Shown: positions 1-58,048 of the stretch, piece by piece
Position numbering within the stretch: position 1 is the stretch's first letter
Layout: each line of letters opens with the position of its first letter
Source: Sulfurimonas sp.
GTDB lineage: Bacteria; Campylobacterota; Campylobacteria; Campylobacterales; Sulfurimonadaceae
DNA length: 58,048 bases
Reading direction: 5' to 3'
NCBI GenBank assembly: GCA_026996295.1
Contig: JALWLL010000031.1
Location: forward strand, 1-58,048
Position numbers and translations under genes: made by a program
Notes under the pieces: generated by a model
What the model was told of the DNA's origin: nothing
Database searches by the model: none
What the model saw: the letters and a program-made list of their open reading frames with translations, nothing else

Positions 1-1089
1 AGTTTGTGTAGTTACGTTTCCTTCAAGGTTTGAAATACTCTCTACAAGAGAGGAGATATCTGTTTTTGCTTCGAGGAGTGTTGTATGGGTTGCTTCTGAG
101 AGTTTTCTAATCTCATCGGCAACTACGGCAAAACCTCTTCCATGTTCACCGGCTCGAGCCGCTTCTATGGCAGCATTGAGTGCTAGAAGGTTTGTTTTGT
201 CCGCAATATCAGAGATATTTTGTAATATTTGAAAAATATTGTTGCTTTTGCTTTGCAGTACAACTAACATCTCTTGTGTTTGTTGATTGTGATCTTCATT
301 ACTTTTGTACAGATCTAGTGCCGCACTCAGCGAATCTTTTTCTTTTTGAAGCGTATTCATACTGTTTTGTAGATGAGATATGCTTTTTTGTGTTTGTGTT
401 TTTATATCAGCTATCTGTTGTGTCGCATTATCTTGCGTTTGTAAAGTCTCATTTTTATATTGGGCTAAACGATCTTTTTCAGTTTGTAGGCTGTGTTGTA
501 AGTTTTTGTTCTGAGAGAGAAGTTGATCATTTTCATGTTTTAAAGAATGATACTGCTCTTTGGCATTGGAGAGTTCTTTTTCATAGTGCATTTTCATATC
601 AGTGAGCATAGAATATATTTTTTTCTTTTGAAAAAACAAGAAAAGAGACAATACAGCAAATGCCAAAAGAAATAAAACAAAAACAAGAGAGAGAATGAAA
701 CTGGATTTTTCTTGAGGCTGTATGTTTGAGACCTGCACAAAAAGTGATTGGGCAGTATCTATTATCGCTAGGTAGGAAGTTCTGAGTTGCTCTATCTCTT
801 GTGTGTCAAGAGTGTTGTTGTGTTCATGAAGTCTTGAGAAGAGTTTTAACGTTTCCTTTTGAAGTTGTTGTATCTCTTGGAATTTCGCTTTTTTTTCGAG
901 CAGTGACAGGAGGATTTTTTCATGTGTTGATAATCCTAAATAGTACAAAGAAAGCTTCTCTTGAACACTCAACTTTGCAGATATCTTGTCTATTTGGGTA
1001 GTAAAGTCGTTATAAGCATTTTCCAATGGTGTAACTTCTACAGCATAGAGGTGTATATAACAAAATAAGATGATCAAAAAGTGTTTCAT
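1..1089 (-). CDS. Methyl-accepting chemotaxis protein, 3' end cut by the window edge
   Basis: The minus-strand frame is open from an ATG at 1089-1087 to the left edge (363 codons, no stop). It begins with a signal-like hydrophobic stretch ending near LYAVE, followed by a helical periplasmic stretch of roughly 170 residues. A strong membrane segment ([20 protein letters not shown]) follows, then a long coiled coil and the signalling hairpin tip ([20 protein letters not shown]), which contacts CheA and CheW. No HAMP domain is obvious. It is divergent from the next chemoreceptor across a 106-bp gap. The ligand cannot be read from the sequence. Family assignment is certain; only the C-terminal end of the signalling domain is missing. 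Confidence 0.93.
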
Positions 1090-1195
1090 AAATGACTGTT
1101 TAGCATTATTTATGCCAGTTTTTTAAGTTAAAAGTAAAATACATAAAGGTACAATGTACAAATTATTACATTTTAATCAAATTTAAGGCTTTTGC

Positions 1196-3052
1196 ATGAG
1201 TATAAAAAATAAGCTGATTGGCGTGATGGCTATCTCTGTTCTTTCTGTGTTGGTCAACATCTATATTGTGAGTTATATGCTGAAGCAGAGTGAACAGTTG
1301 CAAAATACGAAGTTGTCTATTTTTGAGCTCAATAGTGATCTTCAACAACTCAAACAGGATACAAAGAATTTTTTAGAGTATAAAGATGCCAAATATGAAC
1401 AAAGTTTCCAAAAAAAATATAAAAATATTATCAACAGCACAAAAGAGTTTAAGACAGAGCTAGAAGATCTTGGAATAGATACAAGCATAGTAGAACAGTT
1501 GGGGCACAACTTTCTTTTATTTAAAAATAATTTTGAGAGAGTGGTGGATATTCAAAAAACTTTAGGTTATAACAACAAGCAAGGGCTTAAAAAAGCACTC
1601 AACGCTGCTGTTAAAAAAGCAGAGATAAATGCAAAAAGGTTACAAAACCAAGATATATTTTCTATGGTGCTTACACTTAGAAACCTTGAAAAAAGTTTTA
1701 TGCTGACACACAACAAAAAATATGTGAAAAAATTTAAACGCTCCTACAATGCTCTGATCTATTTTATTGATGGTAACTTTAAAAGTGAAACAGATATTAA
1801 AAAAAATTTAGAAAATTATAAAAAAAGTTTTATAGCATTTGCAAAAGCAACGGAGAAAAAAGGTTTAGACTCAAGTAAAGGGATACTTGGTGAAATGAAC
1901 AGTATCTCAGAAAAAAACGAAAAACTTTTCAAAAAGATGCTCGATACCTATTCTCCACTTTTAGAGGATCGTATCTCCTCCTTGGAAACGGTATCTTTGA
2001 TGGTGCAACTTACTTTTGGAGCACTTATGGTGTTTATAATTATACTTCTTATAAACAGTATAGTTTCGCCTATAAAAAGATTGATCGCAACCGCTAAGGA
2101 TCTTACCGGGGGAGATGGTGATCTTACCATCAGACTCGACACAAGCTCCAAAGATGAGATCGCAGAGGCAAACCACTATATTAATGGCTTTATAGAAAAA
2201 GTGCAGACTGTACTTACAGGTGTTATTAGTACATCTTCTGAAAACTCTACTTTGGCTGATCGCTTGGCAAAAGTTGCACATGAGGTTGAAGAGCGTTCAG
2301 AAACTGAAAATAATGAACTTAAAGATGTTGTCAGTGATACGAGTATCATTAAAGAGGATCTGACAAGAGCTATTGCAGAAGCAGAGGTTGGAAAAGAAAA
2401 TATTATTCGCTCAAATACTAATCTGGAAGCTACACAAAAAGATATACTGGTTTTAGTTGACAAGGTGCAAGATAGTTCTGAGTTACAGCTTGAACTTGCC
2501 GGTTCCCTTTCACAACTCTCAGATGATGCAGCACAGGTAAAAGATGTGTTGAATGTTATCTCTGATATCGCTGAGCAAACGAACCTTCTGGCACTCAATG
2601 CTGCCATAGAAGCAGCTCGAGCCGGTGAACATGGGAGAGGATTTGCCGTGGTCGCTGATGAGGTTAGAAAACTGGCAGAGAGAACACAAAAATCACTCAC
2701 AGAGATCAATGCAACGGTCAATGTAATTGTTCAGGCAATTGTTGACAGCTCACAACAGATGAATCAAAACTCTAAAGAGATCGAAGAGCTTGCTGTGATC
2801 TCAACACAGGTTGGAGATAAGATCAATGAAACAGTAAATATTATGTCTCAATCATCTAAAATGTCAGAAGATATTTTGGATGGGTACCGTGATAACGCAC
2901 AAAAAACAGATCGTATTATTGATAAAATTCAACATGTAAGCAGTATCTCTAATGATAATATAGCAAGTATTGATATCGTTGCAAAAGTGAGTAGAAACTT
3001 AAATGAGATGACAGAACAATTACAACTACGCTTACAAGAGTTTAAAGTATAA
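1196..3052 (+). CDS. Membrane methyl-accepting chemotaxis protein with HAMP domain
   Basis: This 618-residue protein has a transmembrane segment near residues 8-28, a helical periplasmic sensor of about 230 residues and a second membrane segment near 268-292. A HAMP linker follows (about 292-345, with the SPIKRLI start), then the cytoplasmic signalling domain. The hairpin tip ([20 protein letters not shown]) lies near residue 465 and marks the CheA/CheW contact. It starts at an ATG with only a weak ribosome site. It probably feeds the CheV-CheA-CheW proteins encoded at 14.7-18.6 kb. The periplasmic region is not a recognisable Cache domain, so the stimulus is unknown. No sign of decay. Confidence 0.95.
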
Positions 3053-3062
3053 AAACTCCCCT

Positions 3063-3323
3063 ATGACATACTTAACGCGTAGTTTTAGCATCGCTTTAGT
3101 GGTGCTAGTATCTCTTTTCTTTTTTCTTGTACTCCATAAAAATAGTTCTGAAGCAGTTCATACAGAGCAGGTACAGGCTCTTTGTGAATTGACACAGCTA
3201 CCGGGCATAGCACTCTCTACTTCATATCTTGAGCATCGCATTTTTTATTATGGTGATTATTCAAACTATATTTATCTTGGCATGACGCCATACAGGTATA
3301 TGGACTTTGTCTATGCCAAATAA
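3063..3323 (+). CDS. Small membrane-anchored periplasmic protein, unknown function
   Basis: An 86-residue protein with one N-terminal hydrophobic segment (about residues 8-26) and a short exported tail containing a single cysteine (ALCEL) and many tyrosines. I do not recognise a family. It starts 10 bp after the chemoreceptor stop and its 3' end overlaps the ABC permease start at 3313, which indicates translational coupling. Together with the next three genes it forms a tight four-gene unit. The likely role is a periplasmic accessory of that transporter, by context only. Confidence 0.7.
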   Translation: MTYLTRSFSIALVVLVSLFFFLVLHKNSSEAVHTEQVQALCELTQLPGIALSTSYLEHRIFYYGDYSNYIYLGMTPYRYMDFVYAK

Positions 3324-4491
3324 AAACTTCATACATTTTTTACTTTTGCTGTTAGTGACATATAGAAACAAGCATATAAGTATCTTTATCATATCAACTG
3401 TTGTCGTGGCTTTGCTGGCATCACTTTTTTTTATTTCGACTTCTATAAAAAAAGAGATCGACCTTACACTCGATGCTCAAGCAGATTTTGTCGTGCAAAG
3501 ATATGAAGCCGGAAAAGCTCTTAGTACACCTGAGAGCTGGATAGATGAGTTTACACAGATAAATGGTGTTGAAAATGTCTCAGCACGTGTTTACGGTGTT
3601 CACTTTTTTGAGCCTGCTGAGGAGTACTTTTTAATTGTAGGCATCGATTTTTTTGATGAGCACACTACTCAGGCACTACAAAAGTTGATCAATTCCATAG
3701 ATGTAGATAAATTTTTAAGTAAAAAAAACATGATCATAGGGGAGGGTGTCAAAGAGCTTTTGGATTATTACCATTATTTCGATTACTATATCTTTAGACC
3801 GCCTGATCGCGGAAAAGAAAAAGTGTATATTTATGACGTTTTACCAAAAGAGACACAGATCATTTCAAATGACATTATTTTTATGGATATAGATGAAGCA
3901 CGTAAAGTTTTGGGTGTTGAAGATGGTTATGTTACTGACATAGTTCTTAATATTGCAAACCCTTTAGAGGTACAAACAATTAAAAGAAAGTTGATTATCT
4001 CACATTTTAATATGCGGATCATAGAAAAAAGTGCTATGAAAAGATATTATGCAAATCTTTTCAACTATAAAGGGGGTATCTTTTTAATTTTTTATATAGT
4101 GATCTTAATGACTTTTTTTCTTATCTTATACCAAAGGTACTCAATGATCAGCCATGTTGACGCTAAAGAGATTGCCATATTGCGTTTGGTTGGTTGGAGG
4201 ATCAATGAAGTGATATGGCTAAAGGTCGGTGAAAACTTTTTGGTGGCATTGTTTGCGTATTTACTTGGTGTGATTCTTGCATATGTATTTGTATTTTATC
4301 TAAATGCACCACTTCTAAGAGATATATTTTTAGGAAGTCAAAACCTCGCCCATAGTGCCGGCTTTATAGCAAATATAAATATGGAAGTGCTTGGATTGAT
4401 ATTTTTGCTTTTTGTTATCCCTTTTATTGTTGCCATACTTGTTCCTGTCTGGCGGGTAGCAATGAAAGAACCCGTGGAGGTGATGCGTTGA
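3313..4491 (+). CDS. MacB/FtsX-type ABC transporter permease
   Basis: A 392-residue inner-membrane protein with the FtsX/MacB layout: an N-terminal membrane segment (about 18-40), a periplasmic domain of about 200 residues, then three membrane segments in the C-terminal third. The tail is typical of the family (PVWRVAMKEPVEVMR). An upstream in-frame TTG at 3307 is possible, but the ATG at 3313 is the more likely start. The gene overlaps the small protein before it and the ATPase after it. Such permeases usually move lipoproteins, peptides or metals mechanically across the periplasm; the substrate here is unknown. Confidence 0.85.
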   Translation: MPNKNFIHFLLLLLVTYRNKHISIFIISTVVVALLASLFFISTSIKKEIDLTLDAQADFVVQRYEAGKALSTPESWIDEFTQINGVENVSARVYGVHFFEPAEEYFLIVGIDFFDEHTTQALQKLINSIDVDKFLSKKNMIIGEGVKELLDYYHYFDYYIFRPPDRGKEKVYIYDVLPKETQIISNDIIFMDIDEARKVLGVEDGYVTDIVLNIANPLEVQTIKRKLIISHFNMRIIEKSAMKRYYANLFNYKGGIFLIFYIVILMTFFLILYQRYSMISHVDAKEIAILRLVGWRINEVIWLKVGENFLVALFAYLLGVILAYVFVFYLNAPLLRDIFLGSQNLAHSAGFIANINMEVLGLIFLLFVIPFIVAILVPVWRVAMKEPVEVMR

Positions 4492-5156
4492 TAGTTATGA
4501 AAAATGTATCCAAGAGTTTTACACACGCTTCACAAGAGATGTTTCATGCACTGCACAATATTACTTTACTCATAGAAGATGGGCAATGTGTAGTGCTTAG
4601 CGGCATCAGCGGAAGTGGAAAATCAACCCTGCTTTCTATTGTGGGAGCAATTATGCGCCCCACAAGCGGTAGCGTTGAGATAGATGGAAACAATATTGTA
4701 AGTTTCTCTGATTATCATCTTTCCCATTATAGAAACAAGACTATAGGGTATGTGACACAGTCTTTTCATCTGTTTGAGAGCTTAAGTGTAAGAGACAACC
4801 TGCTTGCACCCTTGGTTATCAATGATCTTTCATCATCAAAAATTGAGAATATGATTGAGAGTGCCCTAAAACAAGCAAATATACTGCATAAGGCAAATAA
4901 AAAAGTTTTTACCCTCTCGGGTGGTGAAAAGCAGCGTTGTCTTATTGCAAGAGCTTTGGTGAATGATCCTTCTATTATACTTTGTGATGAACCTACGGCA
5001 AGTTTGGATAAAAAGAACTCTTTAGAGTTTATTGAGATCATAAGAACTTTACACAAGCTTGGCAAAACTATCATCATTGCAACACATGATCCGCTTTTTG
5101 AAGAACTGGATTGTGTGGATAGATTTTATAAAATGAATGAGGGCACAATTGAGTGA
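4488..5156 (+). CDS. LolD/MacB-type ABC transporter ATPase
   Basis: A 222-residue ATPase with Walker A (GISGSGKST, near residue 38), signature LSGGEKQR (near 140) and Walker B ILCDEPTAS (near 163). Its length and sequence are typical of the LolD/FtsE group that partners FtsX-like permeases. The TTG at 4488 is favoured over the ATG at 4497 because GGAGG at 4476-4480 sits seven bases before it. It overlaps the permease stop, so the two are almost certainly made together. It energises the exporter from the cytoplasmic face. Confidence 0.93.
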   Translation: MIVMKNVSKSFTHASQEMFHALHNITLLIEDGQCVVLSGISGSGKSTLLSIVGAIMRPTSGSVEIDGNNIVSFSDYHLSHYRNKTIGYVTQSFHLFESLSVRDNLLAPLVINDLSSSKIENMIESALKQANILHKANKKVFTLSGGEKQRCLIARALVNDPSIILCDEPTASLDKKNSLEFIEIIRTLHKLGKTIIIATHDPLFEELDCVDRFYKMNEGTIE

Positions 5157-6102
5157 TATTTTACTTTCACTAGAGGTAAGTGTACTCCTCTTTAGCCAGT
5201 TTGTATTATTTTTTATACTTAGTGTTGCTTGTTTGTATGCACTAAAAATCTTATTTCATTATAAAAAAGGGGCAACAACTGCTTTACAATATACTCTTGA
5301 AAAGCACTCATACCTTGTTATTGTAATCATACAGGTTGTTTTACTCATTAAGATCTTGCTAGTACCCTTTTTTACATATACTCTCAATGAACTTTCTACT
5401 ATTGTACCCGGTGCTATGTGTGGAGCCGGAGTACTAAATTCCAATGATTATGGCGAAATGACACTTTTTTTAAAACTTATCGTCATAATGCTTGCTTTAT
5501 TGTGGATGGTGTTAAACAAACAAGATCAAAAAGTTCCTCGAAGCCCTTATTTTACATATAAACTATGGTTTTTTCTTTTTATCTATGTGATGTTTTTAAT
5601 AGAATTGTTTTTAGAAGTCAAATTTTTCACCACCTTAAGTACAGCAGAACCTGTATCTTGTTGTTCTAGTATATATACACAAAATAATGAGTCTAAAAAT
5701 ATTCTTTTGTCATTATCTTTTTTTCAGCTGCTAGGAGTATTTTACCTAGTATATATAGGTATAGTAGTAAGTGCATTAGTGAAAAATAAAGTTTTGTTGT
5801 TGATAAGCAGCATACTCTTTGTGTATATCGCTTACTATACAGTTATATATGATTTTGGGATCTATATTTACGAGCTTCCCACCCATAAATGTCCGTTTTG
5901 TATGTTGCAGTCTGATTATTATTATGTAGGTTATTTTATATTTTCCTCTTTGTTCATTGCAACATTTTATGCCTTTGCCACGGTGGTGTATCCATTTGTG
6001 AAATTTGATTATAAACGCATAATATTTTGGTATAGTATTTTTATTTTCTTTACTTCGTTACCTTTTGTTATATATATAGTGAAAAATGGTACTTTATTAT
6101 AA
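5149..6102 (+). CDS. Polytopic membrane protein with conserved-looking cysteine motifs
   Basis: About 317 residues with roughly eight hydrophobic segments. Cysteines occur as MCGAG near residue 90, SCCSS near 172 and a CPFC pair (HKCPFCMLQ) near 245, each in a predicted loop. Paired cysteines of this kind suggest thiol redox or metal/haem binding outside the membrane. The TTG at 5149 is preferred to the ATG at 5137 because GAGGG at 5139-5143 is well placed and the start overlaps the ATPase stop. I do not know the family. It is the last gene of the ABC unit and is followed by redox genes, so a role in cofactor or metal handling is an inference. Confidence 0.75.
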   Translation: MSDILLSLEVSVLLFSQFVLFFILSVACLYALKILFHYKKGATTALQYTLEKHSYLVIVIIQVVLLIKILLVPFFTYTLNELSTIVPGAMCGAGVLNSNDYGEMTLFLKLIVIMLALLWMVLNKQDQKVPRSPYFTYKLWFFLFIYVMFLIELFLEVKFFTTLSTAEPVSCCSSIYTQNNESKNILLSLSFFQLLGVFYLVYIGIVVSALVKNKVLLLISSILFVYIAYYTVIYDFGIYIYELPTHKCPFCMLQSDYYYVGYFIFSSLFIATFYAFATVVYPFVKFDYKRIIFWYSIFIFFTSLPFVIYIVKNGTLL

Positions 6103-6162
6103 AAAAGTTATCAAAAAAAAGTACAATGTGATAAAATAGTGTTAATTTAAAAGGAGTTGAAA

Positions 6163-7185
6163 ATGATTCGTACATTAGTATTGAGCGCATTGGTTGCAAC
6201 ATTGGCAATTACAAGTGTATCTGCAACAGAGGATATGAGTAAGTGGTTACGTCCTAGTGAGGTGCCACAGCCTAAAAATAATAAACTGACACCGGAGAGA
6301 ATAGAGCTGGGAAAATTGTTGTACTTTGACACAAGACTCTCCTCCTCTGGTGAGGTTTCATGTGCAACCTGTCACCATCCAAAACGTGGCTGGACTGATG
6401 AAAAGCCAACAGCAAAAGCGGTGGGAGTAGAAGGGCGTGTAGGACCTAGAAATTCACCTGTAGTACTCAATACGGCATATCAAAATCGTCAGTTTTGGGA
6501 TGGAAGAGTAAGAACTCTTGAGCAGCAGGCGCTTGGTCCGATAGAGGCGGATGTTGAGATGAACATGCCTTTGGATGTGTTACTTCCAAAACTTAGAAAC
6601 ATTAAAGGCTATGTGGATCTTTTTGAAAAAGCGTATCCTGGAGAGGGTATAACAGAGAAGACATTGGCAAAAGCGATAGCTTCTTTTGAGAGAACGGTGG
6701 TCTCTACAGAGTCTCCATTTGATAAATATGCAAAGGGTGATAAACATGCTATCTCTGATAAAGCCAAAGAAGGTTTTGATCTTTTTACAGGTAAAGCCGG
6801 ATGTGTAAACTGTCATGACGGATTTAATTTTACAGATGGAAGTTTTCACAATATTGGTCTTTATGATGGTGAACTTCAAGGAAAAGAGTTGGGTCGGTAT
6901 CTTGTGAAAATGAGAGCTGCCTGGTATGGTGTCATGAAAACACCGACACTTCGTGATGTGGCAAAATCATTTCCATATTTTCATGATGGAAGTGTAAAAA
7001 CTTTAGAAGAAGCAACAGCTATTTGTGCAGGTGGCGGCCGTTTTGAGCATAATGTAAAAAATAAGTCTTTATCTATAGTGGATAGACATCTGACAAAAGA
7101 AGAGATAGATAAAGTCGTTGCTTTTATGCATACCTTAACAGGTCCGGATATGGATCTTACAATACCAACAAAATTTCCACAATAA
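6163..7185 (+). CDS. Di-haem cytochrome c peroxidase
   Basis: A 340-residue periplasmic enzyme of the CcpA/MauG family that reduces hydrogen peroxide using electrons from small periplasmic donors. It has a signal peptide ending near VSATE and two haem motifs, CATCH (near residue 66) and CVNCH (near 208). The expected conserved stretches are present (RNSPVVLNTAY, FWDGR, KTPTLRDVA). The ATG at 6163 is chosen over a TTG at 6157 because AAGGAG lies six bases upstream of it. The gene directly downstream encodes a cupredoxin, a plausible electron donor. Confidence 0.95.
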   Translation: MIRTLVLSALVATLAITSVSATEDMSKWLRPSEVPQPKNNKLTPERIELGKLLYFDTRLSSSGEVSCATCHHPKRGWTDEKPTAKAVGVEGRVGPRNSPVVLNTAYQNRQFWDGRVRTLEQQALGPIEADVEMNMPLDVLLPKLRNIKGYVDLFEKAYPGEGITEKTLAKAIASFERTVVSTESPFDKYAKGDKHAISDKAKEGFDLFTGKAGCVNCHDGFNFTDGSFHNIGLYDGELQGKELGRYLVKMRAAWYGVMKTPTLRDVAKSFPYFHDGSVKTLEEATAICAGGGRFEHNVKNKSLSIVDRHLTKEEIDKVVAFMHTLTGPDMDLTIPTKFPQ

Positions 7186-7200
7186 TCAAGGAGAGATACA

Positions 7201-7506
7201 ATGAAGAAAATATTATTAGTTGCCGTTTTAGCAGCGAGTACACTTTTTAGTGCAGATCATGTTATAGATCAAAAAGGGAAGACCTTTATTCCTCACGAGA
7301 TCACTGTGGCAGTAGGGGATACACTGATATTTAAAAATTCTGACCCATTCGCACACAATGCATACACTGATGATGAAGCAAATGAATTTGATATCGGGAT
7401 GCAATCTCCAGGGACAAATGCAAGTGTGACTGTAAAATCAGCCGGAACATTTAGTGTAGAGTGTGCGATCCATCCAAATATGCTTTTGGAAGTTACCGCC
7501 AAATAA
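7201..7506 (+). CDS. Cupredoxin (plastocyanin-like type 1 copper protein)
   Basis: A 101-residue exported protein with a signal peptide ending near LFSADH and a single blue-copper domain. The copper ligands are visible: a histidine in DPFAHNAY and the C-terminal cluster C-x2-H-x2-M (CAIHPNM). It starts 15 bp after the peroxidase stop and is followed by a good terminator, so the two genes probably form one transcript. Electron delivery to the peroxidase is the simplest role, inferred from adjacency. Confidence 0.92.
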   Translation: MKKILLVAVLAASTLFSADHVIDQKGKTFIPHEITVAVGDTLIFKNSDPFAHNAYTDDEANEFDIGMQSPGTNASVTVKSAGTFSVECAIHPNMLLEVTAK

Positions 7507-7515
7507 ACAATAAAG

Positions 7516-7538
7516 AGGATGCTTAGTTCATCCTTTTT
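7516..7538 (+). terminator. Intrinsic terminator after peroxidase-cupredoxin pair
   Basis: AGGATG (7516-7521) pairs with CATCCT (7529-7534) around a seven-base loop and leads into a run of T. Four further A/G-T pairs extend the stem. It lies just after the cupredoxin stop. Confidence 0.75.
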
Positions 7539-7554
7539 CACTGCAGGAGTGCTC

Positions 7555-7859
7555 ATGAAATTTTTTTATATTTTTAATACAGTTTATAGTTCTCTTTGCC
7601 GATACAACAAAGTTTGAAATAGGGGAAAAACTTTATTTGCAAACTTGTGTTTCTCGTCATGGAGAAGATGAAAAGTACAAATACGACTACGCCTTATTGT
7701 AAAGCCACGAAATTTCAGTAAAACAATCTTAAATGAAGAACAAACATATAAGAATATAAAAAAAAGAGGCTAGGTCAGGTTGGTCACCTAAGTATGATGA
7801 CTATACCATTAAACCTGATATTGGATATATCAATGAAAAATTAAAAAAAGGTGAACAAT
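7555..7859 (+). pseudogene. Decayed monohaem cytochrome c
   Basis: This stretch between the cupredoxin and the diheme cytochrome reads as a broken relative of the next gene. One frame gives a haem-like site in which the second cysteine is arginine (CVSRHG instead of CxxCH), then a stop. A shifted frame continues with VKPRNFSKTILNEEQ, matching VKPRKLSKTILTQEQ of the downstream gene, and ends at another stop. The remainder recalls the PTWKKKY-type C-terminal part of the same domain. Frameshifts, a stop and the lost haem cysteine make a functional product unlikely. It probably arose by duplication of a neighbouring cytochrome domain. Confidence 0.8.
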
Positions 7860-8565
7860 GAAAAGAGTAATAAGCACTTTGGTTTTAGTATCTTTGTCTT
7901 TATACGGATCTTCACATAAAGAAGATGAACGCTATAGGATAGGAAAAGCTGTTTATGAGGAGACTTGTATTAGCTGCCATGGAGTTGACGGCAACACGAA
8001 TCCCAATATGCAACTAGTCGTTAAACCAAGAAAGTTGAGTAAAACTATTTTAACGCAGGAGCAGTCTGTTAAAATCATATCAGAAGGGGCTCATTATTGG
8101 GGAGCTCACACAGATATTATGCCCGCTTGGAAGTATGTGTATGATAAAGAGCAGATAGAAGCTGTGGCATATTTTATCTCTAAAGAGTTTAATGCAAACA
8201 GAGACGCAAAGGTGCAGAAGCTTTTGAATGAATCTCAAAAAGTTACACAAAACGATAAAAAGAACATGTTAAAAGTTGGAGAGAAGATATTTAAAAGGAA
8301 TTGTAGTTTGTGTCACGGTAAAACAGGCAATGGCCAAAGTGAGTATGTTGAAAAATCAAAATCTTCAAACATTTTTATATACCCATATAATTTGACCAGA
8401 ACGCTTTTAACGCAAGAGCAAATATTTCTTTATGCAAAATTTGGCGGTCATTATTGGGGAACTTATAAAGATGATATGCCAACTTGGAAAAAGAAGTATA
8501 ACGATATCAAGTTGAAATCAGTTGCAAAATATGTCAAAGAAAAGATCGTTCAAATCAAAGAGTAG
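7858..8565 (+). CDS. Diheme c-type cytochrome with two tandem domains
   Basis: A 235-residue exported protein with a signal peptide in the first 18 residues and two cytochrome c domains, each with one haem site: CISCHG (near residue 37) and CSLCHG (near 150). The two halves are internal repeats: each has a K/N-L-S/T-K/R-T-LLTQEQ-like segment, an HYWG motif and a methionine-containing MPxWK segment that could give the distal haem ligand. It most likely carries electrons in the periplasm. Its ATG overlaps the end of the upstream pseudogene, and a terminator follows it. Confidence 0.92.
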   Translation: MKRVISTLVLVSLSLYGSSHKEDERYRIGKAVYEETCISCHGVDGNTNPNMQLVVKPRKLSKTILTQEQSVKIISEGAHYWGAHTDIMPAWKYVYDKEQIEAVAYFISKEFNANRDAKVQKLLNESQKVTQNDKKNMLKVGEKIFKRNCSLCHGKTGNGQSEYVEKSKSSNIFIYPYNLTRTLLTQEQIFLYAKFGGHYWGTYKDDMPTWKKKYNDIKLKSVAKYVKEKIVQIKE

Positions 8566-8597
8566 GTCAGGCTATTTGAATGCTTCAAAAGTATCTT

Positions 8598-8618
8598 AGG
8601 TGTTAAGTCACCTTTTTT
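8598..8618 (+). terminator. Intrinsic terminator after diheme cytochrome
   Basis: AGGTG (8598-8602) pairs with CACCT (8609-8613) around a six-base loop and is followed by a run of six T. It lies between the cytochrome stop and surE. The stem is short. Confidence 0.6.
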
Positions 8619-8684
8619 AAAACATTAATGCTAAAATACACTTCTAAAATAAAAAAAGTACTCCCATAAGGGTAAGGACAATAT

Positions 8685-9461
8685 TTGAGTTATACAATTT
8701 TAGTAACAAATGACGATGGCTATGAAGCGAAAGGGCTGTTAAGTTTAGTAGAGGCGCTAAGGCAGCTGGAAGATGTGCGTGTGGTCGTTGTTGCACCTGC
8801 CAATGAAAAATCTGCCTGTGGACACTCTTTGACACTTGTTCGTCCACTTCGATTTGTAAGTGTTGATGATGATTTTTATAAGCTTGATGATGGAACACCG
8901 AGTGATTGTGTCTATTTGTCTTTGAGTTCCATATTTGGTGATAGTAAACCGGATCTGCTTGTCAGCGGTATCAACCGAGGTTCCAATATGGGTGAAGATA
9001 TTACATACTCAGGAACGGCAGCGGGAGCAATGGAGGGTGTGCTCCATGATATCCCCTCTATCGCAATCTCTCAAGTTATGGATTTTACCAACCCTGATGG
9101 AGATTTTTCCTTGGCATCTAAAACAATTAAAGAGATCGTACTAAAAATAAAAAACGGTACTTTTCCTCTCCCTCATCGAGAGTTTTTAAATATCAACATA
9201 CCTCCAGAAGTTCAAGAAGCAAAAATGAAAGTGACCTATGCAGGGTACCGGTTTTATGCGAATGATTCCCATATGCATAGAAACCCACGTGGAGAAGAAC
9301 ACTATTGGCTTGGGCTGCACCCTTTGGCATTTCGCCCAAGAGAGGGACAAGAAGGTTTAAGTGATTATGAGGCAATAGAGTCAGGGTTTATTTCAATCAC
9401 ACCCATACAGCTGGATATGAGTGCATATAAAAGTATGTCAAAGCTACAAGAGTGGCTATGA
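8685..9461 (+). CDS. surE: 5'/3'-nucleotidase SurE
   Basis: A 258-residue cytoplasmic metal-dependent nucleotidase that dephosphorylates nucleoside monophosphates. The family start (LVTNDDGY, metal-binding aspartates) lies at residues 6-13, and the SGINRGSNMG and YSGTAAGAMEG signatures follow near 90-115. Length is normal. Translation begins at TTG 8685, with AAGGA at 8674-8678 six bases upstream and the NDDG motif at the usual distance. Its stop overlaps the tcdA start, as in a coupled pair. Confidence 0.97.
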   Translation: MSYTILVTNDDGYEAKGLLSLVEALRQLEDVRVVVVAPANEKSACGHSLTLVRPLRFVSVDDDFYKLDDGTPSDCVYLSLSSIFGDSKPDLLVSGINRGSNMGEDITYSGTAAGAMEGVLHDIPSIAISQVMDFTNPDGDFSLASKTIKEIVLKIKNGTFPLPHREFLNINIPPEVQEAKMKVTYAGYRFYANDSHMHRNPRGEEHYWLGLHPLAFRPREGQEGLSDYEAIESGFISITPIQLDMSAYKSMSKLQEWL

Positions 9462-10093
9462 AATATCAACGCATACAGCTCATACTCAAAGATGATTTTG
9501 CAAAACTGCAAGATGCTAAAATACTGCTTTTAGGGGTTGGCGGTGTTGGAAGTTTCTGCCTTGATTGCATGATAAGAAGCGGCATCTCAGATATAACCAT
9601 AGTAGATTTTGATACCTATGATGTGAGTAATCAAAATCGTCAGATGTGGTCTGAACTTCATGAGGGCGAAGTGAAAGTTCAAGCACTCAAAAAGCACTAT
9701 CCTGATCTCAAGACGCTTAACGTTCGTATAGATGAAGCATGGGTTGAGAGTTTTGACTTCTCACCATACGATCTTGTTTTAGATGCTATTGATGATACCA
9801 AAGCCAAGTTGGCACTTGCAAAGAAGTGCCATAAAAAACTCATATCTTCTTTTGGCTCGGCAAAACGTTTAGATCCTACAAAAGTACAGGTTGGTGATAT
9901 CTGGAAAACATATGGTGACAGGTTTGGATCAAAGATAAGGTATGAGTTGAGAAAGAGCGGTTTTAAGAAAAAATACACTGTGATCTTTTCCTCAGAAGAG
10001 GCAAAAGTAAAAGAGAAGGGCAGTTTTATGGGTGTGACCGCTACCTTTGGCCTCACAATGTGTGCTGAAGCAATTAAAAAAATAATAAAATAA
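9458..10093 (+). CDS. tcdA: tRNA threonylcarbamoyladenosine dehydratase (ThiF/E1-like)
   Basis: A 211-residue member of the ThiF/MoeB/E1 superfamily. The nucleotide-binding loop GVGGVGS is near residue 27, the NQNRQ motif near 63 and DAIDD near 112. The later pattern (SFGSAKRLDPTKVQVGDIWKT) matches TcdA/CsdL, which cyclises t6A at position 37 of ANN-decoding tRNAs. It is shorter than the E. coli protein (about 268 aa). The ATG at 9458 overlaps the surE stop and is preferred over the GTG at 9452. Exact substrate is by family similarity. Confidence 0.85.
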   Translation: MKYQRIQLILKDDFAKLQDAKILLLGVGGVGSFCLDCMIRSGISDITIVDFDTYDVSNQNRQMWSELHEGEVKVQALKKHYPDLKTLNVRIDEAWVESFDFSPYDLVLDAIDDTKAKLALAKKCHKKLISSFGSAKRLDPTKVQVGDIWKTYGDRFGSKIRYELRKSGFKKKYTVIFSSEEAKVKEKGSFMGVTATFGLTMCAEAIKKIIK

Positions 10094-10102
10094 AGGAGAG
10101 AT

Positions 10103-10486
10103 GTGTTCGATTTTATGGATAGTGATTGGTTTATAATCTCTTTGGAGATAATTTTCTTGATTTTGATGTGGTTTGATGTAAAGAAATATATACAAACAAA
10201 GAAAAAAGAGTATTTGACAAACATAGCGTTGACTTTAGGGTTTTTTATATGGACAGCTATCCCCTTTTACAACAGTTATATTACATGGGATGAAAACAAC
10301 AAAGAAAAAATTATTGCCGAATGTACAGAGGAAAATAATGCGACCCTGTGTAAGTGTATAAAAAAAGCGATGTTTAAAGAGTATAGTTACCCGACATATT
10401 TGGCACTAAAACAAAACAATGCCAAAGAGCTAGATGAGTATATAAAAGATGCAAAAGAGGAGTGTTTGGATGATTCATGGTTTTGA
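10103..10486 (+). CDS. Small membrane protein, unknown function
   Basis: A 127-residue protein with hydrophobic segments near 9-25 and 38-57 and a charged C-terminal tail holding several cysteines (LCKC near 87, EEC near 121). No family recognised. The GTG at 10103 is used because AAGGAG at 10093-10098 is close; the ATG at 10115 would be too far. It lies between tcdA and an overlapping small gene and is probably co-transcribed with surE-tcdA. Confidence 0.65.
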   Translation: MFDFMDSDWFIISLEIIFLILMWFDVKKYIQTKKKEYLTNIALTLGFFIWTAIPFYNSYITWDENNKEKIIAECTEENNATLCKCIKKAMFKEYSYPTYLALKQNNAKELDEYIKDAKEECLDDSWF

Positions 10487-10736
10487 TATAGATGAGAAAC
10501 TGATCTGTGAAGGGATCGTAGGAGATGGATGTGGAGGTGGAAGGCTCTTTGTGATCGAAAATGAAACACTTATAGCCTATGATCCACAAACAGATGAAAA
10601 AATAGAACTTTTAAAAGATGTTCAAGATGCCCTTTGCATAAAGAAAAAAGGGTGTGACCTATTTATAGAGTGCAAAAAAGAGCTCATAGAGTTTAATCTC
10701 TCCTCTATGACAAAGAGTGTGAAAGAAAAAAAGTAA
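10470..10736 (+). CDS. Conserved-looking small soluble protein, unknown
   Basis: An 88-residue soluble protein with a glycine-rich stretch (GDGCGGGR) near residue 20 and four cysteines; no recognised domain. The ATG at 10470 is preferred over the ATG at 10449 because GAGGAG at 10457-10462 sits seven bases before it. The gene overlaps the preceding small membrane protein by 17 bp in another frame and ends five bases before the convergent diguanylate cyclase gene. Confidence 0.65.
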   Translation: MIHGFDIDEKLICEGIVGDGCGGGRLFVIENETLIAYDPQTDEKIELLKDVQDALCIKKKGCDLFIECKKELIEFNLSSMTKSVKEKK

Positions 10737-10740
10737 ACTT

Positions 10741-12393
10741 TTACATTAAGCTTCTGATACAGTTTCTACCATCTTCTTTTGCCTGGTAGAGCGCTTTGTC
10801 TGCTCGCTCAAGCATAGAAGCGAGCGTGTCATTTGCTTTGTACTCGGTAACTCCAAAACTTGCAGTGATTTTACCGGCTTTTTCGTGGTGCATCTCTTCG
10901 ATGATTACTCTGAATTTTTCTAAAGCTATCATACTGTTCTCAAGGTTGGTGTTGATAAATAAAAGTACAAACTCCTCTCCACCCCATCTCGCAAACAGAT
11001 CAGTTTTGCGTACACTCTTTTTGACAGTGTTTGCTAAAAGTATAAGTACTTCATCACCAACTAAATGGCCAAACTCATCATTAAACTTTTTAAAGTGGTC
11101 TATATCTAAAATTGCAAGACTTAAAGAGTTTTTGTAGCGTATGGTTTGTTTGAGTTCATACGCAAAAACCTCTTCAAATTTGTTTCTGTTACTGATACCT
11201 GTAAGTGTATCTGTATAGGCATAGATAATGGCTTGAATATGGTTTGTTACATCGTAACGAATAGCCAAAAATTCCAAAATCTCACCCTCCGTATCCAATA
11301 TAGGTACAATTGTGGCATCTACGTAGTAGGTGTTGCCACCTTTTGAGAGGTTTTTCAATGTTCCTCTATAAACCTGTTTTGAAAAGAGTGTTTTCCACAG
11401 TTTTTTGTATTCATCGGGGTCTTGATCCGGGTGTTTGAGTATTCTATGGCTATTTCCTAAAAGTTCTTCTTTAGTGTATTGACTTGTTTTACAAAACTCA
11501 TCATTAACATAGGTGATGGTTCCATCAAGACTGGTCTTGGATACAATAGCAGAGAGATCAATCGCTTTTTTGTACTCCTCTAAAAGGGCTTCATTTGTTG
11601 TAGAGATCTTTTTTTCATGTTTGAGGGCTTTTTTTGTTGAGCCTATAGTCTGAAAGAGCTCACTTTCACGTTTAATAAAGACATAAGAATAATACCAAAG
11701 AAGCAGAAGTATCATGAAAACGATAAGTGCTAAAATAGAGTACTTTACGATGTTGTTGGCGGCAAGTTCCTCTTCGATAGGAGTGATCACTTCTAAAACT
11801 CCCCTTTTATCACCAAGTTTCCATTTTCCCATCTCCCATGTTCTGTCAGGGTGTGCATTATGGCAGTTTACACATGCTTGAGAGGTCATAAAGTCAGTGA
11901 CAGCAACACGCAAGACAGGTTCCCCATCCATCACATCACGTTTAACATAAATACCGTCAGGATTTTTTTTGGTGTAGTAGAGAGCTTCTTTTTGGAATTT
12001 TGTGAGGTTTCTGTCTGCTCTGTTTTTAAAAGGAAATTCACTGTATAGGTTGTATTTTATCCCGGTTTTTTCGCTGAAGATACCACTAAGGTCATGAATA
12101 ACAGTTGTTGGAAGTGGAATGATACCGTTGATCCCCTCATGTTGATAGCTGAATTTTATATTGGGGGCAAACTCTTTAATATCTTTTACAACACTATCCA
12201 CATAGTAAGCTCTGGTGAGTTTGATCTGTTTGACTGCATTGAGACTGTGCTCTGTAATAGTTTTAATAGAGTTTTTGTCGGTTATATAGGGTATGTAAAC
12301 AGCTAAAACAGCGATCATAATGGCTGCTGTAAGCAAAAGAGGTTTAAAAATATTTGTTTTATGGAGTCCGCTGTTTTTTTTTGTTTCTGGCAA
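10741..12393 (-). CDS. Diguanylate cyclase with haem-binding Tll0287-like sensor and PAS domain
   Basis: A 550-residue inner-membrane protein expected to make cyclic di-GMP. It has a membrane segment near 15-33, a periplasmic domain of the Tll0287/DUF3365 type with one c-haem site (ACVNCH near residue 175) and a second membrane segment near 215-237. A PAS domain (about 280-390) and a C-terminal GGDEF domain with the active GGEEF signature (near 470) follow. The covalent haem outside the membrane suggests sensing of redox state or a gas such as NO or O2. It starts at TTG 12393 with AAGG seven bases upstream. Confidence 0.93.
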   Translation of the reverse strand: MPETKKNSGLHKTNIFKPLLLTAAIMIAVLAVYIPYITDKNSIKTITEHSLNAVKQIKLTRAYYVDSVVKDIKEFAPNIKFSYQHEGINGIIPLPTTVIHDLSGIFSEKTGIKYNLYSEFPFKNRADRNLTKFQKEALYYTKKNPDGIYVKRDVMDGEPVLRVAVTDFMTSQACVNCHNAHPDRTWEMGKWKLGDKRGVLEVITPIEEELAANNIVKYSILALIVFMILLLLWYYSYVFIKRESELFQTIGSTKKALKHEKKISTTNEALLEEYKKAIDLSAIVSKTSLDGTITYVNDEFCKTSQYTKEELLGNSHRILKHPDQDPDEYKKLWKTLFSKQVYRGTLKNLSKGGNTYYVDATIVPILDTEGEILEFLAIRYDVTNHIQAIIYAYTDTLTGISNRNKFEEVFAYELKQTIRYKNSLSLAILDIDHFKKFNDEFGHLVGDEVLILLANTVKKSVRKTDLFARWGGEEFVLLFINTNLENSMIALEKFRVIIEEMHHEKAGKITASFGVTEYKANDTLASMLERADKALYQAKEDGRNCIRSLM

Positions 12394-12496
12394 AGTAAAA
12401 CCTTAAAAGTAGTAATAAAAAGAAATATTATAGCTAAATATCAAAATAAGTAAAGCTTATAAAGACAAAAAACTGCTTCATTGTAAAAAAATTTGA

Positions 12497-12502
12497 TATA
12501 AT
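12497..12502 (+). promoter_or_regulatory. Extended -10 promoter element for greA
   Basis: A perfect TATAAT preceded by TGA (the TGn extension) lies 38 bp upstream of the greA ATG. No good -35 is visible, which is common for the main sigma factor in Campylobacterota. Confidence 0.55.
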
Positions 12503-12539
12503 CTCTTAGATTTAAAATTTTAATAAAAGAGAATATATT

Positions 12540-13037
12540 ATGCAAAAAGTTGAACCAATGACACTCTTTGGCTACGAAAAACTGCAAGCCGAAGTGAAAG
12601 ACTTAAAAGAGATAAAGCGTCCCGGTGTTGTTAAGGCTATTGAGGAAGCTCTCGAACATGGAGATCTGAAAGAAAATGCAGAATATCATGCAGCAAAAGA
12701 GCAACAAAAAAACATAGATAACCGTTTGGCAGAACTTGCTGAAATTCTTGGAAATGCACAAATAGTAGATCCAAGTGAGCTTGAGCACTCAAAGATCAGT
12801 TTTGGCTCAACTGTGGTTATGACAGATATGGATACGGATGAAGAGGTGACTTATACGATAGTGGGTGGTGCAGAGAGTAACCCGGATATGGGGCTTATAT
12901 CTTTTAACTCTCCTCTTGCCAAACAACTTTTAGGAAAAGAGGAAGGGGATGAGGTCAAGGTAAAACTTCCGGGTGGAGAAAAAGAGTTTGAGATCGATGA
13001 AGTAAAATATCAGGAGATAGTTTTTGAATGCAATTAA
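12540..13037 (+). CDS. greA: Transcription elongation factor GreA
   Basis: A 165-residue factor that stimulates RNA cleavage in backtracked RNA polymerase. It has the N-terminal coiled coil with the acidic tip region (LEHGDLKENAEYHAAKEQQ) and the C-terminal FKBP-like domain with NSPLAKQLLGKEEGDEV. Length is typical. Its last codons overlap the argC start, so greA and argC are translationally coupled. Confidence 0.97.
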   Translation: MQKVEPMTLFGYEKLQAEVKDLKEIKRPGVVKAIEEALEHGDLKENAEYHAAKEQQKNIDNRLAELAEILGNAQIVDPSELEHSKISFGSTVVMTDMDTDEEVTYTIVGGAESNPDMGLISFNSPLAKQLLGKEEGDEVKVKLPGGEKEFEIDEVKYQEIVFECN

Positions 13038-14028
13038 TGTAGGTATTATCGGGGTGAGCGGTTATACCGGTCTTGAACTGCTCAAGATACTTATAAAGCA
13101 CCCAAAGTTCAAACTCTCTTATGTGGCAAACTCAGAAGGTGGCGTGCTTTTGAGTGAACTTCACCCTTCACTCAAGGGTGTTTATGAATGTAAGGTGCTT
13201 AAAACAGATATCGATGAGATCTCGCAAGAATGTGAACTTGTATTTCTAGCATTGCCTCATAAAACAGCGATGGCATATGTTAAACCTTTGATAGCAAAAG
13301 GTGTCAAGGTAGTTGATCTGTCTGCTGATTATAGATTGCCTCAAGATATCTATGAAGAATTTTACTGCCCCCATACCGATAGCCAAAACTTAGAACATGT
13401 AGTTTACGGACTTCCGGAGATCACAAAAGATGCCCTCAAGTCTGCAAAGCTCGTAGCAAACCCCGGTTGTTTCCCCACTTCTGCGATCTTGGGCTTATTG
13501 CCGTTTATGAAAAAACGTATTGCACACACGCCTATCATCATCGATGCAAAAACAGGTGTGAGCGGTGCCGGAAAAAAACTCAGTGATGTGACCCATTTTG
13601 TCAATGTCAATGATAACCTTTTTGCATACAACCCTCTTATGCATCGTCATGCTCCCGAGATCGCTCAAAAACTGGGAGTCGATTTTGATGAGGTTCATTT
13701 TGTTCCCCACCTTATCCCACTAACACGAGGAATGATATCAAGCATATATATACAGGTTTCTTCTGACTTTGATGCTTTGAGTACTTTAGAAGCTTACTAT
13801 AAAGATAGCCCTTTTGTTCGCATAAGTCATACTCCTGTTGATATGAAAAATGTAGCAGGAACAAATTTTTGTGATATCTATGTCAAACAAAAAGGGAATG
13901 TTTTGTTTATCTCAAGCGCCATTGACAATCTAATGCGAGGAGCCTCTTCGCAAGCCGTTGTCAATGCAAATATAATGATGGGATTTGATGAGTCCTTAGG
14001 AATTCCAGATATAGCCTATGTCCCATAA
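13024..14028 (+). CDS. argC: N-acetyl-gamma-glutamyl-phosphate reductase
   Basis: A 334-residue NADPH-dependent enzyme of arginine biosynthesis that converts N-acetylglutamyl phosphate to the semialdehyde. The Rossmann loop GVSGYTG is at residue 9 and the catalytic cysteine lies in NPGCFPTS near 148. HRHAPEI and FVPHLIPLTRGM are also present. Translation starts at TTG 13024, with AGGAG at 13012-13016 seven bases upstream inside greA; the nearby ATG is out of frame. It is followed, with an 11-bp overlap, by a phosphatase gene. Confidence 0.97.
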   Translation: MNAINVGIIGVSGYTGLELLKILIKHPKFKLSYVANSEGGVLLSELHPSLKGVYECKVLKTDIDEISQECELVFLALPHKTAMAYVKPLIAKGVKVVDLSADYRLPQDIYEEFYCPHTDSQNLEHVVYGLPEITKDALKSAKLVANPGCFPTSAILGLLPFMKKRIAHTPIIIDAKTGVSGAGKKLSDVTHFVNVNDNLFAYNPLMHRHAPEIAQKLGVDFDEVHFVPHLIPLTRGMISSIYIQVSSDFDALSTLEAYYKDSPFVRISHTPVDMKNVAGTNFCDIYVKQKGNVLFISSAIDNLMRGASSQAVVNANIMMGFDESLGIPDIAYVP

Positions 14029-14752
14029 TCTTCAAATAAAAGAGGGTGCGTTTTTTGTAACAGATGCGCACTACTCCCATCTTCGTCCAGCTTTTTTAGA
14101 CTTTTTACAAGAGATCGATTCAAAAAAATTACAACCCACACAGCTTATTTTGATGGGCGATATATTTGACGCTTTGTTTTATGAAGTGCCTTATACACAA
14201 AAGATCAATTCAGAAGCCCTTACGCTTTTACAAAAGATATCTTCATCGATAGAGGTGCTTTATCTTGAGGGAAACCATGACTTTAATCTCAAAAAAGTAT
14301 TTCCAAATATGAAAGTTTTCCCTATCGGCAAACAGCCTGTTGAGTGCGAATATAACGCTAAAAAAGTTTTGCTTGCCCATGGTGATTTTGGAAGTAATCT
14401 GAGCTACAGAGTATATACGGCCGTTATTCGCAACAGTTTTGTTTTGAGGGTGCTTAACTTGATCGATCTTCTTTTGGGACATAAACTTTTTAAGAAGCTA
14501 GATAGTTACTTGAGCAAAAAAGATGATTGTAAAGATTTTGTGGGATTTGAGAAGTTTATATATAACAGACTTGCAAATAAATATAGCTGCGATTACTTTA
14601 TAGAAGGGCACTTTCATCAAAACAAGACCTTTACATTTGATCAATCTACCTATATCAATTTAGGTGCTTTTGCGTGCAATCAAAGATATTTTATAGTAAA
14701 ATTATCACAAACAGAGTTATTAGAAGAGAAAATATTCTCTAAGGAGAGATAA
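14018..14752 (+). CDS. LpxH-like metallophosphoesterase (UDP-2,3-diacylglucosamine hydrolase type)
   Basis: A 244-residue calcineurin-like phosphoesterase. The metal-binding motifs are all visible: D-x-H (TDAHYSH near 15), GD (LMGDIFD near 46), GNHD (near 85), a lone H (LAHGDF near 120) and GHFH (near 196). The pattern resembles LpxH, which releases lipid X in lipid A synthesis; Campylobacterota use a divergent form called LpxJ. It overlaps argC and precedes cheV by four bases. Activity on UDP-diacylglucosamine is likely but not proven by sequence. Confidence 0.75.
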   Translation: MSHNLQIKEGAFFVTDAHYSHLRPAFLDFLQEIDSKKLQPTQLILMGDIFDALFYEVPYTQKINSEALTLLQKISSSIEVLYLEGNHDFNLKKVFPNMKVFPIGKQPVECEYNAKKVLLAHGDFGSNLSYRVYTAVIRNSFVLRVLNLIDLLLGHKLFKKLDSYLSKKDDCKDFVGFEKFIYNRLANKYSCDYFIEGHFHQNKTFTFDQSTYINLGAFACNQRYFIVKLSQTELLEEKIFSKER

Positions 14753-14756
14753 AACT

Positions 14757-15698
14757 ATGCATTTAGATAATTCGCTAAAAGTAGGTTCTAATGAGATGGA
14801 GCTCGTTGATTTTCGCATTTTAAAAGAGGAAGATGGCGAAGTGTATGAGGGGATCTACGGTATAAACGTATCGAAGGTTCGTGAGATCATTCGTGTGCCT
14901 TCCCTGACAGAGCTGCCCGGCACGCCTGAGTTTATTGAGGGTATATTTGATTTGAGAAGTGTGGTGATACCTGTGGTGAACTTAGCAAAATGGATGGGAA
15001 TTCAACAACCCGAAAATGCTGAGAAAAACTCAAGAGTCATCATTACGGAGTTTAACAATGTTTTGATCGGCTTTATCGTACATGAGGCAAAACGGATCAG
15101 ACGTATCAGCTGGAGTGATATTGAACCGGCTACTTTTGTAAGTGGTTCGGGAAGTTTGGATGGCAGTAAAATCACCGGTGTTACCAAGATAGAGGGGGAC
15201 AGCGTCTTACTTATTTTAGATCTTGAGAGTGTTGTTCAAGATCTTGGACTCTATGAACCAGATGTTGATAATATTCCTCAGCAACTTGAGAGTTTTTCAG
15301 GGTATGCACTTGTGCTTGATGACAGTTCTACCGCAAGAAAAATTGTCAAAGAAGCACTGATCAAAATGGGCTTTAGTGTTGTAGAAGCGATTGATGGTGA
15401 AGATGGTCTGGAAAAATTGGATGAACTTTACGCTACATATGGTGAGAACATATCAAATCAACTGAAAATTATCATATCTGATGTTGAGATGCCACGGATG
15501 GACGGGTTTCATTTTGCCGCAAATGTTAAAGATGACAGTCGTTATAACAATATACCGATCATCTTCAACTCATCTATAAGTGATCACTTTAGTGAAAACA
15601 GAGGTAAAGAAGCCGGAGGTGAGGCTTACCTAGTTAAGTTTCAAGCAAATTCTTTTTATGATGAAGTAGCACGTGTTGTTCGTGCACATATGAAATAG
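14757..15698 (+). CDS. cheV: Chemotaxis coupling protein CheV (CheW domain plus receiver)
   Basis: A 313-residue protein with an N-terminal CheW-like coupling domain (about 15-160, with LTELPGTPEFIEGIFDLR) and a C-terminal response-regulator receiver (about 180-312). The phospho-acceptor aspartate is in ISDVEMPRMDG near 245. It couples receptors to CheA and may serve in adaptation or as a phosphate sink. It begins the cheV-cheA-cheW cluster, 10 bp before cheA. Confidence 0.95.
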   Translation: MHLDNSLKVGSNEMELVDFRILKEEDGEVYEGIYGINVSKVREIIRVPSLTELPGTPEFIEGIFDLRSVVIPVVNLAKWMGIQQPENAEKNSRVIITEFNNVLIGFIVHEAKRIRRISWSDIEPATFVSGSGSLDGSKITGVTKIEGDSVLLILDLESVVQDLGLYEPDVDNIPQQLESFSGYALVLDDSSTARKIVKEALIKMGFSVVEAIDGEDGLEKLDELYATYGENISNQLKIIISDVEMPRMDGFHFAANVKDDSRYNNIPIIFNSSISDHFSENRGKEAGGEAYLVKFQANSFYDEVARVVRAHMK

Positions 15699-15708
15699 GA
15701 GTGTAAAT

Positions 15709-18114
15709 ATGGATGAATTTCAAGAGATACTGCAAGATTTTTTAGTTGAATCGTTTGAACTTGTTGAAAAATTGGATGAAGATCTGGTTGAGTTGGAGTC
15801 AAACCCTGAAGACTTAGAGCTTTTAAATGGAATATTTCGTGTTGCACATACTGTAAAAGGTGCTTCTTCATTTTTAAATTTTGATGTTTTAACACACTTG
15901 ACACACCATATGGAAGATGTACTGAATAAAGCGCGACATGGTGAGCTTGTGATCACTCCGGATATTATGGATGTTATCTTGGAATCAGTTGATCTTATGA
16001 AAACACTTCTAGAGAAGATCCGTGATACAAGTGAAGACTCAGGTATAGATGTCTCAGCTTGTGTTGCCAGACTTGACAAGGTAAGTGGTGGAACAGGTGA
16101 AGTGCAAACACCTGTTTCAGATGCTCCAATGGCACAAGAGAGTGTTGAGGAAGAAGAGCTTACAGAAGATGAAGATGAGCCGGATTATGAAAATATGGAT
16201 CCGGATGAGATAGAAGCAGAGATTGAAAGGCTTCTGCAACAAAGACAAGAAGAGGATAGAGCTAAGCGTGAAGCTAAAATCGCTGCAGGGGAGAGTGTAC
16301 CGGCTCCGCCACCTTCACCGGATGAGGTTGCACAGGAACAAGAGGAGCCAAAAGAGGAAGTGGAAGCTGAATCAAAGCCGGTTCCTCTAACGCCTACACC
16401 TGCACCTGCTAAAAAAGAGGAGGCTGTAAAAAGTGATGTAAAAGCAGCTGCTCCGGCAAAAAGAGCACCGGCAGCGGTTGAGCAAACTATTCGTGTGGAT
16501 GTTAAAAGACTCGATCATCTTATGAACCTTATAGGGGAACTTGTTCTTGCCAAAAACAGACTTATAAAGATAAATGATGATGTCGAAGAGCGTTATGAGG
16601 GGGAGGAGTTTTTAGAAGAGCTCAATCAGGTCGTTTCGATAGTCTCACTTGTAACCACAGATCTGCAAATTGCCGTTATGAAGACAAGAATGCTTCCAAT
16701 CGGTAAAGTATTTAACAAGTTCCCGCGTATGATTCGAGATCTTTCACGTGAACTTGATAAAAAGATAGAGTTGGTAATATCGGGGGAGGAGACAGAGCTT
16801 GATAAGTCTATTGTTGAGGAGATTGGTGATCCCCTTGTTCATATTATTAGAAACTCATGCGATCATGGAATTGAGATGCCTGATGAGCGTCTTGCAAAAG
16901 GGAAACCCGAAACAGGAACAATATCGCTCAAAGCTTATAATGAGGGTAATGCCATTGTTATTCAGATAGATGATGACGGAAAAGGCTTGGATGTAGAAAT
17001 GTTGAAAAACAAGTCTCTTGAAAAAGGTATCATCACTGAAAAAGAAGCGGATACGATGAGCGATAAAGAGGCGTTTGGACTCATCTTTAAGCCGGGCTTC
17101 TCTACCGCTGCAGCAGTTACCAATGTAAGTGGTCGCGGTGTCGGTATGGATGTTGTAAAAACAAACATTGAAAAACTCAACGGTATCATAGATATAGAGA
17201 GTGAGCTTGGAGTGGGTACCTCTTTGAAGCTTAAGATCCCTCTTACTTTGGCGATCATTCAGGCATTACTTGTTGGTGTTCAAGAAGAACATTATGCGAT
17301 CCCTCTTGCTTCTGTACTTGAGACTGTTCGTATCTCAAGAGATGAGATTTACACTGTAGAAAACCGTTCTGTAATGAGACTTCGCGATGAGGTTCTCTCT
17401 TTGGTTCATATAGGTGATATTTTTGAGGTTGAGCGCATACTGGATTCAAGTGAACATGCGTATGTTGTTGTACTTGGTCTTGGTGCAAGTAAGCTTGGAC
17501 TTATCGTTGATTCACTTGTCGGTCAAGAAGAGATCGTTATTAAATCTCTGGGCGATTACCTCAAAGGTATCGAAGGGGTTGCCGGGGCAACTATCCGCGG
17601 AGATGGCGGCGTGACACTTATTGTTGATGTTGTAGCGCTTATGCAGATGGCAAAAGGTGTCAAATCAACGGCAATGACAGACAACTCCTCACAAGAGCAA
17701 CATTCTCACGAAAAAACAAAAGCAGATGATTATACAGTTATGATCGTTGATGATTCGAAAACAGATAGAATGATCATGCGCAAAGCATTAGAACCACTCG
17801 GTATCAATCTTGTCGAGGCAAGTGACGGGCAAGAAGCACTCAATATACTAAAACAGGGTGAACATAATTTTGATGCTATGCTAATAGATATCGAGATGCC
17901 AAGAATGGATGGATATACTTTGGCCAATGAGATTAAAAAATATAACAGATATAAAAATCTGCCTCTTATTGCGGTAACTTCTAGAACAGGTAAATCAGAC
18001 AGAATGCGTGGTGTTGAATCTGGGATGGTTGAGTATATAACAAAACCTTACTCGGGGGATTATCTCTCGAGCGTGGTACAAAGAAATATAAACTTTAAAT
18101 CGGAGTTCTTATAA
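15709..18114 (+). CDS. cheA: Chemotaxis histidine kinase CheA fused to a receiver domain (CheAY)
   Basis: An 801-residue hybrid kinase. The Hpt domain carries the phospho-histidine in RVAHTVKGA (His47). An acidic, proline-rich linker follows (about 120-250), then the dimerisation domain, the HATPase domain (RNSCDHGIE near 385 and DDDGKGLD near 424), a CheW-like P5 domain and a C-terminal receiver (about 675-800, phospho-Asp in LIDIEMPRMDG). A separate CheY-binding P2 domain is not evident. The receiver fusion is the normal form in Campylobacterota. Its stop overlaps the cheW start by one base. Confidence 0.97.
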   Translation: MDEFQEILQDFLVESFELVEKLDEDLVELESNPEDLELLNGIFRVAHTVKGASSFLNFDVLTHLTHHMEDVLNKARHGELVITPDIMDVILESVDLMKTLLEKIRDTSEDSGIDVSACVARLDKVSGGTGEVQTPVSDAPMAQESVEEEELTEDEDEPDYENMDPDEIEAEIERLLQQRQEEDRAKREAKIAAGESVPAPPPSPDEVAQEQEEPKEEVEAESKPVPLTPTPAPAKKEEAVKSDVKAAAPAKRAPAAVEQTIRVDVKRLDHLMNLIGELVLAKNRLIKINDDVEERYEGEEFLEELNQVVSIVSLVTTDLQIAVMKTRMLPIGKVFNKFPRMIRDLSRELDKKIELVISGEETELDKSIVEEIGDPLVHIIRNSCDHGIEMPDERLAKGKPETGTISLKAYNEGNAIVIQIDDDGKGLDVEMLKNKSLEKGIITEKEADTMSDKEAFGLIFKPGFSTAAAVTNVSGRGVGMDVVKTNIEKLNGIIDIESELGVGTSLKLKIPLTLAIIQALLVGVQEEHYAIPLASVLETVRISRDEIYTVENRSVMRLRDEVLSLVHIGDIFEVERILDSSEHAYVVVLGLGASKLGLIVDSLVGQEEIVIKSLGDYLKGIEGVAGATIRGDGGVTLIVDVVALMQMAKGVKSTAMTDNSSQEQHSHEKTKADDYTVMIVDDSKTDRMIMRKALEPLGINLVEASDGQEALNILKQGEHNFDAMLIDIEMPRMDGYTLANEIKKYNRYKNLPLIAVTSRTGKSDRMRGVESGMVEYITKPYSGDYLSSVVQRNINFKSEFL

Positions 18115-18608
18115 TGAGTGATAAATTAAAGCAAATTATTGACAAGCAGAGTGAGCAACAAAATCTGGCTATAGACCATTCAGATGATATAGTACAACTC
18201 GTAGGATTTATAATAGGTGAGGAGGAGTATGCTGTTCCTATCTTGACGATACAAGAGATCATAAAACCTATCAGATGGACAAGAGTCCCTCAAACCCCGG
18301 CTTATGTTCTTGGTGTTTTTAACCTTCGTGGTTCAGTGATACCCCTTATCGATCTTCGTTTAAAGTTTGGCCTAGGAGCAAAAAAACATAACGAAGAAAC
18401 AAGGTTTTTTGTACTCAAACAGGGTGACGAGGTTGCAGGTTTTGTTATAGACAGGCTTACAATGGCGATCAGGATCAAAAAGAGCGATATCGGTCCGGCT
18501 CCTGACACTATGGCAGGTGATGACTCTATGATCGATGGTGTTGGAAAACAAGATGACAGGATATTGACCATTTTAAAAGTAAACAAATTATTAGAGAGAG
18601 ATTTTTAA
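18114..18608 (+). CDS. cheW: Chemotaxis adaptor protein CheW
   Basis: A 164-residue adaptor made of a single CheW domain (about 25-160) with the typical YAVPILTIQEIIKP, NLRGSVIPLIDLR and late VGKQDDRILTIL segments. It links chemoreceptors to CheA in the arrays. It shares one base with the cheA stop and is followed 10 bp later by the Mla-type permease gene, which may be read from the same transcript. Confidence 0.97.
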   Translation: MSDKLKQIIDKQSEQQNLAIDHSDDIVQLVGFIIGEEEYAVPILTIQEIIKPIRWTRVPQTPAYVLGVFNLRGSVIPLIDLRLKFGLGAKKHNEETRFFVLKQGDEVAGFVIDRLTMAIRIKKSDIGPAPDTMAGDDSMIDGVGKQDDRILTILKVNKLLERDF

Positions 18609-18618
18609 TTTCACTCAT

Positions 18619-19734
18619 ATGAATCATTCTACACTACACCTCAATTATACAGATGATAAACTCTCCTTAGAATTTAGTGGAGAGTTTTCCCTGTATAATA
18701 TCTCTACTTTTGAAACGCAGTTGAAAGATATTGATATCTCTCATGTCAAAAATATAGAGATCAACCTTGAACAACTGACATATTTGGATACTGCTTCTTC
18801 TATTTTCATCAATGCACTCTACACAAGGTACAAAAACCACAATGTAACGCTGCTGTGTAGCAACAAAGAGATACAAGAGACCTTAGAACTTGTAAAACAG
18901 GAGCGTAAAAAATATACACAGATCCCACATAGGAAAAAAAGAACATTTCTTGAGACACTAGGGCAAAACAGCTACAATAATTACAGAGGTTTTTTAGCAT
19001 TTATGGCTTTCATAGGTGAGTTGTTTGCAACGAAGTTTCATTATTTAAGATCGATAAAAAATATTCGTTATAAAGAGATAGCTTTTGAACTCAACGAGAG
19101 TGCCATCAAGGCTTTGGGTATCATAATGCTCACAAGTTTTCTGATTGGTGTTGTTGTTGCGTATCAGTCAGCTTACCAGTTAAAGATATATGGGGCAAAT
19201 ATATTTATTGTAGATATGTTGGGTATCTCGATGTTTAGAGAACTTGCTCCTTTGATAACAGCCATAGTAATTGCGGGTAGAAGCGGTTCGGCTTTTACCG
19301 CACAGATAGGTGCTATGAAGATCACACAAGAGCTTGATGCCATGAGAACTATGGGCTTTGACCCCTATATATTTTTAGTATTGCCTCGTATTATCGCCCT
19401 TGTGATAGCGATGCCTATCTTAATTTTTATAGCCGATATGATGAGTATTATGGGCGGTATGATCGTTGCAAATATAAACCTTGCCATTACACCGGAGCTT
19501 TTTTTAGACAGACTGAGTGAAGTTGTAGCGGCAAAACATTTTTTTATTGGACTTCTTAAAGGACCGTTCTTTGCTTTTTTAATTGCAACTATCGGTATAT
19601 ACAGAGGTTTAATGGTGAAAAATGATACGCAAAGTATAGGGCTCAATACAACCAAGAGTGTGGTTGAGTCAATTTTTGCAGTGATAGTATGTGATGCGGT
19701 TTTCTCTGTATTATTTACTAATTTGGGTATATAA
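18619..19734 (+). CDS. mlaE: MlaE-type permease with N-terminal STAS domain
   Basis: A 371-residue inner-membrane permease of the MlaE family. The first 100 residues look like a STAS domain (the role played by MlaB), fused here to the permease. The membrane part (about 160-371) has the family stretches AYQSAYQLKIYGA and AGRSGSAFTAQIGAMKITQELDAM. With the next three genes it forms a transporter that keeps outer-membrane lipid asymmetry by moving phospholipids between membranes. The stop overlaps the ATPase start. Confidence 0.93.
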   Translation: MNHSTLHLNYTDDKLSLEFSGEFSLYNISTFETQLKDIDISHVKNIEINLEQLTYLDTASSIFINALYTRYKNHNVTLLCSNKEIQETLELVKQERKKYTQIPHRKKRTFLETLGQNSYNNYRGFLAFMAFIGELFATKFHYLRSIKNIRYKEIAFELNESAIKALGIIMLTSFLIGVVVAYQSAYQLKIYGANIFIVDMLGISMFRELAPLITAIVIAGRSGSAFTAQIGAMKITQELDAMRTMGFDPYIFLVLPRIIALVIAMPILIFIADMMSIMGGMIVANINLAITPELFLDRLSEVVAAKHFFIGLLKGPFFAFLIATIGIYRGLMVKNDTQSIGLNTTKSVVESIFAVIVCDAVFSVLFTNLGI

Positions 19735-20474
19735 TGAAAAGTGTAATCAAAGTACAAGATGTCAGAACCGTTTTTGGTCAAAAGGTAGTGCATGACGGGC
19801 TGAATCTTCATGTTTTAGAGGGTGAGATATATGGTCTTTTGGGTCCTAGTGGCTGTGGGAAGACAACATTGTTGCGTGAAATGGTTATGTTACAAAAATT
19901 TTCCGCAGGAACCATTGAGGTTTTGGGCTTGAAAATTAACAATATCAGACATAAAGATGCGCAAAGTCTGAGACGCCAGTGGGGTGTGCTTTTTCAGGCA
20001 GGAGCATTGTTTTCCTCTTTGAACATAGCACAAAATATCGCCCTGCCTCTTGTAGAATATACAGATCTTTCTAAAAAAATGATAGATGAGATCGTAGCGT
20101 TTAAGATAAATATAGTTGGTTTGAACTCAAGTGATGCGCTACTGTACCCTTCTCAAATAAGTGGTGGGATGAAGAAAAAAGCTGCACTTGCACGCGCTTT
20201 GGCAATGGATCCAAAATTGTTGTTTCTTGATGAGCCGACAAGTGGACTTGACCCCATCTCAGCAAGAGAATTTGATGAGTTGATCTTACATCTTCGATCT
20301 CTACTCGGGTTGAGTATTGTTATGGTTTCACATGATTTACAATCGATTTATGATACACTAGACCGTGTAGCAATTATAGACAATAAAAAAATCGCGTATG
20401 AAGGAACTCTCGATGAGGTCACTTCTGTAAAAAGCGAATTTATACAAACTTTTTTTAGGGCAAAGAATGAATAA
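19734..20474 (+). CDS. mlaF: MlaF-type ABC transporter ATPase
   Basis: A 246-residue ATPase with Walker A GPSGCGKTT (near residue 37), an altered signature ISGGMKKKAALARAL (near 139) and Walker B LLFLDEPTSGLDP (near 160). The GGMKKK form is typical of the MlaF/MkL group. It drives the phospholipid transporter together with the preceding permease and overlaps the MCE gene by eight bases. Confidence 0.94.
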   Translation: MKSVIKVQDVRTVFGQKVVHDGLNLHVLEGEIYGLLGPSGCGKTTLLREMVMLQKFSAGTIEVLGLKINNIRHKDAQSLRRQWGVLFQAGALFSSLNIAQNIALPLVEYTDLSKKMIDEIVAFKINIVGLNSSDALLYPSQISGGMKKKAALARALAMDPKLLFLDEPTSGLDPISAREFDELILHLRSLLGLSIVMVSHDLQSIYDTLDRVAIIDNKKIAYEGTLDEVTSVKSEFIQTFFRAKNE

Positions 20475-21429
20475 TCGGGTTAATTACACGGCAGTAGGGC
20501 TTATGGTTCTTTTTGGCTTGGTTTTAATGTTTGGATTTACCTACTGGTTATTAAAACCTTCTGCAAAAGAGGAGGTAAAAAAGTATAATATCTATTTTAA
20601 TGAATCAGTGCTGGGGTTAAATCTGGATGCTCCGGTAAAGTACAGAGGTATCAATGTCGGGAAAGTGACCCGCCTTAGAATCAATCCGAAAAACTCTGAA
20701 CAGGTTGAGGTGCAAATCAGCATCTTAAAATCAACCCCGATTAAGTCAAGTACGGTTGCAAAGCTTACTTCTCAGGGTATTACAGGTTTGAGCTATATCA
20801 ACCTTTATCTTGGGGATAATGATGCTCCCCCTCTTGAAGCAAAACCCGGGGAGGAGTACCCTGTTATAAAAACTGAACCATCGTTTTTTGAGCGTTTTGA
20901 GAAGTCTCTTGGTACAGTCTCTACAAAACTTTCAAAAACGCTTTCTAAGACAGAAGAGCTTTTAGGTGATGAAAATCAAGAACAGATCACAATGCTTTTA
21001 ACAAAAACAGCAGGTTTCATGCAAAGAATGGAAAGGCTTCTTGATGATAAAACCATAAGCCATTTTCAAAGTAGTATGAAAAATCTTGACAGTGCCACTG
21101 AGAAGTTTGACAAGATAGCTCCAAAAGTTGAAAACTTTATAGATAAAAGTGTTCTCTGGGAAGATAAAATTTCCACTTCGTTTGGTTCTATTATGAATAG
21201 CTATTTGGGGATACGTGCATCGATGGATGAGATAAAAAGAGCCGTAGCGAGTGGTGAGTTCAATGTCAAAGCGATCGCTGATGAAGTGGTACCGACTATG
21301 AATGGCACTTTTTTGGAGATGCAGCAGCTTATGATAGAGTTGGAAAATACTCTCAATCACTATGAGAGAAGTCCAAGTGATATCCTTTTTAAAGAAGAGG
21401 CGATTAAAAAAGGTCCGGGTGAGGAGTAG
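20467..21429 (+). CDS. mlaD: MlaD-type MCE lipid-binding protein
   Basis: A 320-residue protein with one N-terminal membrane anchor (about 9-30) and an MCE domain (about 38-115, with GLNLDAPVKYRGINVGKV and LTSQGITGLSYINL). A long, mostly helical periplasmic tail follows. MCE proteins form the hexameric ring that receives lipids at the inner membrane. The tail is longer than in E. coli MlaD, which is usual for this lineage. Confidence 0.94.
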   Translation: MNNRVNYTAVGLMVLFGLVLMFGFTYWLLKPSAKEEVKKYNIYFNESVLGLNLDAPVKYRGINVGKVTRLRINPKNSEQVEVQISILKSTPIKSSTVAKLTSQGITGLSYINLYLGDNDAPPLEAKPGEEYPVIKTEPSFFERFEKSLGTVSTKLSKTLSKTEELLGDENQEQITMLLTKTAGFMQRMERLLDDKTISHFQSSMKNLDSATEKFDKIAPKVENFIDKSVLWEDKISTSFGSIMNSYLGIRASMDEIKRAVASGEFNVKAIADEVVPTMNGTFLEMQQLMIELENTLNHYERSPSDILFKEEAIKKGPGEE

Positions 21430-21431
21430 GT

Positions 21432-22031
21432 ATGAGATATATATATGCGATATTTTTAGTTTTTATGCTTTTTGGGTGTAGTGTCAAACAACCCCCTGTT
21501 ACAAAATATGCTATAGAAGTAACAGTATCACAGGATCTTCTAAAAGTTTCCAATGGATGTTTGGATAAAACGCTCAAAGTTGCCAAGGTGTTTTCTCCCA
21601 CTTCACTAATGAGTGAAGATATGAAATATGCCGAGGGTAACAATAAACTCTACAACTATACACAGGCACAATGGTATGAAGCTCCAAATCGTGCTCTTAC
21701 CAAGGAGTTTACCGAGGCCTTAAGAGAAGCACAGATATTTAAAAGTGTGCAGGGATATAAGTCTCTTGGAAGAGCGGACTGGTTGCTGGAGATAACTCTG
21801 GAAGATTTTATGCAATATTTTGACAAAGATATAGCAAAATCTTTTGTCAAAGTAAAATACAATTTAACCCTTATCGATATGAAAACTTCCAAAGTGATCA
21901 GTTCAAAAACATTTGAACATACACATGATGCCAAAACACTAGATGCAAACGGTGGCGTTGAGGCACTGACAGAAGCGTTGCGTGAAGCGTTTAAAGATAG
22001 TATGAACTGGATTAACGGGATTTGTCAATGA
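21432..22031 (+). CDS. ABC-transport auxiliary lipoprotein (PqiC/DUF330-like)
   Basis: A 199-residue predicted lipoprotein with lipobox LFGC at residue 16 and an ABC-transporter auxiliary domain: a YAIEV start, a central RALTKEFTEAL and the RADWLLEI strand. These proteins sit with MCE transporters at the outer membrane and may act as their docking partner. It is the last gene of the Mla-like operon and its stop overlaps the next ATG. Confidence 0.82.
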   Translation: MRYIYAIFLVFMLFGCSVKQPPVTKYAIEVTVSQDLLKVSNGCLDKTLKVAKVFSPTSLMSEDMKYAEGNNKLYNYTQAQWYEAPNRALTKEFTEALREAQIFKSVQGYKSLGRADWLLEITLEDFMQYFDKDIAKSFVKVKYNLTLIDMKTSKVISSKTFEHTHDAKTLDANGGVEALTEALREAFKDSMNWINGICQ

Positions 22032-23308
22032 TTACTGAGAAAGAGTATAAAAGCAGACGGGAGAGACTTTGTAAACAACTTCGTAAAAACTCTGTAGCGG
22101 TCTTGTTTGCTTCTGAAGTAAAAATTCGCTCTAACGATACCGAATATCCTTACAGACAAAACAGTAATTTTTACTATTTAAGTGGTTTTACGGAAGATAA
22201 CTCTGCTTTGATGTTTGTCAGAAAAAAGAGAAAAACGAAAACGATTTTATTTGTTGAAAAAAAAGATGAAGCACTTGAACTGTGGCATGGAAAAAGAGTT
22301 GGTGAAACAGAGGCAAAAAAGCAGTTTTTAGTTGATGAGGTGCATAGTATAGAAAAATTTTCTCATATCTTAAAAACATATCTTCAAGATGCAAAATCTC
22401 TTTATTATGACTTTAATTTGCAATACAATAAAGTAAAAATACTCAAAAGATACTCTAAAAATATAGCAACTATGAGCAATGTAGCACTCCTTGTTCAAAA
22501 GATGCGACTTATAAAGTCAAACTCAGAAGTGCGATGCATACAACAAGCGATCGATATAACACAAGAAGCCCATCACAGAGTTATGAAGCTCAATAAAGAT
22601 CAGATGTATGAGTATGAACTTCAAGCAGAACTAGAGTACACTTTTACAAAAAACGGTGCATACAGTGATGCTTACACATCTATCGTTGCGGGTGGTAATG
22701 CTGCAAATACACTTCATTATGTGAGTAATGACAAGCTTCTCAAAGAGGGAGAACTTATTCTTATTGATGCGGGGTGTGAGTATAAATACTATGCAAGTGA
22801 CATAACAAGAACCATTCCGGTGAGTGGAAAGTTTTCATCATCACAGAAGAAGCTTTACAATATGGTGTTAGAAGTGCAACTTAAAATTATCAGCATGATT
22901 AAACCCGGTGTCAAAAGAAGTGAGCTTCATAAAGAATCTGAAAAGCTCTTATGTGAGGGGCTGATCAAACTTGGCATACTGCAAGGAAAGTGTAAAAAAC
23001 TTCTGAAAAAACAAAAGCATAAAAAGTATTATCCTCATGGCATAGGGCATTGGATGGGCATAGATGTGCATGATGAAGCACCGTATAAAAAAGAAAACGG
23101 CAAAGAGATTGTTTTCAACAAAGGGATGGTTTTAACTATTGAGCCCGGTATTTACATCGATGAAAATGACAAAGATGCTCCTAAAAAATACAGAGGAACA
23201 GGCATCAGAATAGAAGACAACATACTTGTAACTTCAAAAGGGTGTAAAAACCTTTCAAAGAGGATCGCTAAAACTGTTGAAGAGATAGAAGCTCTGTATC
23301 AATCTTGA
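22028..23308 (+). CDS. pepP: Xaa-Pro aminopeptidase (M24 family)
   Basis: A 426-residue metallopeptidase that removes N-terminal residues preceding proline. An N-terminal creatinase-like domain (about 1-165) is followed by the pita-bread catalytic domain. The metal ligands are visible: Asp in LIDAGCEY and SDITRT, His in HGIGHWMGIDVHD, Glu in TIEPGIYI and Glu in GIRIEDN. The ATG at 22028 overlaps the lipoprotein stop (ATGA) and is preferred to the TTG at 22022. It ends convergently, overlapping the next gene by 10 bp. Confidence 0.94.
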   Translation: MITEKEYKSRRERLCKQLRKNSVAVLFASEVKIRSNDTEYPYRQNSNFYYLSGFTEDNSALMFVRKKRKTKTILFVEKKDEALELWHGKRVGETEAKKQFLVDEVHSIEKFSHILKTYLQDAKSLYYDFNLQYNKVKILKRYSKNIATMSNVALLVQKMRLIKSNSEVRCIQQAIDITQEAHHRVMKLNKDQMYEYELQAELEYTFTKNGAYSDAYTSIVAGGNAANTLHYVSNDKLLKEGELILIDAGCEYKYYASDITRTIPVSGKFSSSQKKLYNMVLEVQLKIISMIKPGVKRSELHKESEKLLCEGLIKLGILQGKCKKLLKKQKHKKYYPHGIGHWMGIDVHDEAPYKKENGKEIVFNKGMVLTIEPGIYIDENDKDAPKKYRGTGIRIEDNILVTSKGCKNLSKRIAKTVEEIEALYQS

Positions 23309-23733
23309 TCATATGAGTAGGTCCATCCTGTGAGTGCATGTGTCTTTGCCTCAAAGAAGTTATCGGAGTCTGCTAAAAAATCAAAAACAAACATAGGGGT
23401 AGAGGGGATGCTAAATTGATCTTCTTTTTTTACAAGAAGTAAAGGCATGGGAGTCTCTTGTTGACTTTTACCAAACCCCACAGGCATCAGTTTTGCCATT
23501 ATCTGAGTAGGATTTATAATACTATTTTCCTTTAAGAACTTCTCAAACACTGCATCTTGGATCTCTTTTGGCAGTGTTTGCGGGGTATGTAAAAACAAAG
23601 TGAAGTGTATAGGTGTCTCTTTGAACTGAGAGGGAGCCGGTGCCGCCATGATAATATACTCAACATTTTTGAGATGTTCTTGAATCTCATTGTGATCTAA
23701 ATACTCATCTGTTACTATTGCTTTTGCTTCCAT
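23299..23733 (-). CDS. Hypothetical protein, unknown function
   Basis: A 144-residue soluble protein with no signal peptide, membrane segment or cysteine. I do not recognise a domain. It has a plausible ATG and a mixed alpha/beta composition with several prolines. Its end overlaps the end of pepP on the other strand, and its start faces the metY promoter region, so it is a single-gene unit. Confidence 0.65.
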   Translation of the reverse strand: MEAKAIVTDEYLDHNEIQEHLKNVEYIIMAAPAPSQFKETPIHFTLFLHTPQTLPKEIQDAVFEKFLKENSIINPTQIMAKLMPVGFGKSQQETPMPLLLVKKEDQFSIPSTPMFVFDFLADSDNFFEAKTHALTGWTYSYDQD

Positions 23734-23827
23734 CTACGCTCCTGATTGTATAGAGTTTGTTTGAATTTTGGATTGTATCATATGTTGATTTATTTGTCTA
23801 ATATATGTTTTGTGTAAAAGAAGTTGA

Positions 23828-23868
23828 GTAATCTTATAGAGATAAAATAAGTATCTTGATAAGATTAC
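23828..23868. promoter_or_regulatory. Candidate operator of the metY operon: spaced 10-bp inverted repeat
   Basis: GTAATCTTAT (23828-23837) is repeated as its exact reverse complement ATAAGATTAC (23859-23868) with 21 bases between. The right arm directly abuts the -35 box of the metY promoter. The operon encodes an Rrf2-type regulator, the obvious candidate to bind here. The arms are seen in the sequence; the binding protein is inferred. Confidence 0.5.
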
Positions 23869-23897
23869 TTGACTATTAAATATTTTTATACTATACT
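23869..23897 (+). promoter_or_regulatory. Sigma-70 type promoter of the metY operon
   Basis: TTGACT (23869-23874) and TATACT (23892-23897) are separated by exactly 17 bases and lie 28 bp before the metY start, with AAAGGAACG as ribosome site. It is among the best matches to a consensus promoter in the window. Confidence 0.7.
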
Positions 23898-23924
23898 TTT
23901 GGAAATAAAAATAAAGGAACGAAA

Positions 23925-25190
23925 TTGAATCAAGAAACATTAGCACTTCATCATGGGTATAATCAGGAGGGTTTTGGAACAATGGCAGTTCCTTTATACC
24001 AAACGACTGCTTATGATTTTAAAACAGCGGAAAAAGCGGCAAATCTTTTTGCTTTAAAAGAGTTGGGACCGATCTATACAAGACTGAATAACCCGACAAC
24101 AGAAGTACTTGAGAGCAGAATAGCAGCAGTTGAAAAAGGTGGTGCGGCAGCCATAGCAACATCGAGTGGTCAAGCAGCGATCTTTAACGCTGTAGCAAAC
24201 TTAGCAGAAGTTGGTGACAACATCATCGTTGCAAAGAAAATTTATGGTGGTGCCACAACACTTTTAACACATACCATTAAAAAGTTCGGTATCACTGCAA
24301 AAATCTTTGACAGTGATAATGCCGATGATCTTGAAGCATTGATAGATGATAATACAAAGGCGATCTTTTTTGAGTCTTTGTCAAATCCTCATATCTCTGT
24401 CTCAGCAACTGAAAAAATCGCAGAGATTGCAAACAAATACGACATCATCACCATATGTGATAACACAGTGGCGACACCTATTCTTTATTCGCCACTTACT
24501 AAAGGGATCGATGTTGTTGTTCACAGTGCAAGTAAATATATCACAGGTCAGGGTCTGGCTATAGGTGGTCTTATTGTAGAGCGTGAGGGTCTTAATGAAA
24601 AACTTATAGGCAACAAACGGTACTACCAGTTCAATGAGCCTGATGAGAGTTATCATGGACTTGTGTATGCGGACCTTCCATTGCCGCTTTTTACTCTTAG
24701 AGTAAGACTTTCACTCATTCGTGATATTGGAGCTTCTGCAGTACCGTTTAACTCATGGTTATTTATTCAGGGACTAGAGACTTTAAGTGTACGGATTCAA
24801 AGACACAGTGAAAATGCTTTGAAAGTTGCACAGTTCTTAGAAGCGCACCCGAAAGTAAAAAAAGTAAATTATCCGGGGCTAGAGAGTTCACCATACTACA
24901 CAAGAGTACAGAGTGACTTTAAAAACGGCTATGCATCGGGTCTTTTGAGTTTTGAGGTTGAAGGTTTTGATGAGGCAAAAAATATTCTTGATGCTACCGA
25001 GATATTTTCTGTAGTTGTAAATATCGGTGATACAAAATCTATCATCACACACCCTGCAAGTACGACACATATGCAAGTACCTCCGGCTGACTTGGAAGCT
25101 TCGGGTGTAACACTTGGGCTGATTCGCTTAAGTGTTGGTTTGGAAGATGCAGATGATTTAATCGCTGATCTAGAGAAAGCTTTAGGGTAG
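23925..25190 (+). CDS. metY: O-acetylhomoserine sulfhydrylase
   Basis: A 421-residue PLP enzyme of the Cys/Met metabolism family that forms homocysteine from O-acetylhomoserine and sulfide. Typical features are the N-terminal HHGYNQEGFGTMAVPLYQTT, the cofactor-contact stretch TSSGQAAIFNAV and the PLP lysine in HSASKYITGQG near residue 205. Length matches MetY rather than the shorter MetB/MetC. It starts at TTG 23925 behind a good ribosome site and heads a sulfur-assimilation operon. Confidence 0.93.
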   Translation: MNQETLALHHGYNQEGFGTMAVPLYQTTAYDFKTAEKAANLFALKELGPIYTRLNNPTTEVLESRIAAVEKGGAAAIATSSGQAAIFNAVANLAEVGDNIIVAKKIYGGATTLLTHTIKKFGITAKIFDSDNADDLEALIDDNTKAIFFESLSNPHISVSATEKIAEIANKYDIITICDNTVATPILYSPLTKGIDVVVHSASKYITGQGLAIGGLIVEREGLNEKLIGNKRYYQFNEPDESYHGLVYADLPLPLFTLRVRLSLIRDIGASAVPFNSWLFIQGLETLSVRIQRHSENALKVAQFLEAHPKVKKVNYPGLESSPYYTRVQSDFKNGYASGLLSFEVEGFDEAKNILDATEIFSVVVNIGDTKSIITHPASTTHMQVPPADLEASGVTLGLIRLSVGLEDADDLIADLEKALG

Positions 25191-25194
25191 TTTT

Positions 25195-25608
25195 GTGGCA
25201 CTTGTTTCATCAAAAGGGATGTATGGTCTAGCAGCTATGTATGAATTGCATCTGCTAAAGAGTGCAAAACCTGTGCAGATCAAAGCGATCTCACAAAATG
25301 CAGAGATACCTCAAAACTATTTGGAACAACTTCTGGGACTTTTAAAAAAAGCAGGACTTGTTACAAGTGTGAGAGGTGCTTATGGCGGCTATACACTGGC
25401 AAAAGATTCTAGAGATATCTCTATAAAAGAGATATTTGTAGCACTTGAAGGTGATTTAAATATTGTTGATTCAGAGATTAAAAATCCTGCATTGGCACTG
25501 TTTTACAAAGAAAAAACTACAGAACTTGAAGCGATTTTTGATATCTCTCTTGCTGACTTGAGTAAATATCAGCAGATTGTTTCAAGACAAATCTGTTACA
25601 GTATTTAA
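25195..25608 (+). CDS. Rrf2-family transcriptional regulator
   Basis: A 137-residue winged-helix protein of the Rrf2 family, starting at GTG 25195, four bases after metY. The recognition region is AEIPQNYLEQLLGLLKKAGL, followed by the wing SVRGAYGGYTLAKD. It lacks the three-cysteine iron-sulfur cluster of IscR (only one cysteine near the C-terminus), so it is closer to CymR, which controls cysteine metabolism. Placement between metY and cysK supports control of this operon. Confidence 0.9.
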   Translation: MALVSSKGMYGLAAMYELHLLKSAKPVQIKAISQNAEIPQNYLEQLLGLLKKAGLVTSVRGAYGGYTLAKDSRDISIKEIFVALEGDLNIVDSEIKNPALALFYKEKTTELEAIFDISLADLSKYQQIVSRQICYSI

Positions 25609-25619
25609 AGGAAATAACA

Positions 25620-26543
25620 ATGAATTATGCAAAAAATGTTACTGAACTTATAGGAAACACTCCTTTGGTGCAACTCAATGCGATCTCGCAGGAGACGGGT
25701 GCAACAGTTCTTGGTAAGTGTGAATTTTTAAACCCTTCACACTCCGTAAAAGACAGAATCGGCTTCAACATGATTCATGAAGCACTTCAAAGAGGTGAGA
25801 TAACCAAAGATACCAAGATCATTGAGCCTACAAGTGGAAACACAGGGATAGGGCTTGCGATGGTTGCAGCATCTCTTGGACTGAACCTGACACTTACGAT
25901 GCCAAGTTCTATGAGTATTGAGCGCCGAAAACTTTTGGCGGCACTTGGGGCTGATCTGGTTTTAACAGAACCTGCAAAAGGGATGAAAGGAGCTGTAGAT
26001 AAAGCTCTGGAACTTGCCCAAGAGACTGAAAACTCACTTGTATTGCAACAGTTTGCAAATCCGGATAATCCCGCCGTGCATAGAGCAACGACTGCACAGG
26101 AGATACTCAGAGACACCGATGGTAAAATAGATATTTTCATAGCTGCTGTTGGAACAGGGGGAACTTTGACGGGTGTTGGTGAGATCCTCAAAGAGCATAA
26201 TCCTGATATCCAAATAATTGCAGTAGAACCTGATGTATCACCGGTTCTCTCAGGAGGACAACCGGGACCACACAAGATTCAGGGTATAGGTGCCGGGTTT
26301 GTGCCAGATGCGCTTAATACAAAAATATATGACGAGATCCTTAAAATAAGTTATGAGAGTTCTGTGGTAACTTCTAGAAAATTGGCAAGTACAGAGGGGC
26401 TTATAGTCGGTATATCATCAGGATGTAATGCCTATGCAGCAAGCCTTGTTGCCGCTCGTGCTGAAAATAAAGGCAAAGTGATCGTGACTATGCTCAATGA
26501 TACGGGTGAGCGGTACCTGAGTTCTGGTCTTTATGATGATTGA
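25620..26543 (+). CDS. cysK: Cysteine synthase (O-acetylserine sulfhydrylase)
   Basis: A 307-residue PLP enzyme making cysteine from O-acetylserine and sulfide. Visible are the PLP lysine in PSHSVKDRIG near residue 43, the phosphate-binding loop TSGNTGIGLAM, the GTGGTLTG loop near 178 and the SSGCNAYAA segment. Length is normal for CysK. It follows the Rrf2 gene by 11 bp and overlaps the next gene. Confidence 0.95.
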   Translation: MNYAKNVTELIGNTPLVQLNAISQETGATVLGKCEFLNPSHSVKDRIGFNMIHEALQRGEITKDTKIIEPTSGNTGIGLAMVAASLGLNLTLTMPSSMSIERRKLLAALGADLVLTEPAKGMKGAVDKALELAQETENSLVLQQFANPDNPAVHRATTAQEILRDTDGKIDIFIAAVGTGGTLTGVGEILKEHNPDIQIIAVEPDVSPVLSGGQPGPHKIQGIGAGFVPDALNTKIYDEILKISYESSVVTSRKLASTEGLIVGISSGCNAYAASLVAARAENKGKVIVTMLNDTGERYLSSGLYDD

Positions 26544-27810
26544 TGATTTAAAAAAGAATACTATCTTGGAAGATGGTATTCTTTATTTAGATTTCACTGC
26601 TTCAGGACTTGCTTTTACACCAATAGAGGATAAACTTCAAGATATACTCAAAACCTATGCCAACACACACTCAGAAGTTGGTTACAATGCAAACCTGACA
26701 ACACGCCACTATAATGATGCAAGGGCTTCACTCAAAAGATCATTGGGTTTAGATGATGATTTTTATGTGATTCCATGTGGAACGGGAGCTACCGCGGCAA
26801 TAAAGAAGTTTCAAGAATTGATGGGACTCTATATACCACCGGCAACAAAAAAACGCTATGGTATAAAACCGCAAAAAGAGAAACTTCCTTTAGTGATCAT
26901 AGGACCCTTTGAGCACCACTCCAATGAGGTGAGTTTTCGAGAAGCCCTGTGTGAAGTGCATAGAATACCACTCAATAAGAACCAAACGATCGATCTTGAT
27001 TATCTCAGAAAGTATTTAAGTAAAAATCAAGACAGGGAGATATTTGGAAGTTTTGCAGTAGCTTCCAATGTGACAGGTATTATTAATCCCGTGAAAGAGA
27101 TTCACGCGGTTATGAAGGAGTATGGGGCAACTGTATGCTTGGATGCCGCTGCATCATCACCCTATATGAATGTAGATTCCAAATACTATGATGCAATGTT
27201 TCTCTCCCCTCATAAACTTTTAGGGGGTCCCGGAAGCTGTGGTCTTTTAGTGATCAAAAAAAGTTTGTGTGATTGTGAAGAGGTGCCAACATTTGCAGGA
27301 GGGGGAACCGTCTCTTATGTTTCTCGTGCATCACATATATTTACACAGGATGTTGAGAGTAAAGAAGATGCAGGAACACCCGGGATACTTCAGTTCATTA
27401 AAGCTGCTTTGGCATATGAACTAAGAAACAGTGTGGGGCTTGAGTATATTGCCCAAAAAGAGCAAGAGCTTAAAATGTGTTTTAAAAAAGAGCTTGAAAA
27501 TATTGAAAATATTCAACTGTATTGTCTTGAGAGCCATGAAAAGTTGGCAATATTTTCTTTTAATATTAATGGTATTAACCCTTATGAACTGGCTGAGATA
27601 CTTTCTAATAAGTATAAGATTCAGGTAAGGGCAGGTTGTAGTTGTGCCGGTCCATATGGGCATGACCTTTTAGGTTTTACTGACAATCAAACGTTTTATC
27701 AGAAGCCGGGCTGGATCAGAATAGGGTTTCATTATACACATACCTGCAAAGATGTAGAGTATTTTTTCAACTCTTTAAAAAAGGTGGTAGAGGAGATAAA
27801 CTCGAAGTAG
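26533..27810 (+). CDS. Class V aminotransferase (cysteine desulfurase-like)
   Basis: A 425-residue PLP enzyme of aminotransferase class V. The cofactor lysine is in LSPHKLLGGPG near residue 228, and a cysteine-rich stretch AGCSCAGPYGHD lies near 368. It resembles the NifS/SufS/Csd group but its substrate is not certain. It overlaps cysK, so it is likely made with the cysteine enzymes and may mobilise sulfur from cysteine. A terminator hairpin begins in its last codons. Confidence 0.82.
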   Translation: MMIDDLKKNTILEDGILYLDFTASGLAFTPIEDKLQDILKTYANTHSEVGYNANLTTRHYNDARASLKRSLGLDDDFYVIPCGTGATAAIKKFQELMGLYIPPATKKRYGIKPQKEKLPLVIIGPFEHHSNEVSFREALCEVHRIPLNKNQTIDLDYLRKYLSKNQDREIFGSFAVASNVTGIINPVKEIHAVMKEYGATVCLDAAASSPYMNVDSKYYDAMFLSPHKLLGGPGSCGLLVIKKSLCDCEEVPTFAGGGTVSYVSRASHIFTQDVESKEDAGTPGILQFIKAALAYELRNSVGLEYIAQKEQELKMCFKKELENIENIQLYCLESHEKLAIFSFNINGINPYELAEILSNKYKIQVRAGCSCAGPYGHDLLGFTDNQTFYQKPGWIRIGFHYTHTCKDVEYFFNSLKKVVEEINSK

Positions 27811-27825
27811 TTTATCTTTTTATTT
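27795..27825 (+). terminator. Intrinsic terminator of the metY-cysK operon
   Basis: GATAAAC (27795-27801) pairs perfectly with GTTTATC (27810-27816) around an eight-base loop, followed by TTTTTATTT. The stem includes the stop codon region of the aminotransferase gene and lies between convergent genes. Confidence 0.65.
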
Positions 27826-28113
27826 ATCATCCTCCGGGATGAGCGGTTTGCCTGTTTGCTCCTCTATTTGAGCTTGCTGTAGAGCCATCTCTTCTCTGAT
27901 CTCATTCATAACATTTTGAGCGACGTCATCATCTTTGCTCCATTTGACTTCATCTATATTTCCGCCGTAGTCATTACCGAGCTCTTGGATCTTATCTGCG
28001 TATTCTTGCATATCTTTACAGATCTCAACGCGATCATCTACAGTATCTTTGAGTTCAATATACCACTTGCCAAGTTCGTCTATTTTGATTGTTGACTCAA
28101 ATACTACAGCCAT
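27820..28113 (-). CDS. Small acidic protein at the end of the nap operon, unknown
   Basis: A 97-residue acidic, mostly helical protein without cysteines or membrane segments; I do not recognise the family. The ATG at 28113 is one base after the napD stop; a longer frame reaching back to 28158 would overlap napD and is less likely. Its position suggests a cytoplasmic accessory to periplasmic nitrate reductase assembly, but this is inferred from context only. Confidence 0.7.
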   Translation of the reverse strand: MAVVFESTIKIDELGKWYIELKDTVDDRVEICKDMQEYADKIQELGNDYGGNIDEVKWSKDDDVAQNVMNEIREEMALQQAQIEEQTGKPLIPEDDK

Positions 28114-28114
28114 C

Positions 28115-28504
28115 TTACTTTTTTCCCGTAGCGTCAAAAGTTCTTGCAAAACCTTCAAGGTCTTTTTTCTTTAAATCGCCGTTATAAACGATATCTTCAG
28201 GTTTTATGTTCTCATCATTGAGCATTTTTGGAACTGCGTTAGAACCGTTGATAACTTCCATATGTGCATCGAGTTCATCTTCACTGTATGCCATTTGCAT
28301 ATCAGCTGCAACAACATGAGGAATCTCTTCTATTACTCTGAGTTTTTTTAACTCTTCGGCAACACCTTCACCCTCTATGGTGATAATGATTCTTCCTTTT
28401 TCATCATGAAGATGATAATCACACACTTCACACTCTTTTAAACTTTGTACAACTTCATCTAAGTACTTTGGTAATGTTTGAACTACTATACTTGATATAT
28501 TCAT
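28115..28504 (-). CDS. napD: NapD, chaperone for nitrate reductase maturation
   Basis: A 129-residue cytoplasmic protein. The first 80 residues match NapD (MNISSIVVQTLPKYLDEV start, central CDYHLHDEKGRIIITIEGE), which binds the Tat signal peptide of NapA until it has its cofactor. The C-terminal 45 residues are an extension typical of Campylobacterota NapD. It lies downstream of the PAS gene and directly before the small acidic protein. Confidence 0.88.
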   Translation of the reverse strand: MNISSIVVQTLPKYLDEVVQSLKECEVCDYHLHDEKGRIIITIEGEGVAEELKKLRVIEEIPHVVAADMQMAYSEDELDAHMEVINGSNAVPKMLNDENIKPEDIVYNGDLKKKDLEGFARTFDATGKK

Positions 28505-28519
28505 TCTATCTCCTTTGAT

Positions 28520-28966
28520 TTATTGGTATATAACTTTTCTGATATTTTCACCGTTTTGTTGACGTATCTTATCATAGAGTTTTTGATGTTGTAATTTTTT
28601 TTCATAACTTATGGGTGATCTAAGCGATTTATACTCAACAAGCTCACCATCTTTATATACTCCCGAAACAATAGCTTCCACCCAGTAAAAGCCGGTATCT
28701 TTACGAAGATTTTTTACAACACCAACCCATTGTTTTTTATTTTGCAGCGTTTCCCACAGCTCACGAAAAGTAGCACTTGGCATATCGGGATGGCGCACGA
28801 TACTGTGAGGTTTACCTATCAGTTCATCGATATCATAACCGCTAATTTCACAAAAGGTCTCATTGGCGTATGTGATGATTCCGTTAAGGTCTGTTCTTGA
28901 GATGATCAACTCATCATCTGGAACAACTGTTTCAACTAAAAATTCGCTTCTATTAAACTCTTGCAT
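28520..28966 (-). CDS. Single-domain PAS protein inside the nap operon
   Basis: A 148-residue protein made of one PAS domain of the Aer-like type (LNGIITYANETFCEISGY, then KPHSIVRHPDMP and FYWVEAIVSG). There is no output domain. Such PAS domains often bind FAD or haem and sense redox potential. It sits between napL and napD on the same strand with short gaps, so it should be co-expressed with nitrate reductase. It may signal redox state to a chemoreceptor or other partner; this is inference. Confidence 0.88.
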   Translation of the reverse strand: MQEFNRSEFLVETVVPDDELIISRTDLNGIITYANETFCEISGYDIDELIGKPHSIVRHPDMPSATFRELWETLQNKKQWVGVVKNLRKDTGFYWVEAIVSGVYKDGELVEYKSLRSPISYEKKLQHQKLYDKIRQQNGENIRKVIYQ

Positions 28967-28975
28967 GATCCACCT

Positions 28976-29926
28976 TTACTTTATGTTATAAAAGTTTATG
29001 ACTTTGCCGTTATTTGAGGCAAAAAACTTTTTCTCATCAATAAACAATATATGTGTAAGCGTCATTGTATTACCGCCATATGTACCAATCACAGCTTTTG
29101 TTTGGGTATTGAGGAGGGTAATATTGTTGTTTTCATCACTGGAAAAAGCAACTCTTTTACCACTTGGACTCAGACCGACACTGTAGATGATGAATTTGTT
29201 CGATTTATAGTAGGCACTATGTGTTTTTGTATTGTAGATCACCATCCTTCTGTCTTGTCCTGCCGTTGCTATGATAGAGTTTTTATAATCAACCTGAAAA
29301 ACATTATCCAAATTTTTTCCCGAGAGTGTCTTAAAAAGCGTACCGTCTTGTGTGTTATAGATATGAAGATCACCACTCTCATCTGCTATGACAACCTTCT
29401 CTTTTTTTTCATCAAGTGCAAAATCTGAAAATTTAGCTCCAGAAGATTGTGAGAGCCAGTTTTGCTTGTGTTTTTTAATATCATATGAGATGATATCACC
29501 GCTGAGCAGAGCTAAAAGCAATGTGTTGTCATCTATAAATTTTGCTTTTGCTATAGAAAGATAGTCTTGATATGAAATGATCTGTTTCATCTCTTTGCCA
29601 TCATAGATATGTGCCCTTGCGTATCCTTGTTGGGCTTGAGAAAGTAAAAGAACTTTTCCGTGAAGCACATCAACAGAGAAAATTTTTGAATAGACAAGAT
29701 CTCCCATAAAATCAGGAATTTTCTCTACTTTAATCCGCTCAATTATTTTTTTTGTTTGCACATCAAAAACATCAACTTCTCCCGAAGAAGTTGCAGCATA
29801 AAGCTTATTGTCATTTAATACAAGATCATTAACTCCGCCAAATGCTTCATAATGTGCACTCGGAGCTTGAATACTAAGAGCAAACAGTGAATAAACTGAG
29901 AGTAGTAAACTTAACACAAATTTCAT
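28976..29926 (-). CDS. napL: NapL, periplasmic beta-propeller of the nap operon
   Basis: A 316-residue exported protein with a signal peptide (about 1-18) and repeated WD40/PQQ-like beta-propeller blades (for example KLYAATSSGEVDVFD near 42 and KVVIADESGDLHIYN near 197). NapL occurs only in Campylobacterota nap operons and its exact role is unsettled. It overlaps napF by four bases. Confidence 0.87.
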   Translation of the reverse strand: MKFVLSLLLSVYSLFALSIQAPSAHYEAFGGVNDLVLNDNKLYAATSSGEVDVFDVQTKKIIERIKVEKIPDFMGDLVYSKIFSVDVLHGKVLLLSQAQQGYARAHIYDGKEMKQIISYQDYLSIAKAKFIDDNTLLLALLSGDIISYDIKKHKQNWLSQSSGAKFSDFALDEKKEKVVIADESGDLHIYNTQDGTLFKTLSGKNLDNVFQVDYKNSIIATAGQDRRMVIYNTKTHSAYYKSNKFIIYSVGLSPSGKRVAFSSDENNNITLLNTQTKAVIGTYGGNTMTLTHILFIDEKKFFASNNGKVINFYNIK

Positions 29927-30426
29927 TGTAAAACCTCTATTTTAATGGCAGATGTTGGACACCTGCTTATGCAAAATCCACACGCTGTACATTTGTTTTC
30001 ATCTATGCTTGGCATAAACATAGCTTTAAAATCTATGGCATTTTCCAAACATGGATCCTTGCAAGAAAAACACATTGTAGCATTCCAGCTTACACATTCT
30101 TTTGTACTGATGGTTATTTTAGCATCAATATCTCTTTTATACTCCAGATTAAGAACGCCAAACTCACATACTTTTGCACACTCATCACAAAAAGTACATC
30201 CGGATCTTGAGAGATCCAAATAGGGCGTGGCATCCTTGGCGATTTTTATGATTTCTTCTTCACAAACAGTGGCGCATTTTCCTTCACATTTACTACACTC
30301 ATTATGAAAAAGAGATTCTTCCATATAATATGGCGGTCTTAATATAATAATGCTCTCTTGGCTTTTACTGTTTTTTTTCCCAGTAATAGATGAAGCCAGA
30401 GAGCTAAAAAGCTCTCTTCTCTCCAT
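29923..30426 (-). CDS. napF: NapF, iron-sulfur protein of the nap operon
   Basis: A 167-residue cytoplasmic ferredoxin-type protein. Four cysteine clusters are visible: C-x2-C-x3-C-x3-C near 39, CTFCDECAKVC near 77, CFSCKDPC near 119 and CTACGFCISRC near 146, so several [4Fe-4S] centres. NapF is thought to help load the iron-sulfur cluster of NapA in the cytoplasm. It begins three bases after the napB stop and overlaps napL. Confidence 0.9.
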   Translation of the reverse strand: MERRELFSSLASSITGKKNSKSQESIIILRPPYYMEESLFHNECSKCEGKCATVCEEEIIKIAKDATPYLDLSRSGCTFCDECAKVCEFGVLNLEYKRDIDAKITISTKECVSWNATMCFSCKDPCLENAIDFKAMFMPSIDENKCTACGFCISRCPTSAIKIEVLQ

Positions 30427-30429
30427 CGC

Positions 30430-31143
30430 TTAGTGATGTGTCCAAGGACTTACACCGGCAGGTGAATCTGCATTTTTAATATCTTCTGCAGTTACTTTAG
30501 CGGCACTACCTTTAATAGTGTCAAGTTCATCAGTGAACGCTTCTCCACTCCATCGTGATCTTTCGGCGCCATCTGGAGCTATATAAGCAGCTTCAAATGT
30601 GTTTTCAACCGCAAGATTACCTTGAGATTGAGGAGCATGACATTGTGAACAGTTAAATCTAGCACCCTGTAGGTGAGAAGTCTCTTTGATAGATACTTCA
30701 TTTTTATAGTTATCAATACTTTTTTCAAACTTTTTACCGTCAAATTTATGTTTTGGTCTAAAGTTTGTAAAGTGAGAAACCGGAATCGGTGTTGCTCCTA
30801 CAGAACTTGCAACATCAGGCATATGGCAACCAACACATTGGTTAGCACCGATTTTGATCGGAAGCATACCCTCTGTAGAGTGTGGGATCATAGGTGGAGC
30901 ATCTTGAAAAGCTCTTTTGAACTTCTGGCTCGTACCCGGATCAGCATTGACATACTCTGTTTTTGCTGCTGCTGTATCAACTTCTTGATAAAGGTCAGTC
31001 TTTCTTAACCCTAAAGACTCCTCAGATATAGTTGGTGCTATTTTCGCTTCTTTTGCCGGTGTTGCAGAAGTAGCTTCGCCACAACCAACAATTAGTAGTG
31101 CCGCAGCAGCTAAACCAATTGTTATTTTACTTATTGTTTTCAT
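30430..31143 (-). CDS. napB: NapB, diheme electron-transfer subunit, predicted lipoprotein form
   Basis: A 237-residue diheme cytochrome that passes electrons to NapA. The haem sites are CVGCH (near 104) and CSQCH (near 166). The ATG at 31143 is chosen over an upstream start at 31164 because GGAGAG lies just before it. Unlike standard soluble NapB, the N-terminus ends in a lipobox (LIVGC, cysteine near residue 21), so it is probably lipid-anchored. It is also longer than typical NapB (about 150-180 aa) because of added N- and C-terminal stretches. Confidence 0.92.
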   Translation of the reverse strand: MKTISKITIGLAAAALLIVGCGEATSATPAKEAKIAPTISEESLGLRKTDLYQEVDTAAAKTEYVNADPGTSQKFKRAFQDAPPMIPHSTEGMLPIKIGANQCVGCHMPDVASSVGATPIPVSHFTNFRPKHKFDGKKFEKSIDNYKNEVSIKETSHLQGARFNCSQCHAPQSQGNLAVENTFEAAYIAPDGAERSRWSGEAFTDELDTIKGSAAKVTAEDIKNADSPAGVSPWTHH

Positions 31144-31144
31144 T

Positions 31145-31972
31145 TTACTCTCCCGTTTTTTCATTATCTGCTAATTTTCTGATTGAAAAACCCAAAGCAT
31201 CATCATCACATACTTCTATACATCTTGCACAGTTTGTGCATTCTCCAGATAGTACAGGTAAACTTTCTTTACCAATCATATGCAATACTTGACGCTCAGG
31301 ACAAACAGTTTTACATTTCATACACAAAGTACAATTCTCTTCTGAGTGATGCACCCTGATGAGACTAAATTTACCTATAAGTGAATAAAACCCGCCAAGT
31401 GGACATACATGACCACACCAGCCGTTTTTTAGAACAAATAGGTCAAAAAGAAAAATGATAAGCATTGCTGCCCAACCAAAACCTAAACCAAATACAATAC
31501 CTCTGTGAACCATAGATATAGGACTGATAAACTCAAATGCCGTTATACCCATGATTGCAGATATAATCAGACTCAGAGCTAATATCCAGTATCTCATATT
31601 TCTTGATGCCGGCTGTTTATTTTGAACCCGGTCAATCTCCAGTTTTCTTCTTAGATAATTTGCCGCATCTGTTATCATGTTTATAGGGCATACCCAACTA
31701 CAAAAGGCGCGACCGCCTATAAGTAGATAAAACACAGTGATAACTGCCACTCCAATAAGCAAATCAGTTGCCAGTGCCGCACCTGCTGCTAACATTTGCA
31801 GTGCTGCATACGGATCACTCATCGGTACAAAGTCTAAAAATCTAGATGAACTCAAATTTCCCATAAGGACAGTCCATCCCCAGGCATTTGCTCCAAAGTA
31901 TAGTAACAGCAAAGAGATCTGGGTAAATCTTCTTAAAATCAGGTATCGGTAATTATTCCAAAGAGTATTCAT
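31145..31972 (-). CDS. napH: NapH, membrane quinol dehydrogenase subunit
   Basis: A 275-residue inner-membrane iron-sulfur protein that with NapG takes electrons from menaquinol. It has four or five membrane segments, the loop motifs CSWVCP (near 92) and CGHVCP (near 184), and two ferredoxin clusters near the C-terminus (CTLCMKCKTVC and CTNCARCIEVC). It overlaps napG by one base, and its stop lies inside the napB ribosome site. Confidence 0.95.
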   Translation of the reverse strand: MNTLWNNYRYLILRRFTQISLLLLYFGANAWGWTVLMGNLSSSRFLDFVPMSDPYAALQMLAAGAALATDLLIGVAVITVFYLLIGGRAFCSWVCPINMITDAANYLRRKLEIDRVQNKQPASRNMRYWILALSLIISAIMGITAFEFISPISMVHRGIVFGLGFGWAAMLIIFLFDLFVLKNGWCGHVCPLGGFYSLIGKFSLIRVHHSEENCTLCMKCKTVCPERQVLHMIGKESLPVLSGECTNCARCIEVCDDDALGFSIRKLADNEKTGE

Positions 31973-32790
31973 TAGTATAAATCCTCCAATCCGTCATTTA
32001 AAGAGTCCACAGCACTCTTTTTACTAATATTGGTGGTTGTTTTAATCTCAGAAGCATTTTCTAAGCGCTTCTCATCATTTTTATCCCAACCCTTAATATA
32101 GTAATCCCCGGCTCTTCCTTGTGCAACTTCTCTTGGAAGTACAAATATTGCCGGCTTTTCTGTTACACACGCTCTTTCACAAAGACCACAGCCAGTACAA
32201 GCATCACTATGAACAACCGGTTTTAAAAATGCATGTTTTCCGGTGCGCTCATTTTTTGAATACTCGATCGTTATCGCTTCTCCCAAAATAGGACAGGCTC
32301 TATAACATGCATCACATTGAATACCCCAAAAAGCTATACAACTTTCACTATCGATGACAGCAAGACCCATATCAGCTATGTTTATATCTAGCTTACCATC
32401 GGTTGTTACACTTGCTTCATCGAGCGCACCTGTCGGACATACAGGTACACACGGAATATCTGGACACATATAACAAGGGATATCTCTAGGAATAAAATAT
32501 GGTGTTCCTAGAGGTTTGTTATCACCCGGTTTGGCAAGTAATAGTGTATCGTAAGGACATGCTTCAACGCACAGTCCACACTTGATACAAGTACGTAAAA
32601 AATCATCTTCTTTTATGGCTCCCGGCGGACGAAGTAAAAGCTGAGAGGCCGTGACCTCATCAACATATGCACTCCATACAAAACCACCCAGTGTCGCAAG
32701 ACCGACACCTCGTGCCATATTAAGGATGAATTTTCTTCTATCACTTAATGGTTGTTTTTTCTTTTTTGTTTCAGGTCTGTTTTCGCTCAA
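31972..32790 (-). CDS. napG: NapG, periplasmic iron-sulfur quinol dehydrogenase subunit
   Basis: A 272-residue Tat-exported protein (DRRKFILN signal motif near residue 17) with four [4Fe-4S] binding clusters: CIKCGLCVEAC, CYMCPDIPCVPVC, CDACYRACP and CTGCGLCERAC. It forms the menaquinol-to-NapB electron route with NapH. It follows napA by 29 bp. Confidence 0.95.
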   Translation of the reverse strand: MSENRPETKKKKQPLSDRRKFILNMARGVGLATLGGFVWSAYVDEVTASQLLLRPPGAIKEDDFLRTCIKCGLCVEACPYDTLLLAKPGDNKPLGTPYFIPRDIPCYMCPDIPCVPVCPTGALDEASVTTDGKLDINIADMGLAVIDSESCIAFWGIQCDACYRACPILGEAITIEYSKNERTGKHAFLKPVVHSDACTGCGLCERACVTEKPAIFVLPREVAQGRAGDYYIKGWDKNDEKRLENASEIKTTTNISKKSAVDSLNDGLEDLY

Positions 32791-32819
32791 AACGATACTT
32801 CCCTTTTCCTTTAAATTTG

Positions 32820-35639
32820 TTACGCTTTATAAATTTTTACAGCACATTTTTTATAGTCTGTTTGTTTTGACATAGGACACGTCGCATCTAAACATACTTT
32901 GTTGATGAATACTTTTTCATCAAACCATGGAACAAATACAAGTCCACGTGCCGGTCTATTTCTACCGCGAGTCTCAACTCTTGCTTTTACTCTACCACGA
33001 CGAGATTCAACCCAGCATAGACCACCTTGTTTTAGGCCTTTGTCTTTTGCATCTTGTGGATGCATATAACATAATGCTTCTGGAACCGCACGGTATAGCT
33101 CAGGTACACGCATTGTCATAGTTCCTGAATGCCAGTGTTCTAGTACACGACCTGTACATAACCAAGTGTCATACTCAGCATCCGGCATTTCCGGTGGATC
33201 CATGTATGGGCGAGCAAATATTTTGGCTTTGTTTGGTAAGCCTTTTTTCTTGCTTGTTTTATCTTTACCGGTTAATGTACCGCTTTGGAGTGCTTTTGCA
33301 AGAGTACCGTAGAATGCAAATTCGCCAGTCTCACCATTATTTGTAGCTTTTGCTGCATATGGATCGTATTTTGCGTTAAATCTCCATCCGGTTTCTTTAC
33401 CGTCAACAACCGGCCATTTAAGACCACGAACTTTATGATAAATATTAAACGGTGCAAGGTCATGACCGTGCCCACGAGTAAAAGAAGCATACTCTTCCCA
33501 TAGATATTTTTGGATGAAGAAACCATACCCTTTAAATACTTTACCGTCTGAACCGACAACATTTCTACTGTCACCATACCCTTCAGAGTTATCATAACCC
33601 GCTTGGATAGGATCATTTTGATCAAGCTTGTATGCTTTTGCAACTTTATTTGCAAAAAGGATTTCATACATAGTAGTATCTTCATCATAGCCCATCGCTT
33701 TTGCTTTGTCAATAACACTAGGAAGTGCTTTTTTTCTTGGACCAGATGGTGCATATGCGCCCCATAGATCTTTTACGGTAAATCTTTTTGAAAGTTCAAC
33801 CCATTGCCAAGTATCACTCATAGAATCACCTACAGGAAGTACCTGTTGTCTCCAGTGTTGTGTACGACGCTCAGCATTACCGTATGCTCCCCATTTTTCA
33901 TAGATCATAGCAGAAGGTAAGATAAGGTCTGAAACTTTTGCAGAGATACCAGGGTATCCATCAGAAGTTACAATGAAGTTATCCATTTCACGAGCTGCTT
34001 TGATCCAGTGAGTTGCGCTTGCTGAATCCTGGTAAGGGTTACAAACATTTACCCATGCAAACTTGATGAGACCATCTTCAATATCGCGATGGATTTTCAT
34101 AATGTGCTGTTTACCAACACCATTGAGAGTTCCCTCTGGGATCATCCATTTTTTCTCGGCAATTTTTCTGTGTTTAGGATTTTTCACCATCATATCTGCC
34201 GGAAGTCTGTGTGTAAATGTACCAACTTCACGAGCTGTACCACATGCTGAAGGTTGACCTGTAAGTGAGAAAGCACCTGAACCAGGTCTTGCTTGTTTGT
34301 TAAGCATAAAGTGAACATTGTATGAGAGTGTATTTGTCCAAGTACCACGTGTATGTTGGTTCATACCCATAGTCCAGAAACTTACAACTTTTCTGTTTTT
34401 CTCTACATACAGATCGGCCAATGCTTGAAGTTTTTCTTTGAAGCTTTCAATAGACTCATCAGGGTTACCTTTAGAGATTTTTGCTACATAATCAAGAGTA
34501 TATGGCTCTAATGATTTTTTATACTCTTCAAAAGAGATCTCCCAGTGACCAAGTGTACCCGCAGTGTTTTTCATAGTATCACCGGCTTTGTAGCCATATG
34601 GTGCAAGAGCAGGAGCTTCTTTTTCTGAAACAACTTTACTCATCTCTTTGTTGATAGTTTCCATCTCTTTCGCTGAGTATTTACCATCTTTTAAAGATTT
34701 TTCACCGGCTCTTCTCATACCATAACCGATATTTACCGGTCCAGCTGCAAAGACGATGTGTTTCTTGAGGAAATCCCAGTCAATAGCTTCTGGATGGTTG
34801 TAAACAATTTCACGTGCTATGTAGTTCCACAGAGCCATGTCCGTATTTGGAGAGAAGATGATCTCAATATCTGCTAAGTCAGAAGTTCTGTGTGTATATG
34901 TTTGAATAGATACAACCTTTACACGTTCAGGATCTGAAAGTTTTCTATCTGTAACACGTGACCAAAGGATCGGGTGCATCTCTGCCATATTTGATCCCCA
35001 AGCTACAACAGTGTCTGTAAGCTCAATATCATCATAACAACCAGATGGTTCATCTACACCAAATGTTTGATAAAAACCAACAACTGCCGATGCCATACAG
35101 TGACGAGCATTTGGATCAATTGCGTTTGAGCGGAATCCCGCTTTCATCATTTTTTGGGCTGCATAACCTTCCATAACAGTATATTGTCCGGATGCAAATA
35201 CACCTACACCCTCAGGTCCGCTCTCTTTGAGTGCTTTTTTGATGTGAACTTCCATCTCATCAAAAGCTCTTTTCCATGAAACCGGAGCAAACTTACCCTT
35301 TTTATCAAAGTTTCCATTAGCATCAACTCTTAGTAGAGGTTGAGTGAGTCTGTCCGCACCATACATGATTTTTGCATTAAAGTAACCTTTAATACAGTTA
35401 AGTCCTCTATTTACCGGAGCTGCAGGGTCTCCTTTAACAGCAACAATCTTACCGTTTTTCGTTGCCATCATGATACCACAACCGGTACCACAAAAACGAC
35501 ATGCTGCTTTGTCCCATCTCCAGCCGCCTTCAGCTGTATTAGCCGCTGCTTCGAGCTCCGACGGTACACTCATACCTATCGCTGCTGCTGCAGATGCTGC
35601 CGCTGAACTTTTAAGAAATTCTCTTCTTGAAAGTGACAT
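32820..35639 (-). CDS. napA: NapA, periplasmic nitrate reductase catalytic subunit
   Basis: A 939-residue molybdenum enzyme that reduces nitrate to nitrite. It has a Tat signal (SRREFLK near residue 4), an N-terminal [4Fe-4S] site (CRFCGTGCG, fourth cysteine in NCIKG) and the molybdenum-ligating cysteine in ARHCMASA near 181. Length fits Campylobacterota NapA. AGGAG lies just before the ATG. The promoter region upstream holds a CRP/FNR-type palindrome, so expression is probably under the regulator encoded at 36846-37511. Confidence 0.97.
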
Positions 35640-35729
35640 ATTTTCTCCTATTTGATAATTTTTGAAAAAGGAAGCAATTTCAAAAACTGCTATTTTCCAA
35701 CTTTGTTAAGGTGTCCATTAACGGTTTAT

Positions 35730-35735
35730 ATACTA
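35730..35735 (-). promoter_or_regulatory. -10 element of the nap operon promoter
   Basis: On the minus strand the hexamer reads TAGTAT. It would place transcription start near 35723 and give a leader of about 84 bases before napA. The activator palindrome at 35752-35777 is then centred 41.5 bp upstream. Confidence 0.5.
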
Positions 35736-35751
35736 TCACTTTGGAGTAACA

Positions 35752-35777
35752 AAATCTTTGACTTATGTCAAAGATTT
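35752..35777. promoter_or_regulatory. CRP/FNR-family operator of the nap operon
   Basis: AAATCTTTGAC (35752-35762) and its exact reverse complement GTCAAAGATTT (35767-35777) flank TTAT. The core TTGAC-N4-GTCAA resembles FNR/NssR-type sites. Its placement at -41.5 relative to the inferred start is that of a class II activator. Confidence 0.7.
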
Positions 35778-35832
35778 AAATAATTTTATTAAGATTAGTT
35801 TTATTTATATAAGGTGTAGATTTTTGTAGCAC

Positions 35833-36846
35833 TTAAGTAACTGTGTCTTGACATGATTTTGTAAGTTTCTCAAGTTCCTCTTTGAGATTTTGCAACCTTT
35901 TTGTTGAATTTATAAGATCTTCTGTAGATTCTATGACAATATCTTCACTGTTATTAAGATGTTTTGAGATCATAGAAGTGTCTTTAAGCTCATTCAAAAT
36001 AGTGTCAAATTCATCTGTGAGCTCTTCTAGTTTTTGTGATGCCTGTTGCGACTGTAGTAAGGCTTCGCTGGAATAATCAACAGCAGAGTTTATCTTTTGA
36101 ATAAAACAGTTGATCGTATCACTCACCTCAACGATTTCAACTTCAACTTCACTCTCCTCTTTTATCTTGATTGGTTCTAGTTTATTTCCATTATTGCTGA
36201 CAAGTTTTTTAGAATATTGCATAAACTCATCTACATGTGATTCTATGGTTCTGAGTTGAAGCAGGGCATAAATGAAAACAAGCAAAAGAGTAAATCCCGA
36301 AGCATACTGAAACATTTTTATAAAGTTTGTTTTTTCTTCACTGTAGTCTGTGTACATGGTTACAAGTTTGTCCACTTCATCAAGTAAGATTGTATTTTCT
36401 TTATATATTTTAGTGACTATATTTTCAAGTTCAGTTTTTCTGTTGACCCCTGAATTTGTAAATATTTTAAAATTTTGGATATCTTCATAAAATTTTTCCC
36501 ATTTTTTATTTACTTCTAGAAGTTGTTGAGAGATCTTATGAGTTGGAACTGAAGGGATCTCTTTATCTTGAGAACCGTGTCTTAGGATATTTAGGCCTCT
36601 TATGAATTCATCTACGGCAGAGTTGAGTTCGTAAAAGTCTTTGCTGTTTGTATAGTGGATATAAAAAACATTTTTTGCTATTTTTTGTGTGAGCATTCTT
36701 TGTTTTCCAACAATATTGACAACCAAAGCATCTTTTGTATTTTGTTTGTTGAGATATATGGTTGTTGTAATTACACTTAACATTAAGATAATCAAGATGG
36801 AGCCAAGAAGTTTTATTTTGGTACGTATTTTATTTGGTTTTCTCAT
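35833..36846 (-). CDS. Membrane nitrate/nitrite sensor-like protein without kinase domain
   Basis: A 337-residue protein with membrane segments near 12-30 and 178-197. The enclosed periplasmic domain begins with a P-box (VVNIVGKQRMLTQKIAKN), the nitrate-binding signature of NarX/PilJ-type sensors. The cytoplasmic part is about 135 residues of predicted coiled coil with no histidine kinase, HAMP-signalling or GGDEF domain. It overlaps the stop of the CRP/FNR regulator gene by one base and lies directly upstream of the nap operon. It probably senses nitrate or nitrite and acts through a partner protein. Confidence 0.8.
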   Translation of the reverse strand: MRKPNKIRTKIKLLGSILIILMLSVITTTIYLNKQNTKDALVVNIVGKQRMLTQKIAKNVFYIHYTNSKDFYELNSAVDEFIRGLNILRHGSQDKEIPSVPTHKISQQLLEVNKKWEKFYEDIQNFKIFTNSGVNRKTELENIVTKIYKENTILLDEVDKLVTMYTDYSEEKTNFIKMFQYASGFTLLLVFIYALLQLRTIESHVDEFMQYSKKLVSNNGNKLEPIKIKEESEVEVEIVEVSDTINCFIQKINSAVDYSSEALLQSQQASQKLEELTDEFDTILNELKDTSMISKHLNNSEDIVIESTEDLINSTKRLQNLKEELEKLTKSCQDTVT

Positions 36847-37511
36847 TACTGTGCACCTTTATATATATTTTGAAGTTCCTCATGATTGAGGATTATAATG
36901 GATGAGTTTTCAATATCGATCACTTCACTTCTTTTGAGTTTTTTCAGTACTCTTGAGAGTGTCTCGGGCTGAATATGGAGCATAAAAGAGACCTCCTGTC
37001 GTTTGAGTTTGTTAAACATTTGCAAGTCGGAACTAAGCATAAATGCAACTTTTGCCGTAGCATCAAATACAAGTTCTCTGTTAACAACGCAGTGGAGCTG
37101 TTGAGTTTTTAAAAGTATCTCATTGATAAATTCGTTATTAAGAATATTTTTCGATAAAAAGTGTTTTTTCAGTTCTAAAAAGTCGATCTCCAAAATAACA
37201 CTTTCTTCCATGAACTCAGCGTTTGAAAAACAGTGAATCATATCATCGTCAAGTGTTGTGAGTTCTGAGATCATAGAGTTTTTGTAGATATGATATAAGA
37301 AAATTTCATTGTCAAATTTATCTATTTTATAGACTTTCAGTAAGCCTGATGCAAGAAAAAAAATCTTATTGAAGGTATCATTTTCATAATATAAAATAGA
37401 GTTTTTAGGGTGTTTTGTAAGGGTTGAAATATTGTTGATGATACTTAATTGATCCTCATTAAGTGACTTAAAAAAATTAAGTTCTTTAATATATTGTAGT
37501 TTTTCGCTCAT
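36846..37511 (-). CDS. CRP/FNR-family transcriptional regulator
   Basis: A 221-residue regulator with an N-terminal cyclic-nucleotide-binding-like fold (about 15-130) and a C-terminal winged helix. The recognition helix is in the segment QPETLSRVLKKLKRSEV near 180-196. The N-terminal FNR cluster cysteines are absent, so it is not an oxygen-sensing FNR; it resembles NssR/Dnr-type regulators of nitrogen-oxide response. It is coupled to the nitrate sensor gene and close to the nap operator. Confidence 0.88.
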   Translation of the reverse strand: MSEKLQYIKELNFFKSLNEDQLSIINNISTLTKHPKNSILYYENDTFNKIFFLASGLLKVYKIDKFDNEIFLYHIYKNSMISELTTLDDDMIHCFSNAEFMEESVILEIDFLELKKHFLSKNILNNEFINEILLKTQQLHCVVNRELVFDATAKVAFMLSSDLQMFNKLKRQEVSFMLHIQPETLSRVLKKLKRSEVIDIENSSIIILNHEELQNIYKGAQ

Positions 37512-37519
37512 TATTATGG

Positions 37520-37837
37520 TTATTTCTCTAAAAACTGTTTAAGTTCTAAGTATTCTTCTTCAATGGTTTTCATATTTTCGAGCATCTTGATCTCATCAAT
37601 TCCTGTATTTTCCTGCAAGAACTCTTCTCTCCATTGTATGTTTTTACTTAGCTCATCGAGCCCTGTTGTTACATATTCGAGCATTTTATCGATCTCTACA
37701 CCGTTGATCATCCCCTTGGTATCAGCCTTGTAAAATAATAATGCATACTCTCCCATCTCCTGGGAATATCGAAAATCATCGGCAATATTTTTTATAATCT
37801 CTTGTACTCTTTTGTTTTTAAATTCTCGTTTTGCCAT
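37520..37837 (-). CDS. Small helical protein, unknown function
   Basis: A 105-residue soluble protein, highly charged and predicted all helical, with no cysteines and no known motif. It starts at an ATG and ends eight bases before the regulator start, so it is the first gene of a probable three-gene unit with the regulator and nitrate sensor. I see no function. Confidence 0.65.
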   Translation of the reverse strand: MAKREFKNKRVQEIIKNIADDFRYSQEMGEYALLFYKADTKGMINGVEIDKMLEYVTTGLDELSKNIQWREEFLQENTGIDEIKMLENMKTIEEEYLELKQFLEK

Positions 37838-37999
37838 CTGTTCTCTTTCTTAATCTGTTGCGTTGGTGCAATAGATAAATGATGTGTGCATTTTAGCATA
37901 AAATCAATTGCATACCAAAAGAAAACTAAGTTATAAAAATTAAAAAAGATAATTAAAATGGTATGGATATTGCTGTAAAAATATTAACTAGGGAGTATT

Positions 38000-39256
38000 A
38001 TGCAGTTTATAGAGGCACTCAAGCTTAGAAGTAAGCTTTTATTTCTTTTTATTTTGATTACTGTGGGGCTTATTGTTATAGGTTTTATGGGAGCCATCAA
38101 CATCAATGCAATGAAAAAAAATGTTGATTCACTCTATTTTGGATCATTAGTGCCTGTTACAGAGCTTAACACTATTATGCAGGAATATCATGGTAGTCTC
38201 GCAAGCAGTATTTATATGGCAAAAAATGCAGAGATCAGTCCGAGTCAAACCTATGCAACGATAGAGAACTCTCTCAAACATATAGATGCAACATGGAAAA
38301 GTTATCAAAGTCATTTTAAAAGAGATGATGAACTGCAGTATGTTGAGTATGTTGATGCAGAGATGAAAAAAACACATGAGTATTTTCAAAGAGTGCTTAA
38401 AGCGATTGAATCAAACATCAGCTTGAAGTATCTTTCCATCGCGGCATTAGAGAGCCATATCTCTCATATACACTCCATATTGGAAAAACTTATTAATTAT
38501 GAAGTGGAAGTTGCAAAGTATGAAAGAAAGGCTTTTTTAGACAAATACAACTCAAGTATGGCAGAAGTGGGGATCATTCTTGTGTGTATCATTATTGCAA
38601 TACTTCTGATCTCTTATTCTGTCTTTAGAAGTATTCAAAACGATCAAACCAAGCTGGAGATAGCAACGAAAAAACTCAAGCGTGCAAACAAAAGACTTGA
38701 AAATGTTTCTTATACGGATGCATTGACCTCGTTGCACAACAGAAGATATTTCAATTTTATCTATGAAAGAGAGTTAAAAAGAGCAAAAAGAAACCATAAC
38801 TACATCACTTTTATGATGCTCGATATAGATTTTTTCAAGCAGTATAACGATACTTATGGGCATATCGAGGGAGATTTTGCACTCAAGTCGGTTGCAAAAG
38901 TGCTCAAAGATACGCTCAAGCGGCCGAGTGACTTTGTTTTCAGGCTTGGTGGGGAAGAGTTCGGCATTTTACTTGCAGATACGGATGAGCTCAACAGTGC
39001 GAAGCTGGCACAGCGCATTTGTGACAAGGTTAGAGAGCGTGAGATCAAGCATGAGACAAGTAAAGTTCATGAATTTGTAACGATCTCTATCGGTGTTGTG
39101 TGTTGTGTTGCAGATGATGCTTTAGATGAGGATATTTTGATCTCCCATGCAGACAAAAAGCTTTATGAAGCAAAACAAAACGGACGAAACCGTTTTGTTA
39201 TCAGCTCAAATGTCAGTGAAGCGAGCATCAAAAAAAGTGGTGAGCTTATCGCTTAA
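38000..39256 (+). CDS. Diguanylate cyclase with four-helix-bundle sensor
   Basis: A 418-residue membrane protein. Membrane segments near 12-33 and 190-210 enclose a helical periplasmic sensor of the four-helix-bundle type found in chemoreceptors. A short coiled coil leads to a GGDEF domain (about 235-400) with the active RLGGEEF signature near 313. It should synthesise cyclic di-GMP. It starts at ATG 38000 and is divergent from the regulator cluster. The last 11 bases overlap the convergent SUI1-like gene. Confidence 0.94.
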   Translation: MQFIEALKLRSKLLFLFILITVGLIVIGFMGAININAMKKNVDSLYFGSLVPVTELNTIMQEYHGSLASSIYMAKNAEISPSQTYATIENSLKHIDATWKSYQSHFKRDDELQYVEYVDAEMKKTHEYFQRVLKAIESNISLKYLSIAALESHISHIHSILEKLINYEVEVAKYERKAFLDKYNSSMAEVGIILVCIIIAILLISYSVFRSIQNDQTKLEIATKKLKRANKRLENVSYTDALTSLHNRRYFNFIYERELKRAKRNHNYITFMMLDIDFFKQYNDTYGHIEGDFALKSVAKVLKDTLKRPSDFVFRLGGEEFGILLADTDELNSAKLAQRICDKVREREIKHETSKVHEFVTISIGVVCCVADDALDEDILISHADKKLYEAKQNGRNRFVISSNVSEASIKKSGELIA

Positions 39257-39584
39257 ATCTAAACCCCTGTGCTTTGAGAAGTTCACGAAGCCTCGCTTGA
39301 ACTTCACCCTGAAACTCCATCCATCCGTTTTTATAGCTTCCGCCGCAACCAAGTTTTTTCTTTAAAAGAGTCAGTATTGCCGTAGCATCTGATTTTGGCA
39401 GATGAAACTCCCCTACAAGTGTTACGGTTTTTCCTCGACGTTTCTCTTTTTTAAAAACTAAAAAATGTTGAGATGCTTCCAAGATCTCTTTTGAAACATC
39501 TGTTTTGCGTGAGTCTTGTACTTCGACCCATCCATCATCAAAATCCGCACCGATGAATAGATCAAGTTTTTTTCCCTTAGCCAT
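39246..39584 (-). CDS. SUI1/YciH-like translation factor
   Basis: A 112-residue protein of the eIF1/SUI1 family, bacterial YciH type. The conserved loop is visible near 78-92 (KKKLGCGGSYKNGWMEFQG), with the KRRGKTVTLV strand before it. In bacteria YciH is implicated in start-site fidelity. It starts directly after the preceding gene's stop and is probably co-transcribed with it and the ABC-F gene. Confidence 0.88.
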   Translation of the reverse strand: MAKGKKLDLFIGADFDDGWVEVQDSRKTDVSKEILEASQHFLVFKKEKRRGKTVTLVGEFHLPKSDATAILTLLKKKLGCGGSYKNGWMEFQGEVQARLRELLKAQGFRFKR

Positions 39585-40442
39585 TTAGTGTACTTTTTGT
39601 GCAAGTACACTCATGTTTTGTGTATCATATGAGTTGTTTTGAACACATTGATAGATCTCATTTGAAGAGATTTTTTGATCATTATAAACGATAACGATCA
39701 CTTCATCTCCTGTTTGTAAAAATGTACTTTCTCCATAAGGAGTGTATCTTGTAGCGCCTATACTGATAATAGCTTCATCAGGATAGTCACACGCTGCAAT
39801 ATATTCTATAAGAGGCTCAAGGGGACCAAAATCCTCTTGTGTATTGATCTGGTTGATCATCCAATTGGTAAGTTTTTCATAGAAGTAGCTGTAGCCATTG
39901 AGTGCTACATCTTCCCCATAGGGGTGCACTTCGCCATTACGTCGCAAAAAGCTGCATATGCTATAGTGGTCCATAACACCCCCTTTTGTAAAGGTGTCTA
40001 TCTCTATGAGTGTGTTGCTTAAACCTTTTGAGTCCTCTCCCCAGTTCTTTTTATCACTTATTTTTGATGCTCCGGCAACTCTGATAGAGCAGTCGTTGTA
40101 TGCAGCAAAATATTTGGGAGTGATCTTTGATAGTTTTCCCATGGTGTATTCAAGCTCACAAATCAGCCCAACTTCCGGTTCTGCCTGCACATTTACATCT
40201 TCTTTTGGAAGTTTGATCACAGAACTTGAAAGAGGGTAGGTGCTAAGTATCTTTTTTGCATGAAGTGCGGCTTCTTGTTGTGGTGTAGAAGGCTTTGGAA
40301 GATAAAAAGGAAACATCCCTTTTGGTGCTGCTTCATCTTCTGTAATGATCTCTTTAAAATCTTCCGCTTCACCTGCCTGATCAAGGTGAAGTGCAAAGTT
40401 TCCGGCTATACCCAGCCCTAAAAACTTTTTATACTTTGCCAT
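39585..40442 (-). CDS. Conserved hypothetical protein, possibly DUF5718-like
   Basis: A 285-residue soluble protein with a glycine-rich start (FLGLGIAGNFALHLDQAG) and several acidic motifs (LICELEYTMGK, SNTLIEIDTFTKGG). The pattern recalls a domain of unknown function (DUF5718) that may resemble the fumarylacetoacetate hydrolase fold; I am not certain of this. The ATG at 40442 overlaps the ABC-F stop by 14 bases; longer frames run into that gene. Confidence 0.7.
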   Translation of the reverse strand: MAKYKKFLGLGIAGNFALHLDQAGEAEDFKEIITEDEAAPKGMFPFYLPKPSTPQQEAALHAKKILSTYPLSSSVIKLPKEDVNVQAEPEVGLICELEYTMGKLSKITPKYFAAYNDCSIRVAGASKISDKKNWGEDSKGLSNTLIEIDTFTKGGVMDHYSICSFLRRNGEVHPYGEDVALNGYSYFYEKLTNWMINQINTQEDFGPLEPLIEYIAACDYPDEAIISIGATRYTPYGESTFLQTGDEVIVIVYNDQKISSNEIYQCVQNNSYDTQNMSVLAQKVH

Positions 40443-42033
40443 TTGCTTTTGCCTCTGCAAACTCTTCGTAAGTTCCTTTAAAGTCAACATAGCTTCCATC
40501 TGCATGAAGCTCTATGATGCGGGTAGCAAAGGCATCGAGAAGCTCACGGTCATGCGATACACAAATAACATTGCCTTCAAAGTTATGAAGTGCTTCCCCA
40601 AGAGCAACGATAGCCTCAAGATCAAGGTGGTTTGATGGTTCATCAAGAACTAAGAAGTTTCCACCCTCAAGCATCATCTTAGAAAGCATCATACGGTGTT
40701 TCTCTCCACCTGAGATCGAGACCACTGATTTTTCCTGCTGTTCACCGTTAAAAAGCATACGCCCAAGACAGTTGCGTATCTCTGCGATATCACGCTTAGG
40801 ATCAAAAGCTCTAAGCCAATCATAAAGTGTTCCTTCCCCTTCGATGATATCGGCAGTATCTTGAGGGAAATAAGATTCTTCTATAGTAGCACCCCATACA
40901 ACTTCACCGCTCGTTGGTTTCATCTCTTGCATAAGGATTTTGATGAGGGTCGTTTTACCGACACCGTTACCACCGATAAGTGCTATTTTTTCACCCGGTT
41001 CTACTTTAAAGCTTATATTTTTAAGTACTTCGTTCTCACCATAGGAGTGGCAGATATCTTTTACTTCCAGTGCTTCATCACCCATGGTGCGTTTTGCTTT
41101 GAAAACTATGGAAGGATCACGGCGAGAGGATGGTTTGATATCTTCTATGTTCAGCTTTTCAAGTTGTTTTTGACGTGAAGTTGCCTGTTTTGCCTTAGAA
41201 GCATTTGCAGAGAAACGGCGGACAAAAGCTTCGAGCTGCTCTTTTTCTTTTTGTTTTTTTGCATTATCAAGTTCCATCTGTTTTGCCATAACATTTGCAG
41301 CAATATACCAATCATCATAGTTACCCGTAAACTCACGAATTTTTTGGTAATCAACATCAAGGATGTTCGTTACAACAGCATTTAGGAAGTGTCTATCGTG
41401 GGAGATAACGACTAAAGTACCCTCATGACGTTTGAGTTCATGCTCCAGCCAGGAGATAGTTTCAATATCGAGGTTGTTGGTAGGCTCATCAAGAAACAGC
41501 ACATCGGGTTTTGGGTAGAGCACCTGAGCCAAAAGCACTTTAAATTTATCCGCGGAGTCAAGTGTACTCATAAGCTCTTGGTGTTTATCAGCAGGGATAC
41601 CGACATTTTCAAGAATTTTTGCGATGTTTACGTCATATTCGTATGTTGGATCCTCCTCTACACATATCACTTCCAGATCTGCCAGACGATTGTTAACGGC
41701 ATCATCTTCAAAGTCACCATTTGTATAAAGATCTTCTTTCTCTTTGATCGCATCGAAGAGTCTTTTGTTTCCATATAAAACAGCATCTGCGATGGTATAG
41801 TCTTCAAAAGCGTACTGGTTTTGCCCTAAAACGCCCACTTTAAGACCATTTTCAATGATCACTTCACCTTCGTATTCATCGATCTGACCACTTAAAATTT
41901 TTAAAAAAGTTGTTTTACCTGCGCCGTTTGCACCGATAAGACCATATCTTTTATGGCGGTCAAGCTTCAGGTTGATATCTTGAAACAGCACTCTGTTTCC
42001 ATAGCGCATAATTAAATTTTGTACGATTACCAT
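40429..42033 (-). CDS. ABC-F ATPase (YbiT-like), ribosome-associated
   Basis: A 534-residue protein with two ABC ATPase domains on one chain and no membrane segment: Walker A GANGAGKTT near 36 and GGNGVGKTT near 347; Walker B VLFLDEPTNNLD near 182 and FLVLDEPSNHLD near 455. The linker between domains is charged and helical (KKQKEKEQLEAFVRRFSANASK). These features define ABC-F proteins, which act on the ribosomal E site; the sequence is nearest to YbiT. The ATG at 42033 is preferred over an upstream frame start at 42057. Confidence 0.92.
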   Translation of the reverse strand: MVIVQNLIMRYGNRVLFQDINLKLDRHKRYGLIGANGAGKTTFLKILSGQIDEYEGEVIIENGLKVGVLGQNQYAFEDYTIADAVLYGNKRLFDAIKEKEDLYTNGDFEDDAVNNRLADLEVICVEEDPTYEYDVNIAKILENVGIPADKHQELMSTLDSADKFKVLLAQVLYPKPDVLFLDEPTNNLDIETISWLEHELKRHEGTLVVISHDRHFLNAVVTNILDVDYQKIREFTGNYDDWYIAANVMAKQMELDNAKKQKEKEQLEAFVRRFSANASKAKQATSRQKQLEKLNIEDIKPSSRRDPSIVFKAKRTMGDEALEVKDICHSYGENEVLKNISFKVEPGEKIALIGGNGVGKTTLIKILMQEMKPTSGEVVWGATIEESYFPQDTADIIEGEGTLYDWLRAFDPKRDIAEIRNCLGRMLFNGEQQEKSVVSISGGEKHRMMLSKMMLEGGNFLVLDEPSNHLDLEAIVALGEALHNFEGNVICVSHDRELLDAFATRIIELHADGSYVDFKGTYEEFAEAKANGKV

Positions 42034-42126
42034 GATTATTCTCTTGTGTAGGCACAAAGGGGAGCGTGCCTATTATTTTTCGCAATTATATCTAAGGGTT
42101 GTTTAAAAATTGATTACTTTTTAAGT

Positions 42127-43407
42127 TTATTTTCCTATATATAATTGTCTTGGTCGTGCAATTTTTGATTTTGGATCTTTTTTGAACTCTATCCATTGAG
42201 TGATCCAGCCTACGGTTCTGCCTATAACAAAAATAGGTGTGAACATGGAAGTGGGGATCTTCAATGCTGTCAAGATAACTCCAGAGTAAAAATCGATATT
42301 TGGATAGAGCTTTCTTTGTATGAAATACTCATCATTTAAAGCGATCTGCTCAATTCTAGAAGCGATCTGCATCAACTTAGAGTCAAGTTGTAACTCATTT
42401 TTGAGTTGATCTTGAAGTGCTTTTAAAGCTTTTGCACGAGGGTCAAAGTTCTTATAGACACGGTGCCCAAACCCCATAAGTCTAAACTCATCGTTTGGAT
42501 CTTTTGCACGCTCTATAAACTTATCCACATTCTCAACTGAACCTATCATTTTGAGCTGAGCGATGACGGACTCATTGGCTCCACCGTGTGCTCTTCCCCA
42601 AAGTGCAGATATACCGGCACTGATGGCAACATAGGGGTGCGCTCCCGTTGAGGCAACGTTTCTGACGGTGGTGGTTGAAGCATTTTGTTCATGGTCTGCA
42701 TGTAGGGTAAAGATGGTATCAAGTGCTTTGATCTCTATCTCTCGTATATGGTCTTCACCATTGATGTTTCTATGCATTTTTCCACCCGGATATGCGCGAA
42801 GCATGTAGAGAAAATTTTCTGTAAAGCTTCTGTCGATATCGGGCTGTATGAAAGGTGCACCTATGGAATGTCTGTACGCAAAAGCGGCAATGGTCGGAAT
42901 CTTGGCGATGATCCTTCGTGCCATCTCCTGGTACTCTGCTTCGTTTTTGATATCTAGGTGATCATAGTAAAATGAAGAGAGTGCCGATGTTGCGGAGGAG
43001 AGCGTTGCCATCGGGTGGGCGTTTGATGGAAAAGCTCGAAAAAGGTTCATCAGCCCCTCATGTAAAAATGACCTGTGTCTGAGCTCAAGGTCGAAATCCT
43101 CTGATTGTTCTTTGTTTGGTAGTTCAGAATTGAGAAGCAGATAGCATACATCGAGATAGCTGTGTTTATTTGCAAGCTTCTCAATCTCAATACCTCTGTA
43201 TCTCAGTTCCCCTTTTGCACCATCTATAAAAGTGATATCTGATGTACAACTAGCTGTAGAGGTGTAGCCGGGATCGTAGGTGAACATACCGGTCTTGGCA
43301 TAAAATGAGGAGATATCTACAACACTTGGTCCCCGTGTAGGGTCGAGTATATCAAACTCGTATGATTCGTTGGTTCTGTTATTGACGATGGTCATTGTGT
43401 CTTTCAT
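42127..43407 (-). CDS. gltA: Citrate synthase
   Basis: A 426-residue TCA-cycle enzyme condensing acetyl-CoA and oxaloacetate. The catalytic residues lie in [10 protein letters not shown] (near 245), [12 protein letters not shown] (near 317) and the later aspartate in IDFYSGV. It has the N-terminal extension typical of the hexameric Gram-negative type (about 427 aa). In reductive-TCA bacteria it may act mainly for biosynthesis or in reverse. Monocistronic, with an ATG behind AGGAC. Confidence 0.97.
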
Positions 43408-43465
43408 AATTTTGTCCTGTTATCAAAATTTTATAATATTGTAGTCACTATTAGTTTAACTTATC

Positions 43466-43493
43466 TTGAGTTTATTGATGGTTGTAGTATAAT
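43466..43493 (+). promoter_or_regulatory. Promoter upstream of the GNAT gene
   Basis: TTGAGT (43466-43471) and a perfect TATAAT (43488-43493) are spaced 16 bases apart, 65 bp before the acetyltransferase start. It lies in the divergent gap with gltA. Confidence 0.6.
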
Positions 43494-43558
43494 TTATATT
43501 TTTTGCAGAGTTACAAGGAAAATAGTATAGAATTTTATCATTACAGTTATAAAGGCAC

Positions 43559-43981
43559 ATGATGCAAATAAGAGAACTTGACCTAAAAGAGCTTGAACTC
43601 GCTTATGAGGTGCTCTCTCAGTTACGTACACAATTATCGTACAAAGAGTTTGAAGACCTTATATATGATATGAGGCATATGGAGTATAAGATGATCGGTA
43701 TCTTGGATGATCACAAGCTTATAAGTTATGCGGGGGTAGCAGTACAGACCAACCTGTATCACAAGCGACATCTTTATGTTTTTGATCTTGTTACAGATGA
43801 ATCTCACCGGGGAGAGGGGTATGGAAAAATGATGTTGGAGTACTTAGAGGATTATGCGAAGATGGCTATGTGTGAAAATATCGTTCTCTCCTCAGGTTTT
43901 TCCAGAGAAGATGCCCATAAGTTTTATGAGAAAAACCGTTTTAAAAAAGTGAGTTATGTATTTATAAAAAATATTGGGTAG
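43559..43981 (+). CDS. GNAT-family N-acetyltransferase
   Basis: A 140-residue GNAT acetyltransferase. The acetyl-CoA-binding motif SHRGEGYGKMMLEYL is near 82-96, and the C-terminal beta-strand region FSREDAHKFYEKNRFKKVSY is typical. It probably acetylates a small molecule or protein; the substrate is unknown. Two adjacent ATGs (43559 and 43562) are possible starts. A good promoter lies upstream. Confidence 0.9.
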   Translation: MMQIRELDLKELELAYEVLSQLRTQLSYKEFEDLIYDMRHMEYKMIGILDDHKLISYAGVAVQTNLYHKRHLYVFDLVTDESHRGEGYGKMMLEYLEDYAKMAMCENIVLSSGFSREDAHKFYEKNRFKKVSYVFIKNIG

Positions 43982-44166
43982 CTTTATTTTTGCACTTTAG
44001 GTTTTATTTGTAACATGTATATAAGAAAATATAATTTTTTATCCTTAATCTTTGTAAATGAGATATCATTGTGATAATATTTTGAAATATAACTTGTGTT
44101 TTTGATATGTGATGCATAGATTTTTTGACATAGGTTATAAAAATATGTAATACACAAGGGGTTATT

Positions 44167-45258
44167 TTGTTTGCAAATGCAAAGATCGAAGTTTTAAAAG
44201 AGCAGCATCAAAAAGAGCTGCAACAACTTAGAAGTGAAAATGAGATGTTGCAACAAGAGCTCAACGAGCTTAAAGGGAAACTTGAACATCAAGAGAACGC
44301 CTCGCTAGAGAATGCAAAAGATGAAGTTGTCAAGTTATTGCTGGCTAGTTATGAGGATGGTATGGATTTTTTACAAAATACGATAGAAGACAATCTCTCC
44401 ATGCTTGAAGATATAAATAGCTTAAATAAGGGATCGATGGAAAATATTGAGAACTTATCTACACAAACAAACGGTATATCTTCTTCTGTTGAAAATATTC
44501 AGCAGTACACCCATCAGTTAAGTGATGATTCCACATCACTTGTAGATAGTGTGAACTCTATATCAGACATCATCAACCTGATCAAAGATATTTCAGATCA
44601 AACAAACCTACTGGCACTCAATGCCGCCATAGAAGCTGCGCGTGCAGGTGAACATGGTCGTGGTTTTGCGGTTGTTGCCGATGAGGTGAGAAAGCTTGCA
44701 GAACGTACTCAAAAAGCAACACAAGAGGTTGAGATAAACATAAACGGACTCAAACAAAACTCCAACAATATGATAGAGATCAGTAAAACATTTAACAATG
44801 AGTCAGAGTCGATCATAGATATTTTACATGAGTTTAAAACATCCCTTGATGAGGTTTCAAACTTTTCACATCACATTACCGACAAAGCAACAAATGTGAC
44901 CAACGAGATCAGTGTCAGTAATGGTAAAATCGATCATATCAGTTTGAAACTTGACGGTTATAAGGCTGTACTATTCTCAACGCCTACTAAAATTGTAGAT
45001 CATAACAGTTGCAGATTTGGGAAGTGGTTTAGTGAAGCCGCGGCAAATATACTGGCAAATAACAAGTCAGAAGTTGCAGAGGTTGCAAAACATCATGAGA
45101 TGGTACATAAGGGACTTCAAAAAGCGGTCGATCTCTCAGCTACAGCCAAAGATGCCAATGAAGAGATCTTAGAGACTATGAAAAATGTTGAAAACGCGAG
45201 TAAGACAGGTTTTGAAGTTCTACTCGATGCGATCAAGGCAAACAGAAAAGGGCAATAG
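44167..45258 (+). CDS. Soluble TlpD-like chemoreceptor with zinc-binding CZB domain
   Basis: A 363-residue cytoplasmic chemoreceptor with no membrane segment. An N-terminal coiled coil (about 1-50) is followed by a signalling domain with the standard tip ([20 protein letters not shown] near 145). A C-terminal CZB zinc-binding domain shows its ligands: H in KIDHIS, C in SCRFGKWF and the HEMVH pair. TlpD-type receptors respond to cell-energy or oxidative stress. It starts at TTG 44167 behind AAGGGG. It is the last core-type gene before the accessory region. Confidence 0.93.
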
Positions 45259-45444
45259 AGAGCGCTTTGGGAGTGTTAAAAAACTCTCCCTAGTATGAAT
45301 AAGTGTAGCCGGATCAGTTTTGGCAAATGGGAGGATCATCTACCCTTCAATACTCTTTATAAGAAAGTATATCATAGCATAACCAGACACAAAGCTGTCA
45401 ATATAAAATCGTACACTTCTATCATAAAATATGAGGAGCGTACG

Positions 45445-47562
45445 ATGAGACGAAGAAGAAAAGCAAATTACAATTCAGATGAGCTGTATGATAAAACGCA
45501 GTACGCAGAAAAAGAGCTAATCGACAAGATATCTCTTTGGGCATTGCGTATCATCTTTAAACTAAATGGTTCTAAAGAGTTTTTAGACGCTGACAATCGC
45601 TTTGACAGAGACTCTTTGGCCTATTTTCTAGGGATTGGTGAGTATATTGATATGGATCGTGATGCCTTCAAACGCAATGAAGTGTTGGCTATTTTAAAAA
45701 GAGATCTCACTAAACTTGAAAAGAGAAAACGTTTTAGCACTTCAAAAATTCTTGCCAAAAATATCAAACAGCTTTCTAAGTTGATGGATTTAAATACTAT
45801 AGAAGAACAACTAGTAGAATTCTGTGTAATTGTGAATCAGTATGATATTTTAAGAGATGCTATAAATCTACTCGGACATGAACTCAATACTACCCAAGCA
45901 AAAAGAGCACTCTCAGTAATATTGGACATACCAGGCAAAGAACTGGATAATACTTTGAAATCTCATTCCAAACTTATGAAATCTTCTATTGTATCAATCA
46001 ATAAAAACAATACACGCTCTTTGGATGGAAAAATAGAAATAATTACTGAGAGCTTTGCAGATGATATGCTCAACTTGGATGAAGATATCTCTGTAATGAT
46101 TAAAGAGGCAGTACGACCATGCAGTAAAAGCACATTGACACTGCAGGACTATGAACACATCACAAAAGATTTAGATATTTTAGTTCCTTACCTCTCGAAT
46201 GCGATTAACAGTAAACAAGCAGGAGTCAATATTCTTCTCTACGGTTTACCCGGAACCGGAAAAACAGAACTTGCTAAAACGATCTCCGAGGTCTTACAAA
46301 CAGAGCTGTTTGAGATAAGTTATGCAGATGAAGATGATGAGGCGATAGATGGACGCTTTCGATTAAGAGCGTATAAAATGGCACAAGCACTACTCGCCAA
46401 TAAAGATATCATCCTTATGTACGATGAAGCAGAAGATATATTTGAGAGTAACAGCGGTTTTTTTGCTCCAAAGAGACAAGAAAATAAAGCATGGCTTAAT
46501 AGAATACTTGAAACCAACACTATCCCAACTATTTGGATCACAAATAACATCCATAGTATCGACAATGCAATGGTAAGAAGGTTTGATTATGCTATTGAGA
46601 TACCGATTCCAAAAAAATCCAAACGTGCCCAGATTATTAAAAACTATTCAGATAACCTGTTAGATGAGCAAAGTATTAAATTATTGGCTGAAAATGAGAA
46701 TATAGCCCCGGCGCTCATTACTCGAGCAACTAAAGTGATTAGCAGTATAGATGTAAAGGACAGACCAAAAGCTTTTAAACAGGTGCTCAACAATACACTC
46801 AAAGCACAAGGATATGCAGAGATAGAGGAAAAGAGTGCTGAGTCTTCACTTCCCTCTGTGTACAATCCACAATTTATAAATACAATGACTGATCTGGATA
46901 ATCTGGCACAAGGCATCCTTGAACACCAAAACGCGAGACTCTGTCTTTACGGACCGGCAGGAACCGGTAAAAGTGCATATGGCAAGTATATTGCACAAAT
47001 GCTCGATAAACCTTTACTGTTAAAAAAGGGAAGTGACCTTATCAGTATGTGGGTAGGAGGCACTGAAAAGAATATAGCAAACGCATTTGAAGAAGCAAAA
47101 GAGGAGAAAGCTGTACTTGTATTTGATGAAGTGGATAGCTTCTTGGCTGATAGGACCCAAGCTAAACAGAGCTGGGAAGTCACTCAGGTCAATGAGATGC
47201 TGGTACAGATGGAAAACTTCGATGGAATATTTATAGCGACAACGAACCTTATGGATAATCTCGATAGTGCAAGTTTGAGAAGATTTGATCTTAAATTGGA
47301 ATTTTCTTACTTAAAATCACAACAGGCTTGGGAGATGTTTCTCGCTTATGCTAAAGAACTAAACTTGAAAAAACCATCAGCTACTCTTCAAAGAACAGTG
47401 CAAAGTATGAAATATCTTACACCTGGTGACTTTGCAGCAGTTACCCGTCAAAATAGATTCAGACCTATTGCAGATGCCAAAGATCTAGTGCATAGACTTG
47501 AAGATGAGATTGCCATCAAGCAGGTGAGTAGTGGGAGTGTTATGGGGTTTTTGGCTTCATGA
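45445..47562 (+). CDS. Tandem AAA+ ATPase (CDC48-like two-ring protein)
   Basis: A 705-residue protein. The first 250 residues are helical and match nothing I know. The D1 AAA module has Walker A GLPGTGKTE near 266, Walker B LMYDEAED near 325 and NAMVRRFD at the second-region end. The D2 module has Walker A GPAGTGKSA near 502, Walker B VFDEVDS near 558, sensor ATTN near 596 and arginine finger LRRFD near 610. Both modules look active. An upstream ATG at 45295 lacks a ribosome site; ATG 45445 has GAGGAG six bases before it. It overlaps the PcfJ-like gene (ATGA), so the two act together, probably as an unfoldase or remodeller. Confidence 0.88.
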   Translation: MRRRRKANYNSDELYDKTQYAEKELIDKISLWALRIIFKLNGSKEFLDADNRFDRDSLAYFLGIGEYIDMDRDAFKRNEVLAILKRDLTKLEKRKRFSTSKILAKNIKQLSKLMDLNTIEEQLVEFCVIVNQYDILRDAINLLGHELNTTQAKRALSVILDIPGKELDNTLKSHSKLMKSSIVSINKNNTRSLDGKIEIITESFADDMLNLDEDISVMIKEAVRPCSKSTLTLQDYEHITKDLDILVPYLSNAINSKQAGVNILLYGLPGTGKTELAKTISEVLQTELFEISYADEDDEAIDGRFRLRAYKMAQALLANKDIILMYDEAEDIFESNSGFFAPKRQENKAWLNRILETNTIPTIWITNNIHSIDNAMVRRFDYAIEIPIPKKSKRAQIIKNYSDNLLDEQSIKLLAENENIAPALITRATKVISSIDVKDRPKAFKQVLNNTLKAQGYAEIEEKSAESSLPSVYNPQFINTMTDLDNLAQGILEHQNARLCLYGPAGTGKSAYGKYIAQMLDKPLLLKKGSDLISMWVGGTEKNIANAFEEAKEEKAVLVFDEVDSFLADRTQAKQSWEVTQVNEMLVQMENFDGIFIATTNLMDNLDSASLRRFDLKLEFSYLKSQQAWEMFLAYAKELNLKKPSATLQRTVQSMKYLTPGDFAAVTRQNRFRPIADAKDLVHRLEDEIAIKQVSSGSVMGFLAS

Positions 47563-48977
47563 ATCAACTTGCATGGAGACTAACTACAGATTTTAACAAA
47601 GAGAAGCATCTCTTTACTGATACACTTACACTGGATTATTTTGTGGAGACTTATGTCTGTAGTTGCGGATACACGAAATTTATACTTAAATATAGTAAAC
47701 AAGAGATCGATTATATGTGTAAAAGATGTGAAAATATGAGGTTTTACAATGCTAATTTTGCATGGAGTAATTTTGCTTATTTTATAGAACAAGAGCTAGA
47801 TACAGAGTTTGAATATGAATATAAAGTAGAATATACTGACAACGTAGTAAGCTCTTTTTATGGGATAGGGATTCCTACAAAAATTGACTTTATATCGCAA
47901 AAAGTGATCTATGATATGAAGGCTGTCTATACAGTCACATTGACTCAAGAGGGTGAGCTAAACAGAGACTATATACTTCAACCACCAAAAAAGGATAAAA
48001 CACAGGTTGAAGAAAATCTTCTTTATCATATCAATAATCTCAATCCATTTGATATACCAAAACATCCAAAAAAGAAGATAACTTTCGATATAGCGGCTTT
48101 TTTTCTTAAAAACAGAGAACTTAAAGAGTTTGCATTTTATTATTGGAGATACATCCCAAAGATGGATCAAAAAGAGTTGTTTGTCAATGATGCACTCATA
48201 CACTTAGCAAACCATCCAAAAGAAAAATCCATCAAAAAAGCTCTTTATCATAACTATACGCGGCAGATGGATCAATATGGTAAATATAATGCGATAGCTA
48301 TAGAAGTTTTTTGCAAGACCATGAACGATACAAATATTATAGTTAAGCTGCTCAATCTAGAATCGATGTTTTTAATAGACAGTGGTTTGAATACTCAGGA
48401 GTTCTACCAATTGATAATTTTTTTAAAGAAATACTACATAGAAAAACAGCTTTTTAAACTCTTTAGCTCTCAAGAGTTTGAAAACAAACCATTTCTTTTT
48501 CGAGATATATTACGCGAATTTATTACAATGCAGGAGAGTATAGAACATTTATTTAAAAAAGTTGCATGCAAAGCTGTTGCACTTCACGATGAGTTTGTTC
48601 GATGTGGAGTTGAAGAAAGATATAAATATATGTTCACAAAAACTCTTTCATATAAAGCCAAAGAGATAAAACCTTGTATAACACTAGGCAGATACAAAGT
48701 AAGCGTTCCTCAAACCGGTATGGAACTTTTTAAATGGGCTGAATCTCTTCATAATTGTATGGCTGGGTATTTTGATGCAATAGATTGTAATGAAACTATA
48801 ATTTATTGTTTTTTTAAAGAGGATGATCTTCAGTTTGCTGTGGAAGTATCTGATGGATATATCAGACAGGCAAGTGGAAAATATAATAGAGAATTACTTA
48901 AAGAGGAGGAAAAGGTACTTGAAAAATGGTTTCAAATTTCATTTAAGAAAATACAAAGGCAAGCAGATGCTGCCTAA
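47559..48977 (+). CDS. Zinc-ribbon protein with PcfJ-like C-terminal domain, copy 1
   Basis: A 472-residue protein coupled to the AAA+ gene by an ATGA overlap. Near residue 33 it has a CSCG knuckle and near 54 a C-x2-C (CKRC), together a likely zinc ribbon. A long helical middle (about 150-330) follows. The C-terminal part (about 340-460) resembles the PcfJ family, with LHNCMAGY near 397 and a following FAVEVSDGYIRQ strand. PcfJ was named on conjugative plasmids; its biochemical role is unclear. The pair with AAA+ suggests an ATPase plus a substrate-binding or effector subunit. Confidence 0.75.
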   Translation: MNQLAWRLTTDFNKEKHLFTDTLTLDYFVETYVCSCGYTKFILKYSKQEIDYMCKRCENMRFYNANFAWSNFAYFIEQELDTEFEYEYKVEYTDNVVSSFYGIGIPTKIDFISQKVIYDMKAVYTVTLTQEGELNRDYILQPPKKDKTQVEENLLYHINNLNPFDIPKHPKKKITFDIAAFFLKNRELKEFAFYYWRYIPKMDQKELFVNDALIHLANHPKEKSIKKALYHNYTRQMDQYGKYNAIAIEVFCKTMNDTNIIVKLLNLESMFLIDSGLNTQEFYQLIIFLKKYYIEKQLFKLFSSQEFENKPFLFRDILREFITMQESIEHLFKKVACKAVALHDEFVRCGVEERYKYMFTKTLSYKAKEIKPCITLGRYKVSVPQTGMELFKWAESLHNCMAGYFDAIDCNETIIYCFFKEDDLQFAVEVSDGYIRQASGKYNRELLKEEEKVLEKWFQISFKKIQRQADAA

Positions 48978-50448
48978 AAATACTAATAAAAACAGATGGA
49001 TATTGTCTGTAAACAATGCTATTACAAATAAGATATCGCACCACTATTTTTGTTGCTGTTCTCATAGATTTGTACTTAACACCAACTTGGATGAACCAGA
49101 AGCACCAGATGTTCTATGTCCTTTGTGTAGCAACACTTATTTTATCAATATTCAAGAGTTCATCTCAAAGGATGGTGTTCGTATCTACAAAGATTTTCGA
49201 TGGGAGATAAAGGAGTCTGTAACAGATGGGAGTTGGCGTGTAACACTTTTTTTTACATTTCCTGAATATATTGAAACAAATGATACAGTTTTCCTTGTAA
49301 AACAGGATCTTTTGACATTAAATCTAAATAAAGATGGAACAACAGATCTAAAAATAGAATATCATTCAGACATAATTTTGAAATATAGCTTGTTTAAAAA
49401 TGATAAAGTGATACCACTAAAGAGAATTATGCTCGATGATGCCAAAGAACAATTATGTAGTTATATTCTCAATAACATAACGAAAGAGATACCATGGATA
49501 GATAGGTCAAAAGTACAAATGTTGTCCGTTGATAAGCAGTTGCAATATTTTCGTTTCTTTTTACAACATAGGTATTTCCAAGAGCATCGATTCTTCTTTT
49601 GGAAAATGGAAGGTTTAACTTTTGATTTTTTCAGATCAGTTTCACAAATGGAAGCACTGCACATCGTAGGGAATACGCGAAAAGAGAAGATAGTGAAAAG
49701 AGCTCTTTATCAAGGTTATGAAGATGCAATGCAAAAGACGGAATATTATTATCCATACAGTGATTATGTTTTTTCTAAAACGATTGACAATATTGATCTG
49801 CTTGTCCAACTATATGCTTTACACCCTGTTATCAAACAAAATATTTTTACACCTGAGACAGTATCAGCAGCTATTGTCTTAATAAATTTTCTAAAAAATC
49901 ACTATACCGAGAAACAGATAATTAATCTTTTTACCAAGGATATAGAAGATACTAATGGATACAAAGAAAAATTACTCTTATTTAGAGACACATTGAATAT
50001 GATAGATGCACACAATGCCATTGGTTCACTTGAAAAACATTTTATGAAGGTTAAACTTACTGCAAAAAAGCTTCATGATGAAATGGTCAGGGTTTATCAT
50101 ATCGTTTCATATGAACTTGATGCAAAAGAGGAGTTTGAATATGATCCAATTTACCTTTCAGCTTGTCAAGAGTATCAAGGTTTGGAGTTTAGACTGCCAT
50201 TGACAATGAAGGAATTGAGCTTGTGGGCAAAGACACTTCATAATTGTATGTTTGGTTATGCAAAAAGAATTCATCAGCATAACTCTATTATTTATGGCAT
50301 CTTTGAAAATGATGAGCTTATGTACGCTATAGAATTAAATGGTTTTAGGGTTGTACAGGCTAAGGGAGTTTCTAACTCCATGGTTCCCGACAAGGTTGTA
50401 AATGTTATTAATAGTTGGAGAAGTAACATTTTAGAATTCTTTGGGTAA
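48967..50448 (+). CDS. Zinc-ribbon protein with PcfJ-like C-terminal domain, copy 2
   Basis: A 493-residue paralogue of the preceding protein with the same layout: cysteine knuckles CCCS near 28 and CPLC near 52, a long helical middle and a PcfJ-like C-terminus with LHNCMFGY near 425. The frame is open further upstream; ATG 48967 is chosen because it gives the paralogue's length and overlaps the previous stop by 11 bases, though TTG 48919 with GGAGGA before it is an alternative. The last 525 bases are part of a direct repeat with 53090-53614. Two tandem diverged copies suggest distinct targets. Confidence 0.72.
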   Translation: MLPKNTNKNRWILSVNNAITNKISHHYFCCCSHRFVLNTNLDEPEAPDVLCPLCSNTYFINIQEFISKDGVRIYKDFRWEIKESVTDGSWRVTLFFTFPEYIETNDTVFLVKQDLLTLNLNKDGTTDLKIEYHSDIILKYSLFKNDKVIPLKRIMLDDAKEQLCSYILNNITKEIPWIDRSKVQMLSVDKQLQYFRFFLQHRYFQEHRFFFWKMEGLTFDFFRSVSQMEALHIVGNTRKEKIVKRALYQGYEDAMQKTEYYYPYSDYVFSKTIDNIDLLVQLYALHPVIKQNIFTPETVSAAIVLINFLKNHYTEKQIINLFTKDIEDTNGYKEKLLLFRDTLNMIDAHNAIGSLEKHFMKVKLTAKKLHDEMVRVYHIVSYELDAKEEFEYDPIYLSACQEYQGLEFRLPLTMKELSLWAKTLHNCMFGYAKRIHQHNSIIYGIFENDELMYAIELNGFRVVQAKGVSNSMVPDKVVNVINSWRSNILEFFG

Positions 50449-50515
50449 AATTTAGGTTAATATGAGTAGTTAGGAATAGATTTGAGTGATCATAAAATGA
50501 TATTAAAAACATAAT
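49924..50515. repeat. Left copy of the 590-bp direct repeat flanking an inserted module
   Basis: This segment matches 53090-53682 at a constant offset of 3166 bases over almost its whole length, with scattered substitutions, mostly at silent sites in the PcfJ part. It contains the last 175 codons of PcfJ copy 2, the 33-bp gap and the first codons of the GHKL-type gene. Near its right end it lacks one base relative to the other copy, which shifts the frame of the GHKL relic. Confidence 0.9.
50482..50515 (+). pseudogene. Frameshifted 5' relic of the GHKL/DUF3883 gene
   Basis: The start region of the 1383-aa gene (ribosome site TTAGGA, TTG AGT GAT) reappears here. A one-base deletion after the fourth codon shifts the frame into TAA within 11 codons. 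Matching sequence ends near 50515. Confidence 0.85.
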
Positions 50516-50545
50516 AATTATATCTTTTCTGCTTTGTCAATAAAA

Positions 50546-50574
50546 TTGTGAACAATTAAAAGTTTTATTATAAA
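50546..50574 (+). promoter_or_regulatory. Promoter of the 160-aa gene
   Basis: TTGTGA (50546-50551) and TATAAA (50569-50574) are 17 bases apart, 40 bp before the GTG start of the next gene. Confidence 0.55.
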
Positions 50575-50575
50575 G

Positions 50576-50594
50576 TGTTAGATATTATCTAACA
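50576..50594. promoter_or_regulatory. 19-bp perfect palindrome overlapping the transcription start, candidate operator
   Basis: TGTTAGATA (50576-50584), a central T, and TATCTAACA (50586-50594) form a perfect inverted repeat. It lies directly downstream of the -10 box, over the expected transcription start, which is a classic repressor position. No DNA-binding protein is obvious in the module. Confidence 0.55.
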
Positions 50595-50613
50595 AATAAC
50601 TGAGGAGATGTAA

Positions 50614-51096
50614 GTGGAGATCAAAGGTTTTAGAGAAGTTACATTTATAGAAGATAGTCAAATTGTTATACATGTACCAGAAGAGTTGTGTGAAAATGAA
50701 GAGTGTGAAAGTATTGAAGTGGAAGTAACAGTTGTTTTTAAAGATAATTCAAAGAGTAAAGAAATACTTGAAGAAAAAAAATCTTGGAATAATAGAATTT
50801 ATATTTTAAATAAACTTGATTCAGCATTTAAAGATGATAGAAAAGAACTTGAAAAAATTGGTTTTAAAAGGATACATAAAAATAAAGATGATGAAGTTTG
50901 GGAGATACCAAATGATTATGATTTTGATTGGCAAACAGAGAAATTTGTAAAAAGGATTCCGGAAAATATTTGGAGAGGTTGGGAATATAGTCTTCGATTT
51001 ATTGATGATAACTATGAAAGAGATTCAAAAGAGTTAAAGGAACTTGGATTTAAAGTTACATATACAGGTAAGCATGGTGAGACTTGGTCTCGATAA
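50614..51096 (+). CDS. Unknown 160-residue protein with two internal repeats
   Basis: A 160-residue acidic soluble protein. An N-terminal beta-type part (about 1-60) is followed by two related repeats of about 37-40 residues (about 65-103 and 122-160). Each has a NKLDSAFKDDRKELEKIGFK-like helix, then a strand and a W near the end (DEVWEI and GETWSR). I recognise no family. GTG 50614 follows GAGGAG by six bases. It is the first gene of the inserted module and has its own promoter and palindrome. Confidence 0.75.
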   Translation: MEIKGFREVTFIEDSQIVIHVPEELCENEECESIEVEVTVVFKDNSKSKEILEEKKSWNNRIYILNKLDSAFKDDRKELEKIGFKRIHKNKDDEVWEIPNDYDFDWQTEKFVKRIPENIWRGWEYSLRFIDDNYERDSKELKELGFKVTYTGKHGETWSR

Positions 51097-51159
51097 AGTC
51101 ATATTAATATAAAAACCAGATAAAAGACTAAGGTAAAAATGTACCAAGAAATACTATAA

Positions 51160-51345
51160 TGAACCCCAAAAATTGAACCAGCAAATTTCAGATTTTAATT
51201 TCAAAATGTTAAAATAGAAATAGAAAATATAGGGATTCAAAAATGAGTAAAAAGAGAAAGAGTTATAGTGCGGATTTGCAGCTGCCCCTTGAGGGTACAA
51301 AGCAAAATTGGTTCTTGAAGTTATACTATTTGAAGGTATAATATT
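51160..51345 (+). mobile_element. Remnant of an IS3-family insertion sequence (left end and orfA start)
   Basis: TGAACCCCAAAAATTG at 51160 looks like an IS3-family terminal repeat. At 51243 an ATG opens MSKKRKSYSAD, the typical start of an IS3 OrfA transposase. The expected continuation KAKLVLEV is present but in another frame, after about 22 extra bases. The rest of the element and its right end are missing. No functional transposase remains. Confidence 0.72.
51315..51342 (+). promoter_or_regulatory. Candidate promoter for the LRR gene at the edge of the IS remnant
   Basis: TTGAAG (51315-51320) and a perfect TATAAT (51337-51342) with a 16-base spacer lie 33 bp before the LRR start. The -35 lies inside the former orfA, so the insertion may have created the promoter. 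Confidence 0.5.
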
Positions 51346-51374
51346 AAACAACAAAATATTTAAAGAGAACTATT

Positions 51375-52679
51375 ATGAAGAAACTAGCAAAAATCGATAC
51401 TCACTGGACTGAAAAAATATACATGTGGGCTGATATTAATGATATACCAAAAACAACTTTACCACGGAATAAAGAGTTGCTTATAAATTTACAAGAGTTA
51501 CATTTAGATATAAGTCACTTAAAAGGATGGCCTAATGAGATTGGGAACTTAATTCATTTAAAAACTCTAAGCCTACATGGTAAATTAGAAAATATACCAA
51601 AAGAAATTGGTAAGCTTACTGCTTTAGAACATTTAAGTATATACCATAATAATCAACTGGAATATTTACCACATGAGATAGGAAAACTTACAAATTTAAA
51701 AACGTTAGATTTAAGAGGAAATAGTTTGAAAGAACTGCCAAAAGAAATTGGCAATTTAACTCAATTAAAATCTCTTGTTCTAACTAACAACGAATTAGCA
51801 AGATTACCAATAGAAATTGCCAATCTTGTTAATTTAGAAGAGTTGCGATTAGAGAATAATCATCAATTAAGAAGATTACCTAAAGAGATTGGCAATCTTT
51901 CAAGCTTAAAAAAACTAAATTTAGCCAATTGTTTTCTTATAGAACTACCAAAAGAGATATACAAGCTTACTAGTTTAACATCTTTAGATTTAACAGGTCA
52001 TATGATAAAAGAATTTCCAGACAGTAGCAATAAACTTACAAATTTAAAATACCTATGTTTAACTCTCAACACATTAAGTAAACTACCTATGGGGATAACA
52101 AATCCGTCTAATTTAAGAAATCTTTATTTAGATATTGATAACACAAAAGATATTCCAGAAGAGATATACAATTTCAAAAATCTAACAACATTGACTTTAT
52201 CTATGGAGGAATTGAATTCATTATCACCAAGAATAAGTAATCTTTCTAATTTAAGAAGATTGACTCTCTATGCAACTCAATTAAAAGAGTTACCCAAAGA
52301 GATAGGTAAACTAAGTAAGTTAGAAGAGTTAAAGTTAAGTGATAGTCAAATAAAGGAGTTACCTAAAGAGATAGGTATGCTGACTAAGTTAAAAAAGTTA
52401 AATCTAAGTAGAAGTAAACTAAAAAAGTTACCTAAAGAGATAGGAGAACTAACTAATCTAGAAGATTTGCAATTATCTGGTAATCAATTAAAGGAGTTAC
52501 CTAAAGAGATTGGTAAGCTTACTAAGTTAAAAAAGCTAAATTTAAATAATAATCAATTAAATGAGCTACCTAAAGAAGCAATAAATCTTAATCTTGATAT
52601 AAAAGCTTTTGCTACACTTAAGCCTTATTTATGGTATATAATTCAAAGATTTATTTTTAAAAATTTCATTAAAAGATAA
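51375..52679 (+). CDS. Leucine-rich-repeat protein
   Basis: A 434-residue protein made almost wholly of about 16 leucine-rich repeats of 23 residues (pattern LKELPKEIGKLTKLKKLNLS), from about residue 38 to 405. There is no signal peptide or membrane segment, so it is probably cytoplasmic. A 30-residue tail rich in aromatic and basic residues closes it. LRR solenoids bind proteins. The repeats are very similar at the DNA level in the second half, which favours expansion by slippage or recombination. It follows an IS remnant; an effector or recognition role is only a guess. Confidence 0.9.
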   Translation: MKKLAKIDTHWTEKIYMWADINDIPKTTLPRNKELLINLQELHLDISHLKGWPNEIGNLIHLKTLSLHGKLENIPKEIGKLTALEHLSIYHNNQLEYLPHEIGKLTNLKTLDLRGNSLKELPKEIGNLTQLKSLVLTNNELARLPIEIANLVNLEELRLENNHQLRRLPKEIGNLSSLKKLNLANCFLIELPKEIYKLTSLTSLDLTGHMIKEFPDSSNKLTNLKYLCLTLNTLSKLPMGITNPSNLRNLYLDIDNTKDIPEEIYNFKNLTTLTLSMEELNSLSPRISNLSNLRRLTLYATQLKELPKEIGKLSKLEELKLSDSQIKELPKEIGMLTKLKKLNLSRSKLKKLPKEIGELTNLEDLQLSGNQLKELPKEIGKLTKLKKLNLNNNQLNELPKEAINLNLDIKAFATLKPYLWYIIQRFIFKNFIKR

Positions 52680-52692
52680 TATAGGGAAAAGC

Positions 52693-53151
52693 ATGAATCA
52701 ACAATATAAAAACTTGCTAACACAAACTTTAAAAACTATTGAAAATAATGCTGGACTAATTAATAATGTAAGAACTTTTTTAGAAAAAAAGATATCGAAT
52801 GTACAGTTACGAGAGTTTGATAAACTTGTTAAACAAGTAGCTTATGACATTTTAGTTCTTAAACGTAGAGAGTATGACAATGATACACTAGAACCTTGTG
52901 CTAATCCCGCTCACTATCCTGAAAAAAATTCTCCTTTTGATACAAGAGAACATATTGATTGTTTAAGTGCATGGACGCAAAATTATGAATTTCTTGAATT
53001 AGAAGGAATAAAATTTAAATATCTAAAAAACTTAGATGCTACCTATGTCATTATGGGTAAAGACTCAACTGGTAAGGTAACACATTGGAAATCTTTTTAC
53101 CAAGGATATAGAAGATACCAATGGATACAAAGAAAAATTACTCTTATTTAG
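52693..53151 (+). CDS. Unknown protein with a 3' end replaced at the repeat junction
   Basis: A 152-residue frame with a helical N-terminal half and cysteines near 83 and 104. No domain recognised. The last 18 residues (after THWKS) are read out of frame from the right copy of the 590-bp repeat, where the true coding frame belongs to the PcfJ gene. So the native C-terminus was probably lost when the module was joined at 53090. Whether the shortened protein works is unknown. Confidence 0.6.
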   Translation: MNQQYKNLLTQTLKTIENNAGLINNVRTFLEKKISNVQLREFDKLVKQVAYDILVLKRREYDNDTLEPCANPAHYPEKNSPFDTREHIDCLSAWTQNYEFLELEGIKFKYLKNLDATYVIMGKDSTGKVTHWKSFYQGYRRYQWIQRKITLI

Positions 53152-53614
53152 AGATACTTTGAATATGTTGGATGTACACAATGCCATTGGTTCACTTGAA
53201 AAACATTTTATGAAGGTAAAACTTACTGCAAAAAAGCTTCATGATGAAATGGTCAGGGTTTATCATATCGTTTCATATGAACTTGATGCGAAAGAGAAGT
53301 TTGAATATGATCCAATCTATCTTTCAGCTTGTCAAGAGTATGAAGATTTGGAGTTTAGACTGCCATTGACAGTGAAGGAATTGAGCTTGTGGGCAAAGCT
53401 CCTTTACAATTGTATGTTTGGTTATACAAAAAGAATTCATCAGCATAAGTCTATGATCTATGGTGTATTTAAAGATGATGAGTTTTTGTCGGCGATAGAG
53501 TTGAATGGTTTTAGTGTTGTTCAATCGAAGGGAGTTTCAAACTCAGAAGTTTATAAAAAAGCCACGAGTGTTATTAATGGTTGTAAAAGTAACATTTTAG
53601 AATCTATTAGATAG
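53090..53614 (+). pseudogene. Truncated PcfJ-like gene (C-terminal part only)
   Basis: The frame NLFTKDIEDTNGYKEKLLLF continues without a stop to 53614 and matches the last 175 codons of PcfJ copy 2. The zinc ribbon and middle region are absent. The only start codons are internal (TTG 53159, ATG 53165). The conserved LHNC motif has become LYNC here, consistent with lost constraint. A 150-aa fragment could still be made. Confidence 0.82.
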
Positions 53615-53682
53615 AATGTAAGTCAATATGAATAGTTAGGAATAGATTTGAGTGATTATGAAAATGATATTAGAAATATAAT
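53090..53682. repeat. Right copy of the 590-bp direct repeat flanking an inserted module
   Basis: Counterpart of 49924-50515. It holds the 3' third of a PcfJ-like gene, the 33-bp gap with ribosome site, and the intact start of the GHKL/DUF3883 gene. The left edge at 53090 is sharp and falls inside the 152-aa frame. The right edge fades near 53682, where the left copy diverges. Confidence 0.9.
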
Positions 53683-56600
53683 TAGCAACTTTCAAAAATA
53701 CAGTATAAAGCTTATTACTGAAAGTATTGAAGAAGGAAGAAATATTGCACAGTCTCAAGCAGGGACAGAAGCAGAATCAAGTAAAGATTACAGTGGTAGA
53801 GTTGTTTTTGAGTTTTTTCAAAATGCTGTTGATAGAGCGAATGAAAAAATCTGGATGGAACTTACAAAAGAGAGTTTTATTATATCTAATGATGGTCAAG
53901 AGTTTAGTATTTATGAAGATACAAAAGATGGTAAAAAAAGTGATTTTTTTGCTCTAAATACAATTCATGACGGAAGTAAAACAGCAGGGGAATCAATAGG
54001 TAATAAAGGTGTTGGTTTTAAGTCTTGTTGGAATGTCAGTAAACATGTAATTATAGAATCTTTAAAACAAGATGAAAAACCTTGGGGTTTTGAATTGTTT
54101 AATCCTATATCAACTGATAATTTTGAAGATGAAGATATCAAAAAAGCTATAAAAAAAGCTGGTGATAAAGTACCATCTTTTTATTTTCCAAAATATGTAG
54201 ATAGTCCTCATGAGAGCTTTAAAGATGGAGCAGTTACTAAAATAACAATTAAACTAGAAAACAAAAGTGCTTATGAAGAGATAAAAAAAGAGTTAGAAGA
54301 GTTTAGAAAAGCAAAGTTTTTCTTTCTCAATGAATTAAAGGGTAAAAAAGATAAAAATTATAAAATCTCTATCTCGATAGATGAAAAAACTGATATATTC
54401 TCTTCTCAAGATAGTAAATGGAACATAATAACTTTAAAAGAAAAAAACGATACTGATTATCAAGCATTAAAAGAAGAGCGTTCAAAAGAGAGTTATAGTA
54501 ATATCCCAAATGAACCGAATATAGCGATTGCTTTTCCTCCTGAAAATGAAAAGATTGATTCAAAATTTTATACATATCTACCCACTAAAATAAACTGTGG
54601 ATTTAAAGTGTTAATACATGCAGATTTTGCCCTTGATAATGCTCGTGTATCAATTCCTGAGAATAATTACAATAATAAAATACTAAAGATTGCTGCAAAG
54701 CTATTTGTAGATGAGTTGATGAAAAATACTGATTTGCATACAAGAGAAGATTTTGCTAAATTTTTAATGCCTTATAATAGAGATGATATATTTGCCAAAA
54801 TGGTATGGAATGAGTTGACAATTAATAAGCATAAGTTAACTGAGGTTTTACGAAAAGTATATACAAAAGATAGAAACTTGCCAAAATCATCTTATGAAAT
54901 GATTTTTAGTGTGATTAAAAAATGGGTAAGAGAACATAATTATGGTGAAGAATGGGCAAAATACTTTAATAGTGTTTATTTGGAAACAATACAATATTTT
55001 TGTGATGACAATATCTTTATTGTGTATATTGATAAAACATATAAAAGTTTTTTACCTAAAAAAGAGAAAGACGAAGATTCTCAAAAGAGTAAACTTTTTT
55101 ATATTGATGAAGAAAATGATGAAAGTAAATATGATTTCAATCTCTTGAAGCAACTATCAAATATTACTTTATCTAGTATGACAGATTTAAAACACGAATT
55201 GTATGTTAAAAATGGACTTGTTAAAGAAAATAGAAACATTGAAATATATAGGACATTAGCAATAGAGATGGAACAGAATCAAAGTTTATCCGAAAATGAT
55301 AAATTAAATATTTTAAAATTTATCTCAATAAATGCAACTACTGATTTTAATTATAAATTTTTTCTATCAGATAAAAATAAACGAAGATCAGAAACTGGTG
55401 TTCAATTATCAAGAATTCATTTGCCAACAAAACAAAAAGGATGGCAGCCAGCAAAAAGATGTTTTATCAATATTGATTCAAAAGTTACTAATTACTTTAA
55501 AGGTTTTTTTGAAATTGATTATGAAAAAATTAAAGAAATTTTTCCTATAAAAGAACATTTGAGATTTTTTGGTGTTTGGGATACATTACCAATTACAGAA
55601 AAGTTTGAATTACCTTGGGATGATAATATTGTACCAAAAATTCAAGATAAAAGTTTTAAAGAACTTTTAAATCGAAGTATTATCATCTGGGATAAAATAA
55701 AAGAAATTTCTAAACCTGAAATTATAAATATTTTTCAAAAAATAAAGAATCAAGAAATTTTTTATGATGAAATAAATAAACAGTTTTGTAAACCTAATGA
55801 AGTTTTCTTATTTAATGATGAGCGAAAAAGAGATATAATTTCTCAAGCTTATAAAAATGACGGATTTAAAGAACTTTATGATCATCTAGAAATTTATACA
55901 ATAGAAGATACAAAAAATAAAGACAAATTATCTAATCAACTACTAAAATTAAAAAATCATCAATATGTGATTGATAAAACTCATAAAACACTTTATAAAC
56001 AGCTTGTATTAAGTTTATCAAAATGTGAAGACTATAAAAAACTCAACTCAATACCTTTGTTAATTGATGATAAATATTGTCAAGGTGATACCAATATATG
56101 GTTTGCCGATAGAAATTCAAAAAGATATATGCATTATTTTAATGCATTGAATTTTATCTTATTTGATATTGAGACTAATAAAGAATTTGTTAAACATTTT
56201 GGCATTCAACTTTTTAATCCTAACTTTGAACTTAAACCTGATAGTGCAAAAGAAACAATTCAAAGTGAATTAAAACAGATAATTGAAAATCAGTATTTAG
56301 CACATATGTTTTGTTTAGCTGATGAGATTATGCACATTAATAGATTCACTAAGGAAGAAGCTATAACAAGATGGAATAACTTAAGAATAGGTTATTCCAA
56401 AGATGTTTGGTTAGAGATGAGCTTAGATCGCAGCAATGAAATAGTCACTGTAGGAAAAGGGATAGCAAATAGTGATGTATTATTTAAACCATTGAGTGAT
56501 AGTCAAAGACAACAAAATAAAGAAAACATTGGTGATATTATTCATGATTTAGAAGGTAACCCTAATAATCTAATACAAAATTCAAAATTTTATAAATTTG

Positions 56601-57799
56601 GTTATGTAATAGCTGATGGTGTTTTTAGGGATATGGCACTTGGGTCTGTGTTTTCAGATTATTTAAAAACAGAAGACAAAAATGAGTTTTTAAGAGAAAG
56701 GGGAATTGTTGATTCAGACATAAAAGAAATGGAGAATTTTATAAAACAATCAACTTTAGATAAAGAAGAAGTTGAGACTATTATTAAGACATTGAATAAG
56801 GCTTTTTTTAACAGCAATATAGCAAATACAAGCAATTGGTTTTTACTAAATACATACATTGAATGTAACAGTACATATGAAAAACTCATAGGATTATTTA
56901 AGAATTCAGAAAAACTACAAAATGTAATTAAACAACTAAATCCTATAAACTATAATAAGTCTAAGGTATATGCATTAAAAGATGAAATCAAATTAAAATA
57001 TTATATTTTACAAAGAAAGCAACTTACAGATGAAGAGTTTGATAAAGTTTTAGAGAATTCCAGTAATGAATTAATGCACTATAATTTTGACATCAATATG
57101 ATTGTTCAACGTTTTAGTATTGATAAAGAAATTAGTGAAGATGAGATAGAAATAGCAAAAATAGAAATAGCAAATGATATTACTTTTGTTGCTTCAGATT
57201 TTGCAAAGAGTAATGATCAAAAAGTAGTTGCTTCAAATCAGTTTGAACAAAATAAAAAAGTTTCAACTATCAAAAAGAGCGAAACTACAAGATTGCAAGA
57301 GAGTGAGAAACAGCAAAAAAGAGGATTTGCATATGAACGAATATTTGCTTATAGACAGGCAGCTAAAATAATAAAAAATCAAAACTTATTTGATATTTTT
57401 GTTACACGTTATAAAGATATGAATTATTTAAATCAAGAGATCGATTTCTCAAATAAGAGTTTAGAAAACATTACAGATATTATACATGTTTCTAAATCAA
57501 CTGGTGATGGATTAGGTTTTGATGTTTTAGAAATTGATGACAATGAAACAATTAATAAGATTGAAATAAAATCTTCTAGAGGAAATATGAATATACATTT
57601 TTCTAATAATGAAGTTGAACAAATATTTAAAATGAGGGAGGATCCAGCTTGGAAGTTATACCATTTTGTTGATGGAAAAATATTTGATCGGACTTCGGTA
57701 ATTAAAGAAGAAGTAAAAAAATTAATTGAAAACCAAAAAAATATTAAAACTAGTATTATTGCAGAAAGTTGGATGATTACATTTGCAAAGGAAAATTAA
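53648..57799 (+). CDS. Large GHKL-type ATPase with C-terminal DUF3883 nuclease-like domain
   Basis: A 1383-residue protein. The N-terminus is a GHKL (Hsp90/sacsin-like) ATPase with the asparagine motif EFFQNAVDRA near 56, SNDGQEF near 81 and the lid motif IGNKGVGFKS near 118. A long middle region has no domain I can name. The C-terminus (about 1215-1383) resembles DUF3883 of the PD-(D/E)xK nuclease fold: GLGFDVLE near 1289 and IEIKSS near 1305 give the catalytic D and ExK. The TTG at 53648 has AGGA six bases before it. The gene is visibly more A+T-rich than the core genes. It is followed, with no gap, by a Cas4-like gene. Likely a nucleic-acid-directed defence protein. Confidence 0.82.
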   Translation: MSDYENDIRNIISNFQKYSIKLITESIEEGRNIAQSQAGTEAESSKDYSGRVVFEFFQNAVDRANEKIWMELTKESFIISNDGQEFSIYEDTKDGKKSDFFALNTIHDGSKTAGESIGNKGVGFKSCWNVSKHVIIESLKQDEKPWGFELFNPISTDNFEDEDIKKAIKKAGDKVPSFYFPKYVDSPHESFKDGAVTKITIKLENKSAYEEIKKELEEFRKAKFFFLNELKGKKDKNYKISISIDEKTDIFSSQDSKWNIITLKEKNDTDYQALKEERSKESYSNIPNEPNIAIAFPPENEKIDSKFYTYLPTKINCGFKVLIHADFALDNARVSIPENNYNNKILKIAAKLFVDELMKNTDLHTREDFAKFLMPYNRDDIFAKMVWNELTINKHKLTEVLRKVYTKDRNLPKSSYEMIFSVIKKWVREHNYGEEWAKYFNSVYLETIQYFCDDNIFIVYIDKTYKSFLPKKEKDEDSQKSKLFYIDEENDESKYDFNLLKQLSNITLSSMTDLKHELYVKNGLVKENRNIEIYRTLAIEMEQNQSLSENDKLNILKFISINATTDFNYKFFLSDKNKRRSETGVQLSRIHLPTKQKGWQPAKRCFINIDSKVTNYFKGFFEIDYEKIKEIFPIKEHLRFFGVWDTLPITEKFELPWDDNIVPKIQDKSFKELLNRSIIIWDKIKEISKPEIINIFQKIKNQEIFYDEINKQFCKPNEVFLFNDERKRDIISQAYKNDGFKELYDHLEIYTIEDTKNKDKLSNQLLKLKNHQYVIDKTHKTLYKQLVLSLSKCEDYKKLNSIPLLIDDKYCQGDTNIWFADRNSKRYMHYFNALNFILFDIETNKEFVKHFGIQLFNPNFELKPDSAKETIQSELKQIIENQYLAHMFCLADEIMHINRFTKEEAITRWNNLRIGYSKDVWLEMSLDRSNEIVTVGKGIANSDVLFKPLSDSQRQQNKENIGDIIHDLEGNPNNLIQNSKFYKFGYVIADGVFRDMALGSVFSDYLKTEDKNEFLRERGIVDSDIKEMENFIKQSTLDKEEVETIIKTLNKAFFNSNIANTSNWFLLNTYIECNSTYEKLIGLFKNSEKLQNVIKQLNPINYNKSKVYALKDEIKLKYYILQRKQLTDEEFDKVLENSSNELMHYNFDINMIVQRFSIDKEISEDEIEIAKIEIANDITFVASDFAKSNDQKVVASNQFEQNKKVSTIKKSETTRLQESEKQQKRGFAYERIFAYRQAAKIIKNQNLFDIFVTRYKDMNYLNQEIDFSNKSLENITDIIHVSKSTGDGLGFDVLEIDDNETINKIEIKSSRGNMNIHFSNNEVEQIFKMREDPAWKLYHFVDGKIFDRTSVIKEEVKKLIENQKNIKTSIIAESWMITFAKEN

Positions 57800-58048
57800 A
57801 TGACTCTCTCTAAATCCCAATACATCCGAGGATTACAATGCCACAAATCTCTCTGGCTAGACAAAAATAGACCAGAAGTAAGAATCACTTCTGATTCTGC
57901 TCAGGAATCACTTTTTAATAGAGGATACCAAGTGGGAGATTTAGCAAAAGCGCTGTTTCCTAACGGAGTAGAGATAGAGTTTGATGGAAGCAATTTCAAT
58001 GACATGACTCAAAATACAAAAAAGCTTATTGCAAATGATATTGAAGTT
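57800..58048 (+). CDS. DUF2779 / Cas4-like RecB-type nuclease, 3' end beyond the window
   Basis: The ATG at 57800 directly follows the GHKL gene stop, with AAGGA seven bases before it, and the frame is open to the edge (83 codons). The start LSKSQYIRGLQCHKSLWL is the signature of the DUF2779 family, whose members carry a Cas4/RecB-like PD-(D/E)xK domain with a cysteine-bound cluster. Coupled translation with the GHKL/DUF3883 gene suggests one functional unit. The catalytic part lies outside the window. Confidence 0.75.
   Translation, partial: MTLSKSQYIRGLQCHKSLWLDKNRPEVRITSDSAQESLFNRGYQVGDLAKALFPNGVEIEFDGSNFNDMTQNTKKLIANDIEV

Follow-up and report, generated by a model that had tools for sequence, protein, structure and literature searches.

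In the sensor kinases NarQ and NarX, nitrate is held by a G-x-x-R motif (PMC8199190), and the same motif holds nitrate in McpN, a nitrate-specific chemoreceptor; the PilJ receptor, which contains the PilJ domain as well, failed to recognise nitrate (PMC6381276). In NarX, changing this arginine to lysine or serine removes the ligand response, and NarQ R50K was crystallised in a putative apo form (PMC7247690). The regulators NssA, NssB and NssC reportedly act with nitrate, NO and N2O (PMC6682613), their consensus is TTGA-N6-TCAA (PMC11539149), and how Nss regulators sense nitrate, NO and N2O was called unsolved in a 2021 review (PMC8139620).

In this study, we analysed a locus in which a membrane sensor without a kinase lies beside a CRP/FNR-family regulator and the nap genes. 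We compared the locus with its relatives in other genomes, and our preferred reading, which we hold to be fairly probable, is that the membrane protein is a nitrate receptor acting directly on its cognate regulator.

Anatomy of the locus and of the sensor

The window, that is, the whole stretch of DNA analysed, comprises 58,048 nucleotides of a contig (JALWLL010000031.1) from a Sulfurimonas sp., a marine bacterium that oxidises sulfur. The features discussed below are as follows, in window coordinates.

37520..37837, minus strand: 105-aa ORF without a known family, 8 bases upstream of the regulator
36846..37511, minus strand: CRP/FNR-family regulator, 221 aa, Nss-like, with PF00027 and PF13545 above cut-off
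35833..36846, minus strand: membrane sensor without a kinase, 337 aa, with PilJ/P-box periplasmic domain, two transmembrane (TM) helices, HAMP-like region and helical hairpin
36478..36756, minus strand: PilJ domain of the sensor, residues 31-123 (PF13675, E=1e-20)
36685..36738, minus strand: P-box, residues 37-54, with G47-x-x-R50, a motif as in PMC8199190 and PMC6381276
36067..36255, minus strand: HAMP-like region, residues 198-260, from structural alignment to the NarQ sensor-TM-HAMP fragment
35869..35958, minus strand: conserved C-terminal tail, residues 297-326, a candidate regulator-contact surface from column conservation
35758..35771, no strand assigned: Nss-type box TTGACATAAGTCAA (napA sense strand), starting 132 bases before the napA start codon
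32820..35639, minus strand: napA, periplasmic nitrate reductase, the presumed main target, with its start at 35639

The first-pass annotation of this DNA had placed a CRP/FNR-type regulator next to nap and had called the sensor gene translationally coupled to it. Both statements held: the two regulator domains scored above their cut-offs with napA on the same strand, and the regulator stop and the sensor start overlap by one base (TAATG on the minus strand). The order on the minus strand is regulator, sensor, napA, napG, H, B, F, L, a PAS gene and napD. The single-PAS gene (window 28520-28966, minus strand), between napL and napD, has homologues at the same position in many of the order's nap clusters. 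A diguanylate cyclase with a four-helix-bundle sensor (window 38000-39256, plus strand) is divergent from the regulator operon and keeps this position in 8 of the 13 nap-side loci closest to the window. The 105-aa ORF is probably on the same transcript as the regulator; as a third partner it was rejected, with a tblastn match in 3 of the 13 closest nap-side loci of the first set, one of them partial. The named sequence matching the sensor best was a metagenome contig labelled Helicobacteraceae (JALUKO010000109.1, 98% identity), and the next best were mostly Sulfurimonas.

The sensor scored 74.4 bits against PF13675 (PilJ), for which the cut-off is 26.6, and has transmembrane segments at residues 13-31 and 178-196. 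Pfam families for kinase, GGDEF/cyclase, MCP-signal and HAMP domains all stayed below cut-off in the window sensor, including HisKA_3 and HATPase, the kinase parts of NarX/NarQ, which gave no match. The annotated membrane protein with a P-box sensor domain and no kinase was thus confirmed by its PilJ match, two TM helices, G47 and R50, and the absence of kinase family matches above cut-off.

An AlphaFold model of the sensor was built from 53 sequences (mean pLDDT 79.8). The model showed a four-helix periplasmic bundle, TM helices running on into the cytoplasm with a break at 218-235, and a cytoplasmic helical hairpin (236-286 / 291-334) at a modest pLDDT of about 60-70. The bare cytoplasmic coiled coil of the first-pass annotation therefore gives way to a HAMP-like region followed by a helical hairpin, whose last helix ranks with the best conserved stretches of the sensor. 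The best structural match was McpN (6gcv; Foldseek E 1.3e-3; Z 17.8, 2.0 A, 124 residues), and the NarQ sensor-TM-HAMP fragment aligned to model residues 1-256 with Z 13.6 at 3.5 A over 222 residues. In sequence, the sensor profile matched PilJ (E=2.8e-13) and McpN (7e-10). The description of the sensor as NarX-like stands for its NarQ/NarX-type fold and its G-x-x-R motif but not for the sequence of the sensor domain, which is nearer to PilJ and McpN than to NarX.

The same genome contains a second regulator-sensor pair, directly upstream of nosZ and without G-x-x-R (G000 contig C14, L046:7144-8773). The sensor of this nos-side paralogue missed the PF13675 cut-off, and its model had the same layout as the window sensor. 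Its best match was NarQ R50K (Z 12.1); other structures tied with it, and this score is lower than what the tool regards as safe for helical bundles. Matches of the nos-side hairpin to FadA, the LSD1 tower and other antiparallel coiled coils (Z about 10-11) were set aside as common coiled-coil resemblance. In another genome, the nos-side sensor match fell in two overlapping frames (G099 contig C1:2380936-2381881), perhaps a broken gene.

Recurrence of the pair and its link to Nss regulators

The sensor sequence, used as the only query, found matches in 59 of 101 genomes of the family. From the matches, 40 listed places were taken with their surroundings, mostly by rank with a few lower ones; in 39 of these 40 a same-strand regulator of the same type immediately preceded the sensor, the exception starting at a contig end. 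With an alignment of 34 sensors we searched 298 genomes of the order and drew another 80 places from the matches listed; overall, the regulator was directly upstream on the same strand in 118/120 loci. In a named collection, 78 of the best 80 of 158 relatives were paired, both exceptions being at a contig start. Six more loci, picked after 298 genomes of the phylum had been searched, were all paired (6/6), and the 83 genomes matched in that search all belonged to the same order. The named loci partly duplicate the unnamed ones; after identical sequences were dropped, 183 distinct sensors remained, 180 of them with a regulator in the data. The first 40 loci are the least biased, because the later sets used a profile built from paired sensors. 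Among the four unpaired sensors of the 118/120 and 78/80 sets, three were at contig ends and the fourth was L163.

The distance from regulator stop to sensor start ranged from -23 to +63 bases in all 196 pairs, the commonest value being -4 (61 pairs). The sensor class of the nearest regulator neighbour was identical in 180/180, and sensor and regulator distances agreed with r=0.89, an agreement that common descent alone would also predict. By hand count, the pair is kept in 13 family-level groups. Since the pair recurs, chance is excluded as its origin, and the co-occurrence of the two genes in the four sets bears out the association read from this one locus. No separate kinase came to light either: no kinase gene lies beside the pair, and HisKA_3 (NarX/NarQ-type), the only kinase family searched in the whole genome, had no match at E<=1 there, while the E. 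coli positive control matched.

Of the 120 loci, 59 had nap genes nearby, 17 had nosZ and 44 had neither. Among these 44, one family-level group had NrfA, NrfH and an NrfI-like haem lyase as neighbours, another had cytochrome-oxidase-type NorB, NorC and cytochrome cd1 NirS, and other groups had sirohaem or haem-d1 genes near the pair. Some loci had no nitrogen gene within reach, for example L158-L160 and L162, which lay beside queA, tat-like and gidB genes, of which gidB alone was confirmed by Pfam. A napA match above cut-off was present in 219/298 genomes of the order and the sensor at E<=1e-40 in 91/298 (sensor counted by hand); nap can therefore do without the module, since many napA genomes have no sensor. 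Conversely, 88 of the 91 sensor genomes had a napA match at E<=1e-90 (hand count). Sensor and regulator are one conserved unit tied to nitrogen-oxide respiration.

The regulator scored 26.4 against the NCBIfam model for CRP (cut-off 266) and 30.6 against that for FNR (cut-off 228), and its layout of a cNMP-binding-like domain and a Crp-type HTH is that of the Nss regulators. FNR proper has four cysteines for its [4Fe-4S] cluster; the window regulator has two only, at positions 94 and 141, and so lacks this set. Among 180 regulators, both cysteines were present in 128, neither in 48 and C94 alone in 4; they were absent from all 29 partners of N-x-x-K-type sensors, kinship being ignored in this count. 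The two residues are possibly a redox or metal site. The nearest solved relatives of the regulator are Lmo0753 and DNR.

Three regulators of this type were found in G430, a presumed W. succinogenes genome. The first (L248) is encoded next to a sensor with tandem P-boxes, ahead of napA, and shares 45.6% identity with the window regulator. The second (L256) stands without a sensor and shares 47% identity with the third, likewise solo regulator of the window genome, an Nss-like protein in the nirS/norB (nir/nor) cluster without a sensor (L245:7995-8678, minus strand). The third (L257), another solo regulator, immediately precedes nosZ and shares 24% identity with the window regulator. By position and similarity, these three are probably NssA, NssB and NssC, respectively. 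In the same presumed W. succinogenes genome, nosZ is split by a transposase gene (L257:8522-12425). The Sulfurimonas nos-side regulator was 48.8% identical to the nap-side one and 24% to the presumed NssC, and was rejected as an NssC orthologue on these values; the nos pair is therefore a copy of the nap pair at the position held by the solo nos regulator in G430.

We then looked for the Nss box upstream of the target genes. An exact TTGA-N6-TCAA within 300 bases before napA was present in 56 of 84 distinct regions, with a mean of 1.5 and a maximum of 4 in 50 first-order resamplings, these upstream regions being related by descent. With one mismatch allowed, all 84 regions had a box (resampled mean 26, maximum 38), and before nosZ the exact box was found in 25/27 (resampled mean 0.5, maximum 3). 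Over the whole window, the exact box was not enriched (6 vs 3.8 expected), and therefore position is what matters. The box before napA is a predicted site of the regulator, and any Nss paralogue could use it.

The gene pair might also be co-transcribed for separate signalling, the regulator sensing a small ligand of its own and the sensor addressing a partner encoded elsewhere, for example a kinase or a chemotaxis protein. DNR and NssR-type proteins are thought to sense NO themselves, and DNR is, with Lmo0753, the closest solved relative; the solo relative in the nir/nor cluster has no sensor beside it, and Cys94/Cys141, conserved in many regulators, could mark such a site. We nevertheless consider this unlikely, as pairing is near-absolute across many families and contexts and the same regulator class goes with the same sensor class in 180/180. 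Furthermore, the sensor has no MCP-signal or kinase domain, the genome has no HisKA_3 kinase, and no cytoplasmic column of the sensor alignment has histidine in >42% of weighted sequences.

The putative nitrate site and the conserved tail

In the alignment, G47 and R50 of the window sensor coincide with the nitrate-holding G-x-x-R of NarQ, NarX and McpN. These residues are kept on the nap side: of 95 distinct nap-linked sensors, 94 have G..R, and only L152 departs from it, with G..S in the first of its P-boxes. Among the 27 nos-linked sensors, 24 had N..K, one I..K and two G..R, the latter two (L087, L197) being the same contig as judged by length. There, a G-x-x-R sensor pair stands directly before nosZ (L087:6129-7142, plus strand), an exception to the nos-side rule. 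Sensors with neither nap nor nos nearby comprised 57 with G..R, three with N..K and one with H..K. Many sensors (about 440-510 aa) have a tandem double P-box. We suggest, from the aligned motif, that the window sensor and the nap-linked sensors bind nitrate through G47/R50 or the residues aligned with them. Because the arginine changes abolish the response of NarX and NarQ R50K is putatively apo, no nitrate response is expected of the nos-linked class; nor has this class simply decayed, as the run around N-x-Q-K is conserved in it. A tentative and rather doubtful extension is that the nos copy, which has Asn-x-x-Lys at the nitrate position and lies immediately ahead of nosZ, responds to a different nitrogen oxide, perhaps N2O itself, while the nap copy reads nitrate, the module being a contact switch duplicated and re-targeted in Sulfurimonadaceae.

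The unit may work as proposed with another ligand, such as nitrite, another anion or the redox state. NarX and NarQ also accept nitrite, the failure of the PilJ receptor to recognise nitrate (PMC6381276) shows the same domain without this ligand, and the nos-linked members without the arginine must sense something else or be locked. The I-N-x-x-G-x-x-R-M run of the nap-linked members is, however, the motif of the nitrate receptors (PMC8199190), and the best structural match is the nitrate-specific McpN (PMC6381276), so that a ligand other than nitrate appears quite unlikely to us.

Weighted column entropy had its lowest values at the P-box (34-65, 1.57 bits) and the tail (297-326, 1.70 bits); the stretches before the tail had 2.34 bits (263-285) and 2.73 bits (286-296). 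E301, I305 and L325 were at least 98% conserved over all sensor classes, and the strict ED..I tail pattern was present in 166/183 sensors, most of the 17 misses having EN or EG instead or being cut short. L163, the sole unpaired sensor with ample upstream sequence, had no tail at all and a Pfam match to PilJ only; this single case fits a tail kept for the regulator. Direct coupling analysis of 180 pairs gave an inter-protein maximum of 1.79, compared with 0.66-1.11 in five within-class shuffles. A docking site did not emerge from these covariation scores: 8 of the top 100 inter-protein scores fell in the tail, about as its size predicts. Covariation was thus discarded as evidence for tail contact, since the scores spread in proportion to region size.

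That the sensor is the functionless remnant of a decaying NarX-type kinase, kept by its operon position, is highly improbable: it does end where NarQ would run into S-helix and kinase (domain borders as in PMC7247690), with the model aligning to NarQ up to residue 256, but a remnant would not retain its tail among the most conserved parts or be expected to have a distinct conserved nos-side variant, and the regulator partner is kept in 13 family-level groups.

Proposed signalling route and comparison with known systems

Nap reduces nitrate outside the cytoplasm, which makes the need for a receptor plausible. The pair recurs across the order with a kinase-less receptor beside a regulator, and therefore the two probably form a direct signalling route. 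In the proposed sequence of events, nitrate would bind the PilJ domain in the periplasm at the dimer interface via G47 and R50, and, as in NarQ, binding would shift the helices of the TM and HAMP-like parts. The cytoplasmic hairpin, through its conserved tail, would alter the activity of the cognate CRP-family regulator by contact, without phosphate transfer, and the freed or activated regulator would bind the TTGA-N6-TCAA box and switch on nap. The ligand, the contact and the direction of control are what we infer for the pair. The resting sensor might hold the regulator back, or the nitrate-bound sensor might activate it; we lean slightly towards the former.

The domains themselves are already known; this arrangement was not found in the literature searched. 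The sensor-regulator pair had no description in the literature covered, including the accessible parts of PMC6682613, PMC11539149, PMC8139620 and PMC12285233; Kern and Simon 2016 lies outside this coverage and may mention the neighbour gene. Beyond the first-pass annotation, the comparison adds the family at large, a nos-side variant that lacks the nitrate arginine, and the connection to Nss regulators. In this group, respiration with nitrate, NO and N2O is under the control of Nss regulators, and a receptor beside the nap-side one makes the nitrate half of this control testable, also in W. succinogenes, a model organism, as the receptor stands beside the nap-side regulator in its presumed genome. 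If the contact is true, it adds a phosphorylation-free route by which a periplasmic signal reaches a CRP-family protein. N2O reduction bears on greenhouse-gas turnover, and the nos-side variant is a candidate for its control.

Compared with the Nss regulators (W. succinogenes NssA/B/C and C. jejuni NssR), the window regulator shares the TTGA-N6-TCAA box before napA; no membrane partner of Nss regulators is described in the accessible literature covered, whereas a membrane protein is encoded beside the window regulator. The sensor resembles NarX/NarQ in its sensor, TM and HAMP-like fold and its G-x-x-R site, but those kinases have a DHp/catalytic domain that the window sensor lacks, and its partner is a CRP-family protein rather than a response regulator. 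McpN, the P. aeruginosa nitrate chemoreceptor with a PilJ domain, is both the best structural and a top sequence match and has the same I-N-x-A-G-x-Q-R-M-L motif; unlike McpN, the window sensor has no MCP domain and is linked to gene regulation, not to chemotaxis genes. To our knowledge, no CRP/FNR protein is controlled by a nitrate receptor through contact of this type. Membrane control of a transcription factor by protein contact is known from anti-sigma factors, Mlc-PtsG and MalT-MalK. As in our proposal, a receptor in these systems acts on a regulator without phosphorylation, while the receptor and regulator families differ from those of the pair described here.

What the first reader, a model, noticed from the sequence alone, without database searches (positions are those of the whole stretch)
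53648..58048. GHKL ATPase/DUF3883 nuclease coupled to a DUF2779 Cas4-like nuclease
An Hsp90/sacsin-like ATPase fused to a PD-(D/E)xK-like end, followed at zero distance by a RecB/Cas4-type gene, looks like a two-component nucleic-acid-targeting system. Composition differs from the core genes and the neighbourhood is mobile. Ancestrally it sat directly after a PcfJ-like gene, so it may belong with the AAA+/PcfJ genes as one five-gene island.
Basis: partly seen in the sequence, partly recalled or inferred. Interest (0 to 1): 0.7.

Follow-up and report, generated by a model that had tools for sequence, protein, structure and literature searches.

The report
Hsp90-like ATPase–nuclease in defence island
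The gene encodes a large Hsp90/gyrase-type ATPase with a DNA-cutting domain at its end, a relative of the known anti-phage protein Tiamat, sitting in a shuffled bacterial defence island where the neighbouring Cas4-like nuclease gene turns up beside many unrelated defence genes rather than being its dedicated partner.

Summary
ORF 53648-57799 (1383 aa) has an Hsp90/GyrB/MutL-type ATPase plus transducer at its N-terminus and a DUF3883 (NOV_C) PD-(D/E)xK-type domain at its C-terminus. The catalytic D1292, E1306 and K1308 are invariant in relatives. The next ORF starts at zero distance and is the N-terminus of a DUF2779 protein (73.5% identity), cut off by the contig end. ATPase plus DUF3883 is the normal layout of a TmtA (Tiamat)-like family found from haloarchaea to Bacteroidota, so it is not a new fusion. 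The 'two-component system' is not supported: none of 104 DUF2779 loci holds a TmtA relative, and one of 30 TmtA-like loci holds a DUF2779, 3 kb away. In this phylum DUF2779 overlaps or abuts many unrelated defence genes. The 'one island' idea fares better. A diverged 570-bp repeat carries a ghost of the TmtA start, showing that TmtA once followed a PcfJ gene directly. AAA+ precedes TmtA in another Campylobacterales MAG and on a Thiodictyon plasmid, and AAA+ and DUF2779 are linked in several lineages. Best reading: a Tiamat-like, ATP-gated defence nuclease in a modular AAA+ ... DUF2779 island whose middle genes are exchanged. No experimental evidence exists.

The parts
53648..57799 (+). TmtA (Tiamat)-like GHKL ATPase with C-terminal DUF3883, 1383 aa
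   Evidence: homologue L059 starts at the same place
53729..54847 (+). Hsp90/GyrB/MutL-type ATPase plus transducer (residues 28-400); motifs E55..Q58-N59-A60-x-D62, N81-D-G83, G118-N-K-G-V-G-F124
   Evidence: invariant or nearly invariant columns in A3; fold match Z 15.1 over 278 residues
57281..57796 (+). C-terminal DUF3883 / PD-(D/E)xK-type domain (residues 1212-1383); D1292, E1306, K1308
   Evidence: Pfam NOV_C at residues 1269-1339; D, E, K invariant in 16 sequences; model and fold search
57800..58048 (+). DUF2779 protein (Cas4-like N-terminus), 83 aa, cut by the contig end
   Evidence: 73.5% identity to Aliarcobacter butzleri DUF2779 proteins; contig length 58048
45295..47562 (+). Tandem AAA+ ATPase, first gene of the island
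   Evidence: Pfam AAA, two stretches, 1.5e-44; orthologues precede TmtA in L059 and L010
47559..48977 (+). PcfJ-like gene 1
   Evidence: Pfam PF14284, 1e-11
48823..50448 (+). PcfJ-like gene 2
   Evidence: Pfam PF14284, 2.9e-10; 28% identical to gene 1
49924..50493 (+). Left copy of the direct repeat: 3' end of PcfJ2 plus a ghost of the TmtA start at 50482
   Evidence: blastn 570 bp at 87.5%; junction alignment
53090..53659 (+). Right copy of the direct repeat: truncated PcfJ (ORF 53159-53614) plus the start of TmtA
50494..53089 (+). Inserted segment carrying ORF160, an LRR protein and ORF152, which now separates PcfJ2 from TmtA
   Evidence: flanked by the repeat copies; LRR domains

Best explanation
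A Tiamat (TmtA)-like defence protein. Shown: a GHKL/Hsp90-type ATPase with transducer at the N-terminus, a PD-(D/E)xK-type DUF3883 domain with intact catalytic residues at the C-terminus, coding constraint, and placement in a modular island with AAA+, PcfJ and DUF2779. Inferred: ATP binding dimerises and closes the N-terminal clamp on invading DNA or on a phage-dependent signal, and this licenses cleavage by the C-terminal nuclease. DUF2779 (Cas4-like plus RNase H-type exonuclease) is probably co-transcribed and may trim or degrade the cut ends, but it is an interchangeable accessory of many defence genes rather than a dedicated partner. The AAA+ gene and DUF2779 tend to frame a stretch in which effector genes are exchanged.
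For: Domain hits. Fold matches for both ends. All full-length relatives aligned carry the same C-terminal signature GxxxE..GFD..ExK..S-x-N/S-E. Relatives lie beside type I restriction, RecBCD, KAP and AAA+ genes. AAA+ precedes TmtA in L059 (70%/54% identity) and in Thiodictyon L010 (33%/25%). G099 has AAA+ (73%), an FtsZ-like gene, a 138-aa gene, two GmrSD genes, then DUF2779 (67%); G141 has AAA+, PcfJ, split ORFs with PDDEXK_4-like sequence, then DUF2779. AAA+ directly followed by DUF2779 then WYL on Rhodoferax and Diaphorobacter plasmids. DUF2779 promiscuity: 30 of 69 copies lie within 14 bp of an upstream gene, of many unrelated families. GHKL plus PD-(D/E)xK nuclease has an experimentally shown precedent in VcSduA (PMC12137116).
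Against: TmtA models match only the N-terminal third (residues 7-539 at most), so Tiamat membership rests on the ATPase half. The DUF3883 Pfam score only just passes its cut-off. The middle (about 460-1200) has no assigned domain. GmrSD genes also cluster with AAA+ and DUF2779, so the linkage may be general defence-island clustering. No activity data exist for this protein.
Confidence: 0.62

Rival explanations
1. A dedicated two-component system: the GHKL-DUF3883 protein cuts or opens the target and DUF2779 is its obligate second nuclease.
For: Zero-distance, same-strand genes; DUF2779 carries Cas4-like and DUF2779/RNase H_2 domains in the 73.5% identical relative.
Against: No TmtA relative in 104 DUF2779 loci; DUF2779 in only 1 of 30 TmtA-like loci and 3 kb away; DUF2779 equally tightly joined to unrelated genes; G+C of the two genes differs, 25.9% against 36.5%, though the DUF2779 figure rests on 249 bp.
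Confidence: 0.13
2. One co-acting machine of five genes: AAA+, PcfJ, PcfJ, TmtA, DUF2779.
For: AAA+ before TmtA in L059 and Thiodictyon; ancestral PcfJ2-TmtA junction; AAA+ - PcfJ - (nuclease) - DUF2779 in G141; 5 of 9 close DUF2779 relatives have AAA+ in the held DNA against 6 of 78 others (Fisher p 0.001; part of the loci were fetched through AAA+ hits).
Against: AAA+ occurs in 41 of 397 genomes while only 5 have any TmtA-like match; PcfJ is replaced by FtsZ-like genes in L059 and L171; AAA+ and DUF2779 adjoin with nothing between in several loci.
Confidence: 0.17
3. A decaying or non-defence island gene (for example a chaperone or repair factor) carried by chance.
For: Rare in the phylum; neighbouring PcfJ copy truncated and an insertion present.
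Against: Full-length open frame with catalytic residues kept and coding constraint; restriction and RecBCD genes beside its relatives.
Confidence: 0.08

Closest known systems
Tiamat (TmtA), single-gene anti-phage system with GHKL-type ATPase (name from PADLOC-DB; system description from my own knowledge)
   Same: N-terminal ATPase region matches several TmtA models (best 4e-47); relatives L010, L061 and L063 match the same model better
   Different: Match covers only the N-terminal third; this protein is 1383 aa against 1302-1782 positions in the models; here it lies in a multi-gene island
VcSduA (Shedu type I-D, paraMORC3; PMC12137116)
   Same: GHKL ATPase fused to a C-terminal PD-(D/E)xK nuclease; proposed ATPase-controlled nuclease
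   Different: Its nuclease domain is DUF4263; here it is DUF3883
DUF2779 / COG2251-like RecB-Cas4 plus RNase H-like proteins (PMC3985635)
   Same: Next gene is the N-terminus of this family
   Different: Only 83 aa are in the assembly; catalytic parts cannot be read
DUF3883 restriction proteins (SNF2-DUF3883 in PMC3710099)
   Same: DUF3883 called a novel restriction-endonuclease domain in that paper
   Different: Motor there is an SNF2 helicase; here it is a GHKL ATPase

Membership tests
Tiamat (TmtA) | N-terminal GHKL/Hsp90-type ATPase region matching TmtA models | tested here: met
   PDLC03971 158.5 bits, residues 7-355
Tiamat (TmtA) | Match along the whole TmtA profile | tested here: inconclusive
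   Only profile positions up to 500 of 1302-1782 aligned; the relatives L061 and L010 behave similarly, and L063 matches in 4 stretches, 531 bits
Tiamat (TmtA) | Anti-phage activity as a single gene | not testable with these tools
   needs experiment
DUF3883 / NOV_C (PF13020) | Pfam gathering score reached | tested here: met
   22.6 against 22.1 bits, residues 1269-1339
DUF3883 / NOV_C (PF13020) | PD-(D/E)xK-type core with D, E, K | tested here: met
   D1292, E1306, K1308 invariant; top fold matches are nucleases of this fold, Z 5-6.9
Sacsin/Hsp90-type ATPase domain (NF047352) | Curated score and ATP-binding motifs | tested here: met
   51.7 against 50 bits; motifs conserved; fold Z 15
DUF2779 (PF11074) | The DUF2779 domain itself (about residues 290-415) | not testable with these tools
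   contig ends after 83 aa; rest not in the assembly
DUF2779 (PF11074) | N-terminal region homologous to DUF2779 proteins | tested here: met
   73.5% identity over 83/83 residues; the relative carries PF11074 at 8e-43
Shedu type I-D (VcSduA) | C-terminal DUF4263 nuclease domain | tested here: not met
   Pfam scan of the protein gave NOV_C and no DUF4263
IetAS (for the AAA+ gene) | IetA equivalog score | tested here: not met
   131 bits against a cut-off of 510

The most novel reading that the evidence does not exclude
AAA+ and DUF2779 form the constant frame of a modular defence cassette, with an exchangeable effector slot between them that can hold TmtA, a GmrSD pair or a PDDEXK_4 nuclease (plus PcfJ or FtsZ-like helpers). 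The frame proteins would serve different effectors, AAA+ as activator or remodeler and DUF2779 as a shared end-processing nuclease.
Probability: 0.25. Interest if true: 0.65.

Novelty: new member of a known kind. Interest (0 to 1): 0.4.

Why it matters
It places a divergent Tiamat-like nuclease in a defined genomic setting and assigns its C-terminus to the PD-(D/E)xK fold with named catalytic residues, which makes the mechanism testable. It also shows that DUF2779, a very common but little-studied Cas4/exonuclease-like protein (89 of 397 Campylobacterota genomes), is a promiscuous, tightly coupled neighbour of many defence genes, so a general auxiliary role is worth testing.

Tried and rejected
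Close-peptide scans with the TmtA protein in genome contigs and viral contigs found nothing; an alignment of the N-terminus was needed. No relatives in phage records or viral contigs; DUF2779 found none in viral contigs. The rest of the DUF2779 gene was sought in the assembly by family and by protein and not found. No solved-structure relative by sequence. A dedicated TmtA-DUF2779 pair was rejected as a recurrent unit. A GmrSD control search showed that other defence genes also cluster with AAA+ and DUF2779, so linkage alone is not proof of joint function. IetAS and Shedu memberships were rejected. Papers naming DUF3883 or DUF2779 are few and none that I read treats this pairing. An empty-site test with the left flank was begun and not pursued, because the right flank is missing. 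No Rfam family or tRNA near the island.

Full report
Observation. The window is a whole contig of 58,048 bases of a 2.1-Mb Campylobacterota genome. ORF 53648-57799 encodes 1383 aa and is followed, with TAA directly before ATG, by an ORF that runs off the contig end after 83 codons. The large protein matches the sacsin-type ATP-binding domain, PADLOC TmtA models and Pfam NOV_C = DUF3883 just above its cut-off. The 83-aa fragment is 73.5% identical to DUF2779 proteins of Aliarcobacter butzleri plasmids, one of which scores 8e-43 to PF11074 and weakly to Cas4. The rest of that gene is not elsewhere in the assembly. G+C is 25.9% for the ATPase gene, 28% for 50449-53647, 34% for AAA+/PcfJ and 37.4% for the rest of the contig.

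Anatomy. An AlphaFold model of residues 1-560 gives an Hsp90/GyrB/MutL-type ATPase and transducer (Z about 15 over about 280 residues). A model of residues 984-1383 gives a confident last 170 residues. No Foldseek E-value is below 0.001, but the best matches are nearly all PD-(D/E)xK nucleases: Hjc, RecU, PvuII, I-Ssp6803I, NhoI-type and SPARDA nucleases, Z up to 6.9. Z values of 5-7 are modest. The call rests on the consistency of the matches together with the invariant G, E, D, E, K columns in 16 sequences, D1292 and E1306-x-K1308 here. Against the closest relative, L059, codon positions diverge 0.31/0.22/0.47, as in a constrained gene.

Family. A scan with an N-terminal alignment found 22 loci from Campylobacterales, Bacteroidota, Gamma-, Beta- and Alphaproteobacteria, Actinomycetota and haloarchaea; nine plasmid records added more. 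All long members aligned have the same C-terminal signature, so the ATPase-DUF3883 layout is the family norm. Their neighbours are often restriction or recombination genes: HsdR, RecBCD, KAP, DUF262, AAA+. Within the phylum it is rare: 5 of 397 genomes with any match, the window's own genome included and no other match close.

DUF2779 is promiscuous. It occurs in 89 of 397 genomes. Of 69 copies examined, 30 lie within 14 bp of, or overlap, an upstream same-strand gene. Those partners include PDDEXK_4, NACHT, PLD, GmrSD, AAA_13, SMC-like, HNH, helicase, KAP, RhuM and AAA+ proteins. None of 104 DUF2779 loci holds a TmtA relative, and one of 30 TmtA-like loci holds a DUF2779, 3 kb upstream. The first codons of DUF2779 genes often contain stop codons in the other frames (TGA at positions 2-4 in 49 of 75), which explains recurrent overlaps of 4 and 14 bases with unrelated genes. 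The zero-distance coupling in the window is therefore what DUF2779 does in general, not evidence of a dedicated pair.

The island. Upstream lie a tandem AAA+ gene and two PcfJ-like genes. The 3' end of PcfJ2 is repeated at 53090-53659 (570 bp, 87.5%), and the first copy carries, 33 bp after the PcfJ2 stop, a decayed TmtA start (TTGAGTGATCAT against TTGAGTGATTAT). Both copies thus preserve a PcfJ2-TmtA junction, and the segment with the LRR gene was placed between them later, perhaps by single-crossover integration of DNA carrying the same junction (the route is inference). In the MAG contig L059 the order is AAA+ (70% identical), an FtsZ_C-bearing ORF, a 132-aa ORF, then TmtA (54%). In Thiodictyon AAA+ (33%) is directly followed by TmtA. 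In G099 the order is AAA+ (73%), an FtsZ-like fragment, a relative of the 132-aa ORF (60%), two GmrSD genes, DUF2779 (67%). In G141 it is AAA+, PcfJ, split ORFs with PDDEXK_4-like sequence (assigned by eye), DUF2779. On Rhodoferax and Diaphorobacter plasmids AAA+, DUF2779 and WYL are consecutive. By the coordinates, 20 of 24 genomes with both AAA+ and DUF2779 have them within 20 kb, nine of these being one genus. GmrSD genes cluster with both too, so this may be general defence-island clustering.

Mechanism. Most likely an ATP-gated nuclease: the GHKL dimer clamps on a target and licenses the DUF3883 domain, as proposed for VcSduA, where GHKL is fused to DUF4263 (PMC12137116). DUF3883 has been called a novel restriction-endonuclease domain (PMC3710099), and DUF2779 a presumed 3'-5' exonuclease with a DUF83 (PD-(D/E)xK-like) domain (PMC3985635). 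Clamp closure, target and nuclease activity are inference. Tiamat's own description is from my knowledge; no held paper that I found describes its domains.

Verdict. The two-component reading is not supported; the island reading is partly supported, as a modular and shuffled island. A new member of a known kind, of moderate interest.

Noticed in passing
L171:8941-9714, L059:1980-2699, L235:5066-6079, L061:16229-17215: FtsZ/tubulin-like genes recur in the same AAA+/DUF2779/TmtA islands, in L059 and L171 followed by a conserved 132-138-aa partner; possibly a tubulin-like defence helper.
   Followed up: partly
57800-57814 and 5' ends of DUF2779 genes in L014-L140: DUF2779 starts often carry stops in the other two frames (TGA at 2-4, TAA at 12-14), so unrelated upstream ORFs end at overlaps of 4 or 14 bases.
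   Followed up: partly
45295-45444: The AAA+ ORF probably starts near 45445 (MRRRRKAN), since several homologues align only from about residue 51.
   Followed up: no
49924-50493 and 53090-53659: Identity between the repeat copies falls from 98% at the 5' end to about 70-80% at the 3' end, suggesting later gene conversion or two origins.
   Followed up: partly
51375-52679: LRR protein of 434 aa inside the inserted segment; LRR homologues also lie near AAA+/DUF2779 in L173 and near AAA+ in L210.
   Followed up: no
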